From: Spelaeicoccus albus
Lineage (GTDB): Bacteria > Actinomycetota > Actinomycetes > Actinomycetales > Brevibacteriaceae
Reading direction: 5' to 3'
Assembly: GCF_013409065.1 (NCBI RefSeq)
Contig: NZ_JACBZP010000001.1
Span: forward strand, 3,606,518 to 3,670,517
DNA length: 64,000 bases
Shown: in pieces, positions 1-64,000 of the stretch
How positions within the stretch are numbered: position 1 is the first letter of the stretch
How the letters are laid out: each line of letters opens with the position of its first letter
Position numbers and translations under genes: made by a program
Notes under the pieces: model-generated
What the model saw: the letters and a program-made list of their open reading frames with translations, nothing else
What the model was told of the DNA's origin: nothing
The model's database searches: none

Positions 1-1
1 A

Positions 2-43
2 CGTGTGACGGAGCTGGCCCGTCGTTATGCCCACAAGGAGTGA
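2..43 (+). CDS. 3' end of an upstream gene (partial)
   Basis: An open frame enters from the left edge and ends at a TGA at 41-43, encoding about thirteen residues ending RRYAHKE. The AAGGAG ribosome-binding site of the next gene lies inside it, and its stop is two bases from the next ATG, the spacing expected of two coupled genes. The frame is too short to identify, and it could be chance open sequence in GC-rich DNA. Confidence 0.35.
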   Translation, partial: RVTELARRYAHKE

Positions 44-45
44 CA

Positions 46-894
46 ATGCAGAGATTCACCGGACGAACGGCCTTCGTGACGGGGGCAGCTGACGGGATCG
101 GCAAGGCGATCGCCCGCCGGCTGATCGATGAGGGCGGATCGGTCGCCGTTACCGACATCGATGCCCAGGCGGCCGAAGCGACCGCCCGCGAGCTTGCCGC
201 GGACGCGGACGCGGCCGCGGCCAGCGTGATCGGTGTCGAGGCCGACGTGTGCGACAGAGCATCGGTCGATCGGGCCGTCGCCACGGCCGTCACCCGATTC
301 GGTGGCATCGACATCCTCGTCAACAACGTCGGCATCGATTACGGCGGTCCGTTCGAGGACATCACCGACGACACGTGGGCCGCCCAGACCGATCCGACGT
401 TGTACGGAGCAGTTCGATGCGTGCAGGCGACGCTCCCGCATCTGCTTCGGTCCGATCATGCGGCGGTCGTGGCCATCGCGTCGGTCAACGGGATGTCGGC
501 GATCAGCGGCGAGGCGTACTCGACCGCCAAGGCCGGCATCATTAATTTGATGGCCAATCTTGCCGTGCGCTACTCCCCCGTCCGGCTGGCTGCGCGCGCC
601 GAACCGGCGACGGAAGATCCGTCCCGGGACGGGCCGGCGGAGCTGCCGCGGGGCATCCGGTTCAACGCCGTCTCGCCCGGGACCATCCATACCGGGGTGT
701 GGGATCGCCGGGGCGCGGACGGCGCGGCGGACCTTGAACGCATGCGGCGTCTCTACCCGATGGGCAGGGTCGGCAGGCCCGACGACATCGCCGCTGCCGT
801 TGCCTTCCTGGCCTCGGACGACGCGTCATGGATCACGGGCATCAACCTGCCGGTCGAAGGCGGTCTCCTTGCCGGGCCGCAGTTCCTCCGGTAG
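46..894 (+). CDS. SDR family NAD(P)-dependent oxidoreductase
   Basis: This is a classical short-chain dehydrogenase/reductase, a soluble NAD(P)-linked enzyme oxidising an alcohol or reducing a ketone; the substrate is not readable from the sequence. The cofactor glycine motif TGAADGIG is at residues 12-19. The NNVG motif follows, then the catalytic Ser near 146, Tyr 158 and Lys 162 (YSTAK). The usual NAVSPG segment and a C-terminal GxxxPVEGG end follow. An Ala, Glu and Pro rich insertion of about 23 residues (about 178-200) separates the helix after the active site from GIRFNAVSPG, where most relatives have only a few residues. ATG 46 is chosen because AAGGAG ends five bases before it; a GTG at 40 lies inside that site. 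The gene converges on the ABC ATPase gene with a gap of seven bases. Confidence 0.85.
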   Translation: MQRFTGRTAFVTGAADGIGKAIARRLIDEGGSVAVTDIDAQAAEATARELAADADAAAASVIGVEADVCDRASVDRAVATAVTRFGGIDILVNNVGIDYGGPFEDITDDTWAAQTDPTLYGAVRCVQATLPHLLRSDHAAVVAIASVNGMSAISGEAYSTAKAGIINLMANLAVRYSPVRLAARAEPATEDPSRDGPAELPRGIRFNAVSPGTIHTGVWDRRGADGAADLERMRRLYPMGRVGRPDDIAAAVAFLASDDASWITGINLPVEGGLLAGPQFLR

Positions 895-901
895 CCGGCG
901 G

Positions 902-1684
902 TCAATGCTGCGTGATTCTGCTCAAGAATGCTTTCGTCCGGTCGTGGCTGGGGTGTTCCAGGACGTCTTTCGGATCTCCCTGTTCGACAATCTTGCCCTC
1001 GTCCATGAAAACGACGCGGTCGGCCACTTCTCGGGCAAACCCGATCTCGTGGGTCACTATCACCATGGTCATGCCCTCATTGGCGAGATCCTTCATCACG
1101 TTCAACACCTCGCCGATCGTTTCCGGATCGAGAGCGGACGTCGGCTCGTCAAAGAGCATGAGCTGCGGCTGCATGGCAAGTGCGCGGGCAATGGCGACCC
1201 GCTGCTGCTGGCCGCCCGACAGCTCGCGCGGATAGGAGTCGGCCTTGTCCGGTAATCCCACTTTCCGCAGCAGCTCAACAGCGCGTTCACGGGCCGCGCG
1301 CTTACTGATCTTGCTCACCTTGCGCGGGGCGAGCGCCAAGTTCTCCAGCACTTTCAGGTGCGGGAACACGTTGAACCCTTGAAAGACCATTCCCACGCGT
1401 TTGCGGACGGCGTTCATGTCCGTCCTCGAGTGCCCGAGGTCGTATCCCAGTACCGTAAGCGTCCCCGACGTCACGGTCTCCAACCTGTTCAAACACCGCA
1501 ACAGCGTGCTCTTGCCCGAGCCGGACGGGCCGATGATGCACAGCACCTCGTTGGCGGCGACTTCGAGGTCGATGTCCGTCAAGACTTCATTGGAGCCGAA
1601 ACTCTTGTGCAGGTTTTCAACTATGACCACCGGGCCGTCGGCCGGTGATTCCGGCACATGCCTGCGGGCGCTATCCTCGCTCAT
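902..1684 (-). CDS. Amino acid ABC transporter ATP-binding protein
   Basis: This is the ATPase of a polar amino acid uptake (PAAT/HAAT type) importer, acting as a dimer on the cytoplasmic face of the two permeases encoded just upstream. Walker [10 protein letters not shown] is at 52-60, the Q-loop [11 protein letters not shown] near 100-110, the ABC signature LSGGQQQR at 155-162, and Walker B LMLFDEP at 175-181 followed by the H-loop IVTHE. It strongly resembles GlnQ/GluA proteins. The start is ATG 1684, which overlaps the permease stop by four bases (ATGA) and has AGAGGAAG upstream, rather than an in-frame start six codons earlier. It is the last gene of a four-gene minus-strand operon. Substrate specificity cannot be told from the ATPase. 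Confidence 0.93.
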
Positions 1685-2343
1685 GCCAACTTCCTCTCCC
1701 ACCAGCGACCCAATAACGCCATCGGGTAGGAAATCACGAAATAGAGCGCGGCGGCAACGAGAAATACTACGAGCGGCTGATTATTGATCGTGCTGATAAT
1801 GTTTGCCTCCTTGGTGAGCTCTGCGTATTGAATAGCGGACGCGAGAGCGGACGCTTTGACCAAGGAAATGAGAAATCCCATTCCCGACGGCAGGACGATC
1901 CGCATTGCCTGCGGCACTATGACGTAGCGAAATTTGACGAAGTATCCCATTCCGAGCGCTTCAGCGGCTTCGCTCTGGCCCTGCGGTATTGCATTGATAC
2001 TGCCGCGAAATATCTCCCCCACATATGCGGCGGCGTAAATGCTCAGGCCGAGTATTGCAGTGAATGCCGGTGAGAACGTCAGCAATGGGAAAAGGATCGG
2101 CAACGCGAAGAACATGAAGAACAGGATGATCAACGGCGGGATCCCGCGAATGATGCTGGTGTAAATATTGCTGATCCAGCGTGCCGGCGGAAGCGGGCTG
2201 GTGGCGGCCAGCCCCAGCACCATGCCGACGAGGCTGCCGACGATACCGGAGATCACGACGGCGATGACCGTGTATCCCAGTCCGCGCAGCAGTGCCGGCA
2301 GATATTGGGCGGTCCATGCCGGAACATCGGAAATCCAGGTCAT
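1681..2343 (-). CDS. Amino acid ABC transporter permease (second)
   Basis: This is an integral membrane subunit of the importer, 220 residues, about five hydrophobic helices, family BPD_transp_1 (HisM/GlnP-like). The EAA loop that docks the ATPase is visible as [23 protein letters not shown] near residues 134-156. It pairs with the permease encoded directly upstream; heterodimeric permeases are common in this transporter class. The gap to that gene is nine bases, and its own stop overlaps the ATPase start, so the operon is tightly coupled. The N-terminus reads naturally into the first helix from ATG 2343. Confidence 0.9.
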
Positions 2344-2352
2344 AGTGAGTCC

Positions 2353-2994
2353 TTACCAGCGGAACGCAAAACGTTCCGTCGCTCGGGATGCCAGGGCCGC
2401 GATGGCTGACACGACGTAATACAGCGCCGCGCCGATCGCGAAGAGCGGCAGCGTCAGCTCGGTTGTCGAGACTATGTTGCGCAACGCGTTGGTCAGTTCC
2501 TGATACGAAATGATGGAGGCGACCGACGAGAACAGGAACAGGATGATCAACTGATTGGTCAACGCCGGCAGCACGTTGCGCAGCGCAGGCTTGAACACCA
2601 CGTAGATGAAGGTTTGCACCGAGGTCATGCCCAGCGCGGCGCTTGCCTCGCGTTGCCCGGTCGGCACGGACTCGAATCCGGCACGAAAGATCTCGGCCGT
2701 ATAGGCGGCATTGTTCAAACTCAATCCGATGAACGTCGAGAAGAAGGGGTTGACGTTGAGACCCAACTGCCCCAGCCCGAAATAAAACAGATAGAGCTGC
2801 ACCAACAGCGGCGTGTTGCGGAAGAGTTCGATGAATCCGCGGCTGAGCCACCCGACGACGGGGACGTTCCCGGCCTTGGCAATGGCAAGCGGTATGCCGA
2901 GAAGGCCCCCGACGACGAAGCCCAGTGCGGTGACGAGGACGCTGCTTCCCAGGGCGCCGATCAGCTCGGGAAGATACGTGAGCGCTTCACCCAT
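2353..2994 (-). CDS. Amino acid ABC transporter permease (first)
   Basis: This is the first permease of the same importer, 213 residues, with the family hallmark FIELFRNTPLLVQLYLFYFG near residues 55-75 and the coupling loop EASAALGMTSVQTFIYVVF near 115-133. Both are typical of polar amino acid ABC permeases such as GlnP/GltJ. It lies six bases downstream of the binding-protein gene and nine bases upstream of the second permease. ATG 2994 gives a normal start just ahead of the first transmembrane helix. Confidence 0.9.
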   Translation of the reverse strand: MGEALTYLPELIGALGSSVLVTALGFVVGGLLGIPLAIAKAGNVPVVGWLSRGFIELFRNTPLLVQLYLFYFGLGQLGLNVNPFFSTFIGLSLNNAAYTAEIFRAGFESVPTGQREASAALGMTSVQTFIYVVFKPALRNVLPALTNQLIILFLFSSVASIISYQELTNALRNIVSTTELTLPLFAIGAALYYVVSAIAALASRATERFAFRW

Positions 2995-3000
2995 GGATTC

Positions 3001-3828
3001 CTAGCCGTAGTTTTTGACAAGCGGCGACAGGTCTTCGTCAAACCATTTCTTATGCAGTTTTTGGGCATCGCCCTGGCTGATCAAATTGCGGATGAAGTTG
3101 TCCAGATAATTCAGCCATTGCTGTTGATCGGGCAACACGCCCATTGAAATAAGATCGGGTTTGATCGGCGGGACGTCCAACGCCTTCAGCGCGCTGTTCT
3201 TCTTCGCGTTTTGGTGCGTCACATAGTACGTCTCCATTGCCGCATCCACTTTATTGGATTTCAGCGCCTGCAACACGTGAGCAATGCTGTCGAACCGTAC
3301 CGGCTTCGCCTTGGGAAAGTCGTCGGTGATGATCGTGTCGTTTGTACTGCCGCGGGCAACTGCTACCTTTTTGCCGGCCAGATCCTTCACGCTCGTGATG
3401 GGATCGTCCTTCCGGAACAGCACTCCGGCGCCCTGAGATTTGTACGGAATGGTGAAGGCGACCTTTTTCGCACGTTCGTTGGTGGCGGTGTATGCGGAAA
3501 TATTGACGTCTGCCCGCTTGGATTTCATCACGGACAAGCGCTCATCACCGTTGACCGGCACCATCTTGAGCTTGACGCCAAGTGCTTTCGCCAGCTCTTT
3601 GGCGATGTCCGGGGCGTAGCCGACGATTTTCCCGCTCGGCTTCTTCACGCTGGTCGGCGGGAAATCCGGAAGTACGGCCACCCGCAGCGTCCCCCGCTTT
3701 TCAATGGTCTGCAGCGTGTTCGGCCCCGACTCGCCGCCCGACCCGCCGGCCGAGCAGCCGGAGAGCGCGACCGGAACGATCGCCAGTAGTCCAATTGCAA
3801 GTCTCGTTACGATCCGACGATGCATCAT
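3001..3828 (-). CDS. Amino acid ABC transporter substrate-binding lipoprotein
   Basis: This is an extracytoplasmic solute-binding protein (SBP_bac_3 family) that captures the substrate for the two downstream permeases. A basic N-region, a hydrophobic core and the lipobox ALSGC place the lipid-modified cysteine at residue 25, followed by a Gly/Ser-rich linker. The mature part starts GTLRVAVLPDFPPTS, and the motif GYAPDIAKELAKALG is characteristic of amino acid binders. ATG 3828 is preceded by GGAAGGAC. It is the first gene of the operon; a candidate -10 (TACAGT) and a palindrome lie upstream. The substrate is unknown. The neighbouring IclR and CitE-like genes hint at an acid or amino acid growth substrate, which is inference only. 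Confidence 0.92.
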   Translation of the reverse strand: MMHRRIVTRLAIGLLAIVPVALSGCSAGGSGGESGPNTLQTIEKRGTLRVAVLPDFPPTSVKKPSGKIVGYAPDIAKELAKALGVKLKMVPVNGDERLSVMKSKRADVNISAYTATNERAKKVAFTIPYKSQGAGVLFRKDDPITSVKDLAGKKVAVARGSTNDTIITDDFPKAKPVRFDSIAHVLQALKSNKVDAAMETYYVTHQNAKKNSALKALDVPPIKPDLISMGVLPDQQQWLNYLDNFIRNLISQGDAQKLHKKWFDEDLSPLVKNYG

Positions 3829-3909
3829 CTGTCCTTCCCCTCGAGCCAGAAGTACGGCTCGCAGCTATTTGCCGGTTCGCCGTGTTTTCGTCGAAGTGAG
3901 CATGATCAC

Positions 3910-3938
3910 ACTGTAGCGTAGAGTCACTGGAATGAACA
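3910..3938 (-). promoter_or_regulatory. Candidate promoter of the amino acid ABC operon
   Basis: Reading leftward, a -10-like TACAGT (plus-strand 3910-3915) is separated by 17 bases from a weak -35-like TGTTCA (3933-3938). The binding-protein gene starts about 80 bases further on. The -35 hexamer falls inside the palindrome at 3933-3945, so a protein bound there should block or contact RNA polymerase. This is a pattern match only. Confidence 0.35.
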
Positions 3939-3945
3939 CAGTTCA
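3933..3945. promoter_or_regulatory. Palindromic operator candidate (TGAACACAGTTCA)
   Basis: TGAAC and GTTCA form a perfect five-base dyad around three central bases in the 179-bp space between the divergent ABC operon and the IclR-family gene. IclR regulators bind short imperfect palindromes in their own divergent promoter region, so this is the best candidate site for the adjacent regulator. It overlaps the likely -35 of the ABC promoter. Confidence 0.45.
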
Positions 3946-4007
3946 GAGTAGTGAATTTTTATCCGCCGCACGGTTGCGGCGGTCATCGACACGAAGGAGC
4001 GTTTCTC

Positions 4008-4775
4008 ATGGCGGCCGATCACGATCCTGCTCCGGCGGCAACTCGATCGATGCGTATTCTCGATCTGCTTGAAGAAGCTCAGGGGGCGCCGTTGACCTTG
4101 AGCGCTATTGCCTCGGCGCTGCAAATAGCCAAATCGTCAACGAGCAACTTGCTCTCCGTGCTCGAAGACAGCAATATGATTCAGCGGATTCCCAAGGGCT
4201 ATCGCCTCGGACGGCGCACTGCCGAACTCGGCGGCGCATTTGCCAGGCAGTTCCACCAGATTCGCGAATTCTTCGATATCTGCGACTCGTCCGACTTGCT
4301 GCGCTCCGAAGTCGTGCAGATCACCATGCGCGACGGCACGGATTCGCTGTATCTGGCGCGGTCCGAAGGCAGCCGATACGGCCTCGGAATCCCGATCGGT
4401 TCGCGGTTGCCGCTTCCGCAGTGCGCGACGGGCAATGCCCTGTTGTCGCGCTTGACCGACGATGAGATCAGGGAGCTGGTCGCGCCGATCGCTCCATTTC
4501 CCCAGCTGACGCGCGGCAGCGTCACGACGGTGGATCAACTGCTGAGCAGTATTCGCCAAACGCGCAAGCGTGCTTACGCGATCGACCCGAACGGATCGAT
4601 CGAAGGAGTCACCGGAGTAGCGGTTCCGATCGATGCCTGGCAGCCCGGGGACCCGCCGTTGGCCATTGGAGCGGCACTTCGGAGCGAGGCCGCCTCGAAA
4701 GCGCAAATCGAGCTCATCGGCAAAGAATTGATCGAGGCGGCGACCAAGCTCACCAACCCGTGGACTTTGCGCTGA
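4008..4775 (+). CDS. IclR family transcriptional regulator
   Basis: This 255-residue DNA-binding regulator has an N-terminal winged helix-turn-helix (residues about 12-75; SMRILDLLEEAQGAPLTLSAIA and the recognition segment KSSTSNLLSVLE) and a C-terminal effector domain. ITMRDGTDSLYLAR, QCATGNALL and GVTGVAVPI are recognisable pieces of that domain. The start is ATG 4008 after GAAGGAG rather than a GTG 57 bases upstream. The gene is divergent from the amino acid ABC operon and convergent with the CitE-like gene (17-bp gap). It probably controls the importer in response to a metabolite; the effector is unknown. Confidence 0.88.
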   Translation: MAADHDPAPAATRSMRILDLLEEAQGAPLTLSAIASALQIAKSSTSNLLSVLEDSNMIQRIPKGYRLGRRTAELGGAFARQFHQIREFFDICDSSDLLRSEVVQITMRDGTDSLYLARSEGSRYGLGIPIGSRLPLPQCATGNALLSRLTDDEIRELVAPIAPFPQLTRGSVTTVDQLLSSIRQTRKRAYAIDPNGSIEGVTGVAVPIDAWQPGDPPLAIGAALRSEAASKAQIELIGKELIEAATKLTNPWTLR

Positions 4776-4792
4776 TCTCGGCCGGCGACGGG

Positions 4793-5629
4793 CTACAGCA
4801 GGCCGTACGCCTTGGCGCGGGTCATGATCTTGCGAGCGCGGGCCAGCCGCGGCAGGTCCGAACCGTCACGGATCACTCCGCCGCGGGCATCGAACGACTC
4901 GGTGACGTCCTGCGCCCACTCCAGGTCGGCAGTCGTCGGGCTGAGGATCTCGTTGACCATACCGGTCTGTTCCGGACGCAGGCAGATCTTCGCCAGCAAT
5001 CCCATCGTGAGGCTGTGTGCCGTCTCGGCCACCAGGACGCGGGTTTCGGTTGTCACGACGGGCCCGTCGATCGGGCCCGGCAAGCGTGCGGCGCGGCTGG
5101 CCAGGACCATCCGCGAGCGCGAATACGCCATCGCGGTGTGATCGTCGCCGATATCGGTGTCGCGGCGGAAGTCTCCGGTGCCGAACGCCAACCGGAACGT
5201 GGATTCGGACTTGGCGATCGATGACACGTTCTCAATGCCGACGGCGCTTTCGATGAGCGCCACGATCAGCTTGTCGTCGCCGAGCAGCGCGGCCGTCTCG
5301 GCAACGTGCGAGGCGTCTTCCGTTTTGGCAAGCATCACGCCGGTCAACCCGGGAAGGCCGCGCAGCGCCTCCAGATCGTCCCGCCAGAACTCCGATTCGG
5401 CGTCGTTGATCCGCACGTACGCGCGCCCGCCGTTGTTCAGCCATTTCACGACGTTGTCGCGGGCTTCCGGCTTCTGCTCGGGAGCCACGGCGTCCTCGAT
5501 ATCGAGCACTATGGCGTCAGCCGCCGACGCGGCGGCTTCCTCGAACGTCTCCGGCTTGGCCCCCGGGACCAGCAACCAGGACCGGGCGTCGTGGGGCCTC
5601 ACATCAACTTTTTGGGCGGCAGCAGACAT
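4793..5629 (-). CDS. HpcH/HpaI aldolase / citrate lyase beta-like (CitE-like) protein
   Basis: This is a TIM-barrel enzyme of the CitE-like branch, 278 residues. Near the N-terminus RSWLLVPGAKPETFEEAA and DAIVLDIEDAVAPEQK carry the substrate-binding Arg and the metal-binding acidic residues. GRAYVRIN, LIVALIESAVGIEN and FGTGDFRRDTD are further family landmarks. Free-standing CitE-like proteins act on malyl-, citramalyl- or methylmalyl-CoA type thioesters (lyase or thioesterase), not as citrate lyase subunits, and no citrate lyase alpha or gamma gene is present here. The exact substrate is undetermined. The gene stands alone on the minus strand, ending next to the IclR gene. Confidence 0.85.
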   Translation of the reverse strand: MSAAAQKVDVRPHDARSWLLVPGAKPETFEEAAASAADAIVLDIEDAVAPEQKPEARDNVVKWLNNGGRAYVRINDAESEFWRDDLEALRGLPGLTGVMLAKTEDASHVAETAALLGDDKLIVALIESAVGIENVSSIAKSESTFRLAFGTGDFRRDTDIGDDHTAMAYSRSRMVLASRAARLPGPIDGPVVTTETRVLVAETAHSLTMGLLAKICLRPEQTGMVNEILSPTTADLEWAQDVTESFDARGGVIRDGSDLPRLARARKIMTRAKAYGLL

Positions 5630-5717
5630 CTTTCACGCTTTCTGGATCGGAATTCGACTCTCATCTTAAAGCTCGCGCCACGCCGCCCGAACAGCGACGT
5701 GCCGTGTTGCGGTCGAC

Positions 5718-5731
5718 TAGTGTGACCCATG
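5718..5731 (+). promoter_or_regulatory. Possible leaderless promoter of the DUF2330 gene
   Basis: TAGTGT at 5718-5723 fits the actinobacterial -10 pattern TANNNT and ends five bases before ATG 5729 (eight before ATG 5732). No Shine-Dalgarno sequence precedes either ATG. Leaderless messages are common in Actinobacteria. A convincing -35 is not visible, so confidence is low. Confidence 0.25.
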
Positions 5732-6793
5732 ATGTCAATTCGCTTACGACTGGGCGCTGCCATAGTGGCCGGCGCCTTGGCTCTTGTCGGGTTCACCGCC
5801 GTCGGGGCCGAGGCCTGCGCATGCGGCGCCATGGTGCCGCCAAAGGGCAGCTCCGTCGACGTCGATGCCGAACGGGCACTCGTCAAACTCGACAGCGGCG
5901 TCGAGACAATTGCGTTGCAGCTGAACATGCTGGGCGGTTCGACAGAGGCGGCGCTCGTCGTCCCCACGCCGGCGCCGGCCCGCGTGAGTGCCGGCGACAC
6001 GGACATGTTCACCCGATTGGACGAGCTCACCGAGCCCGAAGTACGCGTGGTGAACGATTGGTGGCCGTCCATCGGCGGCGACGGCGCGACCGCCGTGGGG
6101 TCGGCGCCCACCGTCGTCCGCCAGGTGCAACTCGGCCCGCTTGAAGCCACCACGTTGAAGGGCGGAACCACCAAGAGCCTGAAGAAGTGGCTGAGCGCGC
6201 ACCATTATGTGCTGTCGCCGGCAGTGCGCGACGGCTTGGCGGACTATGTCCGTCGCGGCTGGTCGTTCGTGGCGGTGCGGTTGAAATCGCACCGGGATCT
6301 GAACGGCGGCACACCTCCGCTGCTGATCAAGTTCCCCTCGAAAACACTTGTGTATCCGATGCGGTTGTCCCGGGCGGCGACCGAACCGCAGCACGTGCGG
6401 ATGTACGTCGTCGGCCAGCACAAGATGACGCGGGCCGACAGCGACAACAGCGGCAGCGCCGCGGGCAGTTCGTCGGTGGAGTGGGCGGGCCGGATTGCTT
6501 CCGCGGACCTCGACAATGCGGGCCTCAAGGAGTTTTTCGGCACGAACGACTATCTCACGGTGTTTTCTTCCGTCTACACGGATCCGCGGCTGCAGATCTC
6601 GAGCGACTATCGTTTCGTGCGCGCCGGCGACGACGATCCGTACCAGCCCGTGCAGACCCGACATCACAGCGTGCAGGTCGGCGGCATCTATGCCGGCCCG
6701 CTCATCGCTGTTGCCGTCGCCGTGCTCGTGCTGGCCGGCATCATTACTCTCGTCGTCCGAGTGCTGCGGCGCCGCAAGACCTCTACGCTTTGA
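5729..6793 (+). CDS. DUF2330 domain-containing membrane-anchored protein
   Basis: A signal peptide (RLRLGAAIVAGALALVGFTAVGAEA) is followed at once by ACACGAMVPP, the characteristic cysteine-containing start of DUF2330 proteins. A long extracytoplasmic domain follows, and a single C-terminal helix near residues 320-345 (IAVAVAVLVLAGIITLVVRVL) precedes a basic tail RRRKTSTL. The predicted topology is therefore exported, with a C-terminal membrane anchor. The function of DUF2330 is not established. Two ATG codons stand in tandem, and either could be the start. The 3' end overlaps the convergent MFS gene by 11 bases. Confidence 0.8.
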   Translation: MMSIRLRLGAAIVAGALALVGFTAVGAEACACGAMVPPKGSSVDVDAERALVKLDSGVETIALQLNMLGGSTEAALVVPTPAPARVSAGDTDMFTRLDELTEPEVRVVNDWWPSIGGDGATAVGSAPTVVRQVQLGPLEATTLKGGTTKSLKKWLSAHHYVLSPAVRDGLADYVRRGWSFVAVRLKSHRDLNGGTPPLLIKFPSKTLVYPMRLSRAATEPQHVRMYVVGQHKMTRADSDNSGSAAGSSSVEWAGRIASADLDNAGLKEFFGTNDYLTVFSSVYTDPRLQISSDYRFVRAGDDDPYQPVQTRHHSVQVGGIYAGPLIAVAVAVLVLAGIITLVVRVLRRRKTSTL

Positions 6794-7976
6794 GCGACTC
6801 GGGCCGCCGGGCGGCCGGGGCGGCAAGTCCGGCCGCCACCACCAATGCGAGCACGAGGATCAATGCGTTCAGCAGTCCGATGTGCGCTCCGATCAGCCCG
6901 ATGAGGGGCGGCCCGGCCAAGAACGCCAAGTAGCCCATCGTGGCGACGGCGCTGACGCGAGCCGCGGCCTTTTGCGGGTCGTCCGCTGCCGCGGACATTC
7001 CCACCGGGAATCCGAGCGCCGTGCCGAGGCCCCACGGCACCACTGCGGCGACCGCCACGGCTGGCCACGGCGAGAAGATGAACGCGGCAAGGCCGACCAT
7101 CGCCGTCGCCGCCGAGACCCGCAAGACCGGCACGCGGCCGAACTTGTCGATGAGCGGCCCACCGGCAATGCGGCCGATGGTCATGGCGGACACGAAGACG
7201 CCGAAGACTATCGCCCCCGCCGTGTTCGTCAGGCCGTGCCCGTCGACCGAGGCAAGCGCGAGCCAGTCGCTCGCCGACCCTTCCGCAAAGGACATGCCGA
7301 GCATGACGATGCCGATCAACAGTACCCGGGCCTCGATCCACGCTCGGATCGCACTCCGGGTCTTGTCCTTCCACGTCATGGACGGCGCTTCGGGGACCGC
7401 GCGCCTCGCCACGAATCGTGCGGCAATCGGCATGACGACGACAAGAAGCACCGCGACGGCGCCGAGGTGCCACAGGACCGGGATCCCGAGTTTCGACGCG
7501 GCAGCTCCCGCGACGGCGCCCGTCACGGTGCCCAGGCTGAATGACGCGTGCATGAGCGGAAGCATCGTGCGTCCGATTTCCCGCTCGACGAGCGCGCCTT
7601 CGAGGTTCATGATCACGTCGCAGCTGCCTTGCCCGAAGCCGAACACGAAGAGACCGACGACCACGACTGCCGGCGACGACACGCTGCCGGCACCGACGAT
7701 GGCCAGACCCGCGCCCGCCACGACGAGCGCCGCACCCATGGCGCGTCCTGCGCCCAGCCACGTCACAATCGGGTTGGCCATAGTCAGGCCGGCTATCGAG
7801 CCGATGGACAGACCGAGGATGACGAGGCCGACGCTACCCGTCGACAGCTGCAGGTCGTCGCGCACGGCCGGAATGCGCGCCACCCAGGACGACAGGCCGA
7901 AGCCGCTCAAAATGAACGCGATGAACACGGCGCCCAGCCAGGCCCGAGTCGTGGGCTGCGTACGTCGAATCGTCAC
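6783..7976 (-). CDS. MFS transporter
   Basis: This is a major facilitator superfamily carrier with about twelve hydrophobic segments. It opens AWLGAVFIAFILSGFGLSSW and carries ARIPAVRDDLQLS, typical of the FucP/YbjJ-like MFS group. The substrate is unknown. GTG 7976 overlaps the stop of the upstream MATE gene by four bases (GTGA), arguing for translational coupling; ATG 7994, six codons earlier, is an alternative. The open frame continues far upstream in antisense sequence that is not coding. Two different carrier families in one unit suggest a shared efflux or export role, which is inference. Confidence 0.85.
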   Translation of the reverse strand: MTIRRTQPTTRAWLGAVFIAFILSGFGLSSWVARIPAVRDDLQLSTGSVGLVILGLSIGSIAGLTMANPIVTWLGAGRAMGAALVVAGAGLAIVGAGSVSSPAVVVVGLFVFGFGQGSCDVIMNLEGALVEREIGRTMLPLMHASFSLGTVTGAVAGAAASKLGIPVLWHLGAVAVLLVVVMPIAARFVARRAVPEAPSMTWKDKTRSAIRAWIEARVLLIGIVMLGMSFAEGSASDWLALASVDGHGLTNTAGAIVFGVFVSAMTIGRIAGGPLIDKFGRVPVLRVSAATAMVGLAAFIFSPWPAVAVAAVVPWGLGTALGFPVGMSAAADDPQKAAARVSAVATMGYLAFLAGPPLIGLIGAHIGLLNALILVLALVVAAGLAAPAARRPESLKA

Positions 7977-9286
7977 GTCCCCGTCACAATCCATCGATCC
8001 GAGCGCGACCGCAATCCCAACGTCACTGCCCGTGCTCCCATATATCCGAGTCCAAAGGCCACCCACAGCCACACCAGCGCGGCGTCCCCGGTCGGCCCCG
8101 CCCACACGACGATGCCGAGCAACGGCAAGTAGCAGGCCAGATTCACGACGCCGGTCAACGCCAGGTAACGCGCATCGCCGGCGCCGATCAGCACGCCGTC
8201 CAGCACAAACACGTAACCGGCCAGCGGAACCCCGATAGCCAGTACGAACGCCGTGACGAAGATGGCGTGCCGCACATCCGGATCCGAGCTGAACACGAAC
8301 CCGAACACTGGCGCCAGCGCCGCGATGACGACTCCGCCGACGATGCCCGACCCGATACCCCACACGAGCAGACGGGACGTCGCCGCACGCACTCCCGCGA
8401 CGTCGCCCCTGCCGAGCCCGTGACCGATCATGGCCTGGCCGGCGATGGCCAGCGCGTCGAGGGCGAACGAGAGCGTTGAGAAAATTGTGGTGATCACTTG
8501 GTACGCGGCGAGCTGGACGACGCCGAATCCTGCGGCCGCCGACACCGTCAGCAGGATTCCGGCGCGCAGACTGGCCGTGCGCATCAACAGCCATCCGCCC
8601 GCACCGGCGCTGACCCGGATGCCGCGCAGACCCGGCCGCAGCGACGCCCCCGCACGACGGGCCGCGCGCACCGCTATCACGATGTACCACAGGGCCATCC
8701 CCCACTGCGCCGCGACGGTGCCCAGAGCCGAGCCGACGATTCCCAGGCCGACCGGGTAGATGAGGATGGCGTTCAGCACGGCGTTGGCCGCGAAGCCGGA
8801 TCCGGCGACGAGCAGCGGCGTCTTCGTGTCCTGCAGGCCGCGCAGCAGACCGCTGGCCGCGATCACCAACAGCATGGCGGGCATCCCGGCCAGGGAGACG
8901 AAGACATAATGTCCGGCCGCCGTGGCGACCGCGGCGCTGGAGGGGAAGACCGAGACTGCCGTGGGCGTCAGGAACACGCCGAGAACTATCAGGACGCAGC
9001 CGATTCCCACGGCCAGCCACATGCCGTCGATACCCGCGTGGACGGCGCCCTTCCGGTCGCCGGCGCCGAGCAGCCGGGCCACCATCGGCGTCGTCGCGTA
9101 GGCGAGGAAGACGAGGAGCCCGATGACCGTCTGTACGATCGTGCCCGCGATGCCGAGCGCGGCGAGCGGAACCTGCCCGAGATGGCCGACGAGCGCCGTG
9201 TCGGTCATCAGGAAGAGCGGCTCGGCCACGAGAGCGCCGAGCGCCGGCACGGCAAGGCGCAGGATCTCTCGGTCGAGCGAGCGCAA
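7973..9286 (-). CDS. MATE family efflux transporter (DinF-like)
   Basis: This is a multidrug and toxic compound extrusion family protein of 437 residues with about twelve helices in two homologous halves. The N-terminal segment VPALGALVAEPLFLMTDTALVGHLG and its repeat in the second half (AIAGQAMIGHGLGRGD) are typical of the DinF branch. It probably exports a cation or drug in exchange for H+ or Na+. The start is TTG 9286, with AAAGGAC six to seven bases upstream. It is the first gene of a two-gene unit with the MFS gene. Confidence 0.88.
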   Translation of the reverse strand: MRSLDREILRLAVPALGALVAEPLFLMTDTALVGHLGQVPLAALGIAGTIVQTVIGLLVFLAYATTPMVARLLGAGDRKGAVHAGIDGMWLAVGIGCVLIVLGVFLTPTAVSVFPSSAAVATAAGHYVFVSLAGMPAMLLVIAASGLLRGLQDTKTPLLVAGSGFAANAVLNAILIYPVGLGIVGSALGTVAAQWGMALWYIVIAVRAARRAGASLRPGLRGIRVSAGAGGWLLMRTASLRAGILLTVSAAAGFGVVQLAAYQVITTIFSTLSFALDALAIAGQAMIGHGLGRGDVAGVRAATSRLLVWGIGSGIVGGVVIAALAPVFGFVFSSDPDVRHAIFVTAFVLAIGVPLAGYVFVLDGVLIGAGDARYLALTGVVNLACYLPLLGIVVWAGPTGDAALVWLWVAFGLGYMGARAVTLGLRSRSDRWIVTGT

Positions 9287-9338
9287 CGTCAGTCCTTTCC
9301 GGCGTGGTGGCGGCCCCGCCGGCGCGCTCGGCGCGGCG

Positions 9339-10331
9339 TCAGTAGACCCAGACCTTTGTGCCGATCGGCACTTGGTCAGTGTCCCAGATCCAGTTCATCG
9401 CCGCATCGGTCACCCGCACACATCCGTGGGACGACGCGTAGGCCGGCACGTCGTTGTGCTCGCCGTGCAGGGCAATCCCGCCGTTGAAGTACTTCGGCCG
9501 CCACAAATATCCGAGCTTGCTCTGCCGAGGCCCGTCGATTTGGCGGGAGACCGTGAACTGCCCGCGCGGCGTGACGGCCAACCGCCGCTGACCTTCGCTC
9601 GTGTAGTAATTGCCGGATCCCGTGGACGTGTTCAGGATGGTGATGACCCGGCCGTTGTCGACGAGCATGACGAGTTGCCGTTTCAGGTCGACCTCGACGA
9701 CCCGGCCCGACGTGCTTCGTGCGCTGGGAACCCGGCCGGCGTCGATCGCCCGGCGCGTCTTGGCGCCCACGACTCCGTCCCGGGACAGGCCCGCGACCTT
9801 TTGGATGGCGAACACGGCTTGCTGAGTTGTCGGGCCGAATTGCCCGTCGGTGCCCGAGATCCAGTACCCCAACGACGTCAGTCGCTTTTGCATAGCCGTC
9901 ACGTCGGGCCCGCTGTCGCCGTACCGCAATTGCTTGTCGGCGACGTTCTCGTCCTTGGCGTCGTCCTTTGAGTCGGAGCCCGAGTGCGACCGGGATTTCG
10001 AGTTCGAATCGCTCGTGTCTTTCGGCGCGTGCGTGGGCGACGACGACGGCGTCTTCGTGGGGGCCGGGCTGTCGGTAGGCGAGGGTTTCGTGGACGGTTT
10101 CTCGGACGACTTGTCGTCGGATTTCTTGTCCTCGGACTTCCCGGACGGCGTGTCGCCGCCCTTCTTGCTCGGTTCGGCAGTCGATCCTCCGCCGACGGCC
10201 GGGCCTTCCGCGTGTTCGGACGGCGTCTGGGGATTGCCGGCCCGAGTGTCGATGGTGCCGGTGCCGGCGCACCCGGCCATCAAAACGGCGGCAAGCAGTG
10301 CCGGAGCCGAATACACGAGCCGACGCCTCAC
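9339..10331 (-). CDS. L,D-transpeptidase lipoprotein with peptidoglycan-binding domain
   Basis: This is a cell-wall enzyme making 3-3 (L,D) cross-links or attaching proteins to peptidoglycan. The lipobox LMAGC gives a lipidated Cys 21. A Ser/Lys/Asp/Pro-rich linker of about 100 residues follows, long enough to span the wall. Next come a PG_binding_1 domain (LRYGDSGPDVTAMQKRLTSL ... DGQFGPTTQQAV) and a C-terminal YkuD domain with the signature HGEH and SHGCVR, whose catalytic Cys is about 304. The start is GTG 10331 with GAGG six bases before it; a TTG four codons upstream is less likely. It is a monocistronic minus-strand gene, 152 bases from its upstream neighbour. Confidence 0.9.
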   Translation of the reverse strand: MRRRLVYSAPALLAAVLMAGCAGTGTIDTRAGNPQTPSEHAEGPAVGGGSTAEPSKKGGDTPSGKSEDKKSDDKSSEKPSTKPSPTDSPAPTKTPSSSPTHAPKDTSDSNSKSRSHSGSDSKDDAKDENVADKQLRYGDSGPDVTAMQKRLTSLGYWISGTDGQFGPTTQQAVFAIQKVAGLSRDGVVGAKTRRAIDAGRVPSARSTSGRVVEVDLKRQLVMLVDNGRVITILNTSTGSGNYYTSEGQRRLAVTPRGQFTVSRQIDGPRQSKLGYLWRPKYFNGGIALHGEHNDVPAYASSHGCVRVTDAAMNWIWDTDQVPIGTKVWVY

Positions 10332-10483
10332 GCTGAGCCTCAATTCATTACTGGCGAATAAAGAAATTACCGGGGATGTGAGCAGCCTTTATCGCACCAG
10401 CAACGGCGAGCAGTTGCAATCCGACGCGCACCCCGGCAAACAATTGATATGAATCCGAGACAATCGCGGGTGGCGGCGGAAAT

Positions 10484-11719
10484 TCAGGATTTGCCGAAAA
10501 CTACCACGCAGTTCTGTCCACCGAATCCGAAAGCGTTCGTCAGCGCGTGCCGGACCGGCGTCTCGCGCGCCGTATTCGGCACGTAGTCGAGGTCGCATTC
10601 CGGATCCGGATCCCGGTAATTGATGGTGGGCGGGATCACGCCGTCGTGGATGGCCATGACGCATGCCAGCGTGGCCAGCGCTCCCGCCGCGCCGATCAAG
10701 TGGCCGGTCATCGATTTCGGCGCGGACACCGCCACGTCGTCGGCCGCCGGGCCGAGCCCTTGGCGAATGGCCATGGTCTCGGTGCGGTCATTTGCCTTGG
10801 TGGAGGTGCCGTGCGCGCAAATGTAGTCGACGTCGGCGGCGGCCAGCCGTGCGGCGTCCAACGCCTTTGAAATGGCTCTGCCGGCGTATTTTCCGGTCGG
10901 CTCGGGCGCCACGATGTGGAACCCGTCGGAGGTCAGGGCGCCGCCTTGCACTTCCGCGTACACGTCGGCGCCGCGGGCCCGGGCGTGTGAACGACGTTCC
11001 ATGGTGAACAGCACGGCGCCTTCGCCGAAGACGAATCCGTCACGGCCGGCGTCGAACGGCCGGCTGACCTCTTCGGGATTTCCGCGGCCCGGCGACAGCG
11101 CCCGCATCGTGTTCAATCCGGCGAACATGGCCGGCGTGATTGCCGCATCGGTGCCGCCGGCGATGACGACGTCGGCCTCATCGGCCAACAGCAGTTTGCG
11201 TGCTTCGAGGATCGCGTACGCACCGGACGCGCAGGCCAGCGCGCTGGCATTGACGGGGCCGTGCACACCCAGATCGATGGCGACTTCGCATGCCGGCATA
11301 TTGGAAATGGCCGAAGCGACGAACGTCGGGCTGACCCGCCGCGGCCCTTCGGAATGCAGCACCTCGGTGGCATGCTGGATTTCGGCGAATCCCGACACCG
11401 CGCAGTTGACGACGATGCCGGCCTCCATTTCGGACAGGTCCGAGGGAAGGCCGGCGTCCGCGATGGCCTCCCGAGCGGCCACGACGGCCAGCTGGCTGGC
11501 GCGAGAGGAGCGGTGGATCTGCTTGACGGTGAAATGCTCGGCCGGATCGAAGTCCTTCACCTCGGCGGCGATCGACGTGACCATGCCCGTCGGGTCGAAC
11601 TGCGTGATAGGGGCCACGCCGCTCTTCCCGTCGGTCAGCGACGTCCAGGTGTCCTTCCACGAATTGCCGATCGGGGTACGGGCTCCGATACCGGAAATGA
11701 CGATGGGGTCGTCTTCCAC
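10484..11719 (-). CDS. Beta-ketoacyl-ACP synthase II-like (FabF/KAS-II family)
   Basis: This thiolase-fold condensing enzyme has 411 residues, the usual FabF length. The catalytic triad is intact: Cys 163 in ALACASGAYA, His 303 in CAHGTST and His 340 in MTGHLIGAAGA, with the conserved Lys 335. FabF extends acyl chains with malonyl-ACP. Here the gene sits 12 bases after an acyl-CoA synthetase gene rather than among acpP, fabD or fabG, so it may serve a specialised acyl chain instead of bulk fatty acid synthesis. GTG 11719 is preceded by AAGGAGA. Confidence 0.9.
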   Translation of the reverse strand: MEDDPIVISGIGARTPIGNSWKDTWTSLTDGKSGVAPITQFDPTGMVTSIAAEVKDFDPAEHFTVKQIHRSSRASQLAVVAAREAIADAGLPSDLSEMEAGIVVNCAVSGFAEIQHATEVLHSEGPRRVSPTFVASAISNMPACEVAIDLGVHGPVNASALACASGAYAILEARKLLLADEADVVIAGGTDAAITPAMFAGLNTMRALSPGRGNPEEVSRPFDAGRDGFVFGEGAVLFTMERRSHARARGADVYAEVQGGALTSDGFHIVAPEPTGKYAGRAISKALDAARLAAADVDYICAHGTSTKANDRTETMAIRQGLGPAADDVAVSAPKSMTGHLIGAAGALATLACVMAIHDGVIPPTINYRDPDPECDLDYVPNTARETPVRHALTNAFGFGGQNCVVVFGKS

Positions 11720-11731
11720 TTCTCTCCTTAG

Positions 11732-13405
11732 TCAGGCGCCGGACGCCGGCACGTCGAACGCCCCGGCCGAATCGTCGGCCGCGGCCGTCTCGGCGACCTT
11801 GAAATGCATTTTCTTACCGGTGGCAGTCATCGGCAGTTCATCGACGAACTTGTACCCGCGGGGGCGTTTGAAATTGGCCAGCTGATCGTCGTCCTTGCAG
11901 TGCTTGTCGAGCTCGGTGGCAGTGACTGCCGGGTCCTTGCGGATGACGTACGCGACGATCCGCTGCCCCCACCGCGCGTCGGCGACACCGACGACTGCGG
12001 CATCGGCGACACCGGGGTGTTCGGCAAGGCTTGATTCGACCTGGACCGGGTGAACGTTCTCGCCGCCGGAAATGATCATGTCGTCCTTGCGGCCCAAGAT
12101 CGTGACGAACCCGTCCTCGTCCCAGGTGGCGATATCGCCCGGGTAGAGCCAGCCGTGGAAGAACTTCTCTTCTTGGGCCTCGGGCAGGTTCACGTACGCG
12201 AATCCGGACTTGGGGCTGCGCATGATGATCTCGCCGGGCTCGCTGCCGTCGCGGGCAACCACCTCGTCCGGTGTGGCGCGGCGGTCGTCGAACACCTTGA
12301 CGACCGCGACGTCGTCATCGGTGCACGCCCGGCCGGCCGTGCCGGCGCGCTCGGGCAGGTCTTCGGGTCGCAGGAAAGTGTTCCAAAAGGCCTCGGTCGT
12401 GCCGTACCCGTTGAAGATTCGCGGCGTGAGCAGGTTTTGATACCGCAGCGCCGCAGCCTTGTCCAACGGCGCGCCCATGGTGACGACGCCGTGCAGCGTG
12501 GTCAGATCGCGCGGCTGCCGTTCTTGCTCATCGGCGATCATGGCGAGCGTCGTGGGCGCGCCGATCAAGAAAGTGATCTTGTACTTGCTGACCCAGTCGA
12601 GTGTCGTAGCCGGGTCGAAGTTACGCATCGGCACCACCGATCCGCCGGCGTAGAACAGCGGGTTCGGACCGCCCGAGTACAAGCCGCCGCGATGGAACCA
12701 CGGCGTCATGTTGAGCGTGCGGTCGTGCGGCCCGATCGGGAAATGCATGATGACGTCGTGCGCGCTCATCACTTCGACGATCGACGGCAGGGCCACGCCC
12801 TTGGGCATGCCGGTGGTGCCGGACGTGTAGAGCCTCGTCGTCTCCTCGTACGTCGAGAAGTCCGCCGGCAGCCCGGGCAGTTCCGCTCCGTCGCCACCGG
12901 CCAGCACGTCGTCGAACGTCTCGGCGCCGGGCAGCACGCCGCCGCCGGGCGTTCCGACGGCGATCAGTGCCGGCGCCGGGCCGGACGAGGCCGGGCCTGA
13001 CGACGCCAAGGCGGCCTTCGCGGTGTCGGCCATTTCGACGTCGTACGCGTACACGGCCGGTGCGCTGTCGGCGAGGATATGGGCGGTCTCGCCGGGCGCC
13101 AGGCGATAGTTCACCGGCACGCCGATGGCCGCAATGCGCTGAGTGGCCAGATAGAACATGGCGAACTCGGGGCCGTTGAACAGCTGGTAGACGACGCGAT
13201 CGCCGCGCCCCACTCCCCGCGCGGCCAGCGCGGCAGCCAGCTTGTCGACGTCCGCGCCGAGTTCTCGATAGGTCCACGACCGGCCGCCGGCCGGATCGAC
13301 GATGGCCGAATCGTTGCCGTAGCGCGCGACATTGCGGGCGAATCCGGCAGCGTAAGTGAACTCGTGCTCAAAGTAATTACGGAAATTGCTTGAATCGTAA
13401 GTCAC
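11732..13405 (-). CDS. AMP-binding acyl-CoA synthetase / fatty acid CoA ligase
   Basis: This is an ANL-superfamily adenylating enzyme of 557 residues that activates a carboxylic acid to acyl-AMP and then acyl-CoA. The P-loop TRLYTSGTTGMPKGV is near residue 205. NGYGTTEAFW, YPGDIATWDEDGF, the hinge region GRKDDMIISGGENVHPVQVE and the C-terminal lysine region PMTATGKKMHF are all present. The start is GTG 13405 with a strong AGGAGG just upstream; an in-frame TTG five codons earlier is inside that site. It probably forms a two-gene operon with the FabF-like gene. The chain length of its substrate is not predictable here. Confidence 0.9.
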   Translation of the reverse strand: MTYDSSNFRNYFEHEFTYAAGFARNVARYGNDSAIVDPAGGRSWTYRELGADVDKLAAALAARGVGRGDRVVYQLFNGPEFAMFYLATQRIAAIGVPVNYRLAPGETAHILADSAPAVYAYDVEMADTAKAALASSGPASSGPAPALIAVGTPGGGVLPGAETFDDVLAGGDGAELPGLPADFSTYEETTRLYTSGTTGMPKGVALPSIVEVMSAHDVIMHFPIGPHDRTLNMTPWFHRGGLYSGGPNPLFYAGGSVVPMRNFDPATTLDWVSKYKITFLIGAPTTLAMIADEQERQPRDLTTLHGVVTMGAPLDKAAALRYQNLLTPRIFNGYGTTEAFWNTFLRPEDLPERAGTAGRACTDDDVAVVKVFDDRRATPDEVVARDGSEPGEIIMRSPKSGFAYVNLPEAQEEKFFHGWLYPGDIATWDEDGFVTILGRKDDMIISGGENVHPVQVESSLAEHPGVADAAVVGVADARWGQRIVAYVIRKDPAVTATELDKHCKDDDQLANFKRPRGYKFVDELPMTATGKKMHFKVAETAAADDSAGAFDVPASGA

Positions 13406-13425
13406 GGGTAGCCTCCTCAAACGCC

Positions 13426-13431
13426 AGCATA
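13426..13431 (-). promoter_or_regulatory. Candidate -10 element of the acyl-CoA synthetase/KAS pair
   Basis: Read leftward this is TATGCT, about 20 bases before the start codon and upstream of the AGGAGG site. No clear -35 is seen at the right spacing. This is a weak call from one hexamer. Confidence 0.25.
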
Positions 13432-13470
13432 CGATGCACCGGCGGCGAGCGGTGCGAAATGAGCAACGGG

Positions 13471-13502
13471 ATTTCGGCAGCGTGAATTCCGGCAGCCGAA
13501 AT
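13471..13502 (-). terminator. Hairpin downstream of hutI
   Basis: ATTTCGGC at 13471-13478 pairs perfectly with GCCGAAAT at 13495-13502 across 16 bases, starting about 15 bases after the hutI stop codon. A hairpin here could end the hut transcript. The stem is short, the loop is large and there is no T run on the exit side, so it may not be a factor-independent terminator. Confidence 0.3.
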
Positions 13503-13516
13503 TTTACTTCGTTAGC

Positions 13517-14737
13517 CTATCTAACGCTTCCGGCCACGCGGACACCGGCCCGCCACACGTCCGCCGTCAGCGGGACGCCGGGCCGGTACGCCAAGTGGAC
13601 GGCGGACGGCGCGTCCAGGAGCTGCAGGTCGGCGCGACATCCGACGGCCACCGAGCCGAGCGGCCGTGGCGTCCCGGACGACGTGTCGCGGCGCAGCGCC
13701 ACGGCTCCCCCGCGGGTCGCTGCCCGCAGCGCCTCGCGCAATGTCAGCTTCATTTGCAGCACGGCCGTCGCCACGACGAAGGGCATCGACGTGGTGAACG
13801 AGGATCCGGGATTGCAATTGGCGGCAAGTGCGACTTCGACGCCGGCGTCCACGAGTTCGCGGGCCGGCCCGAACGGCTGCCGGGTGGACAGGTCGCACGC
13901 CGGAAGCAGCGTGGCGACGGTGCCGTGGGGGCCCGCCGAGCGGCCGCCGCGTGCGTCGTCCCACGTGCCGGCCAGCGCGTCGATATCGGCGTCCGAGAGA
14001 TAATTGCAGTGGTCGACGCTTGCCGCGCCGAGCTCTGCGGCAAGCGCGATACCGTCGCCGGGGCCGAGCTGATTGCCGTGCACGCGCAGGCCCAGGCCCT
14101 TGGCCCGGCCGGCTTCGAGCACGCGCCGGGACTGCTCGGTCGTGAACGCGCCGCGTTCGCAGAACACGTCGATCCACCCGGCGTGCGGGGCCACGGCGTC
14201 CAGCATCGGGCCGGCCACCAGATTCGTGTACTCGTCCGCATTCGAGCCGGCCGGCACCAGATGCGCGCCCAGGAACGTGACCTCGTCGCCGAATTCGCCG
14301 GCAATCGTCGCTAGCCGCACCTCGGTGTCGACGTCCAGTCCGTACCCGGTCTTGATCTCCATGGCCGTGGTGCCCTGCCGGCGCGCTTCGTCGATCAGCC
14401 GGGCCGCCCCGGCGCGCAACTGGTCGTCCGTGGCCTTCCGCGTCGCGTCGACGGTGACCCCGATGCCGCCGGCCGCGTAGTCGGCGCCGGCCATGCGGGC
14501 TTCGAATTCGGCGCTGCGGTCGCCCGCGAAGATCAAGTGCGAGTGCGAGTCCACCCAGCCCGGCAGCGCGGCCCGGCCGGCGGCGTCGTGCCGCTCGTCG
14601 GCGGCGGGCGCGTCGGCGGCCCGGCCGACCCAGGCGAACGTGCCGCCGTCGAGCACCACTGCCGCGTCGGTCAGTTGCCGGTCGTCGTCGTCCATCGTCG
14701 TCAGCTCGCCGATGTGCGTGATCAGAGTGGAGGTCAC
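13517..14737 (-). CDS. hutI: Imidazolonepropionase
   Basis: This is a metal-dependent amidohydrolase for step three of histidine degradation, hydrolysing 4-imidazolone-5-propanoate to N-formimidoyl-L-glutamate in the cytoplasm. The metal-binding motif [13 protein letters not shown] is near residue 60. [24 protein letters not shown] and the late LAANCNPGS segment match HutI. Its 406 residues fit the family. GTG 14737 is preceded by AAAGGCGA. It is the last gene of the minus-strand run hutU-allC-like-hutF-hutI, 29 bases after hutF, so all four are probably co-transcribed from the promoter facing the IclR regulator. Confidence 0.94.
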
Positions 14738-14766
14738 TGTCGCCTTTCGTTGCTTGTGTGCACTGT

Positions 14767-16101
14767 CTATGCGTTGTACGCGTTCGGGCGGATACTGTCC
14801 AGCGCCGCTCGGATCGCCGCGGCCGGGTCCGTGCGGACGGTGCGCCCGCCGACCATCACGGCGTGCACGTCGTCCGCCGTCGCGCTCAACGCGAGCTGCT
14901 CGGGGTCGCTGCCCAAGGTGCGCACGCTTGCCGCGTCCACGCTGACCAGATCGGCGAGCTTTCCGGGCTCGAGGCTGCCGCCGTCCCAGCCCAGGGACGC
15001 GTGCCCGGACGACGTGAGCGCTGCGGTCAGCTCGGACACCGAGAACCGTCCGCGCTCACCGGACGCCAGCCGCTCGCCGGCTTCGAGTCCGCGGGCCTCC
15101 AGCAGCGGGTCGATCACGGCGTTTTGATCCGAACCCAGGGCGATCCGGGCGCCGGCATCCGCGAGCGCGCGCGCCGGCCCGACGCCGTCGGCCAAGTCCG
15201 CTTCGGTCGACGGGCACATGGCCACGACAACGCCGGCGGCGCCGAGCGTCACGACGTCCGCGTCGGTCAAATGCGTGGCGTGCACGACGGTCAGCGGCCT
15301 GTCCGCGGCCCGCTGCAACAGCCCGGAACCCTCGAGGACGCCGGTGGGCGTCGTGCCGTATGCGCGCCGGCAGCCGTCGTTCTCGGCCGGTTGTTCGGAC
15401 AAGTGAATATGCAACGGCACATCGGCCGGCAGATGCGCCGCGACGAACTCGAGGTCGGGCCGCGGTACGGCGCGCACCGAGTGCACGGCCGCGCCCAGAC
15501 GGATGTTCGGCTCGTCGCCGGCGTCGCGCAGGGCCTCGCGCAACGACTCCCACCGCGCAAGCCACCCGGCGCCGTCGCCGTCCCCGAACCGGGTCTGCTC
15601 GGCCGAGAGCGGCGCGTCGATGCCGCCGCTGAGATAACACGTGTCCAGCAGCGTCAGCCGGATGCCCGTTTCGCGGGCGGCCGCCGCAATTGCCATTTCC
15701 ATGTCGTGGTGCGGGTACGGCCGGCCGCCGGGACGGTGATGCACATAGTGGAATTCGCCGACGGACGTGTACCCGGCGGCAAGCATCTCGGAAAAGACGG
15801 CGCGGGCCAGCAGGTAATAGTTGTCCGGGTCGAGCTGGCCGGCCAGGGCGTACATCTGCTCGCGCCACGTCCAGAAGTCGCCGCGCCCGCCGTGCGTGCG
15901 TCCGCGGAGGAACCGGTGGAACAAGTGCGAATGGGCGTTCGCGATCCCGGCGAACGTGACGCCGTGGCGCCGTTCGTCGTCCGGGCGCGGCTCCGTACCG
16001 GGGCGTACCGAGGCGATACGTCCGGCGTCCACGCCGATGCGCACGCCGTCAGCGATGCCGGCGGGGAGCCAGGCGTGCTCGCACCAAACCGTTGCCGTCA
16101 T
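14767..16101 (-). CDS. hutF: Formimidoylglutamate deiminase
   Basis: This enzyme deiminates N-formimidoyl-L-glutamate to N-formyl-L-glutamate plus ammonia, the step that defines the five-enzyme histidine route. [20 protein letters not shown] and [14 protein letters not shown] are diagnostic of HutF within the amidohydrolase superfamily. [12 protein letters not shown] and [10 protein letters not shown] carry further metal and substrate ligands. Its 444 residues are normal. ATG 16101 overlaps the stop of the upstream M20 gene (ATGA) and follows a GGGGGATCGGGG purine tract; the frame extends further upstream but only antisense to that gene. HutF makes a deformylase necessary, yet no hutG is found here. 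Confidence 0.94.
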
Positions 16102-17318
16102 CCCCGATCCCCCAGCATGTCCGTCAATACCGTGACGAGCGCGGCAGTGCCTTCGTCGATGTCGGCGGGCTCGGCGTGTTCGCCGGGCGCATGCGACACT
16201 CCCGTCGGATTGCGCACGTACAGCATGGCCGTGGGCACCTTGGCGGCAAGGATCCCGGCGTCGTGACCGGCGCCGGTGGCAAGTTTCGGCGCGCCCGACA
16301 GCGTTGCAGCGAGCCGGTCGGCCAGCCGCGGGTCGAAGAACACCTCGCCGCCGTAGGATTCTTCCCGGACGTCGAGCGTGCACCCTTCGCCGGCGGCGGC
16401 GCTCCGGGCCGCGGCGATGATGTCATCGACGGCCGCCTTGGCGACGGCGTCGGCGCCGGCGCGCACGTCCAGCCACGCATCGACGGCCGAGGCGATCACG
16501 TTGGTACCGCCCGGCGTGGGCACGAGACGTCCGATAGTGGCGCGGACGTCGTCCCCGGCCGCAGCGATGCGCCGCGCCGAGGTGATTGCCGAAGCGGCCG
16601 CCACCATCGGGTCGTGGCGGTCGCCGATGGCGGTGGTGCCGGCGTGGTTGCCCATGCCGGTAAAGCTCAGACGCCAGCGTCCGTGCGCCAGGATGCTCGA
16701 CCCGACGGCGACCGGGCGGCCCAGGTCGATCAGGCCGCGTCCTTGTTCGATGTGCATTTCGATGAACACGCCGATGCGGGCCAGCGCCTCGTCGTCGCGA
16801 CCGAACCGTTCCGGCGCGAAGCCGGCGCCACGGGCCGCCTCGGCAAAGCTCACGCCGTCCGGATCCGTCAACGCGAGCGCCCGCTCGGGAGCTATCGCGC
16901 CGGACAGCAGCCGGGACCCCAGGCACGCCACGCCAAAGCGCGAACCCTCTTCTTCGGCGAACGCGACGACTGCGAACGGGCGGGACGGCGTCACCCCGCG
17001 CTTTTGCAGCTGCTCGACCGCGGCGAGCGCGCCGGCCACGCCGAGCGGGCCGTCGAATGCGCCGCCGCCCGGAACCGAATCGAGATGCGAACCGGTCACG
17101 ACGGCGTCCGGGCCGGGCGCGCCCCACCAGGCCCAGATGTTCGAGTTGCGGTCGGTCTCGACGTCCAGTCCGAGCCGGCCGGCCTCGGCGACGAACCATT
17201 CGCGCAGGGTCCGTTCGCTGGAGTTGAAGATGTGCCGGGCGTACCCGCCGCGCGGGTCGGCGCCGACGTCCGCAATTGCGCCGAGCAGCGAGTTCGTGCC
17301 GAGATCGGGCGAGCTCAT
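16098..17318 (-). CDS. M20-family amidohydrolase (AllC / N-carbamoyl amino acid hydrolase-like), likely acting in the hut pathway
   Basis: This is a dinuclear-metal hydrolase of the Zn-dependent hydantoinase/carbamoylase family, 406 residues. Metal and substrate motifs are GSHLDSVPGGGAFDGPLGV (about residues 70-90), FAEEEGSRFG, EMHIEQGRGLID, the dimerisation-domain motif GNHAGTTAIGDRHDP and the late GAGHDAGILA. Relatives hydrolyse allantoate or N-carbamoyl-L-amino acids. Here it is locked between hutU (TGATG overlap) and hutF (ATGA overlap), and no allantoin genes are nearby. The position suggests it cleaves N-formyl-L-glutamate, replacing HutG; that role is inference from context. Confidence 0.85.
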   Translation of the reverse strand: MSSPDLGTNSLLGAIADVGADPRGGYARHIFNSSERTLREWFVAEAGRLGLDVETDRNSNIWAWWGAPGPDAVVTGSHLDSVPGGGAFDGPLGVAGALAAVEQLQKRGVTPSRPFAVVAFAEEEGSRFGVACLGSRLLSGAIAPERALALTDPDGVSFAEAARGAGFAPERFGRDDEALARIGVFIEMHIEQGRGLIDLGRPVAVGSSILAHGRWRLSFTGMGNHAGTTAIGDRHDPMVAAASAITSARRIAAAGDDVRATIGRLVPTPGGTNVIASAVDAWLDVRAGADAVAKAAVDDIIAAARSAAAGEGCTLDVREESYGGEVFFDPRLADRLAATLSGAPKLATGAGHDAGILAAKVPTAMLYVRNPTGVSHAPGEHAEPADIDEGTAALVTVLTDMLGDRG

Positions 17319-18973
17319 CAGACCTCCCACATCGGGATGCGCACGCCGCGTTCGCGGGCGACCTCGTCGGCACGGTCGTAGCCGGCGTCGACATGCCGGA
17401 TGACTCCCATGCCGGGGTCGTTGGTGAGAACGCGGGAGATTTTCTCGGCGGCCAGGTCGGTGCCGTCGGCCACGCAGACCTGGCCGGCGTGGATCGAGCG
17501 GCCCATGCCGACGCCCCCGCCGTGGTGCAGCGACACCCAGGTGGCGCCGGACGCCGTGTTGAGCATGGCGTTGAGCAGCGGCCAGTCGGCGACGGCGTCC
17601 GACCCGTCGGCCATGGCTTCGGTTTCGCGGTAGGGCGAGGCCACCGAGCCGGAATCGAGGTGGTCGCGGCCGATCACGATGGGGGCGCTGATCTCGCCGT
17701 TTGCCACGAGTTCGTTGAACTTGGCGCCGGCCTTGGCGCGTTCGCCGTAGCCGAGCCAGCAAATGCGTGCCGGCAGGCCCTCGAACTGCACTTTCTCGCC
17801 GGCGGCCTTGATCCACCGGTGCAGGTGCTCGTCCTCCGGGAAGAGCTCGAGGATCGCCCGGTCGGTGCGCTCGATGTCCTTGGGATCGCCGGAGAGGGCC
17901 GCCCAGCGGAACGGCCCCTTGCCTTCGGCGAAGAGCGGGCGGATGTAGGCGGGGACGAAACCGGGGAATTCGAACGCCCGGTCGTAGCCGCCCAGCTTGG
18001 CCTCTTGGCGCAGCGAATTGCCGTAGTCGAACACCTCGGCGCCGCGGTCCATGAATTTCACCATGCCTTCGACGTGCTTGGCCATGGACTCGCGGGCCCG
18101 GTCGGTGAATTCCTCCGGCTTCTTGTCGGCGTATTCGTGCCAGTCGTCGGTGCTGATGCCTTCGGGCAGGTAGCTCAGCGGATCGTGGGCGGAGGTCTGG
18201 TCGGTGACGATGTCGACCGGGACGTCGCGGCGGAGAAGTTCCGGCAGCACGTCGGCGCAGTTGCCGGCCACGCCGACCGACACCGCCTCTTTCGCTTCCT
18301 TGGCCGCCACCACGCGAGTGACGGCGTCGTCCAGGGTGTCGGCGACCTCGTCCAGATAGCCGTGGTCGCGCCGGCGTTCGAGACGGGACTTGTCGACGTC
18401 CACGATCAACACGACGCCGTCGTTCATGGTGACGGCCAGCGGTTGCGCCCCGCCCATGCCGCCGCAGCCGCCCGTGACGGTGAGGGTGCCGGCCAGGCTG
18501 CCGCCAAAGCGCTTCTTGGCCACTGCCGCAAAAGTTTCGAAGGTGCCCTGGAGGATGCCCTGGGTGCCGATGTAGATCCACGAACCGGCTGTCATCTGGC
18601 CGTACATCATCAGGCCCATGTGCTCGAGGCGGCGGAACTCGGGCCACGTCGCCCAGTCCCCCACCAGGTTCGAATTGGCAATCAGTACGCGCGGGGCCCA
18701 TGTGTGGGTGCGGAAGACGCCGACCGGTTTGCCGGACTGCACCAGGAGGGTCTCGTCGTCCTCGATGTCTTTCAAGGCGTGGGTGATGGCGTCGAAGCAC
18801 GCCCAGTTGCGGGCGGCTTTGCCGGTGCCGCCGTAAACGACCAGGTCGTCGGGGCGCTCGGCGACCTCCGGGTCGAGGTTGTTCATCAGCATCCGCAAGG
18901 GGGCTTCGGTCTGCCAGCTTTTGGCCGACAATTCACTGCCGCGCGGGCTCCTGACGTCGCGTGCTCCGTCCAT
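17318..18973 (-). CDS. hutU: Urocanate hydratase (urocanase)
   Basis: This enzyme uses tightly bound NAD+ to convert urocanate to 4-imidazolone-5-propanoate, step two of histidine breakdown. It has 551 residues, the normal size. Diagnostic segments include [29 protein letters not shown] (the NAD-binding glycine cluster), [15 protein letters not shown] and the C-terminal [18 protein letters not shown] 18973 is chosen for the AAGGAGA seven bases upstream; a longer reading by 19 codons has no such site. It is the first gene of the hut operon, divergent from an IclR-type regulator gene. Confidence 0.96.
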
Positions 18974-19016
18974 GATGTCTCCTTGGTGTCGTGGCATTCG
19001 GTGCCGGAAAATTCGG

Positions 19017-19022
19017 TCTATA
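19017..19022 (-). promoter_or_regulatory. Candidate -10 element of the hutU operon
   Basis: Read leftward this is TATAGA, 43 bases upstream of the hutU ATG. The region where a -35 should lie is GC-rich and unlike the consensus, which is typical of promoters that need an activator. The call rests on the hexamer and its position. Confidence 0.3.
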
Positions 19023-19044
19023 TCCAGCACACGTCGAATCCGGG

Positions 19045-19071
19045 GTATTCACAAGGCCGGCCGGCGAATAC
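19045..19071. promoter_or_regulatory. Dyad in the hutU promoter region
   Basis: GTATTC (19045-19050) and GAATAC (19066-19071) are inverted around a central palindromic GGCCGGCC (19055-19062). The arrangement is nearly symmetric and sits between the hutU -10 candidate and the HutR-like site. It could be a second regulator site; nothing in the sequence proves binding. Confidence 0.3.
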
Positions 19072-19073
19072 AA

Positions 19074-19087
19074 TCTGAAATGGCAGA
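19074..19087. promoter_or_regulatory. Candidate HutR operator (TCTGAAATGGCAGA)
   Basis: TCTG and CAGA form the outer dyad of a 14-base site, about 100 bases upstream of hutU and 123 bases upstream of the IclR-type gene. As I remember it, the corynebacterial IclR-type regulator HutR recognises TCTGwwATwCCAGA; this site agrees at 12 of 14 positions. A related site precedes hutH (25313-25326). Its position upstream of the promoter would suit an activator. Confidence 0.5.
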
Positions 19088-19109
19088 CTGGCTGTTTTCG
19101 GGGTGGTTT

Positions 19110-19147
19110 GTCTTCCGCGGGGCCATAGTTTGTACCCCGCGAAAGAC
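19110..19147. promoter_or_regulatory. Inverted repeat in the leader of the hut regulator gene
   Basis: GTCTTCCGCGGGG (19110-19122) is inverted as CCCCGCGAAAGAC (19135-19147) with one mismatch in 13 and a 12-base spacer. It lies about 65 bases before the regulator start. It could be an operator for autoregulation or a leader hairpin. Confidence 0.35.
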
Positions 19148-19210
19148 CAATGACCCCGTGGAGCCTGCAGTAACCGGCCAGCGCTATGACCGCTACGACG
19201 AGGAGGCCGA

Positions 19211-19966
19211 TTGGGCAGCAATATGCCGGCCGTACGCAATGCCGCGGCGGTCCTGCGACTCTTGGCATCGAATTCGCGGCCCATCCCGGCGTCCGCAGTT
19301 GCCCGGCACGTCGGAATGCCGCGCAGCAGCACATATCAGCTGCTGCAGGTACTCATCGATGAGGGACTCGTGTCGCATATTCCCGAGACCCACAACTATT
19401 CCTTGGGCGTTGCCGCCTTCGAACTCGGCAGCGCGTACCTGCGGAAGTCCCCGCTGGAGCATCTGGCTCAGCCGATCCTGGCCCGTCTTGTCGCCCAGAC
19501 CGCGCAGGCTGCGCAGCTCGGCATTCTGCACGGCCGCGAAGTCTTGTACCTGTTGAAGGAACAGCCGCCGACGCCGACCACTCTGGTGACCGGCGTGGGC
19601 GTGCGAATGCCGGCCCATTTGACGGCGTCCGGACGGTCCATGCTGGCGCTGCTGCCCCGGCAACAGTTGCTGGCGCTGTTCCCGAGACGCGAGAGCTTCG
19701 TCGACCGCACCGGCGTCGGGCCGACGAACCTGCGCGAATTGCGTGCCGTGCTCGCCGGCGAACGCGAGCGCGGCTGGGCAGTCGAGGAGGGGGCGGTGAG
19801 CGAGGGTGTGACAAGTATCGCCGCTGCCGCCCACGAGCTGAGCGGCAGACCGGCCGCCAGCATCGGGATCTCGTTTCGGGCAGAGTCGGTACGGCCCGAA
19901 GACTATCCGCAGCTCGCCGCGTATGTGGCCGGCGCAGCGTCCGAGCTCTCCACCCGGCTCCGATAA
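19211..19966 (+). CDS. IclR family regulator, probable histidine-utilisation regulator (HutR-like)
   Basis: This 251-residue regulator has an N-terminal winged helix ([45 protein letters not shown], residues about 8-52) and an IclR effector domain ([42 protein letters not shown]). It is divergent from hutU with 237 bases between them, the same arrangement as the HutR activators of corynebacteria, so control of the hut genes is the likely role. TTG 19211 has AGGAGG four bases before it; ATG 19223 is the alternative. The effector is probably histidine or urocanate, by inference from context. Confidence 0.82.
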
Positions 19967-19980
19967 CTGCGCGGCGTCCC

Positions 19981-20061
19981 CCTGCCGCCCTCTCTCCCCG
20001 CCCGCTCCCCGCGCCCGCTTCCTGGTCTGCCACCCTCTCCCGCCTGCCGCCCTCTCCCCGC
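19981..20061. repeat. Pyrimidine-rich segment with a 19-bp direct repeat
   Basis: A 19-base C and T rich unit (CCTGCCGCCCTCTCCCCGC) occurs at 19981-19999 and again at 20043-20061, with a shortened third version (CACCCTCTCCCGC) between them near 20030. The plus strand is almost purine-free over about 80 bases. It fills the gap after the hut regulator, ahead of the palindromic element at 20061. Confidence 0.6.
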
Positions 20062-20123
20062 GCCGAGTGGTGGCGAATGGTTGCAAAATCGGGGATTTTG
20101 CCGCCGTTCGCCACCACTCGGCG
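20061..20123. repeat. Nested long palindrome upstream of the RecQ-like gene
   Basis: CGCCGAGTGGTGGCGAA (20061-20077) is perfectly inverted at 20107-20123. Inside it, CAAAATC (20084-20090) and GATTTTG (20094-20100) form a second hairpin around GGG. A single-stranded copy would fold into a 17-bp stem capped by a 7-bp stem. A further copy of the outer arm with one mismatch lies at 20148-20164. The structure looks like a repetitive extragenic palindrome rather than a simple terminator. Confidence 0.8.
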
Positions 20124-20147
20124 AGACGGGGTGGGAGGAATCAGCCG

Positions 20148-20164
20148 TTCGCCGCCACTCGGCG
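20148..20164. repeat. Extra copy of the palindrome arm
   Basis: TTCGCCGCCACTCGGCG differs at one base from the right arm at 20107-20123 and has the same orientation, 41 bases further on. It suggests that the element was once larger or partly duplicated. It lies just before the helicase start. Confidence 0.6.
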
Positions 20165-20208
20165 GGCGGGAACACCGGATGTCGGCGCCGGCTGACATGC
20201 TGGGACAC

Positions 20209-22380
20209 ATGACGGAGACAGATCTGCAGGCAGCGGCCACCGAAAGGCTCAGAGCGCTCGTCGGGACGCCGGACGCCGCGTTCCATCCGGGCCAGTTCGA
20301 GGCAGTCGAGGCTCTCGTCGCACGGCGTCGGCGCGCACTCGTCGTCCAACGTACCGGTTGGGGCAAGTCGGCGGTGTACTTCGTCGCCACGCTGCTGCTG
20401 CGAGCGCGCGGGGCGGGCCCGACGCTCATCGTGTCTCCCCTGCTTGCGCTCATGCGCGATCAAATTGCGGCGGCCGAACGTGCCGGGGTGCGGGCTGCAG
20501 CTATCAACTCCGCCAATGCACACGAATGGTCGGAGGTGCTCGGGCGGCTTGACGCGGACGACGTCGACGTACTGCTGGTTTCACCCGAGCGGCTGAACAA
20601 CCCGCGCTTCCGCGAAGAACAACTTCCGCAACTCGTTGCCCGCACCGGCCTGCTCGTGGTGGACGAAGCACACTGCATTTCCGACTGGGGTCACGATTTT
20701 CGCCCCGATTACCGGCGGCTGCGAGAGCTGATCAACCGCCTCGACGACTCCGTCCCGGTTCTTGCCACGACGGCGACGGCCAACTCCCGCGTCGTCGCGG
20801 ACGTCGAGGAGCAACTGAATGCGGCGGCCGGCGCCGGGCGCGGCTACGCAGGCGAACCCGACGGCTCAGGCGAACCCGACGGCGCAGGCGAAGTCCTCAC
20901 AATCCGAGGGCCGCTGGCGCGCAGCTCGCTCAGGCTCGGCGTCCTGCGCCTGTCCGACACCAGGGACCGCCTCGCCTGGCTGCTCACCCATCTGGACGAC
21001 CTGCCCGGAAGCGGCATCATTTACACGCTCACCGTGTCGGCGGCAGAAGACACTGCCGCAATGCTTTCCGACGCCGGGCATCCGGTCCGCGCGTACACGG
21101 GACGCACCGATCCAGCCGAGCGGATGGAAGCCGAAGCAGCACTGAAGGCCAATGAGGTGAAGGCGCTCGTCGCCACCAGCGCACTCGGAATGGGCTTCGA
21201 TAAGCCCGATCTCGGCTTCGTCGTGCATTTGGGTGCGCCGTCGTCGCCGGTCGCCTACTATCAGCAGGTCGGTCGGGCCGGACGTGCGACCGACAATGCG
21301 GACGTTCTCTTGTTGCCGGGCCGCGAGGACAAGGACATTTGGACGTATTTCGCGTTCAGTTCAATGCCGGACGAGGCCAAGGCGAACTCAGTTCTCGAAG
21401 TGTTGGGCACTGGCGGCGTAATGTCGACCGCCGCCATCGAGACGCATGTCGATCTGAAGCGCACACCGCTCGAATTACTGCTGAAAATTCTGGACGTCGA
21501 CGGCGCCGTTCAGCGCGTCTCCGGCGGCTGGCAATCGACTGGACGGCCGTGGGTCTACGACGCTGAACGGTACGCGCGCATCGCGGACGAGCGGGTGGCC
21601 GAGCAGAATTCGATGCTCGAATACGAGACGACGTCCAAGTGCCGAATGGAATATCTGGCCCGCGAACTCGATGATCCGGACGCCCACCCCTGCGGCAGAT
21701 GCGACAACTGCGCCGGGCAGTGGTTTTCCGCCGACATCGCGGCCGGCGCCGGCGAAAGTGCGACAAAGACGCTGAGCAAAGTCGGGGTTGCCGTCGACCC
21801 TCGGGCGCAGTGGCCGACCGGCATGGCGGCCTTGGGCGTACCGGTCAAGGGAAAGATCGACACGGCGGAACGGGTTGAACGGGGCCGTGCGCTCGCCCGG
21901 CTGACCGACCTGGGCTGGGGAAACCCGCTGCGCGACGTGTTCGCCGGCGGCGCCCCGGATGCGCCGATCGACGGCGGCATGCTGCGGGCCGTGGTCACGG
22001 TACTCGCCGACTGGGACTGGCAGACCCGGCCGGCAGGGGTCGTGGCGATGCCTTCACGCGGGCACCCGCAACTTATCGACTCGCTCGCTCGCGGGCTGGC
22101 CGAGATCGGCCGGTTGCCGTACCTCGGTGCGCTCGATTACGCGGCCGACGGGCCGTCGGGCGAAACCGGCGGAAATAGCGCGTACCGGCTGGCGGCCGTG
22201 TGGGGACAGTTTGCCGTCGGCAACGAACTGCAAGCGGCGGTTGACCGGCTCGACGGCGCTCCCCTATTGCTGGTCGACGACCTGGTCGACAGCCGGTGGA
22301 CGTTGACGATTGCCGGGCGGACGCTTCTCCAGGCCGGGTCCGGCCCCGTTCTCCCGTTGGCCCTTGCCATGCGTGGTTAG
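20209..22380 (+). CDS. RecQ-family ATP-dependent DNA helicase with C-terminal phosphoribosyltransferase-like segment
   Basis: This SF2 DNA helicase has Walker [10 protein letters not shown] (48-55), [11 protein letters not shown], a DEAH box [17 protein letters not shown] (from about 150), ATTATAN, and the motif V/VI region [17 protein letters not shown] and [11 protein letters not shown] zinc-site cysteine set lies at CRMEYLARE and [10 protein letters not shown] tandem GEPDG linker splits the two RecA domains. Beyond the usual RecQ core the last roughly 110 residues contain [15 protein letters not shown], resembling the PRPP-binding loop of type I phosphoribosyltransferases such as ComFC. 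ATG 20209 was chosen; ATG 20179 is possible. It probably acts in DNA repair or recombination; the tail function is unknown. Confidence 0.87.
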
Positions 22381-22395
22381 GCTGCCCGACTGCAC

Positions 22396-23238
22396 TCAGT
22401 CGTCCGCAGATTCTCGGAAGAATTCACCCAGTTCAGCGGCGACACGCTCCGGTGCCCCGTCGTCAGCCGGGGCGGTATGCCCGATTCCGTCGAACGTGAC
22501 ACGCCGGCGGTTCGGCAGTCGCGTCTCGAGTTCGTCGAGCGCGGCGGTCAAATAATCCGGCGACTTCGTTCCGCCGAGCAGCAGGACTTCGGCGTGCAGG
22601 TTCGCGTAGTCGCCGGCCGAATCCTCAAGTTGCCGCACCAGCTGCATGTCGTAGTGCATGGTGGGCACTAGCTCGTCGAGCGGCACGTCGTCCGGCCGCG
22701 ATCTCCGGGCAAGCATCGTGAACACGAGTCGAAGTGCGAAGCTCGGAATTCGTTGCATCGCCGGGTCGATCCTGAGGCCCTTGAGGACCGTAATGAGGGC
22801 ACCGGTCGAGTCTCCGGCCGCAATTTGGCGTTCGAACGCGGCAGTCCATGACGTGGGCACCGAACCGTTCGTCGACAACGGCGGTTCATAAAGGGCAACC
22901 CGTGTCACGGTCGGCGTCCGCGCAGCTGTCCGCAAAGCCAACAGCGCGCCGGAACTCAACCCAAAGACACGCGACGCCGCTGTCTGCTCAACTACCGCCT
23001 GCACGTCGGCGACTTCGTCGTCAATCGCGCCGTTATACGGCCCGCTCAGCCCGCGGCCGCGACGATCCGGTACGACGACGTCGAATTCGGCGGACAGGGC
23101 GTCGGCCAGCTTCATCAAGTCCTGCGCCGCCTGCATACCGCCGTGCACCAGAACCACCGGCGGTCCGTTGCCCAGGCGCCGAAAGCCGATGACCGTGCCA
23201 TCGGCCGAGATGACCCGTCCGGTCGCGTAATGTGTCAT
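22396..23238 (-). CDS. Alpha/beta hydrolase
   Basis: This is a 280-residue alpha/beta-hydrolase-fold enzyme. The oxyanion segment VVLVHGGMQ is near residue 30, the strand-turn DRRGRGLSGPY near 58, the nucleophile elbow GLSSGA (Ser near 97), and the late His in FDGIGHTAP. The substrate is not predictable; relatives include esterases and small-molecule hydrolases. It converges on the helicase gene with only 15 bases between stops, and no terminator is visible there. Confidence 0.85.
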   Translation of the reverse strand: MTHYATGRVISADGTVIGFRRLGNGPPVVLVHGGMQAAQDLMKLADALSAEFDVVVPDRRGRGLSGPYNGAIDDEVADVQAVVEQTAASRVFGLSSGALLALRTAARTPTVTRVALYEPPLSTNGSVPTSWTAAFERQIAAGDSTGALITVLKGLRIDPAMQRIPSFALRLVFTMLARRSRPDDVPLDELVPTMHYDMQLVRQLEDSAGDYANLHAEVLLLGGTKSPDYLTAALDELETRLPNRRRVTFDGIGHTAPADDGAPERVAAELGEFFRESADD

Positions 23239-23311
23239 TGTCCAACCATGACGATGCCCGCTAACAGACGGCTTACATCGTGCTGCCCGGGCGATTTACC
23301 CGGCAATACCG

Positions 23312-23584
23312 CTAGCGTTTCCGCTGTCCCCTGAGGCCGACGATCAACCACATCACGCCAAGCAGCACCAGCACGATGCTCACGACCCACGTGATCGGCG
23401 AATTCGACTTACCGGCCGGCATCACACCCGTCAGCGACACGACGGCGATGGTCACGCCGGCCACGCACAGGAAAATGCCCAGCACGATACCGGTGATCTG
23501 CTGCGCCCGAGTCGGTGACGACGCGGCGTTCGCCGACGACCCCTTCGAGTTGCCGCTGGGAGTCGATTGTGGTTTGTTCCCCAT
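23312..23584 (-). CDS. Small membrane protein of unknown function
   Basis: This is a 90-residue protein with a Ser/Asn-rich hydrophilic N-terminus (about 25 residues), two transmembrane helices (ITGIVLGIFLCVAGVTIAVV and ITWVVSIVLVLLGVMWLIVG) and a basic tail LRGQRKR. I do not recognise a family. It lies between the alpha/beta hydrolase gene and a cluster of hairpins; its own promoter must lie within or beyond those hairpins. Coding quality looks sound from the clear two-helix pattern. Confidence 0.65.
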   Translation of the reverse strand: MGNKPQSTPSGNSKGSSANAASSPTRAQQITGIVLGIFLCVAGVTIAVVSLTGVMPAGKSNSPITWVVSIVLVLLGVMWLIVGLRGQRKR

Positions 23585-23599
23585 GACCCAAGCATTTCA

Positions 23600-23637
23600 C
23601 GCATCGCAGGGGCAGACAGTTCGCCCCGTTTGATGCG
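23600..23637. repeat. Hairpin overlapping the 25-bp palindrome
   Basis: CGCATC (23600-23605) and GGGGC (23609-23613) pair with GCCCC (23623-23627) and GATGCG (23632-23637). The last arm is also the first six bases of the perfect palindrome at 23632-23690, so the two hairpins cannot form fully at once. Confidence 0.55.
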
Positions 23638-23690
23638 GAATGTTCCCCATGATGCGGGAATGTCACGCATCATGGGGAACATTCCGCATC
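23632..23690. repeat. Perfect 25-bp inverted repeat between hutH and the small membrane gene
   Basis: Bases 23632-23656 are perfectly inverted at 23666-23690 around nine bases. The arm contains the units GATGCGGAATGT and GATGCGGGAATGT in tandem, so the repeat is internally repetitive too. It starts 13 bases beyond the hutH stop and may end hutH transcription, although no T run follows. A repetitive extragenic element is the alternative. Confidence 0.85.
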
Positions 23691-23702
23691 ACGAAGCCGA
23701 AA

Positions 23703-25256
23703 TCAGACCAGGGCTGCGCCGGCTTTCTTGGCTGCAGCGACGAGTCGGCCTTCTTCGAGCGCCGCGACCGTCTCGGCGATTTCGGGGTGCGCGAAACGAT
23801 CGGGCCCGGGGCCATCGACCTTTTTGCGCAGCTCGGCGACGACGGCGGCCGTGACCGGTCCCGGCGTCCGGTGCTCATCGCCCGTGCGGATGTCGAGCGC
23901 TTTGGCCGCGTTGAGGATTTCGATGGCAATTACCCGGCGCAGGCCGTCAATGCTGCGGCGCAGCTTGCGCGCACCCGACCAGCCCATCGATACGTGGTCT
24001 TCCTGCATGGCGGACGACGGGATCGAGTCCACGCTCGACGGGACGGCCAGTCGCTTCAGCTCGCTGACGATACCGGCCGACGTGTACTGGGTGATCATTC
24101 CGCCGGAGTCGACGCCCGCGTCGTACGTGAGGAACGGCGGCAGGCCGTGCGAGCGGGACTTGTCCAGCAGCCGGTCGGTGCGGCGTTCGCAAATGCTTGC
24201 CAGGTCGGCGATACCGATAGCCAGGAAGTCGAGGACGTACGCGACGGGCGCGCCGTGGAAATTGCCGTTCGACTCGACCTCACCCTCGGCGATGACCGGA
24301 TTGTCGATGGCCGAGGCCAGTTCGTAGCCGGCAATCTCGCGGGCGTGAGCCAGCGTATTGCGGACGGCGCCGGCCACCTGGGGATGGCAACGGATCGAAT
24401 ACGCGTCCTGCACCCGGTAGGTCTGCGGGCCGCGGGCCGATTCGATGATCGACGACCCCTTGAGCACGGCGCGGAGGTTTTTCGCCGACAGGGCCTGGCC
24501 GGGCTGCGGACGCAAGTTGATCATGTTCTCGTCGAACGGTCGGTCGGTGCCAAGCAGCGCTTCGGTCGTCATGGCCGCGGCGATATCGGCTTCCTTGAGC
24601 AATTCGTCGAGATCGGCCATAGCCAACACGAGCGTGCCAAGCATGCCGTCGGTGCCGTTGATCAGCGCGAGGCCTTCCTTTTCGGCAAGTTCGATCTGAT
24701 CGATGCCGGCGGCCTCGAGAACGGCTTTGCCTTCCAGGAGTGTGCCGTCCACCTTGCGGGCCTGGCCCTCTCCGATCAACGCCAGGGCACAATGGGCCAG
24801 CGGGGCGAGGTCACCCGAGCACCCGAGCGATCCGTATTCGTACACGACGGGCGTGACCTGCGACGACAACAGCTTCGCGTACGCCTCCGCGGTGGCCAAT
24901 TTGATTCCGGTGTGTCCTGTCGCAAGCGTGGACAGGCGCAGCAGCATGAGCGCGCGGACGACTTCGCTTTCGACTTCGGCTCCCGAACCGGCAGCGTGAG
25001 ACCGGATGAGCCGGCGTTGCAGTTCGGCGCGCTTTTCGGTCGGAATATGAGTGGTTGCGAGCGCGCCGAAGCCGGTGGACACTCCATAGACCGGCGTATC
25101 GCCGGCAGCGAGCTTGTCAATGGTTCCACGCGCGTCGGCGATTGCCTTTTTCGCATCGTCGGCGAGCTCTACGGGTTGTCCGTGCCGGGCAACCTTCACC
25201 AAGTCGCCTTCACTCACCGGTCCAATGCCTATGTATACGGGTTTCGTCTTAGCCAT
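23703..25256 (-). CDS. hutH: Histidine ammonia-lyase
   Basis: This is the first enzyme of histidine degradation, removing ammonia from L-histidine to give urocanate in the cytoplasm as a tetramer. The electrophilic MIO cofactor forms from the triad in YGSLGCSGDLAPLAH at residues 146-148. Here the triad reads Cys-Ser-Gly instead of the Ala-Ser-Gly of textbook histidases, a variant I believe is common in actinobacterial enzymes. YGVSTGFG (57-64), the HIPTEKR region and later LLDKSRSHGLPPFL fit the family, and 517 residues is normal. It is separated by about 4.7 kb from hutU, but a similar operator candidate lies upstream. Confidence 0.95.
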   Translation of the reverse strand: MAKTKPVYIGIGPVSEGDLVKVARHGQPVELADDAKKAIADARGTIDKLAAGDTPVYGVSTGFGALATTHIPTEKRAELQRRLIRSHAAGSGAEVESEVVRALMLLRLSTLATGHTGIKLATAEAYAKLLSSQVTPVVYEYGSLGCSGDLAPLAHCALALIGEGQARKVDGTLLEGKAVLEAAGIDQIELAEKEGLALINGTDGMLGTLVLAMADLDELLKEADIAAAMTTEALLGTDRPFDENMINLRPQPGQALSAKNLRAVLKGSSIIESARGPQTYRVQDAYSIRCHPQVAGAVRNTLAHAREIAGYELASAIDNPVIAEGEVESNGNFHGAPVAYVLDFLAIGIADLASICERRTDRLLDKSRSHGLPPFLTYDAGVDSGGMITQYTSAGIVSELKRLAVPSSVDSIPSSAMQEDHVSMGWSGARKLRRSIDGLRRVIAIEILNAAKALDIRTGDEHRTPGPVTAAVVAELRKKVDGPGPDRFAHPEIAETVAALEEGRLVAAAKKAGAALV

Positions 25257-25312
25257 GACTTAAGCATCAAGCCTGCGACATCGACCGCACAACCGCGCCC
25301 AGCCCCGGGCAG

Positions 25313-25326
25313 TCCAGGATTTCAGA
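25313..25326. promoter_or_regulatory. Candidate HutR operator upstream of hutH
   Basis: On the minus strand this reads TCTGAAATCCTGGA. It shares TCTGAAAT and the final GA with the site before hutU and agrees at 11 of 14 positions with the remembered HutR consensus TCTGwwATwCCAGA. It ends 57 bases upstream of the hutH ATG, ahead of a possible -35 (TTGTGC), again a position suited to an activator. Confidence 0.45.
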
Positions 25327-25342
25327 CTTCAGCTCGGCCGAC

Positions 25343-25434
25343 GGCCCGCGCAGCATTCCCAGTCAAGCAGCACGATCCCTGCCGGCCGGAAAATGGGCGG
25401 CAGTCAGGCCGGCAGGTCGCGCAACCGCACCGAC
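25343..25434. repeat. 92-bp direct repeat, left copy (displaced ddaH 3' end)
   Basis: These 92 bases recur at 29612-29703 in the same orientation with a single mismatch (A at 25355, G at 29624). In the right copy the last 31 bases are the end of ddaH and the rest is its downstream flank; here the fragment has no gene attached. It ends two bases before the stop codon of the amidase gene, so it marks the left boundary of the inserted module. Confidence 0.95.
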
Positions 25435-25436
25435 GC

Positions 25437-26441
25437 TCAGTTTCGATATTTCGCCGACACTGCCTTGAGATGCTGATGCATGCCACCGTAGACGGAAGCG
25501 TCGTGCAGCGCCCATGTCGGCAACTTTGCCATCATGGTGAAATTCGGATCACAAACATTGGCCGCCGGCGTCCTCACCGTCTGGCTGACAAGTTGATACG
25601 CGTCAAGAGTGTCCATGCCGGTCAATTCAGCTGTCCAGTTGACAAGATCACGCTGCGAAATGCGAAAAGCATCTTCGAGCGGCCGCATTGACCCCGTGGA
25701 CATCAAATATTCATCGTTTTGCAAACGCGGCCACGCTGGAGCTGCTCCTTTTACGACATCCACTGCGATTACACTGTTCATCGCGCACTCAAGCCCCGTT
25801 CCGCACAGTTCGCCTTCCCCTTGCCGGGCGTGTCCATCGCCGAGCGACAACATTGCTCCGGGCACGTTCACCGGCAAATAAAGTGTCACGCCCGCGCGCA
25901 ATTCGGGTGTGTCCATGTTCCCTCCGTACGTCGAGGGTGTGACCACCAAACGCACCTCATCACTTGCCGGTGCCACGCCGACTGTGCCGTGCATCGGATC
26001 GAGAGGCATCACGAGCCTATGATCGGAGCGCGTTGCCGAGAAAGTCGCTGTCCACGCATCGACGTCGATGTCGTAGATCCAGACTCTTTCATCCAGCGGC
26101 GGCTGGAGCGTCACTGTCTCGTGGCTGCCCGTCAATGCTCCGAAGTGTGGAAACGTCGCAGAAATTGCGTAATCGCGTGCCGGCACAATGCTCGCGAAAT
26201 GAACGGCCAACAGATCCCCGGGCTCGGCGCCGCGAATCTCAATAGGGCCGCTAACGGGATTGAGCCTGTCGAAGGCCACTGTTTCGCTCGGAAGGTCGCG
26301 GGAAGTTTTGACCATCCCCCCAAAACAGTCTTCGGTGCTGACCTCGACGATGTCGCCAGGGTCGACAGACAATTGTGGGTCTCGTCCGCCGAAAACGTAC
26401 GAGTACTCGTCAGGTTCGGGGGCCAACTGATGTATCCGCAT
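25437..26441 (-). CDS. Acetamidase/formamidase family protein
   Basis: This is a member of the FmdA_AmdA family, 334 residues, hydrolysing short amides such as formamide or acetamide to the acid and ammonia. Family landmarks are the N-terminal DIVEVSTEDCFGG, VSGPIEIRGAEPGDLLAVH, the MPLDPMHGTVGVAP segment, GGNMDTPEL and LGDGHARQGEGELCGTGLE, which includes likely metal-binding Asp/His residues. It is the last gene of the minus-strand unit, 51 bases after the permease gene. Its stop lies two bases from the left direct repeat. The substrate range cannot be fixed from sequence. Confidence 0.9.
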   Translation of the reverse strand: MRIHQLAPEPDEYSYVFGGRDPQLSVDPGDIVEVSTEDCFGGMVKTSRDLPSETVAFDRLNPVSGPIEIRGAEPGDLLAVHFASIVPARDYAISATFPHFGALTGSHETVTLQPPLDERVWIYDIDVDAWTATFSATRSDHRLVMPLDPMHGTVGVAPASDEVRLVVTPSTYGGNMDTPELRAGVTLYLPVNVPGAMLSLGDGHARQGEGELCGTGLECAMNSVIAVDVVKGAAPAWPRLQNDEYLMSTGSMRPLEDAFRISQRDLVNWTAELTGMDTLDAYQLVSQTVRTPAANVCDPNFTMMAKLPTWALHDASVYGGMHQHLKAVSAKYRN

Positions 26442-26492
26442 GCGTTTCGTCTCCTCGTCGCGTTCGTCAATGTTTTGTTAGCAGCTCCGCAA

Positions 26493-27881
26493 TCATTTGA
26501 CTCCGGATTCGTCGATGGTCATATCGCGCTTCATGACTCCACGGCGGAGCAGCACAATTGACAAGACGATTCCAATGGCGAGCCAAATGAGTCCGACCGT
26601 TTGGGCTGTTTCCCGCGCGTTGTACAACACTGCGCCCAGCACGCACAGTCCAATAATCGGGCACACGAGGTGGATGAACCATCGGCCGGTCTTCTTCTTG
26701 ATGTAGAAGTGCCACATCACTGCCACATTGAGGATGGAAAACGCCGTCAGTGCTCCGAAGTTGACCATCGTGCTGATCAGAGCAAGTCCGTCGGGCAAGA
26801 TGGTGAGGACGATGCCAAGGATCAGCGACAAGATCGCGACAAGGAACGTCGCGTTGACGGGCACCTTGTGCTTGACGCTGACCTTGCGTAAGAACTTGGG
26901 AAGCTGACGATCCCGCGCCATGGCGAACAGCAACCGAGACGTTGCTGCCTGCGCTACCAACGCGTCTGCAAACCCCCAGGCAATCGCGGTAGAAACAGCC
27001 GTCAGAATGTACAGCCACGGTCCTCCTGCGAAGCCGGCCGTCTCGTAGAAAGCCACTCCCGCGGCATCGCCATTCTTGATCAGCTTGTCCGGGTCCTCCA
27101 CGAGCAGACCAGCAACCCAGGTCTGCGCAACGAACAGAACTGCGACGCCTCCGAGTGCGACGATCATCGACCGAGCGAGCTGTTTCGACGTGCCCTGATT
27201 TTCTTCGGCCAGTGTCGAGACAGCATCGAATCCAAGGAAGCTCAGAACGGCTATGGATGCGGCGCCGAAGATCAGGGAGAAGGTAAAAGTTTCTGGATTA
27301 TAAAAGCCGGAAAGCCCGAAATCATGGCCTCCCTTTCCTTGCGCAAGGGCCGTGATGCCAATAGCGAGATAGATCACCAACACGATGAGCTCGGCCACAA
27401 GCATGATCTTGTTGACCTTCGCGGTCAGGGAAATACCCAAGTAATTGATGAGCGTGTTCAGTACGACGAAGATAATCAGCCATGCCCAAATTGGAATCGC
27501 CGGGATGATCGCGACCATGGCCAGCGAAGCCGCCAGATAAAGCAAACACGGCACCAAAATGTAATCAAGAAGAATCATCCAGCCGGCGACGAACCCGACA
27601 GGCCGGGCGATCCCGCGGCCGACGTAGGTGTACACCGATCCGGCCATCGGGTACTCCTGCGCCATTTGGGCGTACGAGTTCGCAGTGAAGATCATCGCGA
27701 CAAGGGCGATGATATACGTCAGCGGCACCATGCCGCCGGAGGACTGGAACACGCTGCCAAAAATCGCGAAGGGTGCGATCGGCACCATGAAGATGAGGCC
27801 GTACACGACCAAATCGACGAACGTCAGCGACCGCCTAAGCTCTTGTTTGTACCCGAACTTTTCTACACCCTGCGACGACAT
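26493..27881 (-). CDS. APC-superfamily amino acid/amine permease
   Basis: This is a 462-residue permease with about twelve helices. The first reads VVYGLIFMVPIAPFAIFG and carries the AMIFTANSYAQMAQEYP and AGSVYTYVGRGI motifs of APC-family carriers (COG0531 type). LSFLGFDAVSTLAEE is the conserved TM6 region. It opens the minus-strand pair whose second gene is the amidase, so uptake of the amide or a related amine is likely. Codon use looks less GC-biased than in neighbours outside the repeats. Confidence 0.88.
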   Translation of the reverse strand: MSSQGVEKFGYKQELRRSLTFVDLVVYGLIFMVPIAPFAIFGSVFQSSGGMVPLTYIIALVAMIFTANSYAQMAQEYPMAGSVYTYVGRGIARPVGFVAGWMILLDYILVPCLLYLAASLAMVAIIPAIPIWAWLIIFVVLNTLINYLGISLTAKVNKIMLVAELIVLVIYLAIGITALAQGKGGHDFGLSGFYNPETFTFSLIFGAASIAVLSFLGFDAVSTLAEENQGTSKQLARSMIVALGGVAVLFVAQTWVAGLLVEDPDKLIKNGDAAGVAFYETAGFAGGPWLYILTAVSTAIAWGFADALVAQAATSRLLFAMARDRQLPKFLRKVSVKHKVPVNATFLVAILSLILGIVLTILPDGLALISTMVNFGALTAFSILNVAVMWHFYIKKKTGRWFIHLVCPIIGLCVLGAVLYNARETAQTVGLIWLAIGIVLSIVLLRRGVMKRDMTIDESGVK

Positions 27882-27958
27882 GAGATCCCCTCCGGCGTCA
27901 CTGCCAGATTATTTTCAAATGAAACTAATAGGAATCAGCTTACGAACAAGAAGTCGGA

Positions 27959-29065
27959 TTATGCAAGAGCGAAACGCTGCACGACGTTCATGGCCGTGCC
28001 GTTCGCCTGCCCGAGGGTCATAGCACGGCCGGGCGCTCCCAAAGGCGACGACTGCCACATGTCATCACGGCGTCGCACCATTCCGTTCGCTAGCGGGATG
28101 AGCGAAGGTTGATCGCCGTTTCGTGCCATCCGTAATGACGACATTAAGTGAACTCCGTCGTAGACGCTTTCCGAATACGCTCCAAGGGAGGGCGCGAAAG
28201 CTCCGAACCGATTCTCGTACGCTGCCAGCAATTTCTGGTGCCGCTCGTCGCCGTCCGTCAAGAAGCTCGGCATCGCGGCAAACAAGGCTCCGGTGGAATC
28301 GCCTCCGACAGCGAGCAGGCTATCCTCGTCAAAGCTCGTGCAGAGTCGCGGTATCGACGATGCCCGACCATGAGCGGCAAATTGTCGATGGAATTCGACG
28401 GCGTCGCGGCCGACAAGTGACACGATCAAGCCTTGAGACCGAGTGTTCTGCATTTGATGGATGATCGATTCGGCATCCACGTCGCCAAAGCGCACAGTCC
28501 GCTCATATGTCACCTCGAGTCCGAAATCACCAAGAATGGCACGGGCGGCGCGGTGAACGTGCCGCGGCCAGACGTAATCGCTTCCGATCAAGGCCCAGCG
28601 TCGAATGTGCTGATACTCATGGAACCACCGAAGCGACGCAGCCAGTTGGCAATCCGGGGCAGGACCAAGCAGATACGAACTGCGCGATCCGATTCGTTCG
28701 AACTCGCGTGGAGGCGTAAACACATACGGCACCCGCGCGTTGACGGCTCGGACCACCGACGCGCGGATATCCGACGTGTGACAGCCGACGATTCCATCAA
28801 CCAATCCACTCGAGACAAGCGCCGAAATTTCCCGTTCGACCTCCGCACGTGTTCGACCGGCATCGATCAGCAACAGGTCCACGAGTCGGCCGTTGCCGCG
28901 GCTTGATGCTTCTTCGGCAGCCAGCTGCGCGCAGTTGACGGTCGACGGACCAATCGCTCCCATGATCCCGGACAATGGCACGAGCAACCCGATGACCAGC
29001 CGCCCCGACTGACGACCGGCTAGGATTATTTCAGATGGAAACAGCAGGCTCGGGTTGGCGCTCAT
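27959..29065 (-). CDS. AmiC/UrtA-like periplasmic-binding-fold protein, probable cytoplasmic amide sensor
   Basis: This is a 368-residue type-1 periplasmic-binding fold protein (Peripla_BP_6/FmdD-UrtA-AmiC group). SGRLVIGLLVPLSGIMGAIG starts the N-terminal lobe. SGLVDGIVGCHTSDIRASV, YVFTPPREFE, RRWALIGSDYVWPR and APSLGAYSESVYDGVHL match the ligand-binding core. No signal peptide or lipobox precedes it: ATG 29065 is followed by a short polar segment, so it should stay in the cytoplasm as AmiC of Pseudomonas does. AmiC binds amides and controls the amidase operon; a similar sensing role is inferred. A longer start 23 codons upstream would run into the divergent MarR gene and is disfavoured. Confidence 0.75.
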   Translation of the reverse strand: MSANPSLLFPSEIILAGRQSGRLVIGLLVPLSGIMGAIGPSTVNCAQLAAEEASSRGNGRLVDLLLIDAGRTRAEVEREISALVSSGLVDGIVGCHTSDIRASVVRAVNARVPYVFTPPREFERIGSRSSYLLGPAPDCQLAASLRWFHEYQHIRRWALIGSDYVWPRHVHRAARAILGDFGLEVTYERTVRFGDVDAESIIHQMQNTRSQGLIVSLVGRDAVEFHRQFAAHGRASSIPRLCTSFDEDSLLAVGGDSTGALFAAMPSFLTDGDERHQKLLAAYENRFGAFAPSLGAYSESVYDGVHLMSSLRMARNGDQPSLIPLANGMVRRRDDMWQSSPLGAPGRAMTLGQANGTAMNVVQRFALA

Positions 29066-29123
29066 GTCACAAGTATGGCCCGTCCTGTGACTATTTCGAT
29101 TAGATGCTTTCAAGGGGACGACA

Positions 29124-29570
29124 ATGAACCACACGAGCGAAGCGCTGAATTCGACGGTACCGCTGGGGATCGGGCTCGTCTCTCTTCAGCGCACGTTCGC
29201 CAAGCGCCTCGCCGTTCCGTTTTCCGAAGAGCACTCGAACACCGACCAATGGTGTGTGCTTGCCGCAATCGCCAAACTCGCGTCACCCACTATGAGCGAC
29301 CTGGCACTCGAAAGTGGTCTGGCCAATGCAACGCTGACTCGCACGGTCGACTCCTTAGTGAACAATGCGCTCGTCTTTCGCCTGGCGGACAAAGGCGATC
29401 GCCGGCGCATTAACGTCTATCTTTCTGATTTCGGCCGGCAACGGCTTAATCGCCTCAATGACATCGCCGATGCGTCCGAAAAAGCTCTTGCCGACGAGAT
29501 CGGCGATCCGTTGCTAGGTCGTTTGCGTCGATGCGTCGATCAGACGATCATCGCGCTCTCCAACGACTAG
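29124..29570 (+). CDS. MarR family transcriptional regulator
   Basis: This is a 148-residue winged helix regulator. PTMSDLALESGLANATLTRTVDSLVN forms the helix-turn-helix region (about residues 57-82) and DKGDRRRINVYLSDFGRQRL the beta-wing typical of MarR. AAGGGGA lies before ATG 29124. It is divergent from the AmiC-like gene with 58 bases between starts, so it probably controls the amide module. Its 3' end lies 41 bases from the right direct repeat, inside the inserted module. Confidence 0.85.
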   Translation: MNHTSEALNSTVPLGIGLVSLQRTFAKRLAVPFSEEHSNTDQWCVLAAIAKLASPTMSDLALESGLANATLTRTVDSLVNNALVFRLADKGDRRRINVYLSDFGRQRLNRLNDIADASEKALADEIGDPLLGRLRRCVDQTIIALSND

Positions 29571-29611
29571 TCGAGCCCGTCGCCGGTCGGCGGGCACCGC
29601 GCGGCCCAAAT

Positions 29612-29703
29612 GGCCCGCGCAGCGTTCCCAGTCAAGCAGCACGATCCCTGCCGGCCGGAAAATGGGCGGCAGTCAGGCCGGCAGGTCGCGCAACCGCACC
29701 GAC
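29612..29703. repeat. 92-bp direct repeat, right copy (native ddaH 3' end)
   Basis: This is the right member of the repeat pair. Bases 29673-29703 are the end of the intact ddaH reading frame including its stop. Bases 29612-29672 are its downstream region with a terminator-like hairpin. Because ddaH is whole here, this side looks like the reconstructed or native junction and the left copy like the displaced one. Confidence 0.95.
29647..29685 (-). terminator. Hairpin at the 3' end of ddaH
   Basis: CCTGCCGGCC (29647-29656) pairs perfectly with GGCCGGCAGG (29676-29685), which includes the last codons and lies against the stop codon of ddaH. A ten-base GC-rich stem here could end the ddaH message, although no T run follows. 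The same hairpin is duplicated in the left direct repeat (25378-25416). Confidence 0.4.
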
Positions 29704-30443
29704 AAGCAGGTGACGCAACCGTCGAGCTTTTCCAGCTCGCTGATATTGACGGTGACGACGTTCCAGCCGAGCGACCGCACCGTCTGGACGTTTTCCGGCC
29801 CCGACGTCGACATGAGGACCGTGTCATCGCTCAAGACGACGACCGCGCTGCCATGCGGCTCAGGCAATGCGAGGAACTGCGGGAACAATCCCGGCTGGTC
29901 AACGTTCGGCTCGTAGCCGATCACGGTGCCGTCCGGAAGCGCGGTCACGGCGGACTTCAAATGCAAGACCTTCGATACCGGCACTCCTACAACTGTCGCG
30001 CCGGCCGGCGTCAAAGCGGCACGCAACTGCGAAACGCCCTCGGCATTCGTCCTGCCGGAGTGCCCGACGTAAATGGTGTCGCCGATCTTGAGCACGTCGC
30101 CGCCGTCGAGAGTGGCCGGGTGCGAGATCTCCGAAATCTCGTATCCGCGGTCGGCCAAGACCGATTTGGTACCGTCCTGTTCGCCGCGGCGGGTCGGATG
30201 ACCGGCATTGGCGATGACCGCGTGATGTTTGTAGACGACGACGGTATCCTCCACGAACACCGAATCGGGGTGATCCGGTGAGGCAGGCACCTCGATGATT
30301 TCGTAGCCGGCGCCTTTCACCGCGTCAACGTATTCCGTCCACTGCTCCTCCGCCCGGGCAACGTCGACCGGGACCGCGTCTTCCGCGACCCCCTCGTCCA
30401 ATCGCTCGACCGGTTTACGTACCAAGGCGGCACGAATGCTCAT
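29673..30443 (-). CDS. ddaH: Dimethylarginine dimethylaminohydrolase (DDAH) or related arginine-modifying amidinotransferase-fold enzyme
   Basis: This is a 256-residue guanidino-modifying enzyme hydrolysing N-omega-methylated arginines to citrulline and methylamines. The substrate and catalytic residues are recognisable: VEDTVVV (Glu 65, Asp 66), LDGGDVLKIG, His 161 in KVLHLKSAV and the nucleophile Cys 246 in LDGCVTCLS. Its length equals that of bacterial DDAH proteins. ATG 30443 is preceded by AAAGGGGAAG. Its last nine codons and stop are part of the 92-bp direct repeat. The physiological substrate could also be another arginine analogue. Confidence 0.85.
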   Translation of the reverse strand: MSIRAALVRKPVERLDEGVAEDAVPVDVARAEEQWTEYVDAVKGAGYEIIEVPASPDHPDSVFVEDTVVVYKHHAVIANAGHPTRRGEQDGTKSVLADRGYEISEISHPATLDGGDVLKIGDTIYVGHSGRTNAEGVSQLRAALTPAGATVVGVPVSKVLHLKSAVTALPDGTVIGYEPNVDQPGLFPQFLALPEPHGSAVVVLSDDTVLMSTSGPENVQTVRSLGWNVVTVNISELEKLDGCVTCLSVRLRDLPA

Positions 30444-30472
30444 GATGCTTCCCCTTTCAAATTCACCCGGCC

Positions 30473-30536
30473 CGCCGAGAGTGGAGTAGTTGTCGCTTTT
30501 GGCCTGCAAAAAGCGACAACTACTCCACTCTCGGCG
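30473..30536. repeat. Perfect 28-bp inverted repeat between ddaH and an APC permease gene
   Basis: Bases 30473-30500 are exactly inverted at 30509-30536 around an eight-base loop; each arm ends toward the loop with GTCGCTTTT or its complement. The right arm contains the last codons and TAG stop of the permease gene. Read leftward, a hairpin of this kind followed by further GC-rich sequence could terminate the permease message. The CGCCGAG/GTGG start of the arm is shared with the palindrome at 20061. Confidence 0.9.
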
Positions 30537-31980
30537 AAGGTGTGGGTGGGGCGTCCGCATTCAACGTGGAGTGGCGGCGCCCATAGGCAAAATACACGAT
30601 GACGGCCAGCGCCATCCAACTCACGAAAGCGATCCAGGTGACCGCCGAGAGTCCGCTCAGCAGGTAGAGGCACGCGACGATCGCCAGTACCGGCGTCACG
30701 GGATATCCGGGCACCGTGAATCCGCGGGCGAGATCCGGACGGCGCACGCGCAGCACGATCACGCCCAGCGCCACCGACGTGAACGCCGACAGCGCGCCGA
30801 TGCTGGTGGCTTCGAACAAGACGTCGATCGGCAGCAGCCCGGCCAGGAGCGCAACGAACGCGCTGACGATGACGGTGCTCTTCACGGGCGTGCCGGTGCG
30901 CTTCGACACAGCCGTGAACACCTTGGGCATCAGCCCGTCCTGGCCCATGGTGAAGAAGATGCGAGTCTGTCCGAACATGCATACCAGCGTCACCGAGAAC
31001 ACCGAGATCACGGCGCCGGCCGACAAGATGATCGCCGGCCATGACGCGCCCGTCAGGTTCGCCAAGATCTGCGACAGCCCGGCCTTCTGCCCGGCGAACA
31101 TTTGATATTTTTGCGCCCCGATGGCGCTCAGCGACACGAGCAGGTACACAAGCGTCACGATCACCAGCGAGTAAATGAGCGCCCGGGGCATCGACTTCTT
31201 CGGGTCTTTCGCTTCGTCACCGGCGGTCGACACGGCGTCCAGCCCGATGTAGCTGAAGAAGATGATCGATGCGGCAGCTCCGACGCCCGACCATCCATGG
31301 GCGAAGAAATTGTGAAAATGATCGACGGTGAACCCGGTGACGGCGACGCACACAAAGAAGATGAGCACCGCGACCTTGATACCGACCATGACGGCGTTCA
31401 CCACCGCCGACTCCCGCACGCCGCGGATCAACAGGACGCCGCACATGGCAACAAGGACGACTGCCGGGAGATTCACGATTCCGCCTCCGGCCGGCGCGCT
31501 CAGCAACGCCGCGGGAATCGCGTGCCCGGTGACTCCGATGACCAGGTTGTTGAGATATTCGCTCCATCCGACCGCCACGGCAGCCGACGACACGCCGTAT
31601 TCGAGGATCAAGAACCATCCGACGAGGTGCGCCGCGAACTCCCCCAACGCCAAATACGCGTACGAATACGATGACCCCGACACTGGCGCGATGGACGCCA
31701 TTTCCGCATAGCAGAGCGCCGTCAACCCAGCGGTCACGGCCGCAAGCATGAACGACAGGACGACGCCGGGCCCGGCCATCGGCGCGGCCTCGGCCAGCAC
31801 GAAGAAGATGCCGGTGCCGACGGTGCCGCCCACGCCCAGAGCCGTCAGGTGCAGCGTGGTCAGACGACGTTTCAGCTCGGTGTGCTGAGCTGCGACGTCT
31901 TCGATCGACCGGCGCCGCAGCAGTGTCGAGATCGCGGAGCGCGGCTGGTCCGCCGGCGCCCGCGGGCCGTCGGAGCTCAC
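30520..31980 (-). CDS. APC-superfamily amino acid permease (cationic amino acid transporter type)
   Basis: This is a 486-residue permease with about twelve helices. [21 protein letters not shown] is the unwound TM1 binding region of CAT/APA-type carriers. [19 protein letters not shown] and [25 protein letters not shown] are classic cationic amino acid transporter motifs. GTG 31980 overlaps the der stop by four bases (GTGA), so it is translationally coupled to a housekeeping gene. The frame extends far upstream antisense to der, but that part is not coding. With ddaH next door, arginine or methylarginine uptake is a plausible but unproven role. Confidence 0.88.
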
Positions 31981-33497
31981 CGTTTGGAACGCTTTTCGCG
32001 GATCCGCATCGTCAGCTCCACCGGGGTTCCGGCAAAACCGAACGCCTCCCGGAGCCGGCGCACGATGAACCGCCGGTAGCCCGGATCGAGGAACCCCGTC
32101 GTGAACAGCACGAATTTGGGCGGCCGGTTCGACGCTTGCGTGCCAAAGAGGATTCGCGGCTGCTTGCCGCCGCGCAACGGATGCGGATGCGCGGCCACCA
32201 GCTCGCCGAGGAACGCGTTGAAACGGCCCGTGGAAATACGCCGATCCCAGCTTTCGAGCGCCGTGTCCATGGCGGGCACGAGCTTGTCGGCATGCCATCC
32301 GGTCTTGGCCGACACGTTCACGCGCGGCGCCCACGTCATCTGCACGAGGTCCTTTTCGATCTCCCGTTCCAGGTAGTGCCGCCGCTCGTCCTCCATCAGA
32401 TCCCACTTGTTGTAGGCGATGACGAGGGCGCGCCCGGCCTCGATCACCGTCGACAGGATCCTGGTGTCCTGCTCGGACAGCGTTTCGGACGCATCGATCA
32501 GGACGACGGCGACTTCGGCCTTCTCGAGCGCGGTCTGCGTGCGCAATGCGGCATAGAAGTCCGCACCGGACGCCTGGTGGGCCCGCCGGCGGATCCCGGC
32601 CGTGTCCACGAACCGCCATTGCCGGCCGCCGAGTTGGACAAGTTCGTCGACGGGATCGCGCGTCGTGCCGGCCACGTCGTCGACGATGACGCGAGCCGAA
32701 CCCACGAGCTTGTTCAACATGCTCGACTTGCCGACGTTCGGGCGGCCGAGCAGCGCCACGCGCCGCGGCCCGCCGATCTCGTAGTCGCCGGCCACCGCCG
32801 AAACGGCCGGCAGCGTCTCGAGGGTGATGTCCAGCAAGTCGGCGACTCCCCGGCCGTGCATGCCCGACACCGGATGCGGCTCGCCCAGGCCGAGCGACCA
32901 GAGCGCGGCCGCGTCCAGCTCGCCTCGCTCGTCGTCGACCTTGTTGGCGGCCAGGATGACGGGTTTCTTGGTGCGCCGCAGCATCCGCACGATGCCTTCG
33001 TCGGAGGCCGTGATGCCGACCAGCGCGTCCACGACCAGCACGACGGCGTCCGCAAGCTCGGCAGCGATCTCGGCTTGACCGGCCACGCGCTGCGCCATCC
33101 CCTTGGCGCTCGATTCCCATCCGCCGGTGTCGACGACGGTGAACGGCCTGCCGTTCCATTCGGCCTTGTAGCTGACCCTGTCGCGCGTGACGCCCGGGTT
33201 GTCCTCGACGACGGCTTCGCGGCGCCCCAGGATGCGGTTCACGAGCGTCGACTTTCCGACGTTCGGCCGGCCCACGATGGCCACGACCGGGTCGGGGCCG
33301 GACGGCGTGTCTTCCGCCGCGCCGGTCTCGCCGGCATCGAGCAGCGCCAGATCGTCGTCTTCGAGCTGATAATCGGCAAGCCCGGCACGCAGCGACTCGG
33401 CTCGCGCGTCGGCGTCCTCGGGCGACGTCGCGGCGACGCGTTCGGCCAGGTCGTCCGGCGTGTCCCAGCTTTCGCCGGAGGGCTCACGGTCGCTCAT
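31977..33497 (-). CDS. der: Ribosome biogenesis GTPase Der (EngA)
   Basis: This is the essential tandem-GTPase acting in 50S subunit assembly. The two G domains each have a GRPNVGKS P-loop (residues about 76-83 and about 250), the G3 motifs DTGGWE and DTAGIRR, and NKVD/NKWD specificity motifs. A C-terminal KH-like domain follows. An acidic N-terminal extension of about 70 residues precedes the first domain, as in many actinobacterial Der proteins. It is the end of the conserved minus-strand run beginning with tyrA-cmk-plsC. Confidence 0.95.
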
Positions 33498-33546
33498 ACA
33501 TGTCCTTTGATCGAGTCACTGTTGCGCTGAGGTTGCTGCGCGGGCG

Positions 33547-34224
33547 TCATGGAAGTCGTTGGCCCGTCAGTTCGGCGGCTTCGGCCAGCCCCGTGGAGAG
33601 CGCGGCGCCGAGCTGGCGACTCACCTCTTCACGGAGGGCGCGTCCGGTCTGTCCGGGCGCCGCGTCGATTTGTAACGGTTCACCGTAGACGATATCAACC
33701 TTGCGGCCGAAAGGCGGCAACGCTTTGGTGTCGCCGGGCAGCTTGGTTCCCAGCACCGCCACCGGAACGATCGGCACCTTCGCTTGCAAGGCGAGCCACG
33801 CGGCGCCGTTCCGGATGGCCGATCCGGCCCCGTTGCCGCGCGTGCCCTCGGGGAAAAGGCCGAGCACGTCGCCGCGGCGCAACACGTCGAGTCCGGCGTT
33901 CAGCGCCCGGCGGTCGCTCCCGGCACGATCGATCGGAATTTGCCCGGAACGCCTGAGCGCGTATCCGGCAATCGATTTGAAGGCTTCCTTCTTCACGATC
34001 ATGTGCACGTACCGCGGACAGTGCGCGTACACCATCGGTCCGTCGAGATAGGACAAGTGATTGGCGATGATGAGGACGCCGCCGTCCTGCGGCAGCAGCT
34101 CGGCGCGATGCACGCGCGCCCGCCACGGCGACATCATGGCCGTGCCGATCGGGTGCCAGCGCCGGGCCGCGCGAAGCGACGGGACGACGTATTCCACGGC
34201 GCTCTTGTCAGTCTTCGTGCGCAT
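33547..34224 (-). CDS. Lysophospholipid (1-acyl-glycerol-3-phosphate) acyltransferase
   Basis: This is a PlsC-domain acyltransferase, 225 residues, transferring an acyl chain to lysophosphatidate at the membrane. The catalytic motif NHLSYLD (NHX4D) is near residue 54 and the substrate motif FPEGTRG near 125, with PIVPVAV after it. ATG 34224 lies within the end of cmk, giving a 17-base overlap. This cmk-plsC-der order is conserved in Actinobacteria. The C-terminal tail is Ala-rich and unremarkable. Confidence 0.9.
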   Translation of the reverse strand: MRTKTDKSAVEYVVPSLRAARRWHPIGTAMMSPWRARVHRAELLPQDGGVLIIANHLSYLDGPMVYAHCPRYVHMIVKKEAFKSIAGYALRRSGQIPIDRAGSDRRALNAGLDVLRRGDVLGLFPEGTRGNGAGSAIRNGAAWLALQAKVPIVPVAVLGTKLPGDTKALPPFGRKVDIVYGEPLQIDAAPGQTGRALREEVSRQLGAALSTGLAEAAELTGQRLP

Positions 34225-34873
34225 CCGCCACCAGATCCATCACGGCTTGGATTGTCTCTTCCAACGTCAAGGACGACGAGTCGAGAGTGTGCACGCCGTC
34301 CGATGCCGTTTCGAACGTGGCCACCGTGGAATCCTTGGCGTCGCGCCCGACGATCGACTCGCGGGTAGCGGCCAGCGAGTCGGCGTCCGCCGTGCCGTGC
34401 AATTCCCGGGCGCGACGGGCCAGCCGCGCCTCCTCGCGGGCAGTGAGCAGCAGGCGCACCTCGGCGTCCGGCGCCACGACGGTGGTGATGTCGCGGCCTT
34501 CGGCGACGATCCCCGGTTCGGCATGCTCGGCGATCAGCCGCCGCTGCTCGGCGATCAGCAGCGTGCGAACGTCCAGATTGGTGGCCACCTTGCTGACGGC
34601 GGACGTCACGCGGTCTTCGCGGATCGCCGTGGTCACGTCGCGGCCGTTCACGGCTATGGATTCGTGGTCCGGGTCGGTGCCGGGCTCGAGTTCGGCCGAC
34701 CGGATCAAGGCGGTGACTTCGTCGTCGTCGGTGACGCCGCGATCGAGCATGAGCCAGCAGGCGGCCCGGTACATGGCGCCGGTGTCCAGGTACGCATAGC
34801 CGAGGCGGGAAGCGACCGCGCGGGAGACGCTGGATTTTCCGGACCCGCTGGGGCCGTCGATGGCAATTTTCAT
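34208..34873 (-). CDS. cmk: (d)CMP kinase
   Basis: This kinase phosphorylates CMP and dCMP to the diphosphates with ATP. The N-terminal [19 protein letters not shown] carries the P-loop, followed by AYLDTGAMYRA, EGRDITTVVAPDAEV and a lid region rich in Arg (AREEARLARRARE). Its 221 residues are standard. It lies 19 bases after tyrA and overlaps plsC. Confidence 0.95.
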   Translation of the reverse strand: MKIAIDGPSGSGKSSVSRAVASRLGYAYLDTGAMYRAACWLMLDRGVTDDDEVTALIRSAELEPGTDPDHESIAVNGRDVTTAIREDRVTSAVSKVATNLDVRTLLIAEQRRLIAEHAEPGIVAEGRDITTVVAPDAEVRLLLTAREEARLARRARELHGTADADSLAATRESIVGRDAKDSTVATFETASDGVHTLDSSSLTLEETIQAVMDLVADAHED

Positions 34874-34892
34874 TCTCGTTGTTCTCTTTCGG

Positions 34893-36020
34893 TTATTCGG
34901 GTACGTTCCATCCGCGGGCGCGGAGCTCGTCGATCATGGGCCCGCGCTCGGCCGGAAGGACCGACACCTCGGCCAGTCCGTACTGCTGCCCGTTGGCGTG
35001 CTCGAGCTGCAAGTCTTCAATGTTGATGCCCGCCTCGCCCATCTCGGTGAACAGCCGGCCCAACATGCCGGGCCGGTCCTCGACCAGCACCGTCACGGTG
35101 GCGTAGCTGGTCGGCGCGGCACCGTGCTTGCCCGGGATCCGCGCATGCCCGTCGTTGCCGGCCACGAACGCGCCGGCCAGCACGCCAAGCGATCCGGACG
35201 TGCTGCCGAGGGCGTCGATCACCGTGTCGAGCTCACCGCGCACTTCTTCCAGCACGATGCGCACCTGCTCGGAATTCGCGGTGAGGATTTGTGTCCACAG
35301 CGCCGGGTCGCTGGCAGCGATCCGAGTCACGTCGCGCAGACCCTGGCCCGCCAGTGCAACCGATTCGACCGGTGCGTCGTTGAGGCGGGACGCCGTGAGA
35401 GTCGCCATCACTTGCGGCACGTGGGACACGCGCGCGACGGCCGAGTCGTGTTCGTCCGCGTCGAGTTCGACGACTGCGGCGCCCACTCGCCGGGCGAGTT
35501 CGACGATGCGTTCGTGGTCGGCGTCGGCGGTATGCGGGCCGGTGCAGACGACCCACGGGCGGCCGGCGAACAGGTCGGCCCGGGCCGCAATCGGTCCGCT
35601 CTTTTCCCGGCCCGCCATGGGGTGGGAGCCCACGTATCGGGCCAGATCCGTCCGGCTCAACTGCCCGCCGTCCACGAAACCGCGCAACGCCGTGCGGATG
35701 TGGCCTTTCACGCTGGCCACGTCCGTGACTGTGGCATGCGGGTGGAGAGTGAGCTCGCGGGCGACCAGATGCGCCGTCACGTCGGGCGGAACGGCGATGA
35801 CCACGAGGTCGGGCGTCATGTCGCCGGCGTCCGCAAGAGGGCGTCCGGCGCCGAGGTCGCACGCGAGCGCTTCGGCGGTCGGCGACGCGTCGGTCAGCCA
35901 AACGTCGATGCCCTGGCGCGTCAGCGCCAGGCCGACGGAAGCTCCCAGCAGGCCTGCGCCAACGATCTTGACGTGCTTGTCGGCATGCGGCAGCCCGGCG
36001 GAGTCAGCGGGAAGCGTCAT
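34893..36020 (-). CDS. tyrA: Prephenate dehydrogenase
   Basis: This is an NAD(P)+-dependent oxidative decarboxylase giving 4-hydroxyphenylpyruvate for tyrosine. A Rossmann motif VGAGLLGASVGLAL is at about residues 21-34 and the GSHPMAGREKSG motif near 130. A C-terminal ACT domain (VTVLVEDRPGMLGRLFTEMG, about 300-319) is likely to mediate feedback by tyrosine. Its 375 residues fit the ACT-containing form. The start codon directly abuts the TAG of the upstream pseudouridine synthase gene. Confidence 0.93.
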   Translation of the reverse strand: MTLPADSAGLPHADKHVKIVGAGLLGASVGLALTRQGIDVWLTDASPTAEALACDLGAGRPLADAGDMTPDLVVIAVPPDVTAHLVARELTLHPHATVTDVASVKGHIRTALRGFVDGGQLSRTDLARYVGSHPMAGREKSGPIAARADLFAGRPWVVCTGPHTADADHERIVELARRVGAAVVELDADEHDSAVARVSHVPQVMATLTASRLNDAPVESVALAGQGLRDVTRIAASDPALWTQILTANSEQVRIVLEEVRGELDTVIDALGSTSGSLGVLAGAFVAGNDGHARIPGKHGAAPTSYATVTVLVEDRPGMLGRLFTEMGEAGINIEDLQLEHANGQQYGLAEVSVLPAERGPMIDELRARGWNVPE

Positions 36021-36866
36021 CTACATGCCCACTTCTCGCTTCAAGGTGCCGACCTCGGTGCGGTTCAAGGTCCGCAGGGTGGCCGGCCGCTGATCGCCGA
36101 GCCGGATCGGGCCCATCGTGGTGCGCACCAGGCTGAGCACGGGGTACCCGACGGCATCCAGCATGCGGCGTACCACCCGGTTCTTGCCCGAGTGCAAGGT
36201 CACCTCGACGAGTGCGTAGCCGGGCGTCGAGTCGACGAGCTTGAACGAATCGACGTGTGCGACGCCGTCGTCGAGGTCGACGCCGTCGCGCAGCTGCTTA
36301 CCGACGTCCTTGGCCACCGGCCCGCGCACCTTGGCAAGGTAGGTCTTGGGCACTTCGTACGACGGGTGCGTCAGCCGGTGCGACAGTTCGCCGTCGTTCG
36401 TCACGAGCAGCAGGCCCTCGGTTTCGGCATCGAGCCGGCCCACGTGGAACAGCCGTTCGGGACGGTCGGTGAGAAAGTCGCCGAGGCACGGGCGCCCGTC
36501 GGGGTCTTCCATGGTGGTCAGCACGCCTTTCGGCTTGTTGAACACGAAGTAGACCTGTTTGTCGTCGGTTTGGATGGGCAGCCCGTCGACGGCGATGCGC
36601 ACGCGGTTCGGATCGACGCGGACGCCGAGTTCGCGCACCTGCGCGTCGTCCACGCTCACGCGCCCGTCGGCAATCAGTTGTTCGCACGAGCGCCGCGAGC
36701 CGTAGCCGGCCGCCGCGAGCAGTTTTTGCAGCCGGACGCCGTCCGGGTCGTGGACGTCGACGGACGGCGTCGCCGGCGCGGCGCGTCGCTGGGCCCGGCT
36801 CGGGCGGCGTGTCGGCCCTCCGGGGCGCCGGGCACCGCGCGGGTTGGGCCGGTTTGGAGTGGCCAT
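36021..36866 (-). CDS. rRNA pseudouridine synthase (RluB/RsuA family)
   Basis: This enzyme isomerises uridine to pseudouridine in rRNA, probably in 23S RNA as RluB does. An S4 RNA-binding domain (VRLQKLLAAAGYGSRRSCEQ) follows a basic, Pro/Arg-rich N-terminal tail of about 40 residues. The catalytic Asp is in GRLDAETEGLLL, and PKTYLAKVRG is a further family segment. Its 281 residues are normal for actinobacteria. Its start overlaps the scpB stop by one base (TGATG). Confidence 0.92.
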   Translation of the reverse strand: MATPNRPNPRGARRPGGPTRRPSRAQRRAAPATPSVDVHDPDGVRLQKLLAAAGYGSRRSCEQLIADGRVSVDDAQVRELGVRVDPNRVRIAVDGLPIQTDDKQVYFVFNKPKGVLTTMEDPDGRPCLGDFLTDRPERLFHVGRLDAETEGLLLVTNDGELSHRLTHPSYEVPKTYLAKVRGPVAKDVGKQLRDGVDLDDGVAHVDSFKLVDSTPGYALVEVTLHSGKNRVVRRMLDAVGYPVLSLVRTTMGPIRLGDQRPATLRTLNRTEVGTLKREVGM

Positions 36867-37528
36867 CAGAATTCCTCGTTCATGTCGTCGGGTAGGTAGG
36901 GGGCGAGCTTGGGCAGCTCGTCGAGACTTTCCAGGCCCATCCGTTCAAGGAATTCGCCGGTCGTCCCGTAGAGATTCGCGCCGGACTCCTCGGCCGTGCC
37001 GACCTCCTCGATCAGACCGCGGCTGACGAGCGTGCGGACGACGCCGTCAACGCTCACGCCGCGGATCGCCGAGATCCGTGCGCGGGACACGGGCTGACGG
37101 TATGCGACGACTGCCAACGTCTCCAGTGCCGCCTGGGACAGTTTCGCACTTTGTCCGTCCAGCACATAACCGGCGAGGACGTCGTGGAACTCGGCACGCG
37201 AGTAAATACGCCAGCCGCCGGCCAGTCGGCGCAGCTCGAATCCGCGCGGGCGTCCGGAGCCGGACGTCGGATCGGCGCCGTCGTAGTCGGCAACGAGTTC
37301 GGCCACGAGAGTTTCGACCCTGTCGACCGGAAGGGCCAACGCGGAGGCCAGCCGGAGCTCGGTCATGGGTTCTTCGGCAATGATCAGCAGGGCTTCCAGC
37401 GCGGCAAGCGCTCCCCCGGGCAGCACGTCGAGGTCGAGACCTTCTTGGGCGGTGCCGTCGGCCATTTCGGCACTGTCGGCCGCGTCGGCCCGGGTTCGGT
37501 CGAGCCGGGTCTGGTCGGTGTCAGTCAT
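36866..37528 (-). CDS. scpB: Segregation and condensation protein B
   Basis: This is a component of the SMC-ScpAB condensin that organises the chromosome. Two winged-helix domains are seen: ALEALLIIAEEPMTELRLASAL, and LSQAALETLAVVAYRQPVSRARI with SRGLIEEVG. GGWRIYSRAEF is typical of ScpB. The start is ATG 37528, overlapping scpA by eight bases; a longer reading of 20 codons is antisense-free but has no support. The N-terminal extension before the first domain is acidic. Confidence 0.93.
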   Translation of the reverse strand: MTDTDQTRLDRTRADAADSAEMADGTAQEGLDLDVLPGGALAALEALLIIAEEPMTELRLASALALPVDRVETLVAELVADYDGADPTSGSGRPRGFELRRLAGGWRIYSRAEFHDVLAGYVLDGQSAKLSQAALETLAVVAYRQPVSRARISAIRGVSVDGVVRTLVSRGLIEEVGTAEESGANLYGTTGEFLERMGLESLDELPKLAPYLPDDMNEEF

Positions 37529-38432
37529 TGTCCGTCGGTCCTGGGTCGGCAGTGGGGCTCTCGTCGGCGTTTTCAGCGGTTTCCGCATTGTCGGCCGTTT
37601 CGGACGATGCGTCGAATTCGTCGAACTTATCCGTGTTGACGGTGTCGGCCGGGCCGCGCAGCCGGATTGTCAGTTCGCCGAGCGCGGCGGCCTGGTCGAA
37701 CGAGATGGCCGCGTCACGGTAGAGCTCGAGCAGCGCCAAGAACCGCACGACCACGACCAGGGAGTTGTCGGCGTCGGCGACCAGCCGCCGGAACGACAAC
37801 GTCTTGCCTTCGTGACGGTCGAGACGTGCCACGATTGTCTTCGCCTCGTCGCGCACGCTGACGGCGGGAGCGTGCAGGTGTTCGAGTCCGACCTCGGCCG
37901 GGCCCTTGGGCGTCAACGCCCGGGCGGCAAGGGCCGCGAGCGCGTCCGGAGTCACGTTCATGACCAGGTCCGGCAAGAGCTCGGCCAACTGCGGCTCGAG
38001 CGGCACGGCACGGGGGCTGCGACGCGAACCGTTTTCGAGCGCGGCGGCCAGATCGGACGCGACGTCCTTGAACGCCCGGTATTGCAAGAGCCGGGCAAAG
38101 AGCAGGTCGCGCGCTTCCAGCAGGGCGATGTCCTCGTCGTCCTCGACCTCGCCGGCCGGCAGCAGCCGTGCCGCCTTCAAGTCGAGCAATGTGGCCGCAA
38201 CGACCAGGAACTGGCTTGTCTCGTCGAGCGCCGCGACCCCGGCGGACTTGATGTACTCGATGAACTCGTCGGTGACGGCGGCCAGCGCGACCTCGGTGAT
38301 GTCGAGCTGGTGTTTGCCGATGAGCCCGAGGAGCAGATCAAAGGGCCCGGAGAAGTTCTCCAGGTGGACTTCGAATGCGTCGAGCGCCGAGGAATCGTCG
38401 GTCTCCGTCAGCGGCATGACGGAAGCGGCCAT
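37521..38432 (-). CDS. scpA: Segregation and condensation protein A
   Basis: This is the kleisin subunit of the SMC-ScpAB complex, bridging the SMC heads. FEVHLENFSGPFDLLLGLIGKHQLDITEVALA is the diagnostic N-terminal domain. LVVAATLLDLKAARLLP and a C-terminal winged helix (IVARLDRHEGKTLSFRRLVAD) follow. The acidic low-complexity tail of about 30 residues is variable in this family. The ATG overlaps the parA stop by one base. Confidence 0.94.
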   Translation of the reverse strand: MAASVMPLTETDDSSALDAFEVHLENFSGPFDLLLGLIGKHQLDITEVALAAVTDEFIEYIKSAGVAALDETSQFLVVAATLLDLKAARLLPAGEVEDDEDIALLEARDLLFARLLQYRAFKDVASDLAAALENGSRRSPRAVPLEPQLAELLPDLVMNVTPDALAALAARALTPKGPAEVGLEHLHAPAVSVRDEAKTIVARLDRHEGKTLSFRRLVADADNSLVVVVRFLALLELYRDAAISFDQAAALGELTIRLRGPADTVNTDKFDEFDASSETADNAETAENADESPTADPGPTDND

Positions 38433-39310
38433 TAGGGAGCGCCGCCCCGGGCGATGAGTTCGCGCGCCAACGAGCGATACGCCTCGGCGCCGGTGTGCGA
38501 CGGCGCATAGGAGAGGATCGACTCGGCGGCGACCGATGCGTCCGGGAACTTGACCGTCCTGTTGATCACCGTGTCGAACACGCGGTCGCCGAAGGCCTCG
38601 ACGACACGGGCCACGACCTCTTTGGAGTGCAGCGTGCGACTGTCGTACATGGTGGCCAGGATGCCGTCGATGTTCAAACGCGGGTTCAGGCGGTCTTGCA
38701 CTTTTTCAATTGTTTCAACGAGCAGGGCGACGCCGCGCAAAGCGAAGAACTCGCATTCGAGCGGGATGATCACGCCGTGCGATGCCGTCAGCGCGTTCAC
38801 GGTGAGCAGGCCGAGGGACGGCTGGCAGTCGATCAGGACGACATCGTAATTGTCCTCGACCTTGCGCAGCACGCGATCGAGCACCTGTTCGCGGGCGACT
38901 TCGCCGACCAACTGCACTTCCGCGGCCGAGAGGTCGATGTTCGCCGGCAGCACGTCGAGCCCCGGCACGTTCGAGTTCTCGATGACCTCGTTCGGGTCGA
39001 GACGCGAGTTCATCAGCAGGTTGTAGATGGTGGTGTCGAGGTCGTGCGGGTTGACGCCGAGGCCCACGGACAGTGCGCCCTGCGGGTCGAAGTCGACGAG
39101 GAGGACCTTGCGGCCGTAATCGGCAAGAGCGGCCCCGAGATTGATCGTGGACGTCGTCTTGCCGACTCCCCCTTTCTGGTTCACCATCGCCACGACACGA
39201 GCCGGTCCGTGGCTGTCCAAGGGGGCGGGTGCGTCGAACTCGCGCAGCGGCCGGCCCGTCGGGCCGACGGCGGCAACGTCGAGAGATAAATCAGCAGCTT
39301 GGGAGTTCAC
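38432..39310 (-). CDS. ParA/Soj-family ATPase
   Basis: This is a Walker-type partition ATPase of 292 residues. The deviant Walker A KGGVGKTTSTINLGAAL is near residue 44. VLLVDFDPQGALSVGLG, IDCQPSLGLLTVNAL and the Soj-type helix QDRLNPRLNIDGILATMYDSRTLHS follow. It sits upstream of scpA and downstream of xerD, the standard location of the second actinobacterial ParA-like protein, not the oriC-proximal parAB pair. A role in nucleoid organisation with SMC-ScpAB is probable. Confidence 0.9.
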   Translation of the reverse strand: MNSQAADLSLDVAAVGPTGRPLREFDAPAPLDSHGPARVVAMVNQKGGVGKTTSTINLGAALADYGRKVLLVDFDPQGALSVGLGVNPHDLDTTIYNLLMNSRLDPNEVIENSNVPGLDVLPANIDLSAAEVQLVGEVAREQVLDRVLRKVEDNYDVVLIDCQPSLGLLTVNALTASHGVIIPLECEFFALRGVALLVETIEKVQDRLNPRLNIDGILATMYDSRTLHSKEVVARVVEAFGDRVFDTVINRTVKFPDASVAAESILSYAPSHTGAEAYRSLARELIARGGAP

Positions 39311-39320
39311 GTACCCAACC

Positions 39321-40283
39321 CTACCTTTTGCCGGCCCGGGGATGTGCGAGAGCGTAAACCTCGCGGAGCGTATCGGCGCTGACTTTGGTGTAGATCTGCG
39401 TGGTGGTGACCGATGCGTGTCCGAGCAGCTCTTGCACGACGCGCACGTCGGCGCCGCCTTCGAGCAGGTGCGTGGCGAATGAGTGTCGCAGCGTGTGCGG
39501 CGACACGTCGATGGTCAAACCGGCCCGTTCGGCGGCAACGTTCAAGATCGTCCACGCGCTTTGCCGGCTGAGGGTGCCGCCGCGTTTGTTGAGGAAGAGG
39601 CCGGGCACGCGGGTCGCCTTGGCCGGGTTGATCTTTTGCGCCAGCACCGGCCGGCCACGCACCAGATAGTCGTCGACCGCGCGGGCCGCGTACGACCCGA
39701 GCGGCACGATCCGCTCCTTCGACCCTTTGCCGAACAGTCGCACCATCCCGTGGTCGAGGTCGACGTCGTCGATGTGCAGCCCGACGGCCTCGCTGATGCG
39801 CGCACCGGTGCCGTAGAGCACTTCGAGCAACGCCCGGTCGCGCAGCCCGGCCGGGGTGTCGGTGCGGCAGGCTTCCAAGATCGCCTCGACCTGGCCGATG
39901 CCGATGGCCTTGGGCAGTTTGGCGTGCTGGGACGGCGGGTGCACGTCGCCGGCCGGATTGTCCGGGGTGATGCCCTCGTCCGTGAGGAACGCATGGAAGC
40001 CGCGGACTGCGACAACGGCGCGCGCCGCGGACGCCGCCGACAACCGGGGCCGCCCGTCGTCACCGGAGCGGATGATGCTCAAGAATTCCGTGACGTCCTT
40101 TTCGGTCACATCGGCCGGCCGGGCCACGCCGCGGGAGTCCAGCACGCGCACGTAACGTCCCAGGTCGCGGCGGTAGGCCGACACGGTGTTCGTCGACAGG
40201 CCGCGCTCGATGCTCACATGTTGGAGGTAGCCGTCAAGAGCACGGCGCAGCGGCCCGGCGACGGTGCCCGCGTCGTCGGTCAT
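39321..40283 (-). CDS. xerD: Tyrosine recombinase XerD
   Basis: This is a site-specific recombinase resolving chromosome dimers at dif with XerC. The 320-residue protein has the SAM-like N-terminal core-binding domain (LDGYLQHVSIERGLSTNTVSAYRRDL). The full catalytic set is present: Arg 162, Lys 186, His 263, Arg 266, His 289 and Tyr 298 (HTLRHSFATHLLEGG ... LGHASVTTTQIYTKV). ATG 40283 overlaps the NUDIX stop (ATGA). The conserved setting and length mark it as the housekeeping enzyme, not a mobile-element integrase. Confidence 0.93.
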   Translation of the reverse strand: MTDDAGTVAGPLRRALDGYLQHVSIERGLSTNTVSAYRRDLGRYVRVLDSRGVARPADVTEKDVTEFLSIIRSGDDGRPRLSAASAARAVVAVRGFHAFLTDEGITPDNPAGDVHPPSQHAKLPKAIGIGQVEAILEACRTDTPAGLRDRALLEVLYGTGARISEAVGLHIDDVDLDHGMVRLFGKGSKERIVPLGSYAARAVDDYLVRGRPVLAQKINPAKATRVPGLFLNKRGGTLSRQSAWTILNVAAERAGLTIDVSPHTLRHSFATHLLEGGADVRVVQELLGHASVTTTQIYTKVSADTLREVYALAHPRAGKR

Positions 40284-40966
40284 TCCGCCCGGTCGGAAGC
40301 GCCGGGGTCTCGGGACGGGAGCGGCCGAGCCGGCCACGGCGAGTCGGCGGGCCGCAGCGTCGTCCAGCCGCGTCGTTTGGCCGCGGCGGCCGCCAGGGAG
40401 GCGACCACGAGCGTCGGATTGTGCGCGGAGCCCGACAGCACGGCGTCGACGACGTCGTCCAGCGGCACCCAGCCGGTGACGATATCGCGCTCTTCGCCGG
40501 TGCGCTCGTGTTTGTCGGCGTCCGGCACCGGCGTGCAGTCGCGGGCCACGTACACGCGCAGGGCCTCGTCCGAGATGCCCGGCGAGCTGAACCATTCGAC
40601 GAGCAGGTCGAGCCTGCCGACCTCGAGGTCGGCCTCTTCGGCCAGCTCGCGGGCGGCGGCGATGTGCGGAGGTTCGCCGTCGACGTCCAGCAGGCCGGCG
40701 GGCACCTCCCACAGCCGCATGCCGACGGGGTGCCGGTACTGGTTGATGACGAGCACGCGGTCGTCCGCGTCGAGCGCGATGATGCCGACGGCACCGGGGT
40801 GTTGGAGGTATTCGCGTTGCAGCGCGGCGTCGTGGCCGGGCAGCGTGAAGGAATCGACGACCATGTCCGAGATCGCACCGCTGTACGCCGTGCGCCGGGA
40901 GTGCAGTCGGACGTCTTCGTGCGTGTCGGTCATCGGAGCGTCCGACCGGGCCGGCCCGCCGGTCAT
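40280..40966 (-). CDS. NUDIX hydrolase, ADP-ribose pyrophosphatase-like
   Basis: This is a Mg-dependent hydrolase of nucleoside diphosphate linkages, most similar to ADP-ribose pyrophosphatases. [24 protein letters not shown] leads into a NUDIX box [17 protein letters not shown], in which the usual Gly near the end is Asp and the opening spacing is one residue longer. [20 protein letters not shown] is the ADPRase-type continuation. ATG 40966 overlaps the pyrG stop (ATGA); ATG 40933, eleven codons downstream, is an equally possible start. It lies between pyrG and xerD as in many actinobacteria. Confidence 0.85.
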
Positions 40967-42681
40967 TCGCCGGTGTCCACGAGTTGCGGTTCGACCTCGA
41001 GGAGACGTTCTTCGCGCTGACGGTCGAGCGCTGCGCCGATCAGCCCGGCGAACAGCGGATGCGGACGACCGGGCCGCGAACGCAACTCGGGATGCGCTTG
41101 GGTCGACACGTAGTACGGGTGCTCGTCCGAGGGCAATTCGACGTATTCGACAAGTTGACCGTCCGGGGACGTGCCGGAGATGACGAGTCCTGCCTTGACG
41201 AGCTGGTCGCGGTAGGCGTTGTTGACCTCGTAGCGATGGCGATGCCGTTCCGAGATTGTCGTCACGCCGTACGCACCGGCGACGACGGACCCTTCGGTCA
41301 ACGCCGCCTCGTACAGGCCGAGGCGCATGGTGCCGCCCAAATCGCCGTTGCCGTCGACTATCGACTCCTGTTCGGCCATGGTGGCGATGACGGGCTCGTC
41401 GGTATCGGGCTCGAACTCCGAGGACGACGCCCGCTCGATGCCTGCGACGTTTCGCGCGTATTCGATCACCATGCATTGCAGGCCGAGGCACAACCCGAGG
41501 GTCGGCACGCCGTGTTCGCGGGCGTACCGCAGCGCGCCGAGTTTGCCTTCGATGCCGCGGATGCCGAATCCGCCGGGCACGCACACGCCGTCCATTTCTC
41601 CGAGTTCCTTGGCGGCGCCTTCCGGGGTGGCGCACAAGTCGGAGGCAACCCAGTGGATCTTGACCTTGGCGTTATTGGCGAACCCGCCGGCGCGCAACGC
41701 TTCGGTGACGGACAGGTATGCGTCGGGCAGGTCGACGTATTTGCCGACCAGCGCAATGTCCACGTCATAGGCCGGATGGTGCACGCGGCGCAACAGGTCG
41801 TCCCATTCATCCCATTCGACGTCCTTGAACGGCAGGTCGAGCTTGCGGATCAGGTAGGCGTCGAGCCCGCCGGAATGCAGCACCTTCGGAATGTCGTAGA
41901 TGCTGGGGGCGTCCATGCACGAGATGACCGCTTCGAAATCGACGTCGCACGACGAGCCGATCTTGCGGCGGATGCCGTCGGGCACCTCCCGGTCGGATCG
42001 GCACACGATGGCGTCCGGTTGGATGCCGATCGAGCGCAGCGCGGCGACCGAGTGCTGGGTCGGTTTCGTCTTCAGTTCACCGGACGGGGCAAGATACGGC
42101 ACCAGCGAGACGTGCACGAAGAACACGTTGTCGCGGCCGATGTCCTGGCGGACCTGGCGGGCGGCCTCGAGGAACGGCTGGGATTCGATGTCCCCGACGG
42201 TGCCGCCGATCTCGGTGATGATGACATCGGGCACCGGGCCCTCGACCGGGTTGGTTTGGGCACGCATGCGCGCTTTGATCTCGTCGGTGATGTGCGGGAT
42301 GACCTGCACTGTGTCGCCGAGGTATTCGCCGCGGCGTTCCTTGGCGATGACCGTCGAATAGACCTGCCCGGTCGTGACGTTCGCGCCGGCGTCCAGATTG
42401 CGTCCGAGGAACCGCTCATAGTGGCCGATGTCCAGATCGGTCTCGGCGCCGTCGTCGGTGACGAAGACTTCGCCGTGCTGGAACGGGTTCATGGTGCCGG
42501 GATCGACGTTGAGGTACGGATCCAGCTTCTGCATCGTCACGACGAGGCCGCGCGCAGCAAGCAAATGCCCGAGACTCGAGGCGGTCAAGCCTTTACCAAG
42601 AGACGAAGCGACGCCTCCGGTGACGAAAATATGCCGGGTCTTTTGGGACCCGCTGAGCCGAGGGAGCGTCCTAGTAACCAC
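40963..42681 (-). CDS. pyrG: CTP synthase
   Basis: This enzyme aminates UTP to CTP with glutamine and ATP. It is 572 residues long, starting [19 protein letters not shown]. The synthetase domain carries [20 protein letters not shown] and [17 protein letters not shown]. The C-terminal glutaminase domain has VPGGFGIRG, the nucleophile Cys in [12 protein letters not shown], and the late His/Glu region [13 protein letters not shown] 42681 has only a weak purine stretch upstream. It is preceded by a glycosyltransferase gene with an 11-base gap. Confidence 0.96.
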
Positions 42682-42692
42682 GGGCTTTAACT

Positions 42693-43967
42693 CTACCAGT
42701 TCCCGCCGGTCGACTGCCGCGCCAGTTTTCTCTTTGCGGCGCGTCGACTTCGTCCGCCGTCCACTGCCTCGCGGTACACGCGCACCAATTGGCCCACCAC
42801 GTCGTGCGACGGAGCCGACCCCAACACTCGGGAGCGGGCTTCGATTGCGGCCACGCCGCGACGCTGGGGGTTGGCCAGTAGCGCGCCCACCGCATCGATG
42901 ACGCCGTCGACATCGCCTTCGGCGACCTGTGCGGCCGCGGAACCGAACCGGTGCCGGCCGAGCCTCCCGATCGACACGATCGGCCGGGTCAGCTGCATGA
43001 TCTGATCGGCGTCGAGCACCGAGAGCTTGTCGGTGGCCAGCACGACGTCCGCCGCGCTCAGCACGTCCACGGCGTCCGACTCGTCGACGACAAGGACCGG
43101 CGCGTCGTGTTCGTGCACTTCGTCCTTGAGCGCCGGCTTGAAACTGCCGTCGCCGGCAAGGGCCAGCACGACGTTAAATTCGGGACGCCGGTTCGAGAAT
43201 TCGCGGGCGGCGGCCAGCAAGGTCTTCAATCCGTTGTTCTCGGTCAGCGCGGCAGTTGACGCCAGCAGCCACGTGCCGTCGGAAACGCCGAGGCTTTCGT
43301 GCACTTCGCTGCGGCTGCGCGTCGGGCTGAGCGAGGTGACGGCGTCCGCGACCGGCAGCAGCGCGCGCTCGGTGATCGGCACGGACCGGAATCGCTCGAC
43401 CACCGATGCCGTGGCGCCCAAGACGGCGGTGGCGCGGCTGGAGATCAGCATGCCGGCGGTCATGTCGCGGTCGTTGACGGCGCCGGTGCGCTGCCGGGGA
43501 ACCGTGACGACGATCTTCGGGCGCACCCGGGCGGGCAGTCCCGTTGTGGCGAGGATCGACAAGGCGGCCGCGTGCAGGCCGTGCGCGTGCACAATGTCTT
43601 GTTCCGGGAACATGCGGTGCAACCGCCAGACGGTGCCGGGGTCCTTGAAGGGGTTGATGTGCGCCGACACGCGGGTTTCCAGGATCCGGTAGCCCAGGTT
43701 CGGCAACGCGTTCTTCGACAGGTCGATCACCTGCTCGTACGTGTCCTCGGAATCAACGCCGTCTCTTTGCCCGACGACGTGTAGCACACTGTAGATTTTG
43801 CCGCCCGCACGGGCAGGTTCCGCGGGGGCTTCGGGCGTGGGGTCCTCGCCCACTGACGCCAGGACAGGGTCTCGTTCCGTCGACCGGCTCTCGAGCGTAT
43901 TCTCCTCGACGGTTGCCGGTCCGTTGTCCTTCTGCTCAGCACCGATCTGCTCATCGAACTGAGCCAT
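42693..43967 (-). CDS. Glycosyltransferase (GT-B fold, family 4-like)
   Basis: This is a 424-residue glycosyltransferase-like protein. An acidic, low-complexity N-terminus of about 60 residues is followed by [30 protein letters not shown] (acceptor-side domain), and a nucleotide-sugar side with [30 protein letters not shown] and [14 protein letters not shown]. The usual EX7E donor motif is not clear: the corresponding region reads [14 protein letters not shown], so donor binding may differ. Gene order next to pyrG suggests an envelope role. The start is ATG 43967; the upstream in-frame GTG has no support. Confidence 0.7.
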
Positions 43968-44114
43968 TCCAGCCGCCTTCCTGGGGGTATCGCGATCCTC
44001 TATGACTACGCTATCGCAGCCGGTAAAACTTTGCCTCGCCCACACGCGGAATACTGCTCACAACTCGGCAACGTTTCGCCGGCGGCACCCTCCGCTCGAC
44101 CCCTCCGCGCGGAA

Positions 44115-44145
44115 CGGCCGGCCGCTCACGCGGAGCGGCCGGCCG
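44115..44145 (-). terminator. GC-rich hairpin downstream of the peptide transporter operon
   Basis: CGGCCGGCCGCT (44115-44126) is perfectly inverted at 44134-44145 with a seven-base loop, starting 20 bases after the stop of the peptide-binding protein gene. A 12-bp stem is strong, but no T run follows on the exit side. It separates the transporter operon from the glycosyltransferase-pyrG unit. Confidence 0.4.
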
Positions 44146-44165
44146 GAAACCCGGTCGCGAGCCGG

Positions 44166-45884
44166 TTACTTGCTCTTTTGCCAGCCGATGTCCTCGGGCT
44201 CGGCACTTGCCCACCCGGACGGGCCGTAATTGGCCAGCCCCTTGGTGACGGCGTACGTCACCGGAGAGTTGAACAAGGGGATGTAGCCGACGAGGTTCAA
44301 CGCGGCGGCCTCGGCCTTGTTGGCCTGAGCCATCGCCTTCTTCGGGTCGGCAATTGTCGTGACCTTCTTGGCCATGGCGTCGATCTTCTTGGTGCCCACG
44401 CCCGTCGAGTTGTTGCCGGACGTCGTGCAATACATCGAGCAGGCCAGCACATACCCGAACGGGTCGCGCGTCTCGGTCGACACGGCCACGACGTCGTACG
44501 AGCCCTCGTTGAGGGTGCTGGAGAAGTCGGACGTCGACCGCGTGTCGATGACCATCTTCAGGCCCGCTTGTTTCGCCATGGCCTGCTGCGCCCTGGCCAG
44601 CGCGGCCCCCGACGACGAGTTGCCGAAGTTCACGTAGGTGATTTTCGCGGTCTTTCCGTTCTTTTGGAAGTAGCCGCCCTCGCCGAGTTTCCACCCGTGG
44701 TCGGTCATGAGCTTTTTGGCTTTGTCGACGCTGTGCTTCAGCCAGGGCGTGTTGTTCTTGTACGTGGGCATCCACGGCAGCACGTTCATCGATCCGGGCA
44801 GCTTTTCGGGATCCCAGTTCATTCCCTGGAATTTGATCTTCGTCAGTTCGCGGCGGTCGGTGGCCAGGGCGAACGCCTTGCGGGCGTACGTGTTCTTGAA
44901 CACCTCACTCCCCTGGCCCATCATGTACATGCTCACTTGAGTTCCGAATCCACGACGGACCTGGACGTCGTCCATGTTCTTGATCTGCTTCATCCGGTCT
45001 TGGCTTTCGACCCGGGTTTCGTCGAGTTCGCCGTTTTGGAACGCGTTGATCGACGCTTGATCCTCCATGGCGCGAATGACGATCGTGTCGAGCTTGGGCT
45101 TGGCGCCCCACCAGTCCTTGTTCCGTTCAAGCACCACTTTGGTCTTGGAGTAGCTCTTGTACTTGAACGGTCCGGCCAGCAGTCCGTTGTTCGGATGTCC
45201 GACCCAGCCCTTCTTGAAGAACGCGGGATCGAGGTTCTTCGGGTTCTCCAGCTGGGTGAAGATCTCCTGGTACGGATAGAACGGCTTGTCGAACGTCACG
45301 ACCGCCTCGTGGGCGTTCTTGCCCTTCTTCACGCTCTTGATCCGCTCATATCCGGTCGTCGATGACGGGTTGTACTTTTTCGACTTGCCGCTTTGCGTCT
45401 TCCAGGTGGCCTCGAATGCCTTCCACGTGATCGGGTCGCCGTTGTTCCAATGCGCCTTCGGGTTGAGCCGGTATTTGATCACTTCGGGGCTCTTGCTGAC
45501 GACCGTGGCCGACAGCAAATAGTCCTTATCGGGTTTCGGTTGCCCGCCCACCGTGAAGTCCCACAGCTGCGGCGACGTCCACGAGTCGAGGTTGCCGACG
45601 TACCCGGACGGGTTGTCGGCGCTGAACGAGTTCAAGTTCGGCGGGATCTCGGGAAATGCCAACTTCAACGAGCCGCCGAACTTGACGTTCTTGCGTGCCT
45701 GGGGATTGTCGTGCCGGGTGCCTTCTTCCGGCATGGGGATTTTCGCGACGTCCGGCGATACGCCCGCCGGCGGCTCGGCCGTGACAGCGTTTCCGCCGTT
45801 GCCGCTGCCGTCCTCGCTGCTGCAGCCCGCCATTGCGGCGAACGACAACGCGCAAAGGGTCGCCAGTGTTTTCTTGAATCTCAT
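44166..45884 (-). CDS. Peptide/nickel-type ABC transporter substrate-binding lipoprotein
   Basis: This is a family 5 solute-binding protein (SBP_bac_5), 572 residues. The signal with lipobox AAMAGC gives a lipidated Cys at about residue 20, followed by a Gly/Asn-rich spacer. YRLNPKAHWNNGDPITWKAFEATW is the diagnostic family segment near residue 140. FALATDRRELTKI and YGPSGWASAEPEDI follow. It should capture oligopeptides or similar solutes outside the membrane. ATG 45884 starts a normal signal peptide; a longer frame adds 30 residues that would spoil it. It is last in the operon, after the ATPase gene. Confidence 0.9.
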   Translation of the reverse strand: MRFKKTLATLCALSFAAMAGCSSEDGSGNGGNAVTAEPPAGVSPDVAKIPMPEEGTRHDNPQARKNVKFGGSLKLAFPEIPPNLNSFSADNPSGYVGNLDSWTSPQLWDFTVGGQPKPDKDYLLSATVVSKSPEVIKYRLNPKAHWNNGDPITWKAFEATWKTQSGKSKKYNPSSTTGYERIKSVKKGKNAHEAVVTFDKPFYPYQEIFTQLENPKNLDPAFFKKGWVGHPNNGLLAGPFKYKSYSKTKVVLERNKDWWGAKPKLDTIVIRAMEDQASINAFQNGELDETRVESQDRMKQIKNMDDVQVRRGFGTQVSMYMMGQGSEVFKNTYARKAFALATDRRELTKIKFQGMNWDPEKLPGSMNVLPWMPTYKNNTPWLKHSVDKAKKLMTDHGWKLGEGGYFQKNGKTAKITYVNFGNSSSGAALARAQQAMAKQAGLKMVIDTRSTSDFSSTLNEGSYDVVAVSTETRDPFGYVLACSMYCTTSGNNSTGVGTKKIDAMAKKVTTIADPKKAMAQANKAEAAALNLVGYIPLFNSPVTYAVTKGLANYGPSGWASAEPEDIGWQKSK

Positions 45885-45955
45885 TCTCAGATCGACTCCT
45901 GTTGTTTCACCGGCCGCTCGGCCGGAGCTCCGGGATGGTGCTTTGAGAACTGTTC

Positions 45956-48046
45956 CTACGAAGGGAAGTGACATGCACGCTCTTGATCCGCCACCCCCTC
46001 CTCACGCACGAGTTCGGGCTCGTCCGTCTCGCATCGGTGCCGGTCGGCGTCCGGAAGCAGCCGGTAGGTCGGGCAGCGGGTGCGGAATCGGCAGCCGGGG
46101 ATCGACTCGGTCGGGCTGGGCAGGTCACCGGTGAGCACCGTGCGTTCGCGCGCCCGTTCCACTGCCGGATCGGGGATGGGCGCGGCCGACAACAGCGCCT
46201 GCGTGTACGGGTGGCGCGGACGTCCGAAGATCTCGTCGACCCCGCCGATCTCGACGATGCGCCCCAAATACATCACTGCGACCCGGTCGGCGATATGCCG
46301 GACGACGGACAGGTCGTGCGCGACGAACAAGTACGACAGCTTGAGCTCTGCTTGCAACGATTCCAACAGGTTGACGATTCCGGCCTGGATCGAGACGTCC
46401 AGCGCCGACACCGGCTCGTCGAGAACTATCAGCGCCGGCTGGACGGCGAGAGCGCGGGCAATCGCAATGCGTTGGCGCTGCCCGCCGGAGAACTGCTCGG
46501 GGAACCTGTCCACATGGTCCGGGTTCAGCCCGACCAGTTGCATCAACTCTCCGATCCTGTCGTTGATGCGGGCCTTGCCGACGCCGTGCGCGCGCAGCGG
46601 CTCGGCCAATACGTCGTAGACGACCATGCGCGGATCCAACGACGAGATCGGGTCTTGGAACACGATCTGCAATTCTTTGCGGGTGGCTCGCCGGGCAGCT
46701 CCGTCCATGGCTGCGACGTCCCGCCCCATCACGACGACGCGGCCCGAGCCGGGCTTCTTCAACCGCATGATCTCGAGCAACGTCGTCGATTTGCCGCATC
46801 CGGACTCGCCGACCAGCGCCAGCGTCTCGCCGGTGCGGATGTCGAACGAGATGCCGTCGACCGCGCGCACCGTTCCGGTCTTCTTCCGCAACAGCCCGTT
46901 CGTCAAGTTGAAGTGCCGGTGCAGTCCGTCGACGCTCAGCACGCTGTCGCGCTCGGCGCGCGGCCGGGCGGCCAGCTCCGAGGTCTCGATGGTCGGCAGC
47001 GGGTAGACGTCGGCGTGCGTCAGACCGCCGTGCACGATTTCGGCCGAGCGAATGCACGCCGACATGTGGCCGCCGTCCTGCAGGACAAGCGGCGGTTCCG
47101 CGGCCTCGCAAGCCTGGGTGGCCATGGGGCACCGCGGGGCGAACGGGCATCCCGGCGGCAATTCGAGCGGGGACGGCGGGGAGCCGTCGATCGGCACGAG
47201 CGGCCCGGGCGAGCGCCGGTCGGGCCGCGGCACGGCACCGAGCAGCCCCATGGTGTACGGCATTTGCGGACGGGTGAAGATCTGATCGGCCGTTCCGTAC
47301 TCGACGGGCCGACCCGCGTACATGATCAGCACGTCGTCCGCCACGCCCGCGACCACGCCGAGATCGTGGGTGATCAGGACGACGGCGGCTCCGGTTTCGC
47401 GCTGCGCGGTCGCCAGCACGTCGAGGACTTGCGCTTGGATTGTCACGTCGAGCGCCGTCGTCGGCTCGTCGGCGATGATGACTTGAGGATCGTTGGCGAT
47501 CGCGATGGCGATCATGACGCGTTGGCGCATGCCGCCGGAGAACTGGTGCGGGTATGCCGTCAGCCTGCGCTCCGGCTCGGAGATGCCGACGAGTTCGAGC
47601 AGTTCGATCGACCGGCTGCGCACGGCAGCGCGGCTCAAGGTCTGGTGGGCATCGAGCGCTTCGGCGATTTGCTGGCCGATCGTGAACACCGGAGTCAGAG
47701 CCGACAGTGGGTCTTGGAAGATCATGCTCATTTCGGACCCGCGGATCGGCGTCATTTGCTCATCGGTCATGCCGACGATCTCGCGGCCGCCGATCCGCAC
47801 CGATCCGGCCACGCTCGCGCTGTCCGGCAGCAAGCCCATTGCCGCAAGCGACGTTGCCGATTTGCCCGATCCGGATTCGCCGGCAATGGCGAGCGTCCGG
47901 CCCGCTTCGACGTCGAACGAGAGGCCGCGCACTGCGTGCACCTCCCCGTGCTCGCTGGCGTAGTCGACGCTGAGATCACGCACCGAGATTGCCGGCGGAC
48001 TTGCCGCCGTACCGTCGCCGGGCCGGTCGGTGATTGTCGTTGTCAC
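45956..48046 (-). CDS. Fused dual ATP-binding subunit of a peptide ABC transporter (DppD-DppF type)
   Basis: This is a 696-residue protein with two complete ABC ATPase domains. The first has [12 protein letters not shown] near residue 57, signature SGGMRQR and Walker [13 protein letters not shown]. It is followed by an oligopeptide-transporter C-terminal segment with a Cys-rich [13 protein letters not shown]. The second has [18 protein letters not shown] and [12 protein letters not shown], then [12 protein letters not shown]. Each Cys-rich tail is typical of Opp/Dpp ATPases that bind a 4Fe-4S cluster. Both halves look catalytically intact. GTG 48046 overlaps the permease stop (GTGA). It powers the two permeases encoded upstream. 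Confidence 0.93.
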
Positions 48047-49008
48047 TGTCGTCTCCCCGCCTTGTCGTCCCGTCGTTTGCCGGCCTTCGTGCCCGCTTTT
48101 CCGCTGGACGCCGACGACGGGTCGAGGGCATCGCGCAACCCGTCGCCGATCCACGTCATCGCAAAACACAGCGCCAGCAGCAGAACGCTGGGGATCAGGA
48201 ACATCCACGGCGCGGTCTGCAACAGTCCGGACCCGTCGCTGATCAACGTGCCCAGCGAGGTGTCCGGCGGCTGGATGCCGAAGCCGATGAACGACAGGCC
48301 GGTCTCGGCTTCGATGGCCGTCACGACGCCCAGCACGGTGTGGATGATGAGGATCGATCCGAGGTTCGGGATGATGTGCCTGCGGATGATCGTCAGCGGC
48401 CGCACGCCCATGAACCGGGCGGCCGCCACATATTCGCGTTCGCGTAGCGACGTCGCTATCGAGCGGATGACGCGGGCCATCATGATCCAGCCAAAAATCA
48501 TCAGGGCAACGGTCAGCCAGATCCACCCGTTCGTGCCGGACGCCGCCTGCACCATGATGGCCAGCAGGAAGAAGGTGGGCACGACCAGCAGCATGTCGAG
48601 CACCCAGGTGCCGATCTTTTCCGCCCAGCCTTCAAAATACGCGACGGCGCTGCCGGCGAACGCCGCGATCACGGTGATCCCCACCGATGCGATGAAACCG
48701 ATCATCAACGACCGGCCGACGCCGTGCGCGGCTCTGACGAACAGGTCGGCACCGACCTGGTCGGTACCGAACCAGTGGTTCGAATCCGGCGCCTTCTGCA
48801 GACTCAGAAAGTCGACGTCCTCGTATCCGTATTTCGAGATGTACGGGCCGACCACGGCGTACAGGATGAGTACGGCCATGATGACGACGCCGGCGACTGC
48901 CAGCTTGTTCCGGCAGAATCGGCGCAGCAGCAGCCGTCCTTTCGACACGCGTTTGATCGCGAGCCGTTCATCGCCTTGCGGAATAGACGCAGCCGTGTTC
49001 ACAGTCAT
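48043..49008 (-). CDS. Peptide ABC transporter permease (DppC-like)
   Basis: This is the second permease, 321 residues. An N-terminal OppC-type helix (LAVAGVVIMAVLILYAVVG) is followed by HWFGTDQVGADLFVRAAHG, the diagnostic OppC/DppC motif. A later coupling loop EYVAAARFMGVRPLTIIRRHIIPN contacts the ATPase. A charged tail rich in Lys/Arg ends the protein. It lies 11 bases after the DppB-like gene. Confidence 0.92.
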   Translation of the reverse strand: MTVNTAASIPQGDERLAIKRVSKGRLLLRRFCRNKLAVAGVVIMAVLILYAVVGPYISKYGYEDVDFLSLQKAPDSNHWFGTDQVGADLFVRAAHGVGRSLMIGFIASVGITVIAAFAGSAVAYFEGWAEKIGTWVLDMLLVVPTFFLLAIMVQAASGTNGWIWLTVALMIFGWIMMARVIRSIATSLREREYVAAARFMGVRPLTIIRRHIIPNLGSILIIHTVLGVVTAIEAETGLSFIGFGIQPPDTSLGTLISDGSGLLQTAPWMFLIPSVLLLALCFAMTWIGDGLRDALDPSSASSGKAGTKAGKRRDDKAGRRQ

Positions 49009-49019
49009 GACATGTCCCC

Positions 49020-49982
49020 TTACGACACCCGGATCCGCGGATCGAGGAAAGCGACAAAGATATCGGCCAGCAGCAGCCCGGCGCAGGTCGCGACGCCGCC
49101 GAGGAACGCCACGGCGACCGCTCCGTTGATGTCGTTCTTCGACAACGTCTCGATGAAGTAGAGGCCCGCGCCGTGGATGGCGAAGATCTGCTCCACGAAC
49201 ACCGTGCCGGTGACCATTCCGGCAATGGTGAACGCAATGCCGTAGGCAGTCGGGATCATGGAGGTGCGCAGCGCATGACGGCGAATGGCGACGGTTTGCG
49301 GGATGCCCTTGGACCGGGCCGTGCGCACGTAGTCGGCGCCGACGTTATCGAGCAGGTAGGTGCGCTGCGTCAAGTGGAAACCGTAATATCCGACGAGCGT
49401 CAGCACGAGCGTGGGCAGCGTGAGGTGTTGGATGTAGCTGAGCGGGCCGCCGTCCCCGATTCCCGTGACGGCGAACCAGCGCGCGCCCGTCGTTTTCGAC
49501 AGCCACAGGTAGATCAGGACGACGAGCAGCGCCAGCACGAAAGTGGGGATGACCAGGAAGAACGAGCTGACGAGGTTCATGGTTCGGTCGAAGATGCTGT
49601 ACTTGCGGGTGGCCGTGAACACGCCGAGCGCGACGCCTATCACTATTGACAAAAGCGTTGCCGTGAGAACGAGTTGCACGCTGACCAGCGCCCGGTGCCA
49701 GACCTCGCCGTTGACCGACTCCCCCAGCGGACTGTACCCCCAGTTCCAATGCAGGACGACGTTTTGCAGCCAGGTCCAATACCGTTCGATGAGCGGCACG
49801 TGGTCGTTGATGCCCGCGTAGTTCAGCGAGGCGTTGATCGATGCTTCCGGCGGCCTCGGGCGCATCGCCATATAGTTCGATCGGGGGTCGAGGAATGACG
49901 ACGCCAGGAAGTACACGCCGCTGATGGCGATGAACAACATGACGGCGTAGCTGATCAGCCGCCGCGCGATGAATTTCAGCAC
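49020..49982 (-). CDS. Peptide ABC transporter permease (DppB-like)
   Basis: This is the first permease, 320 residues, with about six helices. It starts KFIARRLISYAVMLFIAISGVYFL, as DppB/OppB proteins do, and has the coupling loop DYVRTARSKGIPQTVAIRRHALR. PTAYGIAFTIAGMVTGTVFVEQIF completes the family pattern. Its start lies four bases after the stop of the aminotransferase gene, so the five genes form one transcription unit. Confidence 0.92.
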   Translation of the reverse strand: MLKFIARRLISYAVMLFIAISGVYFLASSFLDPRSNYMAMRPRPPEASINASLNYAGINDHVPLIERYWTWLQNVVLHWNWGYSPLGESVNGEVWHRALVSVQLVLTATLLSIVIGVALGVFTATRKYSIFDRTMNLVSSFFLVIPTFVLALLVVLIYLWLSKTTGARWFAVTGIGDGGPLSYIQHLTLPTLVLTLVGYYGFHLTQRTYLLDNVGADYVRTARSKGIPQTVAIRRHALRTSMIPTAYGIAFTIAGMVTGTVFVEQIFAIHGAGLYFIETLSKNDINGAVAVAFLGGVATCAGLLLADIFVAFLDPRIRVS

Positions 49983-49986
49983 GCGA

Positions 49987-51090
49987 TCACGCCCGCCGGT
50001 CCCCGTGCGGACGCAATGTGGTCACGAGCCGGTCGACGTCCTCGGAATCGTTCCACAGGTGGAACGCCGCTCGCAGCCGGCCGGCGTTGCAGGTCATGAC
50101 GATGCCGGCTTCACGGGCGCGGTCGACCGTGCCGGGCGTGGTTTCCGGCCAGGTCACTATCGCTTGTCCTTGCGGTTCCATCCCCAGCCGCCGGCATAAT
50201 TCGTCGCCGAGCGACACATTGTGCGCCTTGACCTGGTCGAGGTCGAGGCGGGAGAAGAATTCGATCGCCGGCGCTGCGCCGACCCACGCCGGCCAGGCCG
50301 GTGAGACGTCGAATTTTCGGGCACAATCGGCAAGCGTCATCTCGGGGCCGTAGAGGGATTCCCACACGTTCTCCCCCGCGTACCAACCTGCTTGGATCGG
50401 ACGGAGCGTGTCGGCAAATTCGTCGGTGAGCGTCAAGAAGGCAACACCACGCGGTGCGCAGAGCCATTTATAGGCGTTGCAGGCCGTCGCATCGAACCGC
50501 CCGGCATCGATGGGCAGCCAGCCGGCCGCCTGCGTCGTGTCGCAAAACGTCCGCGCACCGTGACGGCGCGCCGATTCAATGATCTGATCAACTCGCGCGA
50601 CCTCTCCGGTACCCGATTGCACGGCTGAGAATGCAACGAGATACGTGTGTCGGTTGATGGCTGCCGCAATATCGGCTACGGGGACATGTCGCAGCGTAAC
50701 ACCGCGATCCGCGTGCGCCAGGAACGGGTACACGATCGAACTGAAGTCGCCGAGCGGGCACAGCACCTCGGCGCCGTCCGGAACGGAGTCCGCAATGACG
50801 CTCGCCATGACGGACGTTTGCGAGCCGATCGCCACGTTCCGCGCCGGCACCGACATCAATTCGGCGTAGCCGGCGCGCGTCGATTCGACGATCTCGGAAT
50901 AATCAGTCGGCGTTGCGTCACCGCGCTGCCAGGCGGCCGCATCGTCGGCCATCGCCTGCACCGTGGCGATTGTCGGAAGGCCGATCGAGCAAGCAGCCAG
51001 GTAACCTCCGGTGGTGGCAAACGACTGGCGCGCCTCATCGAGGCTCAGCGGCGCGCGGGCAGGTTCGGATCGAGCGACTGTGGGGAACAT
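49987..51090 (-). CDS. Aminotransferase class V-fold PLP-dependent enzyme
   Basis: This is a 367-residue fold-type I PLP enzyme related to cysteine desulfurase, kynureninase and isopenicillin-epimerase-like proteins. The cofactor Asp and neighbours are in FCDTTQAAGWLPID, and the Schiff-base Lys in ACNAYKWLCAPRG near residue 225. The Cys-containing loop of true cysteine desulfurases is not seen, so another amino acid chemistry is likelier. ATG 51090 is used; a GTG directly before it is possible. It leads the peptide transporter operon and diverges from the LysR gene, suggesting that it processes the imported compound. The substrate is unknown. Confidence 0.82.
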   Translation of the reverse strand: MFPTVARSEPARAPLSLDEARQSFATTGGYLAACSIGLPTIATVQAMADDAAAWQRGDATPTDYSEIVESTRAGYAELMSVPARNVAIGSQTSVMASVIADSVPDGAEVLCPLGDFSSIVYPFLAHADRGVTLRHVPVADIAAAINRHTYLVAFSAVQSGTGEVARVDQIIESARRHGARTFCDTTQAAGWLPIDAGRFDATACNAYKWLCAPRGVAFLTLTDEFADTLRPIQAGWYAGENVWESLYGPEMTLADCARKFDVSPAWPAWVGAAPAIEFFSRLDLDQVKAHNVSLGDELCRRLGMEPQGQAIVTWPETTPGTVDRAREAGIVMTCNAGRLRAAFHLWNDSEDVDRLVTTLRPHGDRRA

Positions 51091-51159
51091 CACTTTACGT
51101 TTTCAGATTCCGACTCCTAGGACAAGACCAATGAAATACGCCGACACATCACAATTGCT

Positions 51160-51174
51160 TATACTTCGTTCATG
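51160..51174 (+). promoter_or_regulatory. Leaderless promoter candidate of the lysR gene
   Basis: TATACT at 51160-51165 is a near-perfect -10 element ending six bases before ATG 51172, with no Shine-Dalgarno sequence in between. Transcription would begin at or beside the start codon. The -35 position (about 51137) is poor. The AT-rich dyad CAATTG at 51153-51158 just upstream could be part of a LysR binding site shared with the divergent operon. Confidence 0.4.
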
Positions 51175-52161
51175 TCTGCATCTGCGCGCATCGAACCGGA
51201 TCTGAACGCCGTCGACCTGCAGTCCTTGCGCGTCGTCAGCGCCGTGGCGCACTGCGGGTCCATCACGCTGGCGGCCCGGCAGCTCGGCATGACCCAGCCC
51301 GCCGTCAGCCAGCACCTTCGCCGGCTGGAAAGTCGTGCCGGCGTCGCCGTGACCGCCCGGGCCGGCCGAGGGATCCGATTGACGGAGGCCGGCGCGATTC
51401 TGGCCCGTCATGCCGTGTCCGTGGCCGAAACCCTGAAGGTCGCCTCCGAAGAAATTGATGCCATCAAGGGATTGCGGAGCGGCACGATGCGCATTGCCGC
51501 CTTTCCGACCGCGTCGTCGACGTTCATCCCGCAGCTGCTCGGCATGCTCGCAGTCCGTCATCGCGGCCTCACGGTCAACTATCTCGAAGCCGAACCGCCG
51601 GAAGCCATTGACGCCGTGCGGGCCGGGACCGTGGACATGGCCGTGACGTTCAGCTATCCGGGCGACGGAATCGAACTTCAGCCGGAGAAAACGGCGGGCG
51701 TGCGCCGAACGCCGTTATGGGAAGACGACATGCTGCTGGTGATGGCCGAAGCGCATCCCAAGACTGCGCGGAAGACGGTCCGGCTCGCGGATTTGAGCGG
51801 CGAGAACTGGATTGCCGGTTGTTTTCTGTGCCGCGGCCATCTCGTGACGGCATGCCGCGGCGCCGGCTTCATGCCGACAATCATCCACGAGACCGACAAT
51901 CTGCTGGCCACCATCAATATGGTGGCCGCCGGGCTGGGCATCGCACTGGTGCCGAACCTGGCCCTGGCCAGCACGTCACTGCCGAGCCAGGTCGCCATTC
52001 GGCCGTTGACGGACCCGACGGCACGCACCATCTCGATCACGACGTCCCCGGACGCGGCGCGGATTCCGAGCACGGCGCTCTCGATCGATTTGCTGTCGAA
52101 CCTCGATCCGGCGACGTGGTCAATGCGCGGACTCACCCCGAAAACGCCCCGGCGCGTATAG
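51172..52161 (+). CDS. LysR family transcriptional regulator
   Basis: This is a 329-residue LysR-type regulator. The helix-turn-helix is LQSLRVVSAVAHCGSITLAARQLGMTQPAVSQHLRRLESRAG (residues about 15-56). A two-lobe effector domain starts MRIAAFPTASSTFIPQLLG and includes DMAVTFSYPGDG. It is divergent from the aminotransferase-peptide importer operon with an 81-base gap, the usual geometry for a LysR activator and its target. The effector may be the peptide-derived amino acid. The stop lies in the left arm of a terminator shared with the convergent glycosyltransferase gene. Confidence 0.9.
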   Translation: MSASARIEPDLNAVDLQSLRVVSAVAHCGSITLAARQLGMTQPAVSQHLRRLESRAGVAVTARAGRGIRLTEAGAILARHAVSVAETLKVASEEIDAIKGLRSGTMRIAAFPTASSTFIPQLLGMLAVRHRGLTVNYLEAEPPEAIDAVRAGTVDMAVTFSYPGDGIELQPEKTAGVRRTPLWEDDMLLVMAEAHPKTARKTVRLADLSGENWIAGCFLCRGHLVTACRGAGFMPTIIHETDNLLATINMVAAGLGIALVPNLALASTSLPSQVAIRPLTDPTARTISITTSPDAARIPSTALSIDLLSNLDPATWSMRGLTPKTPRRV

Positions 52162-52206
52162 AACGCGTGGTCATAACGGGGCGGGCTATACGCCGCGGGG
52201 CGGTTT
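52141..52206. terminator. Bidirectional terminator between lysR and a glycosyltransferase gene
   Basis: CGCCCCGGCGCGTATAG (52145-52161) is inverted at 52186-52202 with 15 of 17 pairs. Three more A-T pairs flank it (52141-52143 with 52204-52206), so a T run follows the stem in either direction. The loop is 24 bases. The left arm contains the lysR stop codon. The two genes converge here, so one hairpin can serve both. Confidence 0.55.
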
Positions 52207-52231
52207 GCGGTCGGCTCAGCGAGTTAAGCGC

Positions 52232-53461
52232 TCACCGGATAAGGGCTTCGGCGTATACGGCCAACAGCATAGCGGCCACCTCGGCTTCGCCCGGGAAGCC
52301 GGCAGCCCGCTCACGAGCGCGGTCGCCGAGCTCGCGGGCCCGAGCCGGATCGGCCCGCAGCTGCCGAATCGCGTCCGAGAGGCCGGACGGCGCGCCGTCA
52401 CCGGGCTGCACGAGGATCCCCGCGTCGTCGATGAGTTCGGGTACTCCGCCGACGGCCGTGGCCACCACCGGCAGTCCGGCCGCCATGGCCTCCTGGACCA
52501 CGAGGGCGCGCGCCTCCCAATGGCTGGTCAGCAGGAAAATGTCGGAAGCCCGGTAGAGGTCGCCGACGTCGGTGCGGGGGCCGAGGAACTCGATGGGCAG
52601 GCGTGCCTTGTCGATACGGCGTTCGAGGGTTTCCAGCTCGGCGGCATCCGCTCCCCCGGCCACGACGAACCGGGCCGGCGTGCCGCGGAGCATTTCAGCC
52701 GCATCGATCAAAAGACCAAAGTTCTTTTGCGGCGCCACCCTGCCGACAGTCAACACCAGCGTGGTGTCGTCGCCGACGCCGAGTTCGCCGCGCAGTCGCC
52801 CACGCACATCCGCACTATCGCCCGCGCCGTCGACGGCTCCACCCCCACCGGAAGTTCCGCCCACGCCCCCGGAGGCGTCGAGGACGCGGCGCGGCGCGGC
52901 GACCGGCATCAGCCGTGCTTCCGGCGCCCCGAGCGCCAGCGCACGTTCGACCAGATCGCGGCTGGCCCCCAGCGTCAGATCGGCCCTCCGGGCAATGAAC
53001 CTTTCGACGAGGCCGAGCACCTTGGCGCGCAGTCCGCCGCCGAGCACCGCGTTATGCCAGGTCGCGACGACCCCGGGCCCGGCCGGCCGCCGCGTACCGC
53101 GAGCCAGCACGGCCACTAGCGCGGCGCGGAATCCGTGAGCGTGGACGACGTCGGGCCGCACGTCGCGAATGATGGCGCGCAGTTCCGATACGCTCCTCCT
53201 GTCGGCCGGCGACAACTGCGCCGGGACTTCCAACCGCCGGTAGTCCGCCACCTCCGCGAAGCCGAACTGCTCGTTTGCCGCTTCCGGCCCGGCGATGACA
53301 ACGCTGTGGCCGGCGCGTGCGAATTCGCCGGCGATCGATTTCACGTGAGTGCCGACGCCGCCGGCCGACGAACCGAGCACCAGGAGGATCCGCATCACGC
53401 CGTCCTCCGCGCCGCTCGTTGCCTCCGCGCCGCTCGCCTCATCCGCGTCGTCCTCGCTCAT
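52232..53461 (-). CDS. Family 4 glycosyltransferase
   Basis: This is a GT-B glycosyltransferase of 409 residues. The N-terminal acceptor domain starts MRILLVLGSSAGGVGTHVKSI and includes DVVHAHGFRAALVAVLA. The donor domain has LTVGRVAPQKNFGLLIDAAE, FVVAGGADAAE and the EX7E-like region EARALVVQEAMAAGLPVVAT, typical of GT4. A Gly/Ser-rich insertion of about 20 residues interrupts the donor domain near residue 210. ATG 53461 overlaps the aguA stop (ATGA). The enzyme probably acts on a cell-envelope glycan, since family members are common beside murJ-like genes; its coupling to aguA is odd. Confidence 0.85.
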   Translation of the reverse strand: MSEDDADEASGAEATSGAEDGVMRILLVLGSSAGGVGTHVKSIAGEFARAGHSVVIAGPEAANEQFGFAEVADYRRLEVPAQLSPADRRSVSELRAIIRDVRPDVVHAHGFRAALVAVLARGTRRPAGPGVVATWHNAVLGGGLRAKVLGLVERFIARRADLTLGASRDLVERALALGAPEARLMPVAAPRRVLDASGGVGGTSGGGGAVDGAGDSADVRGRLRGELGVGDDTTLVLTVGRVAPQKNFGLLIDAAEMLRGTPARFVVAGGADAAELETLERRIDKARLPIEFLGPRTDVGDLYRASDIFLLTSHWEARALVVQEAMAAGLPVVATAVGGVPELIDDAGILVQPGDGAPSGLSDAIRQLRADPARARELGDRARERAAGFPGEAEVAAMLLAVYAEALIR

Positions 53462-54489
53462 CGCCGGGACGCCGCGGCCGGCTGCTGCTGAGTGATGCAG
53501 TGGATACCGCCGCCGCGGGCAAAGAGTTCACGCGCGTCGACCGGCACGACGGTTCGGCCGGGATAGACGTCAGCCAGAATCTCCGCCGCGCGGTCGTCGT
53601 TCGGGTCGTCGAAGCTGCAGGCGATCACGCCGCCGCCCACGACCAGGTGGTTCACGTAGCTGTAGTCGACGGGGCCGTCTGCGTCGGTCAACACGGCCGG
53701 GGCCGGCAAGTCGACGATGGTCCACGCGCGCCCTGCCGCGTCGGTCGACGTCTCCAGCGAACGCCGGATCTGCGCGCTGACCTCATGATCGGGATGCGCC
53801 GGGTCGCGTTGATCGTGTAGCAGCACCGTGCCGGGGCCGGGAACAGCGGCCACGATGTCCACGTGCCCGCGCGTGCCGAACTCCTGCCCGTCGCGGGTCA
53901 GGCCGCGCGGAAGCCAGACGACGTGGGTCGCGCCGATCGTGCGCGCCAGTTCGGCCTCGACGTCATGCTTGGTCCAGCCGGGATTGCGCCCCGGGTCGAG
54001 CTGTACCGTCTCGGTGACCAGCGCCGTGCCCTCGCCGTCGACGTGGATGCCTCCGCCCTCGTTGACCAACGGCGAAGAGACCAGCTCGGCGCCCGCCAGC
54101 TCCGCCACGGCATCGCCGATCAGCTCGTCGTTGTCCCAGGTGGCCCAACTTTGCGCGCCCCAGCCGTTGAAGATCCACGACACGGCACCGAGCCGCCCAT
54201 CGTCGCCGAGCACGAAAGTCGGACCCATATCGCGCATCCACGCATCGTCCAGGGGCCGGGTGATCAGTTCGATGGCGCCGTCCAGCCGCGCCCGCGCGAT
54301 CTGCTCGTCGCCCGGGGACACCACCATCCGCACGGGCTCGAACCCGGCGACCGCGTTGGCGACCGCCGCCCACGTGTCGCGGGCGCGTTCGGCGTCCGCG
54401 GCGGTGTCGCCGAGGGTGTAGCCGGACGACGGCCACGCCATCCACGTGCACTCGTGCGGGGCCGTCTCGCTCGGCATCGTCCACGTCAT
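53458..54489 (-). CDS. aguA: Agmatine deiminase
   Basis: This enzyme converts agmatine to N-carbamoylputrescine and ammonia. The 343-residue protein of the amidinotransferase fold shows DDAWMRDMGPTFV near residue 80, NGWGAQSWATWDND, the NEGGGIHVDGEG motif near 145, TRGHVDIVA, and the catalytic cysteine in GGGIHCITQQQP at about 331. ATG 54489 overlaps the stop of the upstream nitrilase-family gene (ATGA), forming an aguB-aguA pair. The antisense-open extension upstream is not used. Confidence 0.92.
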   Translation of the reverse strand: MTWTMPSETAPHECTWMAWPSSGYTLGDTAADAERARDTWAAVANAVAGFEPVRMVVSPGDEQIARARLDGAIELITRPLDDAWMRDMGPTFVLGDDGRLGAVSWIFNGWGAQSWATWDNDELIGDAVAELAGAELVSSPLVNEGGGIHVDGEGTALVTETVQLDPGRNPGWTKHDVEAELARTIGATHVVWLPRGLTRDGQEFGTRGHVDIVAAVPGPGTVLLHDQRDPAHPDHEVSAQIRRSLETSTDAAGRAWTIVDLPAPAVLTDADGPVDYSYVNHLVVGGGVIACSFDDPNDDRAAEILADVYPGRTVVPVDARELFARGGGIHCITQQQPAAASRR

Positions 54490-55475
54490 GCCTCGACCGA
54501 TCCCAGTCCCGCCCGCTTGCTGGTCAGCGTCGTGAGCGGCGCATACGCATCCGGGCGCCTGGTGGTCAGGAACGGGAACAACGTGAGCCAGTCGGCGCAC
54601 TGGTCCAGGTCGAGATCGGCGACGAGCACGGCGTCCTCGCTGCGCGGCGCCTGCACCAGGAGCCGCCCGTACGGATCGGAGATGAAGGACATTCCGTAGA
54701 ACTCGATGAGCCCCTCGGATCCCCACCGGTTCGGCACCACCATGAACAGGCCGTTGGCGATGCCGTTGCCGACGATCACCTGCTGCCAGAGCGGCTGGGT
54801 GTCGAAGTCCGGGTGGTCGGGCTCGGAGCCGATGGCAGTCGGGTAGGCGAGAAGTTCGGCGCCTTCGAGCGAGTACACGCGGGCCAGTTCGGGGAACCAT
54901 TCGTCCCAGCAAGTCGGCAGGCCGAGCTGCAGATCGTGCAGCCCGTCGGGCGAGTACACGGGATACGCGTCCGCCGCCGGGCCCTCGCGGAAGTACTTGT
55001 CCTCGAAGTAGCCCTCGGTGATCGGGATGTGCAGCTTGTGCGTCTTGCCGGCCAGCCGGCCATCCGGGCCGACGACTATTGCCGTGTTGAATCCGCGGCC
55101 GTCGGTGTGCTCCTCCCCCGCTTCATCGCGCTGGTAAAGCGACGCGTGCACGTAGATGCCGTGTTTGCGGGCCTGTTCGGCCGCAAACGCGCGGGTCGGT
55201 CCGGTCTCGAGGTCTTCGGCAAGGTCGGACGGCGTGCCGGTCGGCCGTCGATCGGCCGGATAGCGCGACAGCGTCAGTTCCGGCAAAAACACTATGGCGG
55301 CACCTTCGGCGGCCGCTTGCGCAATGCCGCCGGCGAGCAGTTCGCGCATCTCTTCCGCGTCCGGCACCCAGTGATGCTGAACGGCGGCTACGCGCAGCGG
55401 ATCGCGCCTCGCGGCATCCGATTCCGGCGTGCCAGCCAGCGACACCGGATGCGAATAGTTCGTGATGAGCCTCAT
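54486..55475 (-). CDS. aguB: N-carbamoylputrescine amidase (nitrilase superfamily)
   Basis: This is a nitrilase-superfamily hydrolase of 329 residues, expected to cleave N-carbamoylputrescine to putrescine, CO2 and ammonia. The catalytic triad is visible: Glu 66 (FLPELTLSRYP), Lys 147 (THKLHIP) and Cys 189 (GLPTCWDEWFPE). The WDEWFPE segment after the cysteine and the coupling to agmatine deiminase support AguB. The N-terminus is about 25 residues longer than usual. GGAGG precedes ATG 55475. Confidence 0.9.
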   Translation of the reverse strand: MRLITNYSHPVSLAGTPESDAARRDPLRVAAVQHHWVPDAEEMRELLAGGIAQAAAEGAAIVFLPELTLSRYPADRRPTGTPSDLAEDLETGPTRAFAAEQARKHGIYVHASLYQRDEAGEEHTDGRGFNTAIVVGPDGRLAGKTHKLHIPITEGYFEDKYFREGPAADAYPVYSPDGLHDLQLGLPTCWDEWFPELARVYSLEGAELLAYPTAIGSEPDHPDFDTQPLWQQVIVGNGIANGLFMVVPNRWGSEGLIEFYGMSFISDPYGRLLVQAPRSEDAVLVADLDLDQCADWLTLFPFLTTRRPDAYAPLTTLTSKRAGLGSVEA

Positions 55476-55494
55476 TGCCGACCTCCAATTAAAA

Positions 55495-55517
55495 ACCGTC
55501 TGGACGGTACAGTACCG
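55495..55517. promoter_or_regulatory. Overlapping dyads ahead of aguB (operator or short terminator)
   Basis: ACCGTCTGGACGGT (55495-55508) is a perfect palindrome and CGGTACAGTACCG (55505-55517) another that overlaps it. Read leftward, a TACTGT hexamer could be a -10 with the dyads covering the start region, as for a TetR-type operator. Alternatively the first dyad followed by TTTTTAATT could be a short terminator for murJ. The sequence does not decide between these. Confidence 0.4.
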
Positions 55518-55521
55518 GATG

Positions 55522-57174
55522 TTACCGGATGCTGCGAAGCGCCCGTACCGATCCCCGGTCGAGCAGGACCACGGCCGCCAGACCTAAGACGACCGCGCAC
55601 ACGGCGCCCAGACACCCCGATGCTACCGCGGCTACTGCCGGGGACATACCCGCGAATTCGCCTAGCAGCCACCCATCGACGACGTATCCGACGGCGCCGC
55701 CGACGACTGCCGCGCACGCGGCCGCCGCAATGGCGCGCCCGTTGCCTTCCAGCCCGGCCGGCCCGACGGCGCGCCGGATGGCCAGCATGAGCAACACTCC
55801 GGCGACAAGCATGCCGGCGCTGTTGCCGATGGCCAGGCCGATCAACGTCACGTCCCCGGCGTTCGACGGGTTTGCGGCGGCAAGGATCGGCACCACCGCT
55901 ATCGTCACGACGATGACGACGCCCCAGCCGGACGCCGTGGCCGCGGCCGATGCACGGCCGCGCTCAAGGGAGTACAGCGCGCGGGACAAGTGCGCCACCA
56001 TCCCCCAGCCCCACAGCCCGATCGCCATGATCACCAAGGCGACGGGCATGGCCTCGAACGGCGGCGCGGCGGCGCCGGTGTCGCCGCGGGTCGCATCGAT
56101 GTTGGCGAACAGGCTGCCGATTCCGGGCGCGGCCGCGGCAAGGACGGCGGTGCCGAGTCCGGCTGCCAAGGTGACGACCCGCGTCGTCCGGGCGGCCGCG
56201 TGAGAAAATCCGGCCGAGTCGCGGCGCGCGGCAAGCTCGCTGAGCCGCGGAAACGCGCTTGTCGCCAGCGGCACCAGCAGGACGGCGTACGGAAGCAGGT
56301 AGACGGCCTGGTTGTACGCGAACACGACGTACGCGCCGGTGCCGCCTGCCGCATTGGCGAGTTTCAACGTCGTCAGCACGGCGATCTGCTGGGCCAGCAA
56401 GGTCACGATGCCGGCGCCGGCCAGATGCGCGGCACGACGAGCGACGCCGGCAGGAAACTTCCACGTCGGGCGGAACCGGATGCCGGTGGCGCGCGCCGGC
56501 AGGAACAACGGTAGTGAAATCGCGACGACTCCGGCAGTCGTCCCCCAGCCGAGCCAGGCTTCGGCGGCCGGCGTGATATGGGACGGCGGCGGGCTGGTTC
56601 CCCCGGACACCTGGTTGTAGATGATGTACGCGGCCATCACGACCGCCGATGAAAGCAGCGGCACGAACGCCGGCCACAGAAACCGGCGGTGCGCTTGCAG
56701 CACGCCGGTCAGGACAACGCCGATGCCGTACAGGACCACCTGCGGGGCGAACACGATCAGCAGCCGGGTCGACAATGCGACGGTGCCGGGCACCTGGTTG
56801 CCCGGCACGAGCGCGTTGGTCAAGGGGCCCGCCAAAAGCGCCAGGAGGGCCGACAACGGCAGCAGTAGCGTAATTGTCCACGTCAACAGCGCCGAGGCGA
56901 TCTTCGAGGCCTCGTGTGCGGCGCCGCGTGCAATGGGCCCGGCGAGCAACGGCACTATTGCCCCGGCCAGCGCGCCGCCGGCGGCCACTTCGAAGAGCAC
57001 GTTCGGCAATTGGTTCGCGCTTTGATAGGCGGTGCCGACCCCGCCGGATCCGACCGTCGGCGAGAACACCAGCCATCTGCCGAACCCGAAAACGCGCGCT
57101 GCAATGGTCACCAGTGCAATCAGCAGCGCTGCCGAGGCGAACCCGGCGGCTTTTCTGCCCTGGACGGCGCTCAC
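55522..57174 (-). CDS. MurJ-like lipid flippase (MATE/MVF family)
   Basis: This is a polytopic membrane protein of 550 residues with about fourteen helices. The N-terminal ALLIALVTIAARVFGFGRWLVFS and the ANQLPNVLFEVAAGGALAGAIVP segment are the MurJ/MVF signature. The C-terminal helices are less conserved. Such proteins flip lipid-linked precursors across the membrane. It lies in the steA-steB cluster, next to an MraY-like protein, rather than near the origin where the main actinobacterial MurJ usually lies. It may be a paralogue for another lipid-linked glycan (inference). Its start overlaps the MraY-like stop (four bases). Confidence 0.88.
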   Translation of the reverse strand: MSAVQGRKAAGFASAALLIALVTIAARVFGFGRWLVFSPTVGSGGVGTAYQSANQLPNVLFEVAAGGALAGAIVPLLAGPIARGAAHEASKIASALLTWTITLLLPLSALLALLAGPLTNALVPGNQVPGTVALSTRLLIVFAPQVVLYGIGVVLTGVLQAHRRFLWPAFVPLLSSAVVMAAYIIYNQVSGGTSPPPSHITPAAEAWLGWGTTAGVVAISLPLFLPARATGIRFRPTWKFPAGVARRAAHLAGAGIVTLLAQQIAVLTTLKLANAAGGTGAYVVFAYNQAVYLLPYAVLLVPLATSAFPRLSELAARRDSAGFSHAAARTTRVVTLAAGLGTAVLAAAAPGIGSLFANIDATRGDTGAAAPPFEAMPVALVIMAIGLWGWGMVAHLSRALYSLERGRASAAATASGWGVVIVVTIAVVPILAAANPSNAGDVTLIGLAIGNSAGMLVAGVLLMLAIRRAVGPAGLEGNGRAIAAAACAAVVGGAVGYVVDGWLLGEFAGMSPAVAAVASGCLGAVCAVVLGLAAVVLLDRGSVRALRSIR

Positions 57175-58067
57175 GAGGTACGCCGCCCGAGCCCGTCGAG
57201 TTCGCGCAACACCGGCGTCCGCGCGATCACCGCCGTGAAGCTCACCTTTTCGCTGGCAACCGTCGCCCCGGCGATGGCGGCCAGCACTGCCAGGCGGACG
57301 GAGCGCGGAGCCGTGGCGATCACATGGACGCCGAGCAGCGCGCCGGCCGCGTTGGCTCCGGCGTCCCCGAGCATGGATCGCTCACCGAGGTCACCGGGCA
57401 GCACCGCCGCGCCGGCCCCGACGCATGCGGCCAGCAGATCCCGGTGGCCGGCGGCTCCGGACGCCGTGCCGCAGCCCGGCGCTGCTCCGACGGCCGAGGC
57501 GACGGCGACGGCTTTGAGCGCGCGTCCGGGGCGCAGATCCAGCAAGTTGACGAGGTTCGCCGCGCCGGCCACGACACCGCCGGCCGACAGGACGTCGGCC
57601 CAGTGCACGACGGCCGATTGTCCCGGCCGCCGAGGCACGGCCAACGCTGCTGCGGCGATGCCGGCCGCCGAAATGCCCAAGACCTTTGCCCCGCCGGTGG
57701 TCAGGCTGCCGCGGCGCAGCGCGCCGAGGTGACCGCGCAAGCCCTTGGACACGTCCGGTCCGGACGTCCGACTCTCGGCCAGGTCGTCAATGACGCCGAA
57801 TGTCGCGGCCCCGGCGGTGGCGATCATCGCGGCGGCATGGGTCCGGCCGCCCGTGGCCGTCATGCCCCGGGTCAGTGCTGCACCGGCAGCTGTTCCGGCC
57901 AGCGCCCCGACCGCGAACGCCGGACCCTCGAGCATCGTGACCGGCTCGCCGCGATGATTGGTCCGCTCGAACCGGCGTGCGACGGGGGTGCGGGCCAGGC
58001 CGCTCAACGCGGCGCGGGATGCGGCGGCCGCGATGCCGGCGACGAGCTGCGCCGCGCCCGTCCTCAC
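57171..58067 (-). CDS. MraY/WecA-like glycosyl-1-phosphate transferase homologue, divergent
   Basis: This 298-residue, Ala/Gly-rich membrane protein has remnants of the polyprenyl-phosphate sugar-1-phosphate transferase motifs. The acidic pair is in ATFGVIDDLAES (about residue 92). The Asn-rich loop NLVNLLDLRPGRALK is near 165, and GDAGANAAGALLG near 230. The His-rich catalytic loop of WecA and MraY is not recognisable (the corresponding end reads EKVSFTAVIARTPVL), and the protein is shorter than MraY. It may be a non-catalytic or altered relative. It lies between steB and the murJ-like gene and overlaps both by four bases. Confidence 0.65.
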   Translation of the reverse strand: MRTGAAQLVAGIAAAASRAALSGLARTPVARRFERTNHRGEPVTMLEGPAFAVGALAGTAAGAALTRGMTATGGRTHAAAMIATAGAATFGVIDDLAESRTSGPDVSKGLRGHLGALRRGSLTTGGAKVLGISAAGIAAAALAVPRRPGQSAVVHWADVLSAGGVVAGAANLVNLLDLRPGRALKAVAVASAVGAAPGCGTASGAAGHRDLLAACVGAGAAVLPGDLGERSMLGDAGANAAGALLGVHVIATAPRSVRLAVLAAIAGATVASEKVSFTAVIARTPVLRELDGLGRRTS

Positions 58068-59053
58068 GAGTCATGGCCCTTCGGTTTGGCGGGCTGTTCG
58101 ATCTGTGACTTCGGCGCCACGTCCCTGGCTCCCTTGCCGAATCCGTAACTGCCGTGGCCGCCGCCGAGTTGTTCGCGCAACGCCATCACCGTGACGATCG
58201 GGCCCGAGGCCAGTCCCAGACTGTCCACCGTCGACGCACGCGTGCTTGTCGAGCTGCGCAGCTCGCCTATGAGGCCGGACGACGCACTGCTGCCGGTTCC
58301 TGCCACGACCTCACCGGCCGACCGGGTCTTCAACGCCTTCACGAGCGAGAGGTACGGGGCGACAAGTTTGTGTCGCTCGGAGTCTTTTTCGGGTTTCGGG
58401 GACGCCGTCGACGTGCGGTCGGTCAGCCCGGACGGAGTCCCGGTCACGACCACGACCAAAGTGCCGAGTTCAAGGTTCTTCTGATCGGACCCGACGAGTT
58501 TCGAGTCGATGAGCGTCGTCAGCAGGTCGGCCTTGTCCGACTTCTTGCCGGCCTCGGCAAGATCGGGGACGACGAGCGACTTGGCCAGCGCTGCGGCCAG
58601 CGTGGCGTTGACGCCGCGGGACGGCAGCTTCGGGTCGACCTTCCGCAGCGATCCGGCCACCTGCCTGCGGTCGGCGCCGCTGCCGAAGGCTGCCTGCACG
58701 TCCACTTCGCCGGTGACGGTGGCCCCGGCCTTTTGCACCATGGCCGAGGTATCGGCCACCTGTGTGTTGTCCGCGCCGGGCATGGCCACGACCACCACAC
58801 GACGTCCGCCCAGATGATCGGCAACCAGCGCGGGGCCGACCTGGTCGAGGAATTTCGCCTGATTGTCCGCTTCGGCCCGTGCTTCGTCCGCGTTGGCGCG
58901 CAAATTGTCGCGGTTGGCGCGCAGAGCTTCGACTTGTTCGTTCAGCGAGTTGCCGATGGACTCCTTCAACGGGCCGGCGCCCAGCACAATGCCGACGGCC
59001 AGCGCCAGAAACACCGATATCAGCGAAACGAGGTGGAACCGGAAATCAACCAC
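58064..59053 (-). CDS. steB: SteB-type membrane protein (annotated copper transporter MctB family)
   Basis: This 329-residue protein has a single N-terminal helix (HLVSLISVFLALAVGIVLG) followed by a coiled-coil (EQVEALRANRDNLRANADEARAEADNQ) and an extracytoplasmic domain. It matches the MctB/DUF3186 family. In Corynebacterium SteB works with SteA in cell separation, which fits this gene order better than the copper-transport label. The C-terminus ends in a Lys-rich tail. It lies 50 bases after steA. Confidence 0.85.
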   Translation of the reverse strand: MVDFRFHLVSLISVFLALAVGIVLGAGPLKESIGNSLNEQVEALRANRDNLRANADEARAEADNQAKFLDQVGPALVADHLGGRRVVVVAMPGADNTQVADTSAMVQKAGATVTGEVDVQAAFGSGADRRQVAGSLRKVDPKLPSRGVNATLAAALAKSLVVPDLAEAGKKSDKADLLTTLIDSKLVGSDQKNLELGTLVVVVTGTPSGLTDRTSTASPKPEKDSERHKLVAPYLSLVKALKTRSAGEVVAGTGSSASSGLIGELRSSTSTRASTVDSLGLASGPIVTVMALREQLGGGHGSYGFGKGARDVAPKSQIEQPAKPKGHDS

Positions 59054-59103
59054 GATGGTCCTTACGGTCGAGCGGGGATGAGTGAGAGGGGTTGGGCAAC
59101 ACG

Positions 59104-60300
59104 TCAGCCGGCACTCGGACTCCAGAACAGATTGTGGATCCAGGAGAACACGCCGTCGAGGTAGGCCAAGATGATTCCGACGAACGTTTGCCCGCCTGCC
59201 GTGGATGCGATGGCCACGGCGAGCGCGGCGATGCCGGCCAACGCCAACAGCGTCATTTGCAGGTTCGAAATGCGTTGCCGGTAAAGCCGTGACACGCCCT
59301 TGGCGTCGATGAGTTTCGACCCGATCCTCAGCCGCGTCAAAAACGTCGACGCCATGCCTTTACGGCCCTTGTCCAGAAACTCGATGAGGGTGTCGTGCGT
59401 GCCGACGGCCACGATGAGACTGGCGCCTTTGTCATCGGCCAGCAGCATTGCGACGTCCTCGCTGGTGCCGGTGGCCGGGAACACGACGCAGTCGACGCCG
59501 AGCTTGTCGAGACGCTCCAGGCCGGGCGCGCGCCCGTCGCGGTAGGCGTGGACGACGAGTTCGGCCCCGGAGGTCAGGGCGGTATCGGACACCGAGTCCA
59601 TATCGCCGACGATCATGTCCGGTTTCAGTCCGGTGTCCATGATGGCGTCGGCGCCGCCGTCCACGCCGACCAGGACGGGCCGGTATTCGCGGATGTACGG
59701 CCGCAGCATGGCCAGGTCTTCTTTGTAGTGGTAGCCGCGGACGACGATCAGCACCTGCCGGCCCTCGATCGGCGTGCGGACATCCGGCACTCCGACTCTG
59801 TCAAGCAACAAGTCGCGTTCGCGGCGGATGTATTCAATGGTGTTCGTGACGAACGATTCGAGCACCTCGGACATGCCGGCCTCGGCTTCGATCATGTCCG
59901 CGGCGACGAGCTCCGACGTTTCCACCGTGCCGGTGCCGGCCAGCTTTCCGTCCGCGTAGATATCGGGACCGTCGATGTTCACTCGTTGGCCTTCGGTCAC
60001 TGCAGTCATGATCTCCGGGCCGACGTCGTCGATCAGCGGGATTCCGGCGGCCACCAGGATTTCGGGGCCGAGGTTCGGGTAGCGCCCGGAAATGGACTTC
60101 GAGGCGTTGACAACCGCTGACGGCTTACATTCCACGAGCGATTCCGCGGAGACCCTGTCGATGTCACGATGGTCGATGATGGCGATGTCGCCCGGTTCAA
60201 GCCGCTTCGTGAGATCTTTTGTGCGTTTATCGACCCGCCCGATGGCCGCGACGGCATCCCCGGGCGTGAGCGCACGTATTCGGGTTCTGCGAAATAGCAT
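59104..60300 (-). CDS. steA: SteA-type cytokinetic protein (thiamine pyrophosphokinase-like fold)
   Basis: This 398-residue protein has a central TPK-like domain (VLVGVDGGADAIMDTGLKPDMIVGDMDSVSD, about residues 225-255). It is preceded by an N-terminal domain starting MLFRRTRIRALTPGDAVAAIGRVDKRTKDL, and two hydrophobic segments lie near the C-terminus (LQMTLLALAGIAALAVAIA and GQTFVGIILAYLDGVFSW). The homologue in Corynebacterium is SteA, a cell-separation factor acting with SteB; thiamine synthesis is unlikely. ATG 60300 begins the conserved N-terminus. The gap to recN is 28 bases. Confidence 0.85.
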   Translation of the reverse strand: MLFRRTRIRALTPGDAVAAIGRVDKRTKDLTKRLEPGDIAIIDHRDIDRVSAESLVECKPSAVVNASKSISGRYPNLGPEILVAAGIPLIDDVGPEIMTAVTEGQRVNIDGPDIYADGKLAGTGTVETSELVAADMIEAEAGMSEVLESFVTNTIEYIRRERDLLLDRVGVPDVRTPIEGRQVLIVVRGYHYKEDLAMLRPYIREYRPVLVGVDGGADAIMDTGLKPDMIVGDMDSVSDTALTSGAELVVHAYRDGRAPGLERLDKLGVDCVVFPATGTSEDVAMLLADDKGASLIVAVGTHDTLIEFLDKGRKGMASTFLTRLRIGSKLIDAKGVSRLYRQRISNLQMTLLALAGIAALAVAIASTAGGQTFVGIILAYLDGVFSWIHNLFWSPSAG

Positions 60301-60328
60301 TGTGCGGATATTTTCCCATAGAAGCGGA

Positions 60329-62062
60329 TTATTCGCGTTGACCCGACTGAGCGCGCCCTGCCGCGGCCGTCCGCAGCAGCTCGGCCGCATGGTCTCGGGC
60401 TGCCCGGGAGCCTTCCTGTCCGGCGAGCATGCGCGCCAGCTCGACCTGTCGGCCCGACTCGTCGAGGTGCGTGACGTCGCTGGTGGTGACGCCTGCCGCG
60501 GCGTCCGAATTCTTCCGCACGGCAATATGCGTGTCGGCCCACGCCGCGACCTGCGGCAGGTGGGTGACGACGAATACCTGCGCCGTGCGCGCCAGCCGGG
60601 CCAGACGCCGTCCGATCTCGACCGCCGCCTTGCCGCCGACGCCGGCGTCCACTTCGTCGAACACCAGGGTCGGGACCGGGTCGCTGCCGGCGATGACGAC
60701 TTCGATGGCCAGCATGACCCGGGACAGCTCGCCGCCGGACGCGCCTTTGGCCAGTTCGCGCGGGGTCGTGCCGGCGTGCGGGGCCAGCAGGATCGACACG
60801 GCGTCCTTGCCGGACGCCGTCAGGTCGGCGAGTTCGGCAACGTCGACGTGCAATGTCGCGTCCGGCATGGCTAGCGCGGCAAGTTCGTCGTCCACGGCAG
60901 CGGCAAGCCGGGCCGCGGCCTTGGTCCGCGACTCGTGCAGGATGCCGGCCAGCTCGGCGCAGTCCGATTCGAGCCGGTCTTGTTCGGCGGCGAGCGCGTC
61001 AATGCGATAGTCGTCGCCGTCGAGGCCTTCGAGCCGTTCCCCGGCGGAGCGGCGCCAGTCAAGCACCGTGTCGATGTCCTCGCCGTATTTGCGGGTCAGC
61101 CTGCTCAGTTCGGCCCGGCGCGCTTCCATCTGTTCCAGTTCTTCGGGCCCTTCGGGGGTGAAGTCGGCAATGTAGCCGGACAGTTCGCCGGCGATGTCGG
61201 AAGCTTGAAATTCCAGATCGCGGCACCGTTCCGCCAGCGCGGCGAGTTGGTCGTCGTGAGCTCCTGCCGAGTCGAGCGCACGGGCGGCGGCGCCGGCCAG
61301 CGAGGCGGCGGATTCGGCCTCGGCCAGTTCGCTGCCGGTCAGCCCGTCGTGGGCGAGCTGCGCGGCCTGGCGGAGCTCCTCGGTATGCGACAGCCGGATC
61401 GACCGTGCCTTGAGTTCGTTGTCCTCGCCCGGCTCCGGGTTGACGGTATCGATCTCCTCGATGCCGAACCGGAGCATATCGGCTTCGCGGGCTCGGGATG
61501 CCGATTCGTCTCGCAACGTCCGAAGTTCGGCATGCACTTCGGAGAGCCTGTCGTATTTCTCCCGGTAGTCCCCGAGCGTTGCGGCGAACTCGTCGCCGGC
61601 AAACCTGTCGAGCAGCTCACGCTGGGAGGCGGCGGACTTGAGTCGGAGTTGATCCGATTGACCGTGCACCGTGACGAGTTTGTCGCCCAGATCGGCAAGC
61701 ACGCCGGCTGGCACCGAGCGTCCGCCGGCGTGCCCTTTCGAGCGGCCGGTGCTCTGGACGGAGCGGGACATGACGAGGGTGTCGTCATCGAGACTGCCGC
61801 CGGCTTCATCGATCCGTCCGGCGACGGCGTCGAAGATCTCGGTGCCTTCGGTCAGGCGGATCCGGCCGTCGACGACGGCTTGGTCGGCTCCGGCGCGCAC
61901 GGCGCCGGCATCGGCCCGGGCGCCCAGGAGCAATCCCAGCGCCGTGACGACCATTGTCTTTCCGGCGCCGGTCTCGCCCGTGACTACCGTCAGCCCGGCG
62001 CCGAGGTCGATCCGGGCCGAGCTGATCACCCCGAGATCGTGCAGCGTCAGTTCTTCGATCAT
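60329..62062 (-). CDS. recN: DNA repair protein RecN
   Basis: This is an SMC-like ATPase for double-strand break repair. It starts MIEELTLHDLGVISSARIDLG, followed by Walker A GETGAGKTMVV near residue 30. Long coiled-coil segments with the RecN-specific EIDTVNPEPGEDNEL fill the middle. The C-terminal ATPase half has SGGELSRVMLAIEVV and Walker B LVFDEVDAGVGGK. Its 577 residues are normal. ATG 62062 overlaps the nadK stop (ATGA). The C-terminal tail of about 30 residues, after the conserved HLPQVAAWADTH, is acidic and Arg-rich. Confidence 0.95.
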   Translation of the reverse strand: MIEELTLHDLGVISSARIDLGAGLTVVTGETGAGKTMVVTALGLLLGARADAGAVRAGADQAVVDGRIRLTEGTEIFDAVAGRIDEAGGSLDDDTLVMSRSVQSTGRSKGHAGGRSVPAGVLADLGDKLVTVHGQSDQLRLKSAASQRELLDRFAGDEFAATLGDYREKYDRLSEVHAELRTLRDESASRAREADMLRFGIEEIDTVNPEPGEDNELKARSIRLSHTEELRQAAQLAHDGLTGSELAEAESAASLAGAAARALDSAGAHDDQLAALAERCRDLEFQASDIAGELSGYIADFTPEGPEELEQMEARRAELSRLTRKYGEDIDTVLDWRRSAGERLEGLDGDDYRIDALAAEQDRLESDCAELAGILHESRTKAAARLAAAVDDELAALAMPDATLHVDVAELADLTASGKDAVSILLAPHAGTTPRELAKGASGGELSRVMLAIEVVIAGSDPVPTLVFDEVDAGVGGKAAVEIGRRLARLARTAQVFVVTHLPQVAAWADTHIAVRKNSDAAAGVTTSDVTHLDESGRQVELARMLAGQEGSRAARDHAAELLRTAAAGRAQSGQRE

Positions 62063-62967
62063 GTCGTGCTCTCCGGGCCGCGCCATCCCGTGACGGGCAG
62101 CTGGAATTTGGCCACGAGACGTTCGGTGAAGGTTCCCTCGCTGAGCCGGGCCAGGCGGACCGGCACGTCGGATCGGCGCACTTCCACGCGCGCGCCGGGC
62201 GGCAACGGGACGGTACGGCGTCCGTCGCACCACAACACGCCGGAACCGTCGGTCCGCTGCAGCAGTTCGACGGCCAGCACCGAGGTGGGCGCCACGACCA
62301 GTGGCCGGGAGAACAGCGCGTGTGCGCTGAGCGGCACCATCAGCAAGGCTTCCACGGCCGGCCACACGACAGGGCCGCCCGCCGAGAATCCGTAGGCGGT
62401 GGAACCGGTCGGTGTGGACAGGACGACGCCGTCGCAGCCGAACGTCGACAACGGCTGGCCGTCGACCTCGAGCACGATTTCGAGCATGCGCTGACTGCCG
62501 GCTTTTTCCACGGTGGCTTCGTTGACGGCCCAGGTGCTGGCGGTCCGCGATCCGTCCACGTAGACCTGCACGTCAAGAGTCATGCGTTCTTCAACTGTGT
62601 AATGGCCCGCGGCAACGCGGCGAACGGCCAGGTCGAGGTCTTCGCGTTCGCTTTCGGCCAGGAAGCCGACGTGGCCGAGGTTCACGCCCAGCAGCGGCAC
62701 CGAGCTTTCGCGGACGATTTCGGCGGCGCGCAAAATGGTGCCGTCGCCTCCGAGGACCATTCCGACTTCGATGCCGTCGAGGTCTTCGGGCGAGTCGCCG
62801 AGCACTTCGGTGGGAACGGCGCCTTGGGCGGCGTCCAGTTCGGCGAGCTCGTCGGCCAACATGACGGGGATGAGGCCTTCCTGGATGAGTCCGCGTCGCA
62901 CGGATCCGGCGGCGTGCACCGCGTCCATCCGGCCGGTGTGCGCCAAAACGAGTACGCGTCGACTCAT
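62059..62967 (-). CDS. nadK: NAD kinase
   Basis: This enzyme phosphorylates NAD to NADP. The 302-residue protein carries VLVLAHTGRMDAV at its start, VLGGDGTILRAAE near residue 74, GVNLGHVGFLAESE, and DGVVLSTPTGSTAYGFSAGGP near 180. All are canonical NadK motifs. Its ATG overlaps the tlyA stop, and its own stop overlaps recN. The order tlyA-nadK-recN is conserved across actinobacteria. Confidence 0.96.
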   Translation of the reverse strand: MSRRVLVLAHTGRMDAVHAAGSVRRGLIQEGLIPVMLADELAELDAAQGAVPTEVLGDSPEDLDGIEVGMVLGGDGTILRAAEIVRESSVPLLGVNLGHVGFLAESEREDLDLAVRRVAAGHYTVEERMTLDVQVYVDGSRTASTWAVNEATVEKAGSQRMLEIVLEVDGQPLSTFGCDGVVLSTPTGSTAYGFSAGGPVVWPAVEALLMVPLSAHALFSRPLVVAPTSVLAVELLQRTDGSGVLWCDGRRTVPLPPGARVEVRRSDVPVRLARLSEGTFTERLVAKFQLPVTGWRGPESTT

Positions 62968-63755
62968 CGGACCCCCTCCACACTCTCGAGAAACTCGTCT
63001 AGGTCGAACATACTTGCCGCCGGCTCGGAGGAAAACGTCAGCCAGAGAAAATACTCGTTATTGCCGCTCGGGCCGGGCAGCTTCGACCGGGCGGCGGCGC
63101 GGACGACGAGGCCGCGGGCATTGGCGGCGGCGGCCACCGAGCGCACGGCCCGGGCGCGCGCGGACGGATCTCGGACGACGCCGTGCCCGTCCAAATCGGC
63201 GCGGGTGAGTTCGAATTGGGGCTTGACCATGAGAAACAAGGACGCGCCGGGCGTACTGCAGGCAATGAGCGCCGGAAGGGCGAGGGTCAATGAGATGAAC
63301 GACAAGTCGCCGACGACCGTGTCGACGGGTCCGCCGATGTCGCGTGGAGCCAGGGTGCGCACGTTCTTGCCCTCCAGCGAGGTCACCCGGCCGTCGGCCT
63401 CGAGGCTCGGCGCAAGTTGTCCGTGGCCGACGTCAACGGCAATCACCGCATCCGCACCGCGTTCCAACGCGACCTGGGTGAACCCGCCGGTGGACGCGCC
63501 GGCGTCCAGTACGCGGCCGGCCAGGTGGTCGATGCCGAAGTCGTCAAGCGCTCCGGCCAGTTTGTGCGCGGCGCGAGAAACGTAGTTGTCGGAGCTCTCG
63601 ACGGTAATGGTGGTGTCGGCGTCCACGGGAGTCGACGGTTTGCGTGCCACGCGGCCGGCGGCCGTGACGGCGCCGTCCGCTATCAGTTTCGCGGCGTGCG
63701 TGCGGGACCGGGCCAGGCCGCGCCGGTTCAGTTCGACGTCGAGCCGCTCGGTCAC
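62964..63755 (-). CDS. tlyA: TlyA-family rRNA 2'-O-methyltransferase
   Basis: TlyA methylates 16S and 23S rRNA on the 2'-O position (as in capreomycin susceptibility in mycobacteria). The 263-residue protein has an N-terminal S4 RNA-binding domain (RLDVELNRRGLARSRTHAAKLI) and an FtsJ-like methyltransferase domain with the SAM motif VLDAGASTGGFTQVALE near residue 85. The label hemolysin in some databases is historical. GTG 63755 overlaps the stop of the small upstream gene (GTGA). Confidence 0.93.
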   Translation of the reverse strand: MTERLDVELNRRGLARSRTHAAKLIADGAVTAAGRVARKPSTPVDADTTITVESSDNYVSRAAHKLAGALDDFGIDHLAGRVLDAGASTGGFTQVALERGADAVIAVDVGHGQLAPSLEADGRVTSLEGKNVRTLAPRDIGGPVDTVVGDLSFISLTLALPALIACSTPGASLFLMVKPQFELTRADLDGHGVVRDPSARARAVRSVAAAANARGLVVRAAARSKLPGPSGNNEYFLWLTFSSEPAASMFDLDEFLESVEGVR

Positions 63756-63916
63756 TGCCCGGGCCGGCCGGCCCCCGGCTGATCGGACAGCCTGGCGGCA
63801 AGTTCTTCATACACGTTCTGATATGCGTCCGGCTGTTCGGCAAGCGGGCGGTCGGCAACCTCGCGGGCGTCTGCCACTATTCGGTCGATGGTGTCGTCGC
63901 CGGTCGGTTCGGTCAC
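63752..63916 (-). CDS. Small conserved-position protein of 54 residues
   Basis: GTG 63916 is preceded by AAAGGGGA and starts a 54-residue acidic, amphipathic protein (MTEPTGDDTIDRIVADAREV, then a mid-segment rich in Ala, Glu and Leu with the motif YQNVYEELAARL). Its start overlaps the stop of the upstream gene, and its stop overlaps tlyA (GTGA on both sides). A small gene at this spot between a HAD-type hydrolase and tlyA is, as far as I recall, usual in actinobacteria. Function unknown. Confidence 0.7.
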   Translation of the reverse strand: MTEPTGDDTIDRIVADAREVADRPLAEQPDAYQNVYEELAARLSDQPGAGRPGQ

Positions 63917-64000
63917 TGCCCGTCCCCTTTCTGGCCGTCGGAAAAGTAGTCGCTCGGCGATAACGCCGGCTGCAATAAGCCTGACACGGATTCGGCGATG
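63913..64000 (-). CDS. C-terminal fragment of an upstream gene, probably a HAD-family hydrolase (partial)
   Basis: The minus-strand frame running off the right edge ends at TGA 63913-63915 after ...SPSDYFSDGQKGDGQ and overlaps the start of the 54-residue gene by four bases. Only 28 complete codons are visible, so the family is guessed from conserved gene order (a HAD-IIA hydrolase is common directly before tlyA) and not from motifs. Confidence 0.5.
   Translation of the reverse strand, partial: IAESVSGLLQPALSPSDYFSDGQKGDGQ

Follow-up and report, generated by a model that had tools for sequence, protein, structure and literature searches.

An acquired amidase operon bracketed by a duplicated ddaH gene end in Spelaeicoccus albus

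In the chromosome of Spelaeicoccus albus, four genes—for an amidase, a permease, a binding protein and a MarR-family regulator—lie between two almost identical copies of the 3' end of ddaH, the dimethylargininase gene next door. The module is an acquired operon, bracketed by duplicated target. It was probably gained horizontally as one piece and inserted at the ddaH 3' end with duplication of the target, most likely without the participation of an integrase. The window analysed is the whole 64,000-nt stretch from 3,606,518 to 3,670,517 of contig NZ_JACBZP010000001.1 (assembly GCF_013409065.1), and positions are counted within it.

Two copies of one gene end

An earlier note on this DNA had pointed to a near-identical 92-bp direct repeat, and a repeat search of the window confirms it: positions 25343–25434 and 29612–29703 agree in 91 of 92 nucleotides, in the same orientation and at a spacing of 4269, the sole mismatch being A at 25355 against G at 29624. 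Searched as a whole (4.03 Mb, a single contig), the genome contains these two copies and no others, with E values of 2e-42 and 6e-41. No match to the repeat was found in 58 relatives, nor any match to its core in viral contigs, nor to it in Rfam. A one-base difference between the copies, together with the uniqueness of the enclosed segment, makes simple duplication during assembly unlikely.

The coordinates also bear out which copy is the original gene end. The right copy contains the genuine end of ddaH (29673–29703), 31 nt that comprise the stop codon at 29673, nine codons and one further base, followed by 61 nt of downstream sequence. The left copy contains an orphan ddaH 3' end (25404–25434, minus strand) plus the same 61 nt from downstream of ddaH, among them a terminator-like hairpin, and is separated from the amidase stop codon (25437–25439) by a gap of 2 nt. 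On the ddaH strand the repeat folds as a long hairpin (about -44 to -46 kcal/mol, z -1.6 to -1.9). It could be the terminator of ddaH, although there is no T-run after it and a terminator consensus scan does not list it.

When 624 kb of the genome, the window included, were compared with themselves, five dispersed direct repeats of at least 40 nt emerged. Two are multi-copy palindromes (L221 and L235), one is a gene-fragment paralogue (L228), and two—the ddaH repeat and a second one, L191, described below—consist of unique sequence and lie at the 3' ends of genes.

What the copies enclose

The inserted segment (25435–29611) is unique and 4177 bp long; it begins 2 nt past the amidase stop and finishes 41 nt past that of the MarR gene. 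Its genes were assigned to families with Pfam and NCBIfam. Three are on the minus strand: an FmdA/AmdA-type acetamidase/formamidase of 334 aa (25437–26441; PF03069), whose nearest solved structure by sequence is a putative acetamidase/formamidase (PDB 5ubu, E 2e-70); an APC-family permease of 462 aa (26493–27881; PF13520); and an AmiC/UrtA-like binding protein with no evident signal peptide (27959–29065; PF13458), which starts at the ATG at 29065 and has a GTG upstream at 29134. By sequence, the structure nearest to the binding protein is an extracellular ligand-binding receptor (8tg1, E 2e-17), followed by AmiC itself (1pea, E 4e-10, and 1qnl). The fourth gene, for the MarR-family regulator (29124–29570, plus strand; PF12802/PF01047), diverges from that of the binding protein. 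From these families, the module would appear to serve the use of amides. It shares an AmiC-like binding protein with AmiC–AmiR amidase operons, but Pfam finds no AmiR-like antiterminator gene among the four; the regulator there is of the MarR family, instead.

That the enclosed genes form one functional set, as had been proposed, is supported by the conservation of their order elsewhere. The same series—amidase, permease, binding protein, MarR—recurs in unrelated actinobacteria, namely genomes G247, G111, G389, G524 and G674 and Nonomuraea, each time in different surroundings. The four genes thus make up a natural operon, one that has travelled as a whole. The proteins of the G247 operon are 74% (amidase), 67% (permease), 43% (binding protein) and 46% (MarR) identical to those of S. 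albus. Homologues of the amidase, the binding protein and the MarR regulator were absent from the vicinity of ddaH in 53 other ddaH loci.

Of 17 loci, 16 pair an AmiC-like binding protein that has no evident signal peptide with a MarR gene, and in 15 the two genes diverge (window 27959–29570; L117–L129, L140, L183, L184 and L186). The two proteins are possibly a sensor–regulator pair; a literature search found no description of the pairing.

A foreign composition

The earlier note had judged the GC content of the module, by eye, to be low. Calculation bears this out: the insert has 57.7% GC, compared with 65.9% in the left flank, 64.0% in ddaH and its permease, and 68.7% beyond. Against a reference of 117 genes in a sample of nine genomic stretches, the amidase and binding-protein genes have codon scores in the lowest 1%, and GC3 values below those of all 117; the MarR gene is at the 5th percentile for codon score and the 4th for GC3, and the permease of the insert at the 12th for both. 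Among 132 four-gene runs sampled, none has an average codon score as low as that of the module, not even the low-GC stretch at 1.50–1.52 Mb. The genes to either side look native: ddaH and its permease are at the 51st and 52nd percentiles, and hutH is at the 73rd. Where homologous operons reside in high-GC hosts, their GC3 is high, and so the low GC of the module is not intrinsic to genes of this kind.

Two possible sources were considered and discarded. The best match in a plasmid collection was 68%, and lay in an 11.85-Mb Nonomuraea replicon; of phages there were no matches. The low-GC stretch just mentioned (L194, G000:C1:1500001-1520000) is 58.7% GC in a genome of about 66%, has atypical codon use, and is likely to be an island in its own right.

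The locus before the proposed insertion

All four neighbouring genes are on the minus strand. To the left is hutH (23703–25256), which is intact and whose start is separated from the left repeat by 86 nt. To the right are ddaH (29673–30443, ATG at 30443; NF045660, 352 bits against a cut-off of 340), the gene whose 3' end is duplicated; a second APC permease gene (30520–31980), upstream of ddaH, whose GTG start overlaps the stop codon of der; and der (31977–33497) itself, which encodes the EngA GTPase. The closest relative compared, G003, belongs to another genus of the same family (HutH is 79% and Der 80% identical). It keeps the order ScpB–TyrA–Cmk–PlsC–Der–HutH, with Der and HutH as direct neighbours 85 nt apart. 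Neither the permease–ddaH pair nor the amidase module is present there, and ddaH has no match anywhere in the G003 genome. The pair travels together elsewhere, in Brevibacterium sp. 68QC2CO and Actinobaculum suis.

The locus thus consists of two layers. One is the permease–ddaH pair between der and hutH, which either this lineage has gained or G003 has lost; the other is the amidase operon, which separates ddaH from hutH. An ancestral order with hutH directly beside ddaH, which the earlier note thought likely, does not find support in that form, since in G003 hutH adjoins der, with no ddaH, permease or module between. We infer that insertion was the direction of change and that hutH and ddaH were adjacent just before it, an adjacency that would have been an intermediate state at most.

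Possible routes of entry

In our preferred reading, the recipient locus would already have been rearranged to der–permease–ddaH–hutH. Insertion at the ddaH 3' end would then have left a 92-nt, target-derived copy on the far side of the newcomer, carrying the last nine ddaH codons, the stop and the terminator-like hairpin. Two routes might lead there. A fragment that had recircularised, and that bore the ddaH end beforehand, could have entered the chromosome by a single crossover; or a linear fragment could have been joined into a staggered break, and the gaps filled in. The genome encodes bacterial Ku (283 bits, cut-off 150), and therefore end joining is also possible. The present data are compatible with both, and each has its awkwardness. 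The crossover demands a donor that already contained the ddaH end of this lineage, which pushes the first joining one step back, and 92 nt is long for the simple filling of staggered ends. Microhomology at the junctions is weak, amounting to an imperfect GCxCGGCC match near the right edge.

The signs of a mobile element are missing. The ends of the insert, GCTCAGTTTC... and ...GGCCCAAAT, show no terminal inverted repeats by eye, and none appeared in the repeat search. Pfam identifies all four genes as something other than a transposase, and neither within the insert nor next to it is there a dedicated integrase; profile matches of its genes and a survey of recombinases thus uphold the observation that it encodes neither kind of enzyme. 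A transposon or composite insertion would have brought both a transposase and terminal inverted repeats. The window contains no tRNA, and the repeat no dif-like site. As for integron cassettes, the hairpin-bearing repeat occurs only twice in the genome, and one occurrence is partly ddaH coding sequence, which would speak against an attC site. A 13-nt inverted match was considered as the terminal inverted repeat of the whole 6.6-kb der–hutH stretch, and rejected: random segment pairs equal its score in 0.7% of cases, and several looks had been made.

The locus is, then, a target-derived direct repeat around foreign DNA with no recombinase signature, and a close parallel comes from conjugation in E. 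coli. There, 56 of 60 analysed integrants carried a duplication of the homologous target, of 109–950 bp where sequenced, for which recircularisation and a single crossover were the explanation given (PMC3240628). As here, a foreign segment sits between direct copies of the target, with neither recombinase nor inverted ends, and the sizes come close to our 92; the homologous stretch was engineered in that work, however. Classical homology-facilitated illegitimate recombination (HFIR) is a related process, but target DNA is usually deleted in it, not duplicated as here. Comparisons of strains have turned up many small, variable, gene-sized segments, mostly not mobile elements, and 10–18% of them have flanking repeats, a common arrangement among strains (PMC2884548). 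Those repeats are mostly shorter than 30 bp, whereas this one is 92 nt and derived from the target.

The rival that survives best is a decayed integrative element of the CIME type. On this view a tyrosine recombinase would have placed a circle at the 3' end of ddaH, with the two repeats as its attL and attR, and the integrase gene would since have been lost, or the enzyme would act in trans. Gene 3' ends are often targeted by integrative elements, which restore the gene with a copy of their own, and CIMEs lack recombination genes yet retain attL and attR (PMC5704250). Our locus shares these features: direct repeats bracket the element, one copy completes a gene 3' end, and there is no internal integrase. 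The repeat also contains a strong hairpin, and the genome encodes tyrosine recombinases elsewhere. But the nearest, and the only one nearby, lies at about 39.4–39.9 kb of the window, 10 kb away, beside scp-like genes; its position suggests that it is XerD-like, and the repeat is not dif-like. At 92 nt the repeat is longer than usual, such recombined repeats being generally 8–60 bp (PMC5704250), and the insert is exactly one clean operon, with no leftover mobility gene. The 53 other ddaH loci, moreover, contain no integrase-like ORF—four recombinase loci in this genome served as queries, so that more distant integrases could have escaped—and no second ddaH 3' end, apart from six weak matches of 24–30 nt, mostly local and inverted. 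This weighs against an integrative element specific for ddaH, and gives no support to the idea that the 3' end of ddaH is a hot spot for integration. A decayed element is therefore unlikely, and an integrase-free event fits better. The earlier note had read the borders as the mark of integration beside a gene or of a single crossover; of these, integration of the integrase type is disfavoured by the 53 loci, and an event resembling a single crossover may have taken place.

Alternatively, the ddaH region might once have undergone a local tandem duplication, and the amidase operon might later have replaced most of the extra copy, with the repeat as what is left of it. We consider this improbable. 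It would account for a repeat that is unique, nearly identical and flanked on its outer sides by native sequence, but it needs two events, and nothing else between hutH and the module hints at a second ddaH or permease. It is more doubtful still that the module already lay between hutH and ddaH, and that 92 nt of the ddaH end were copied in behind the amidase later, to be kept, perhaps, as insulation for hutH. The left copy does stand directly behind the amidase stop, hairpin included; that the right copy abuts the foreign segment would then be coincidence, and ectopic copies of unique sequence are rare in this genome.

Other repeats in the genome

Architecturally, L191 resembles the ddaH repeat. 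It is a unique direct repeat of 79 nt (5818–5896 and 7622–7700; G000:C1:305818-307700), 92% identical with the mismatches mostly in the first 22 nt, and it is situated at two convergent gene 3' ends, FMN-reductase-like and cysteine-desulfurase-like as named from reading their translations. It brackets a set of about 1.7–1.8 kb with three genes, including one for a TetR regulator, of native-like GC. One might imagine a recurrent machinery in this lineage by which small operons enter at the 3' ends of genes, some 80–100 nt of the target being duplicated each time, with the amidase operon and L191 being two of its products, but we give the notion very little credence: two cases do not make a mechanism, although the question is worth asking genome-wide.

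Several families of near-perfect palindromes of 50–70 nt occur in the genome, at about 35 per Mb in our sample vs 9 per Mb in the sister genus. The window has them at 30473–30536, between the APC permease gene and ddaH and over the permease stop, and at 23631–23691. Copies of multi-copy palindromes, in direct orientation, also flank transporter-like operons of lower GC, 59% at L221 (1834–6461) and 62% at L235 (8413–16723). In G003, a 125-nt direct repeat, 93% identical, surrounds a single gene of 145 aa (L246, 6943–7067 and 7483–7607).

Implications

Insertion with target duplication would have been gentle on the locus. The right copy would leave ddaH complete, with its own end and hairpin, and the left would place that hairpin, once more, after the minus-strand amidase operon and ahead of hutH, which lies downstream on the same strand. 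Through the left copy hutH would retain its 86-nt upstream region, and neither neighbour would be damaged. Read in this functional way, from the layout of the sequence, the duplication could have been what let both genes survive.

We regard the locus as an unusually readable scar, left by the acquisition of an operon with no mobile element involved. The kind is already known; it is the clarity that is unusual. The scar marks the point at which the DNA entered, its duplication would account for the survival of both neighbours, and its repeats are long enough for recombination to delete the module again. The similar second bracket in the same genome raises the question of whether such scars are systematic.
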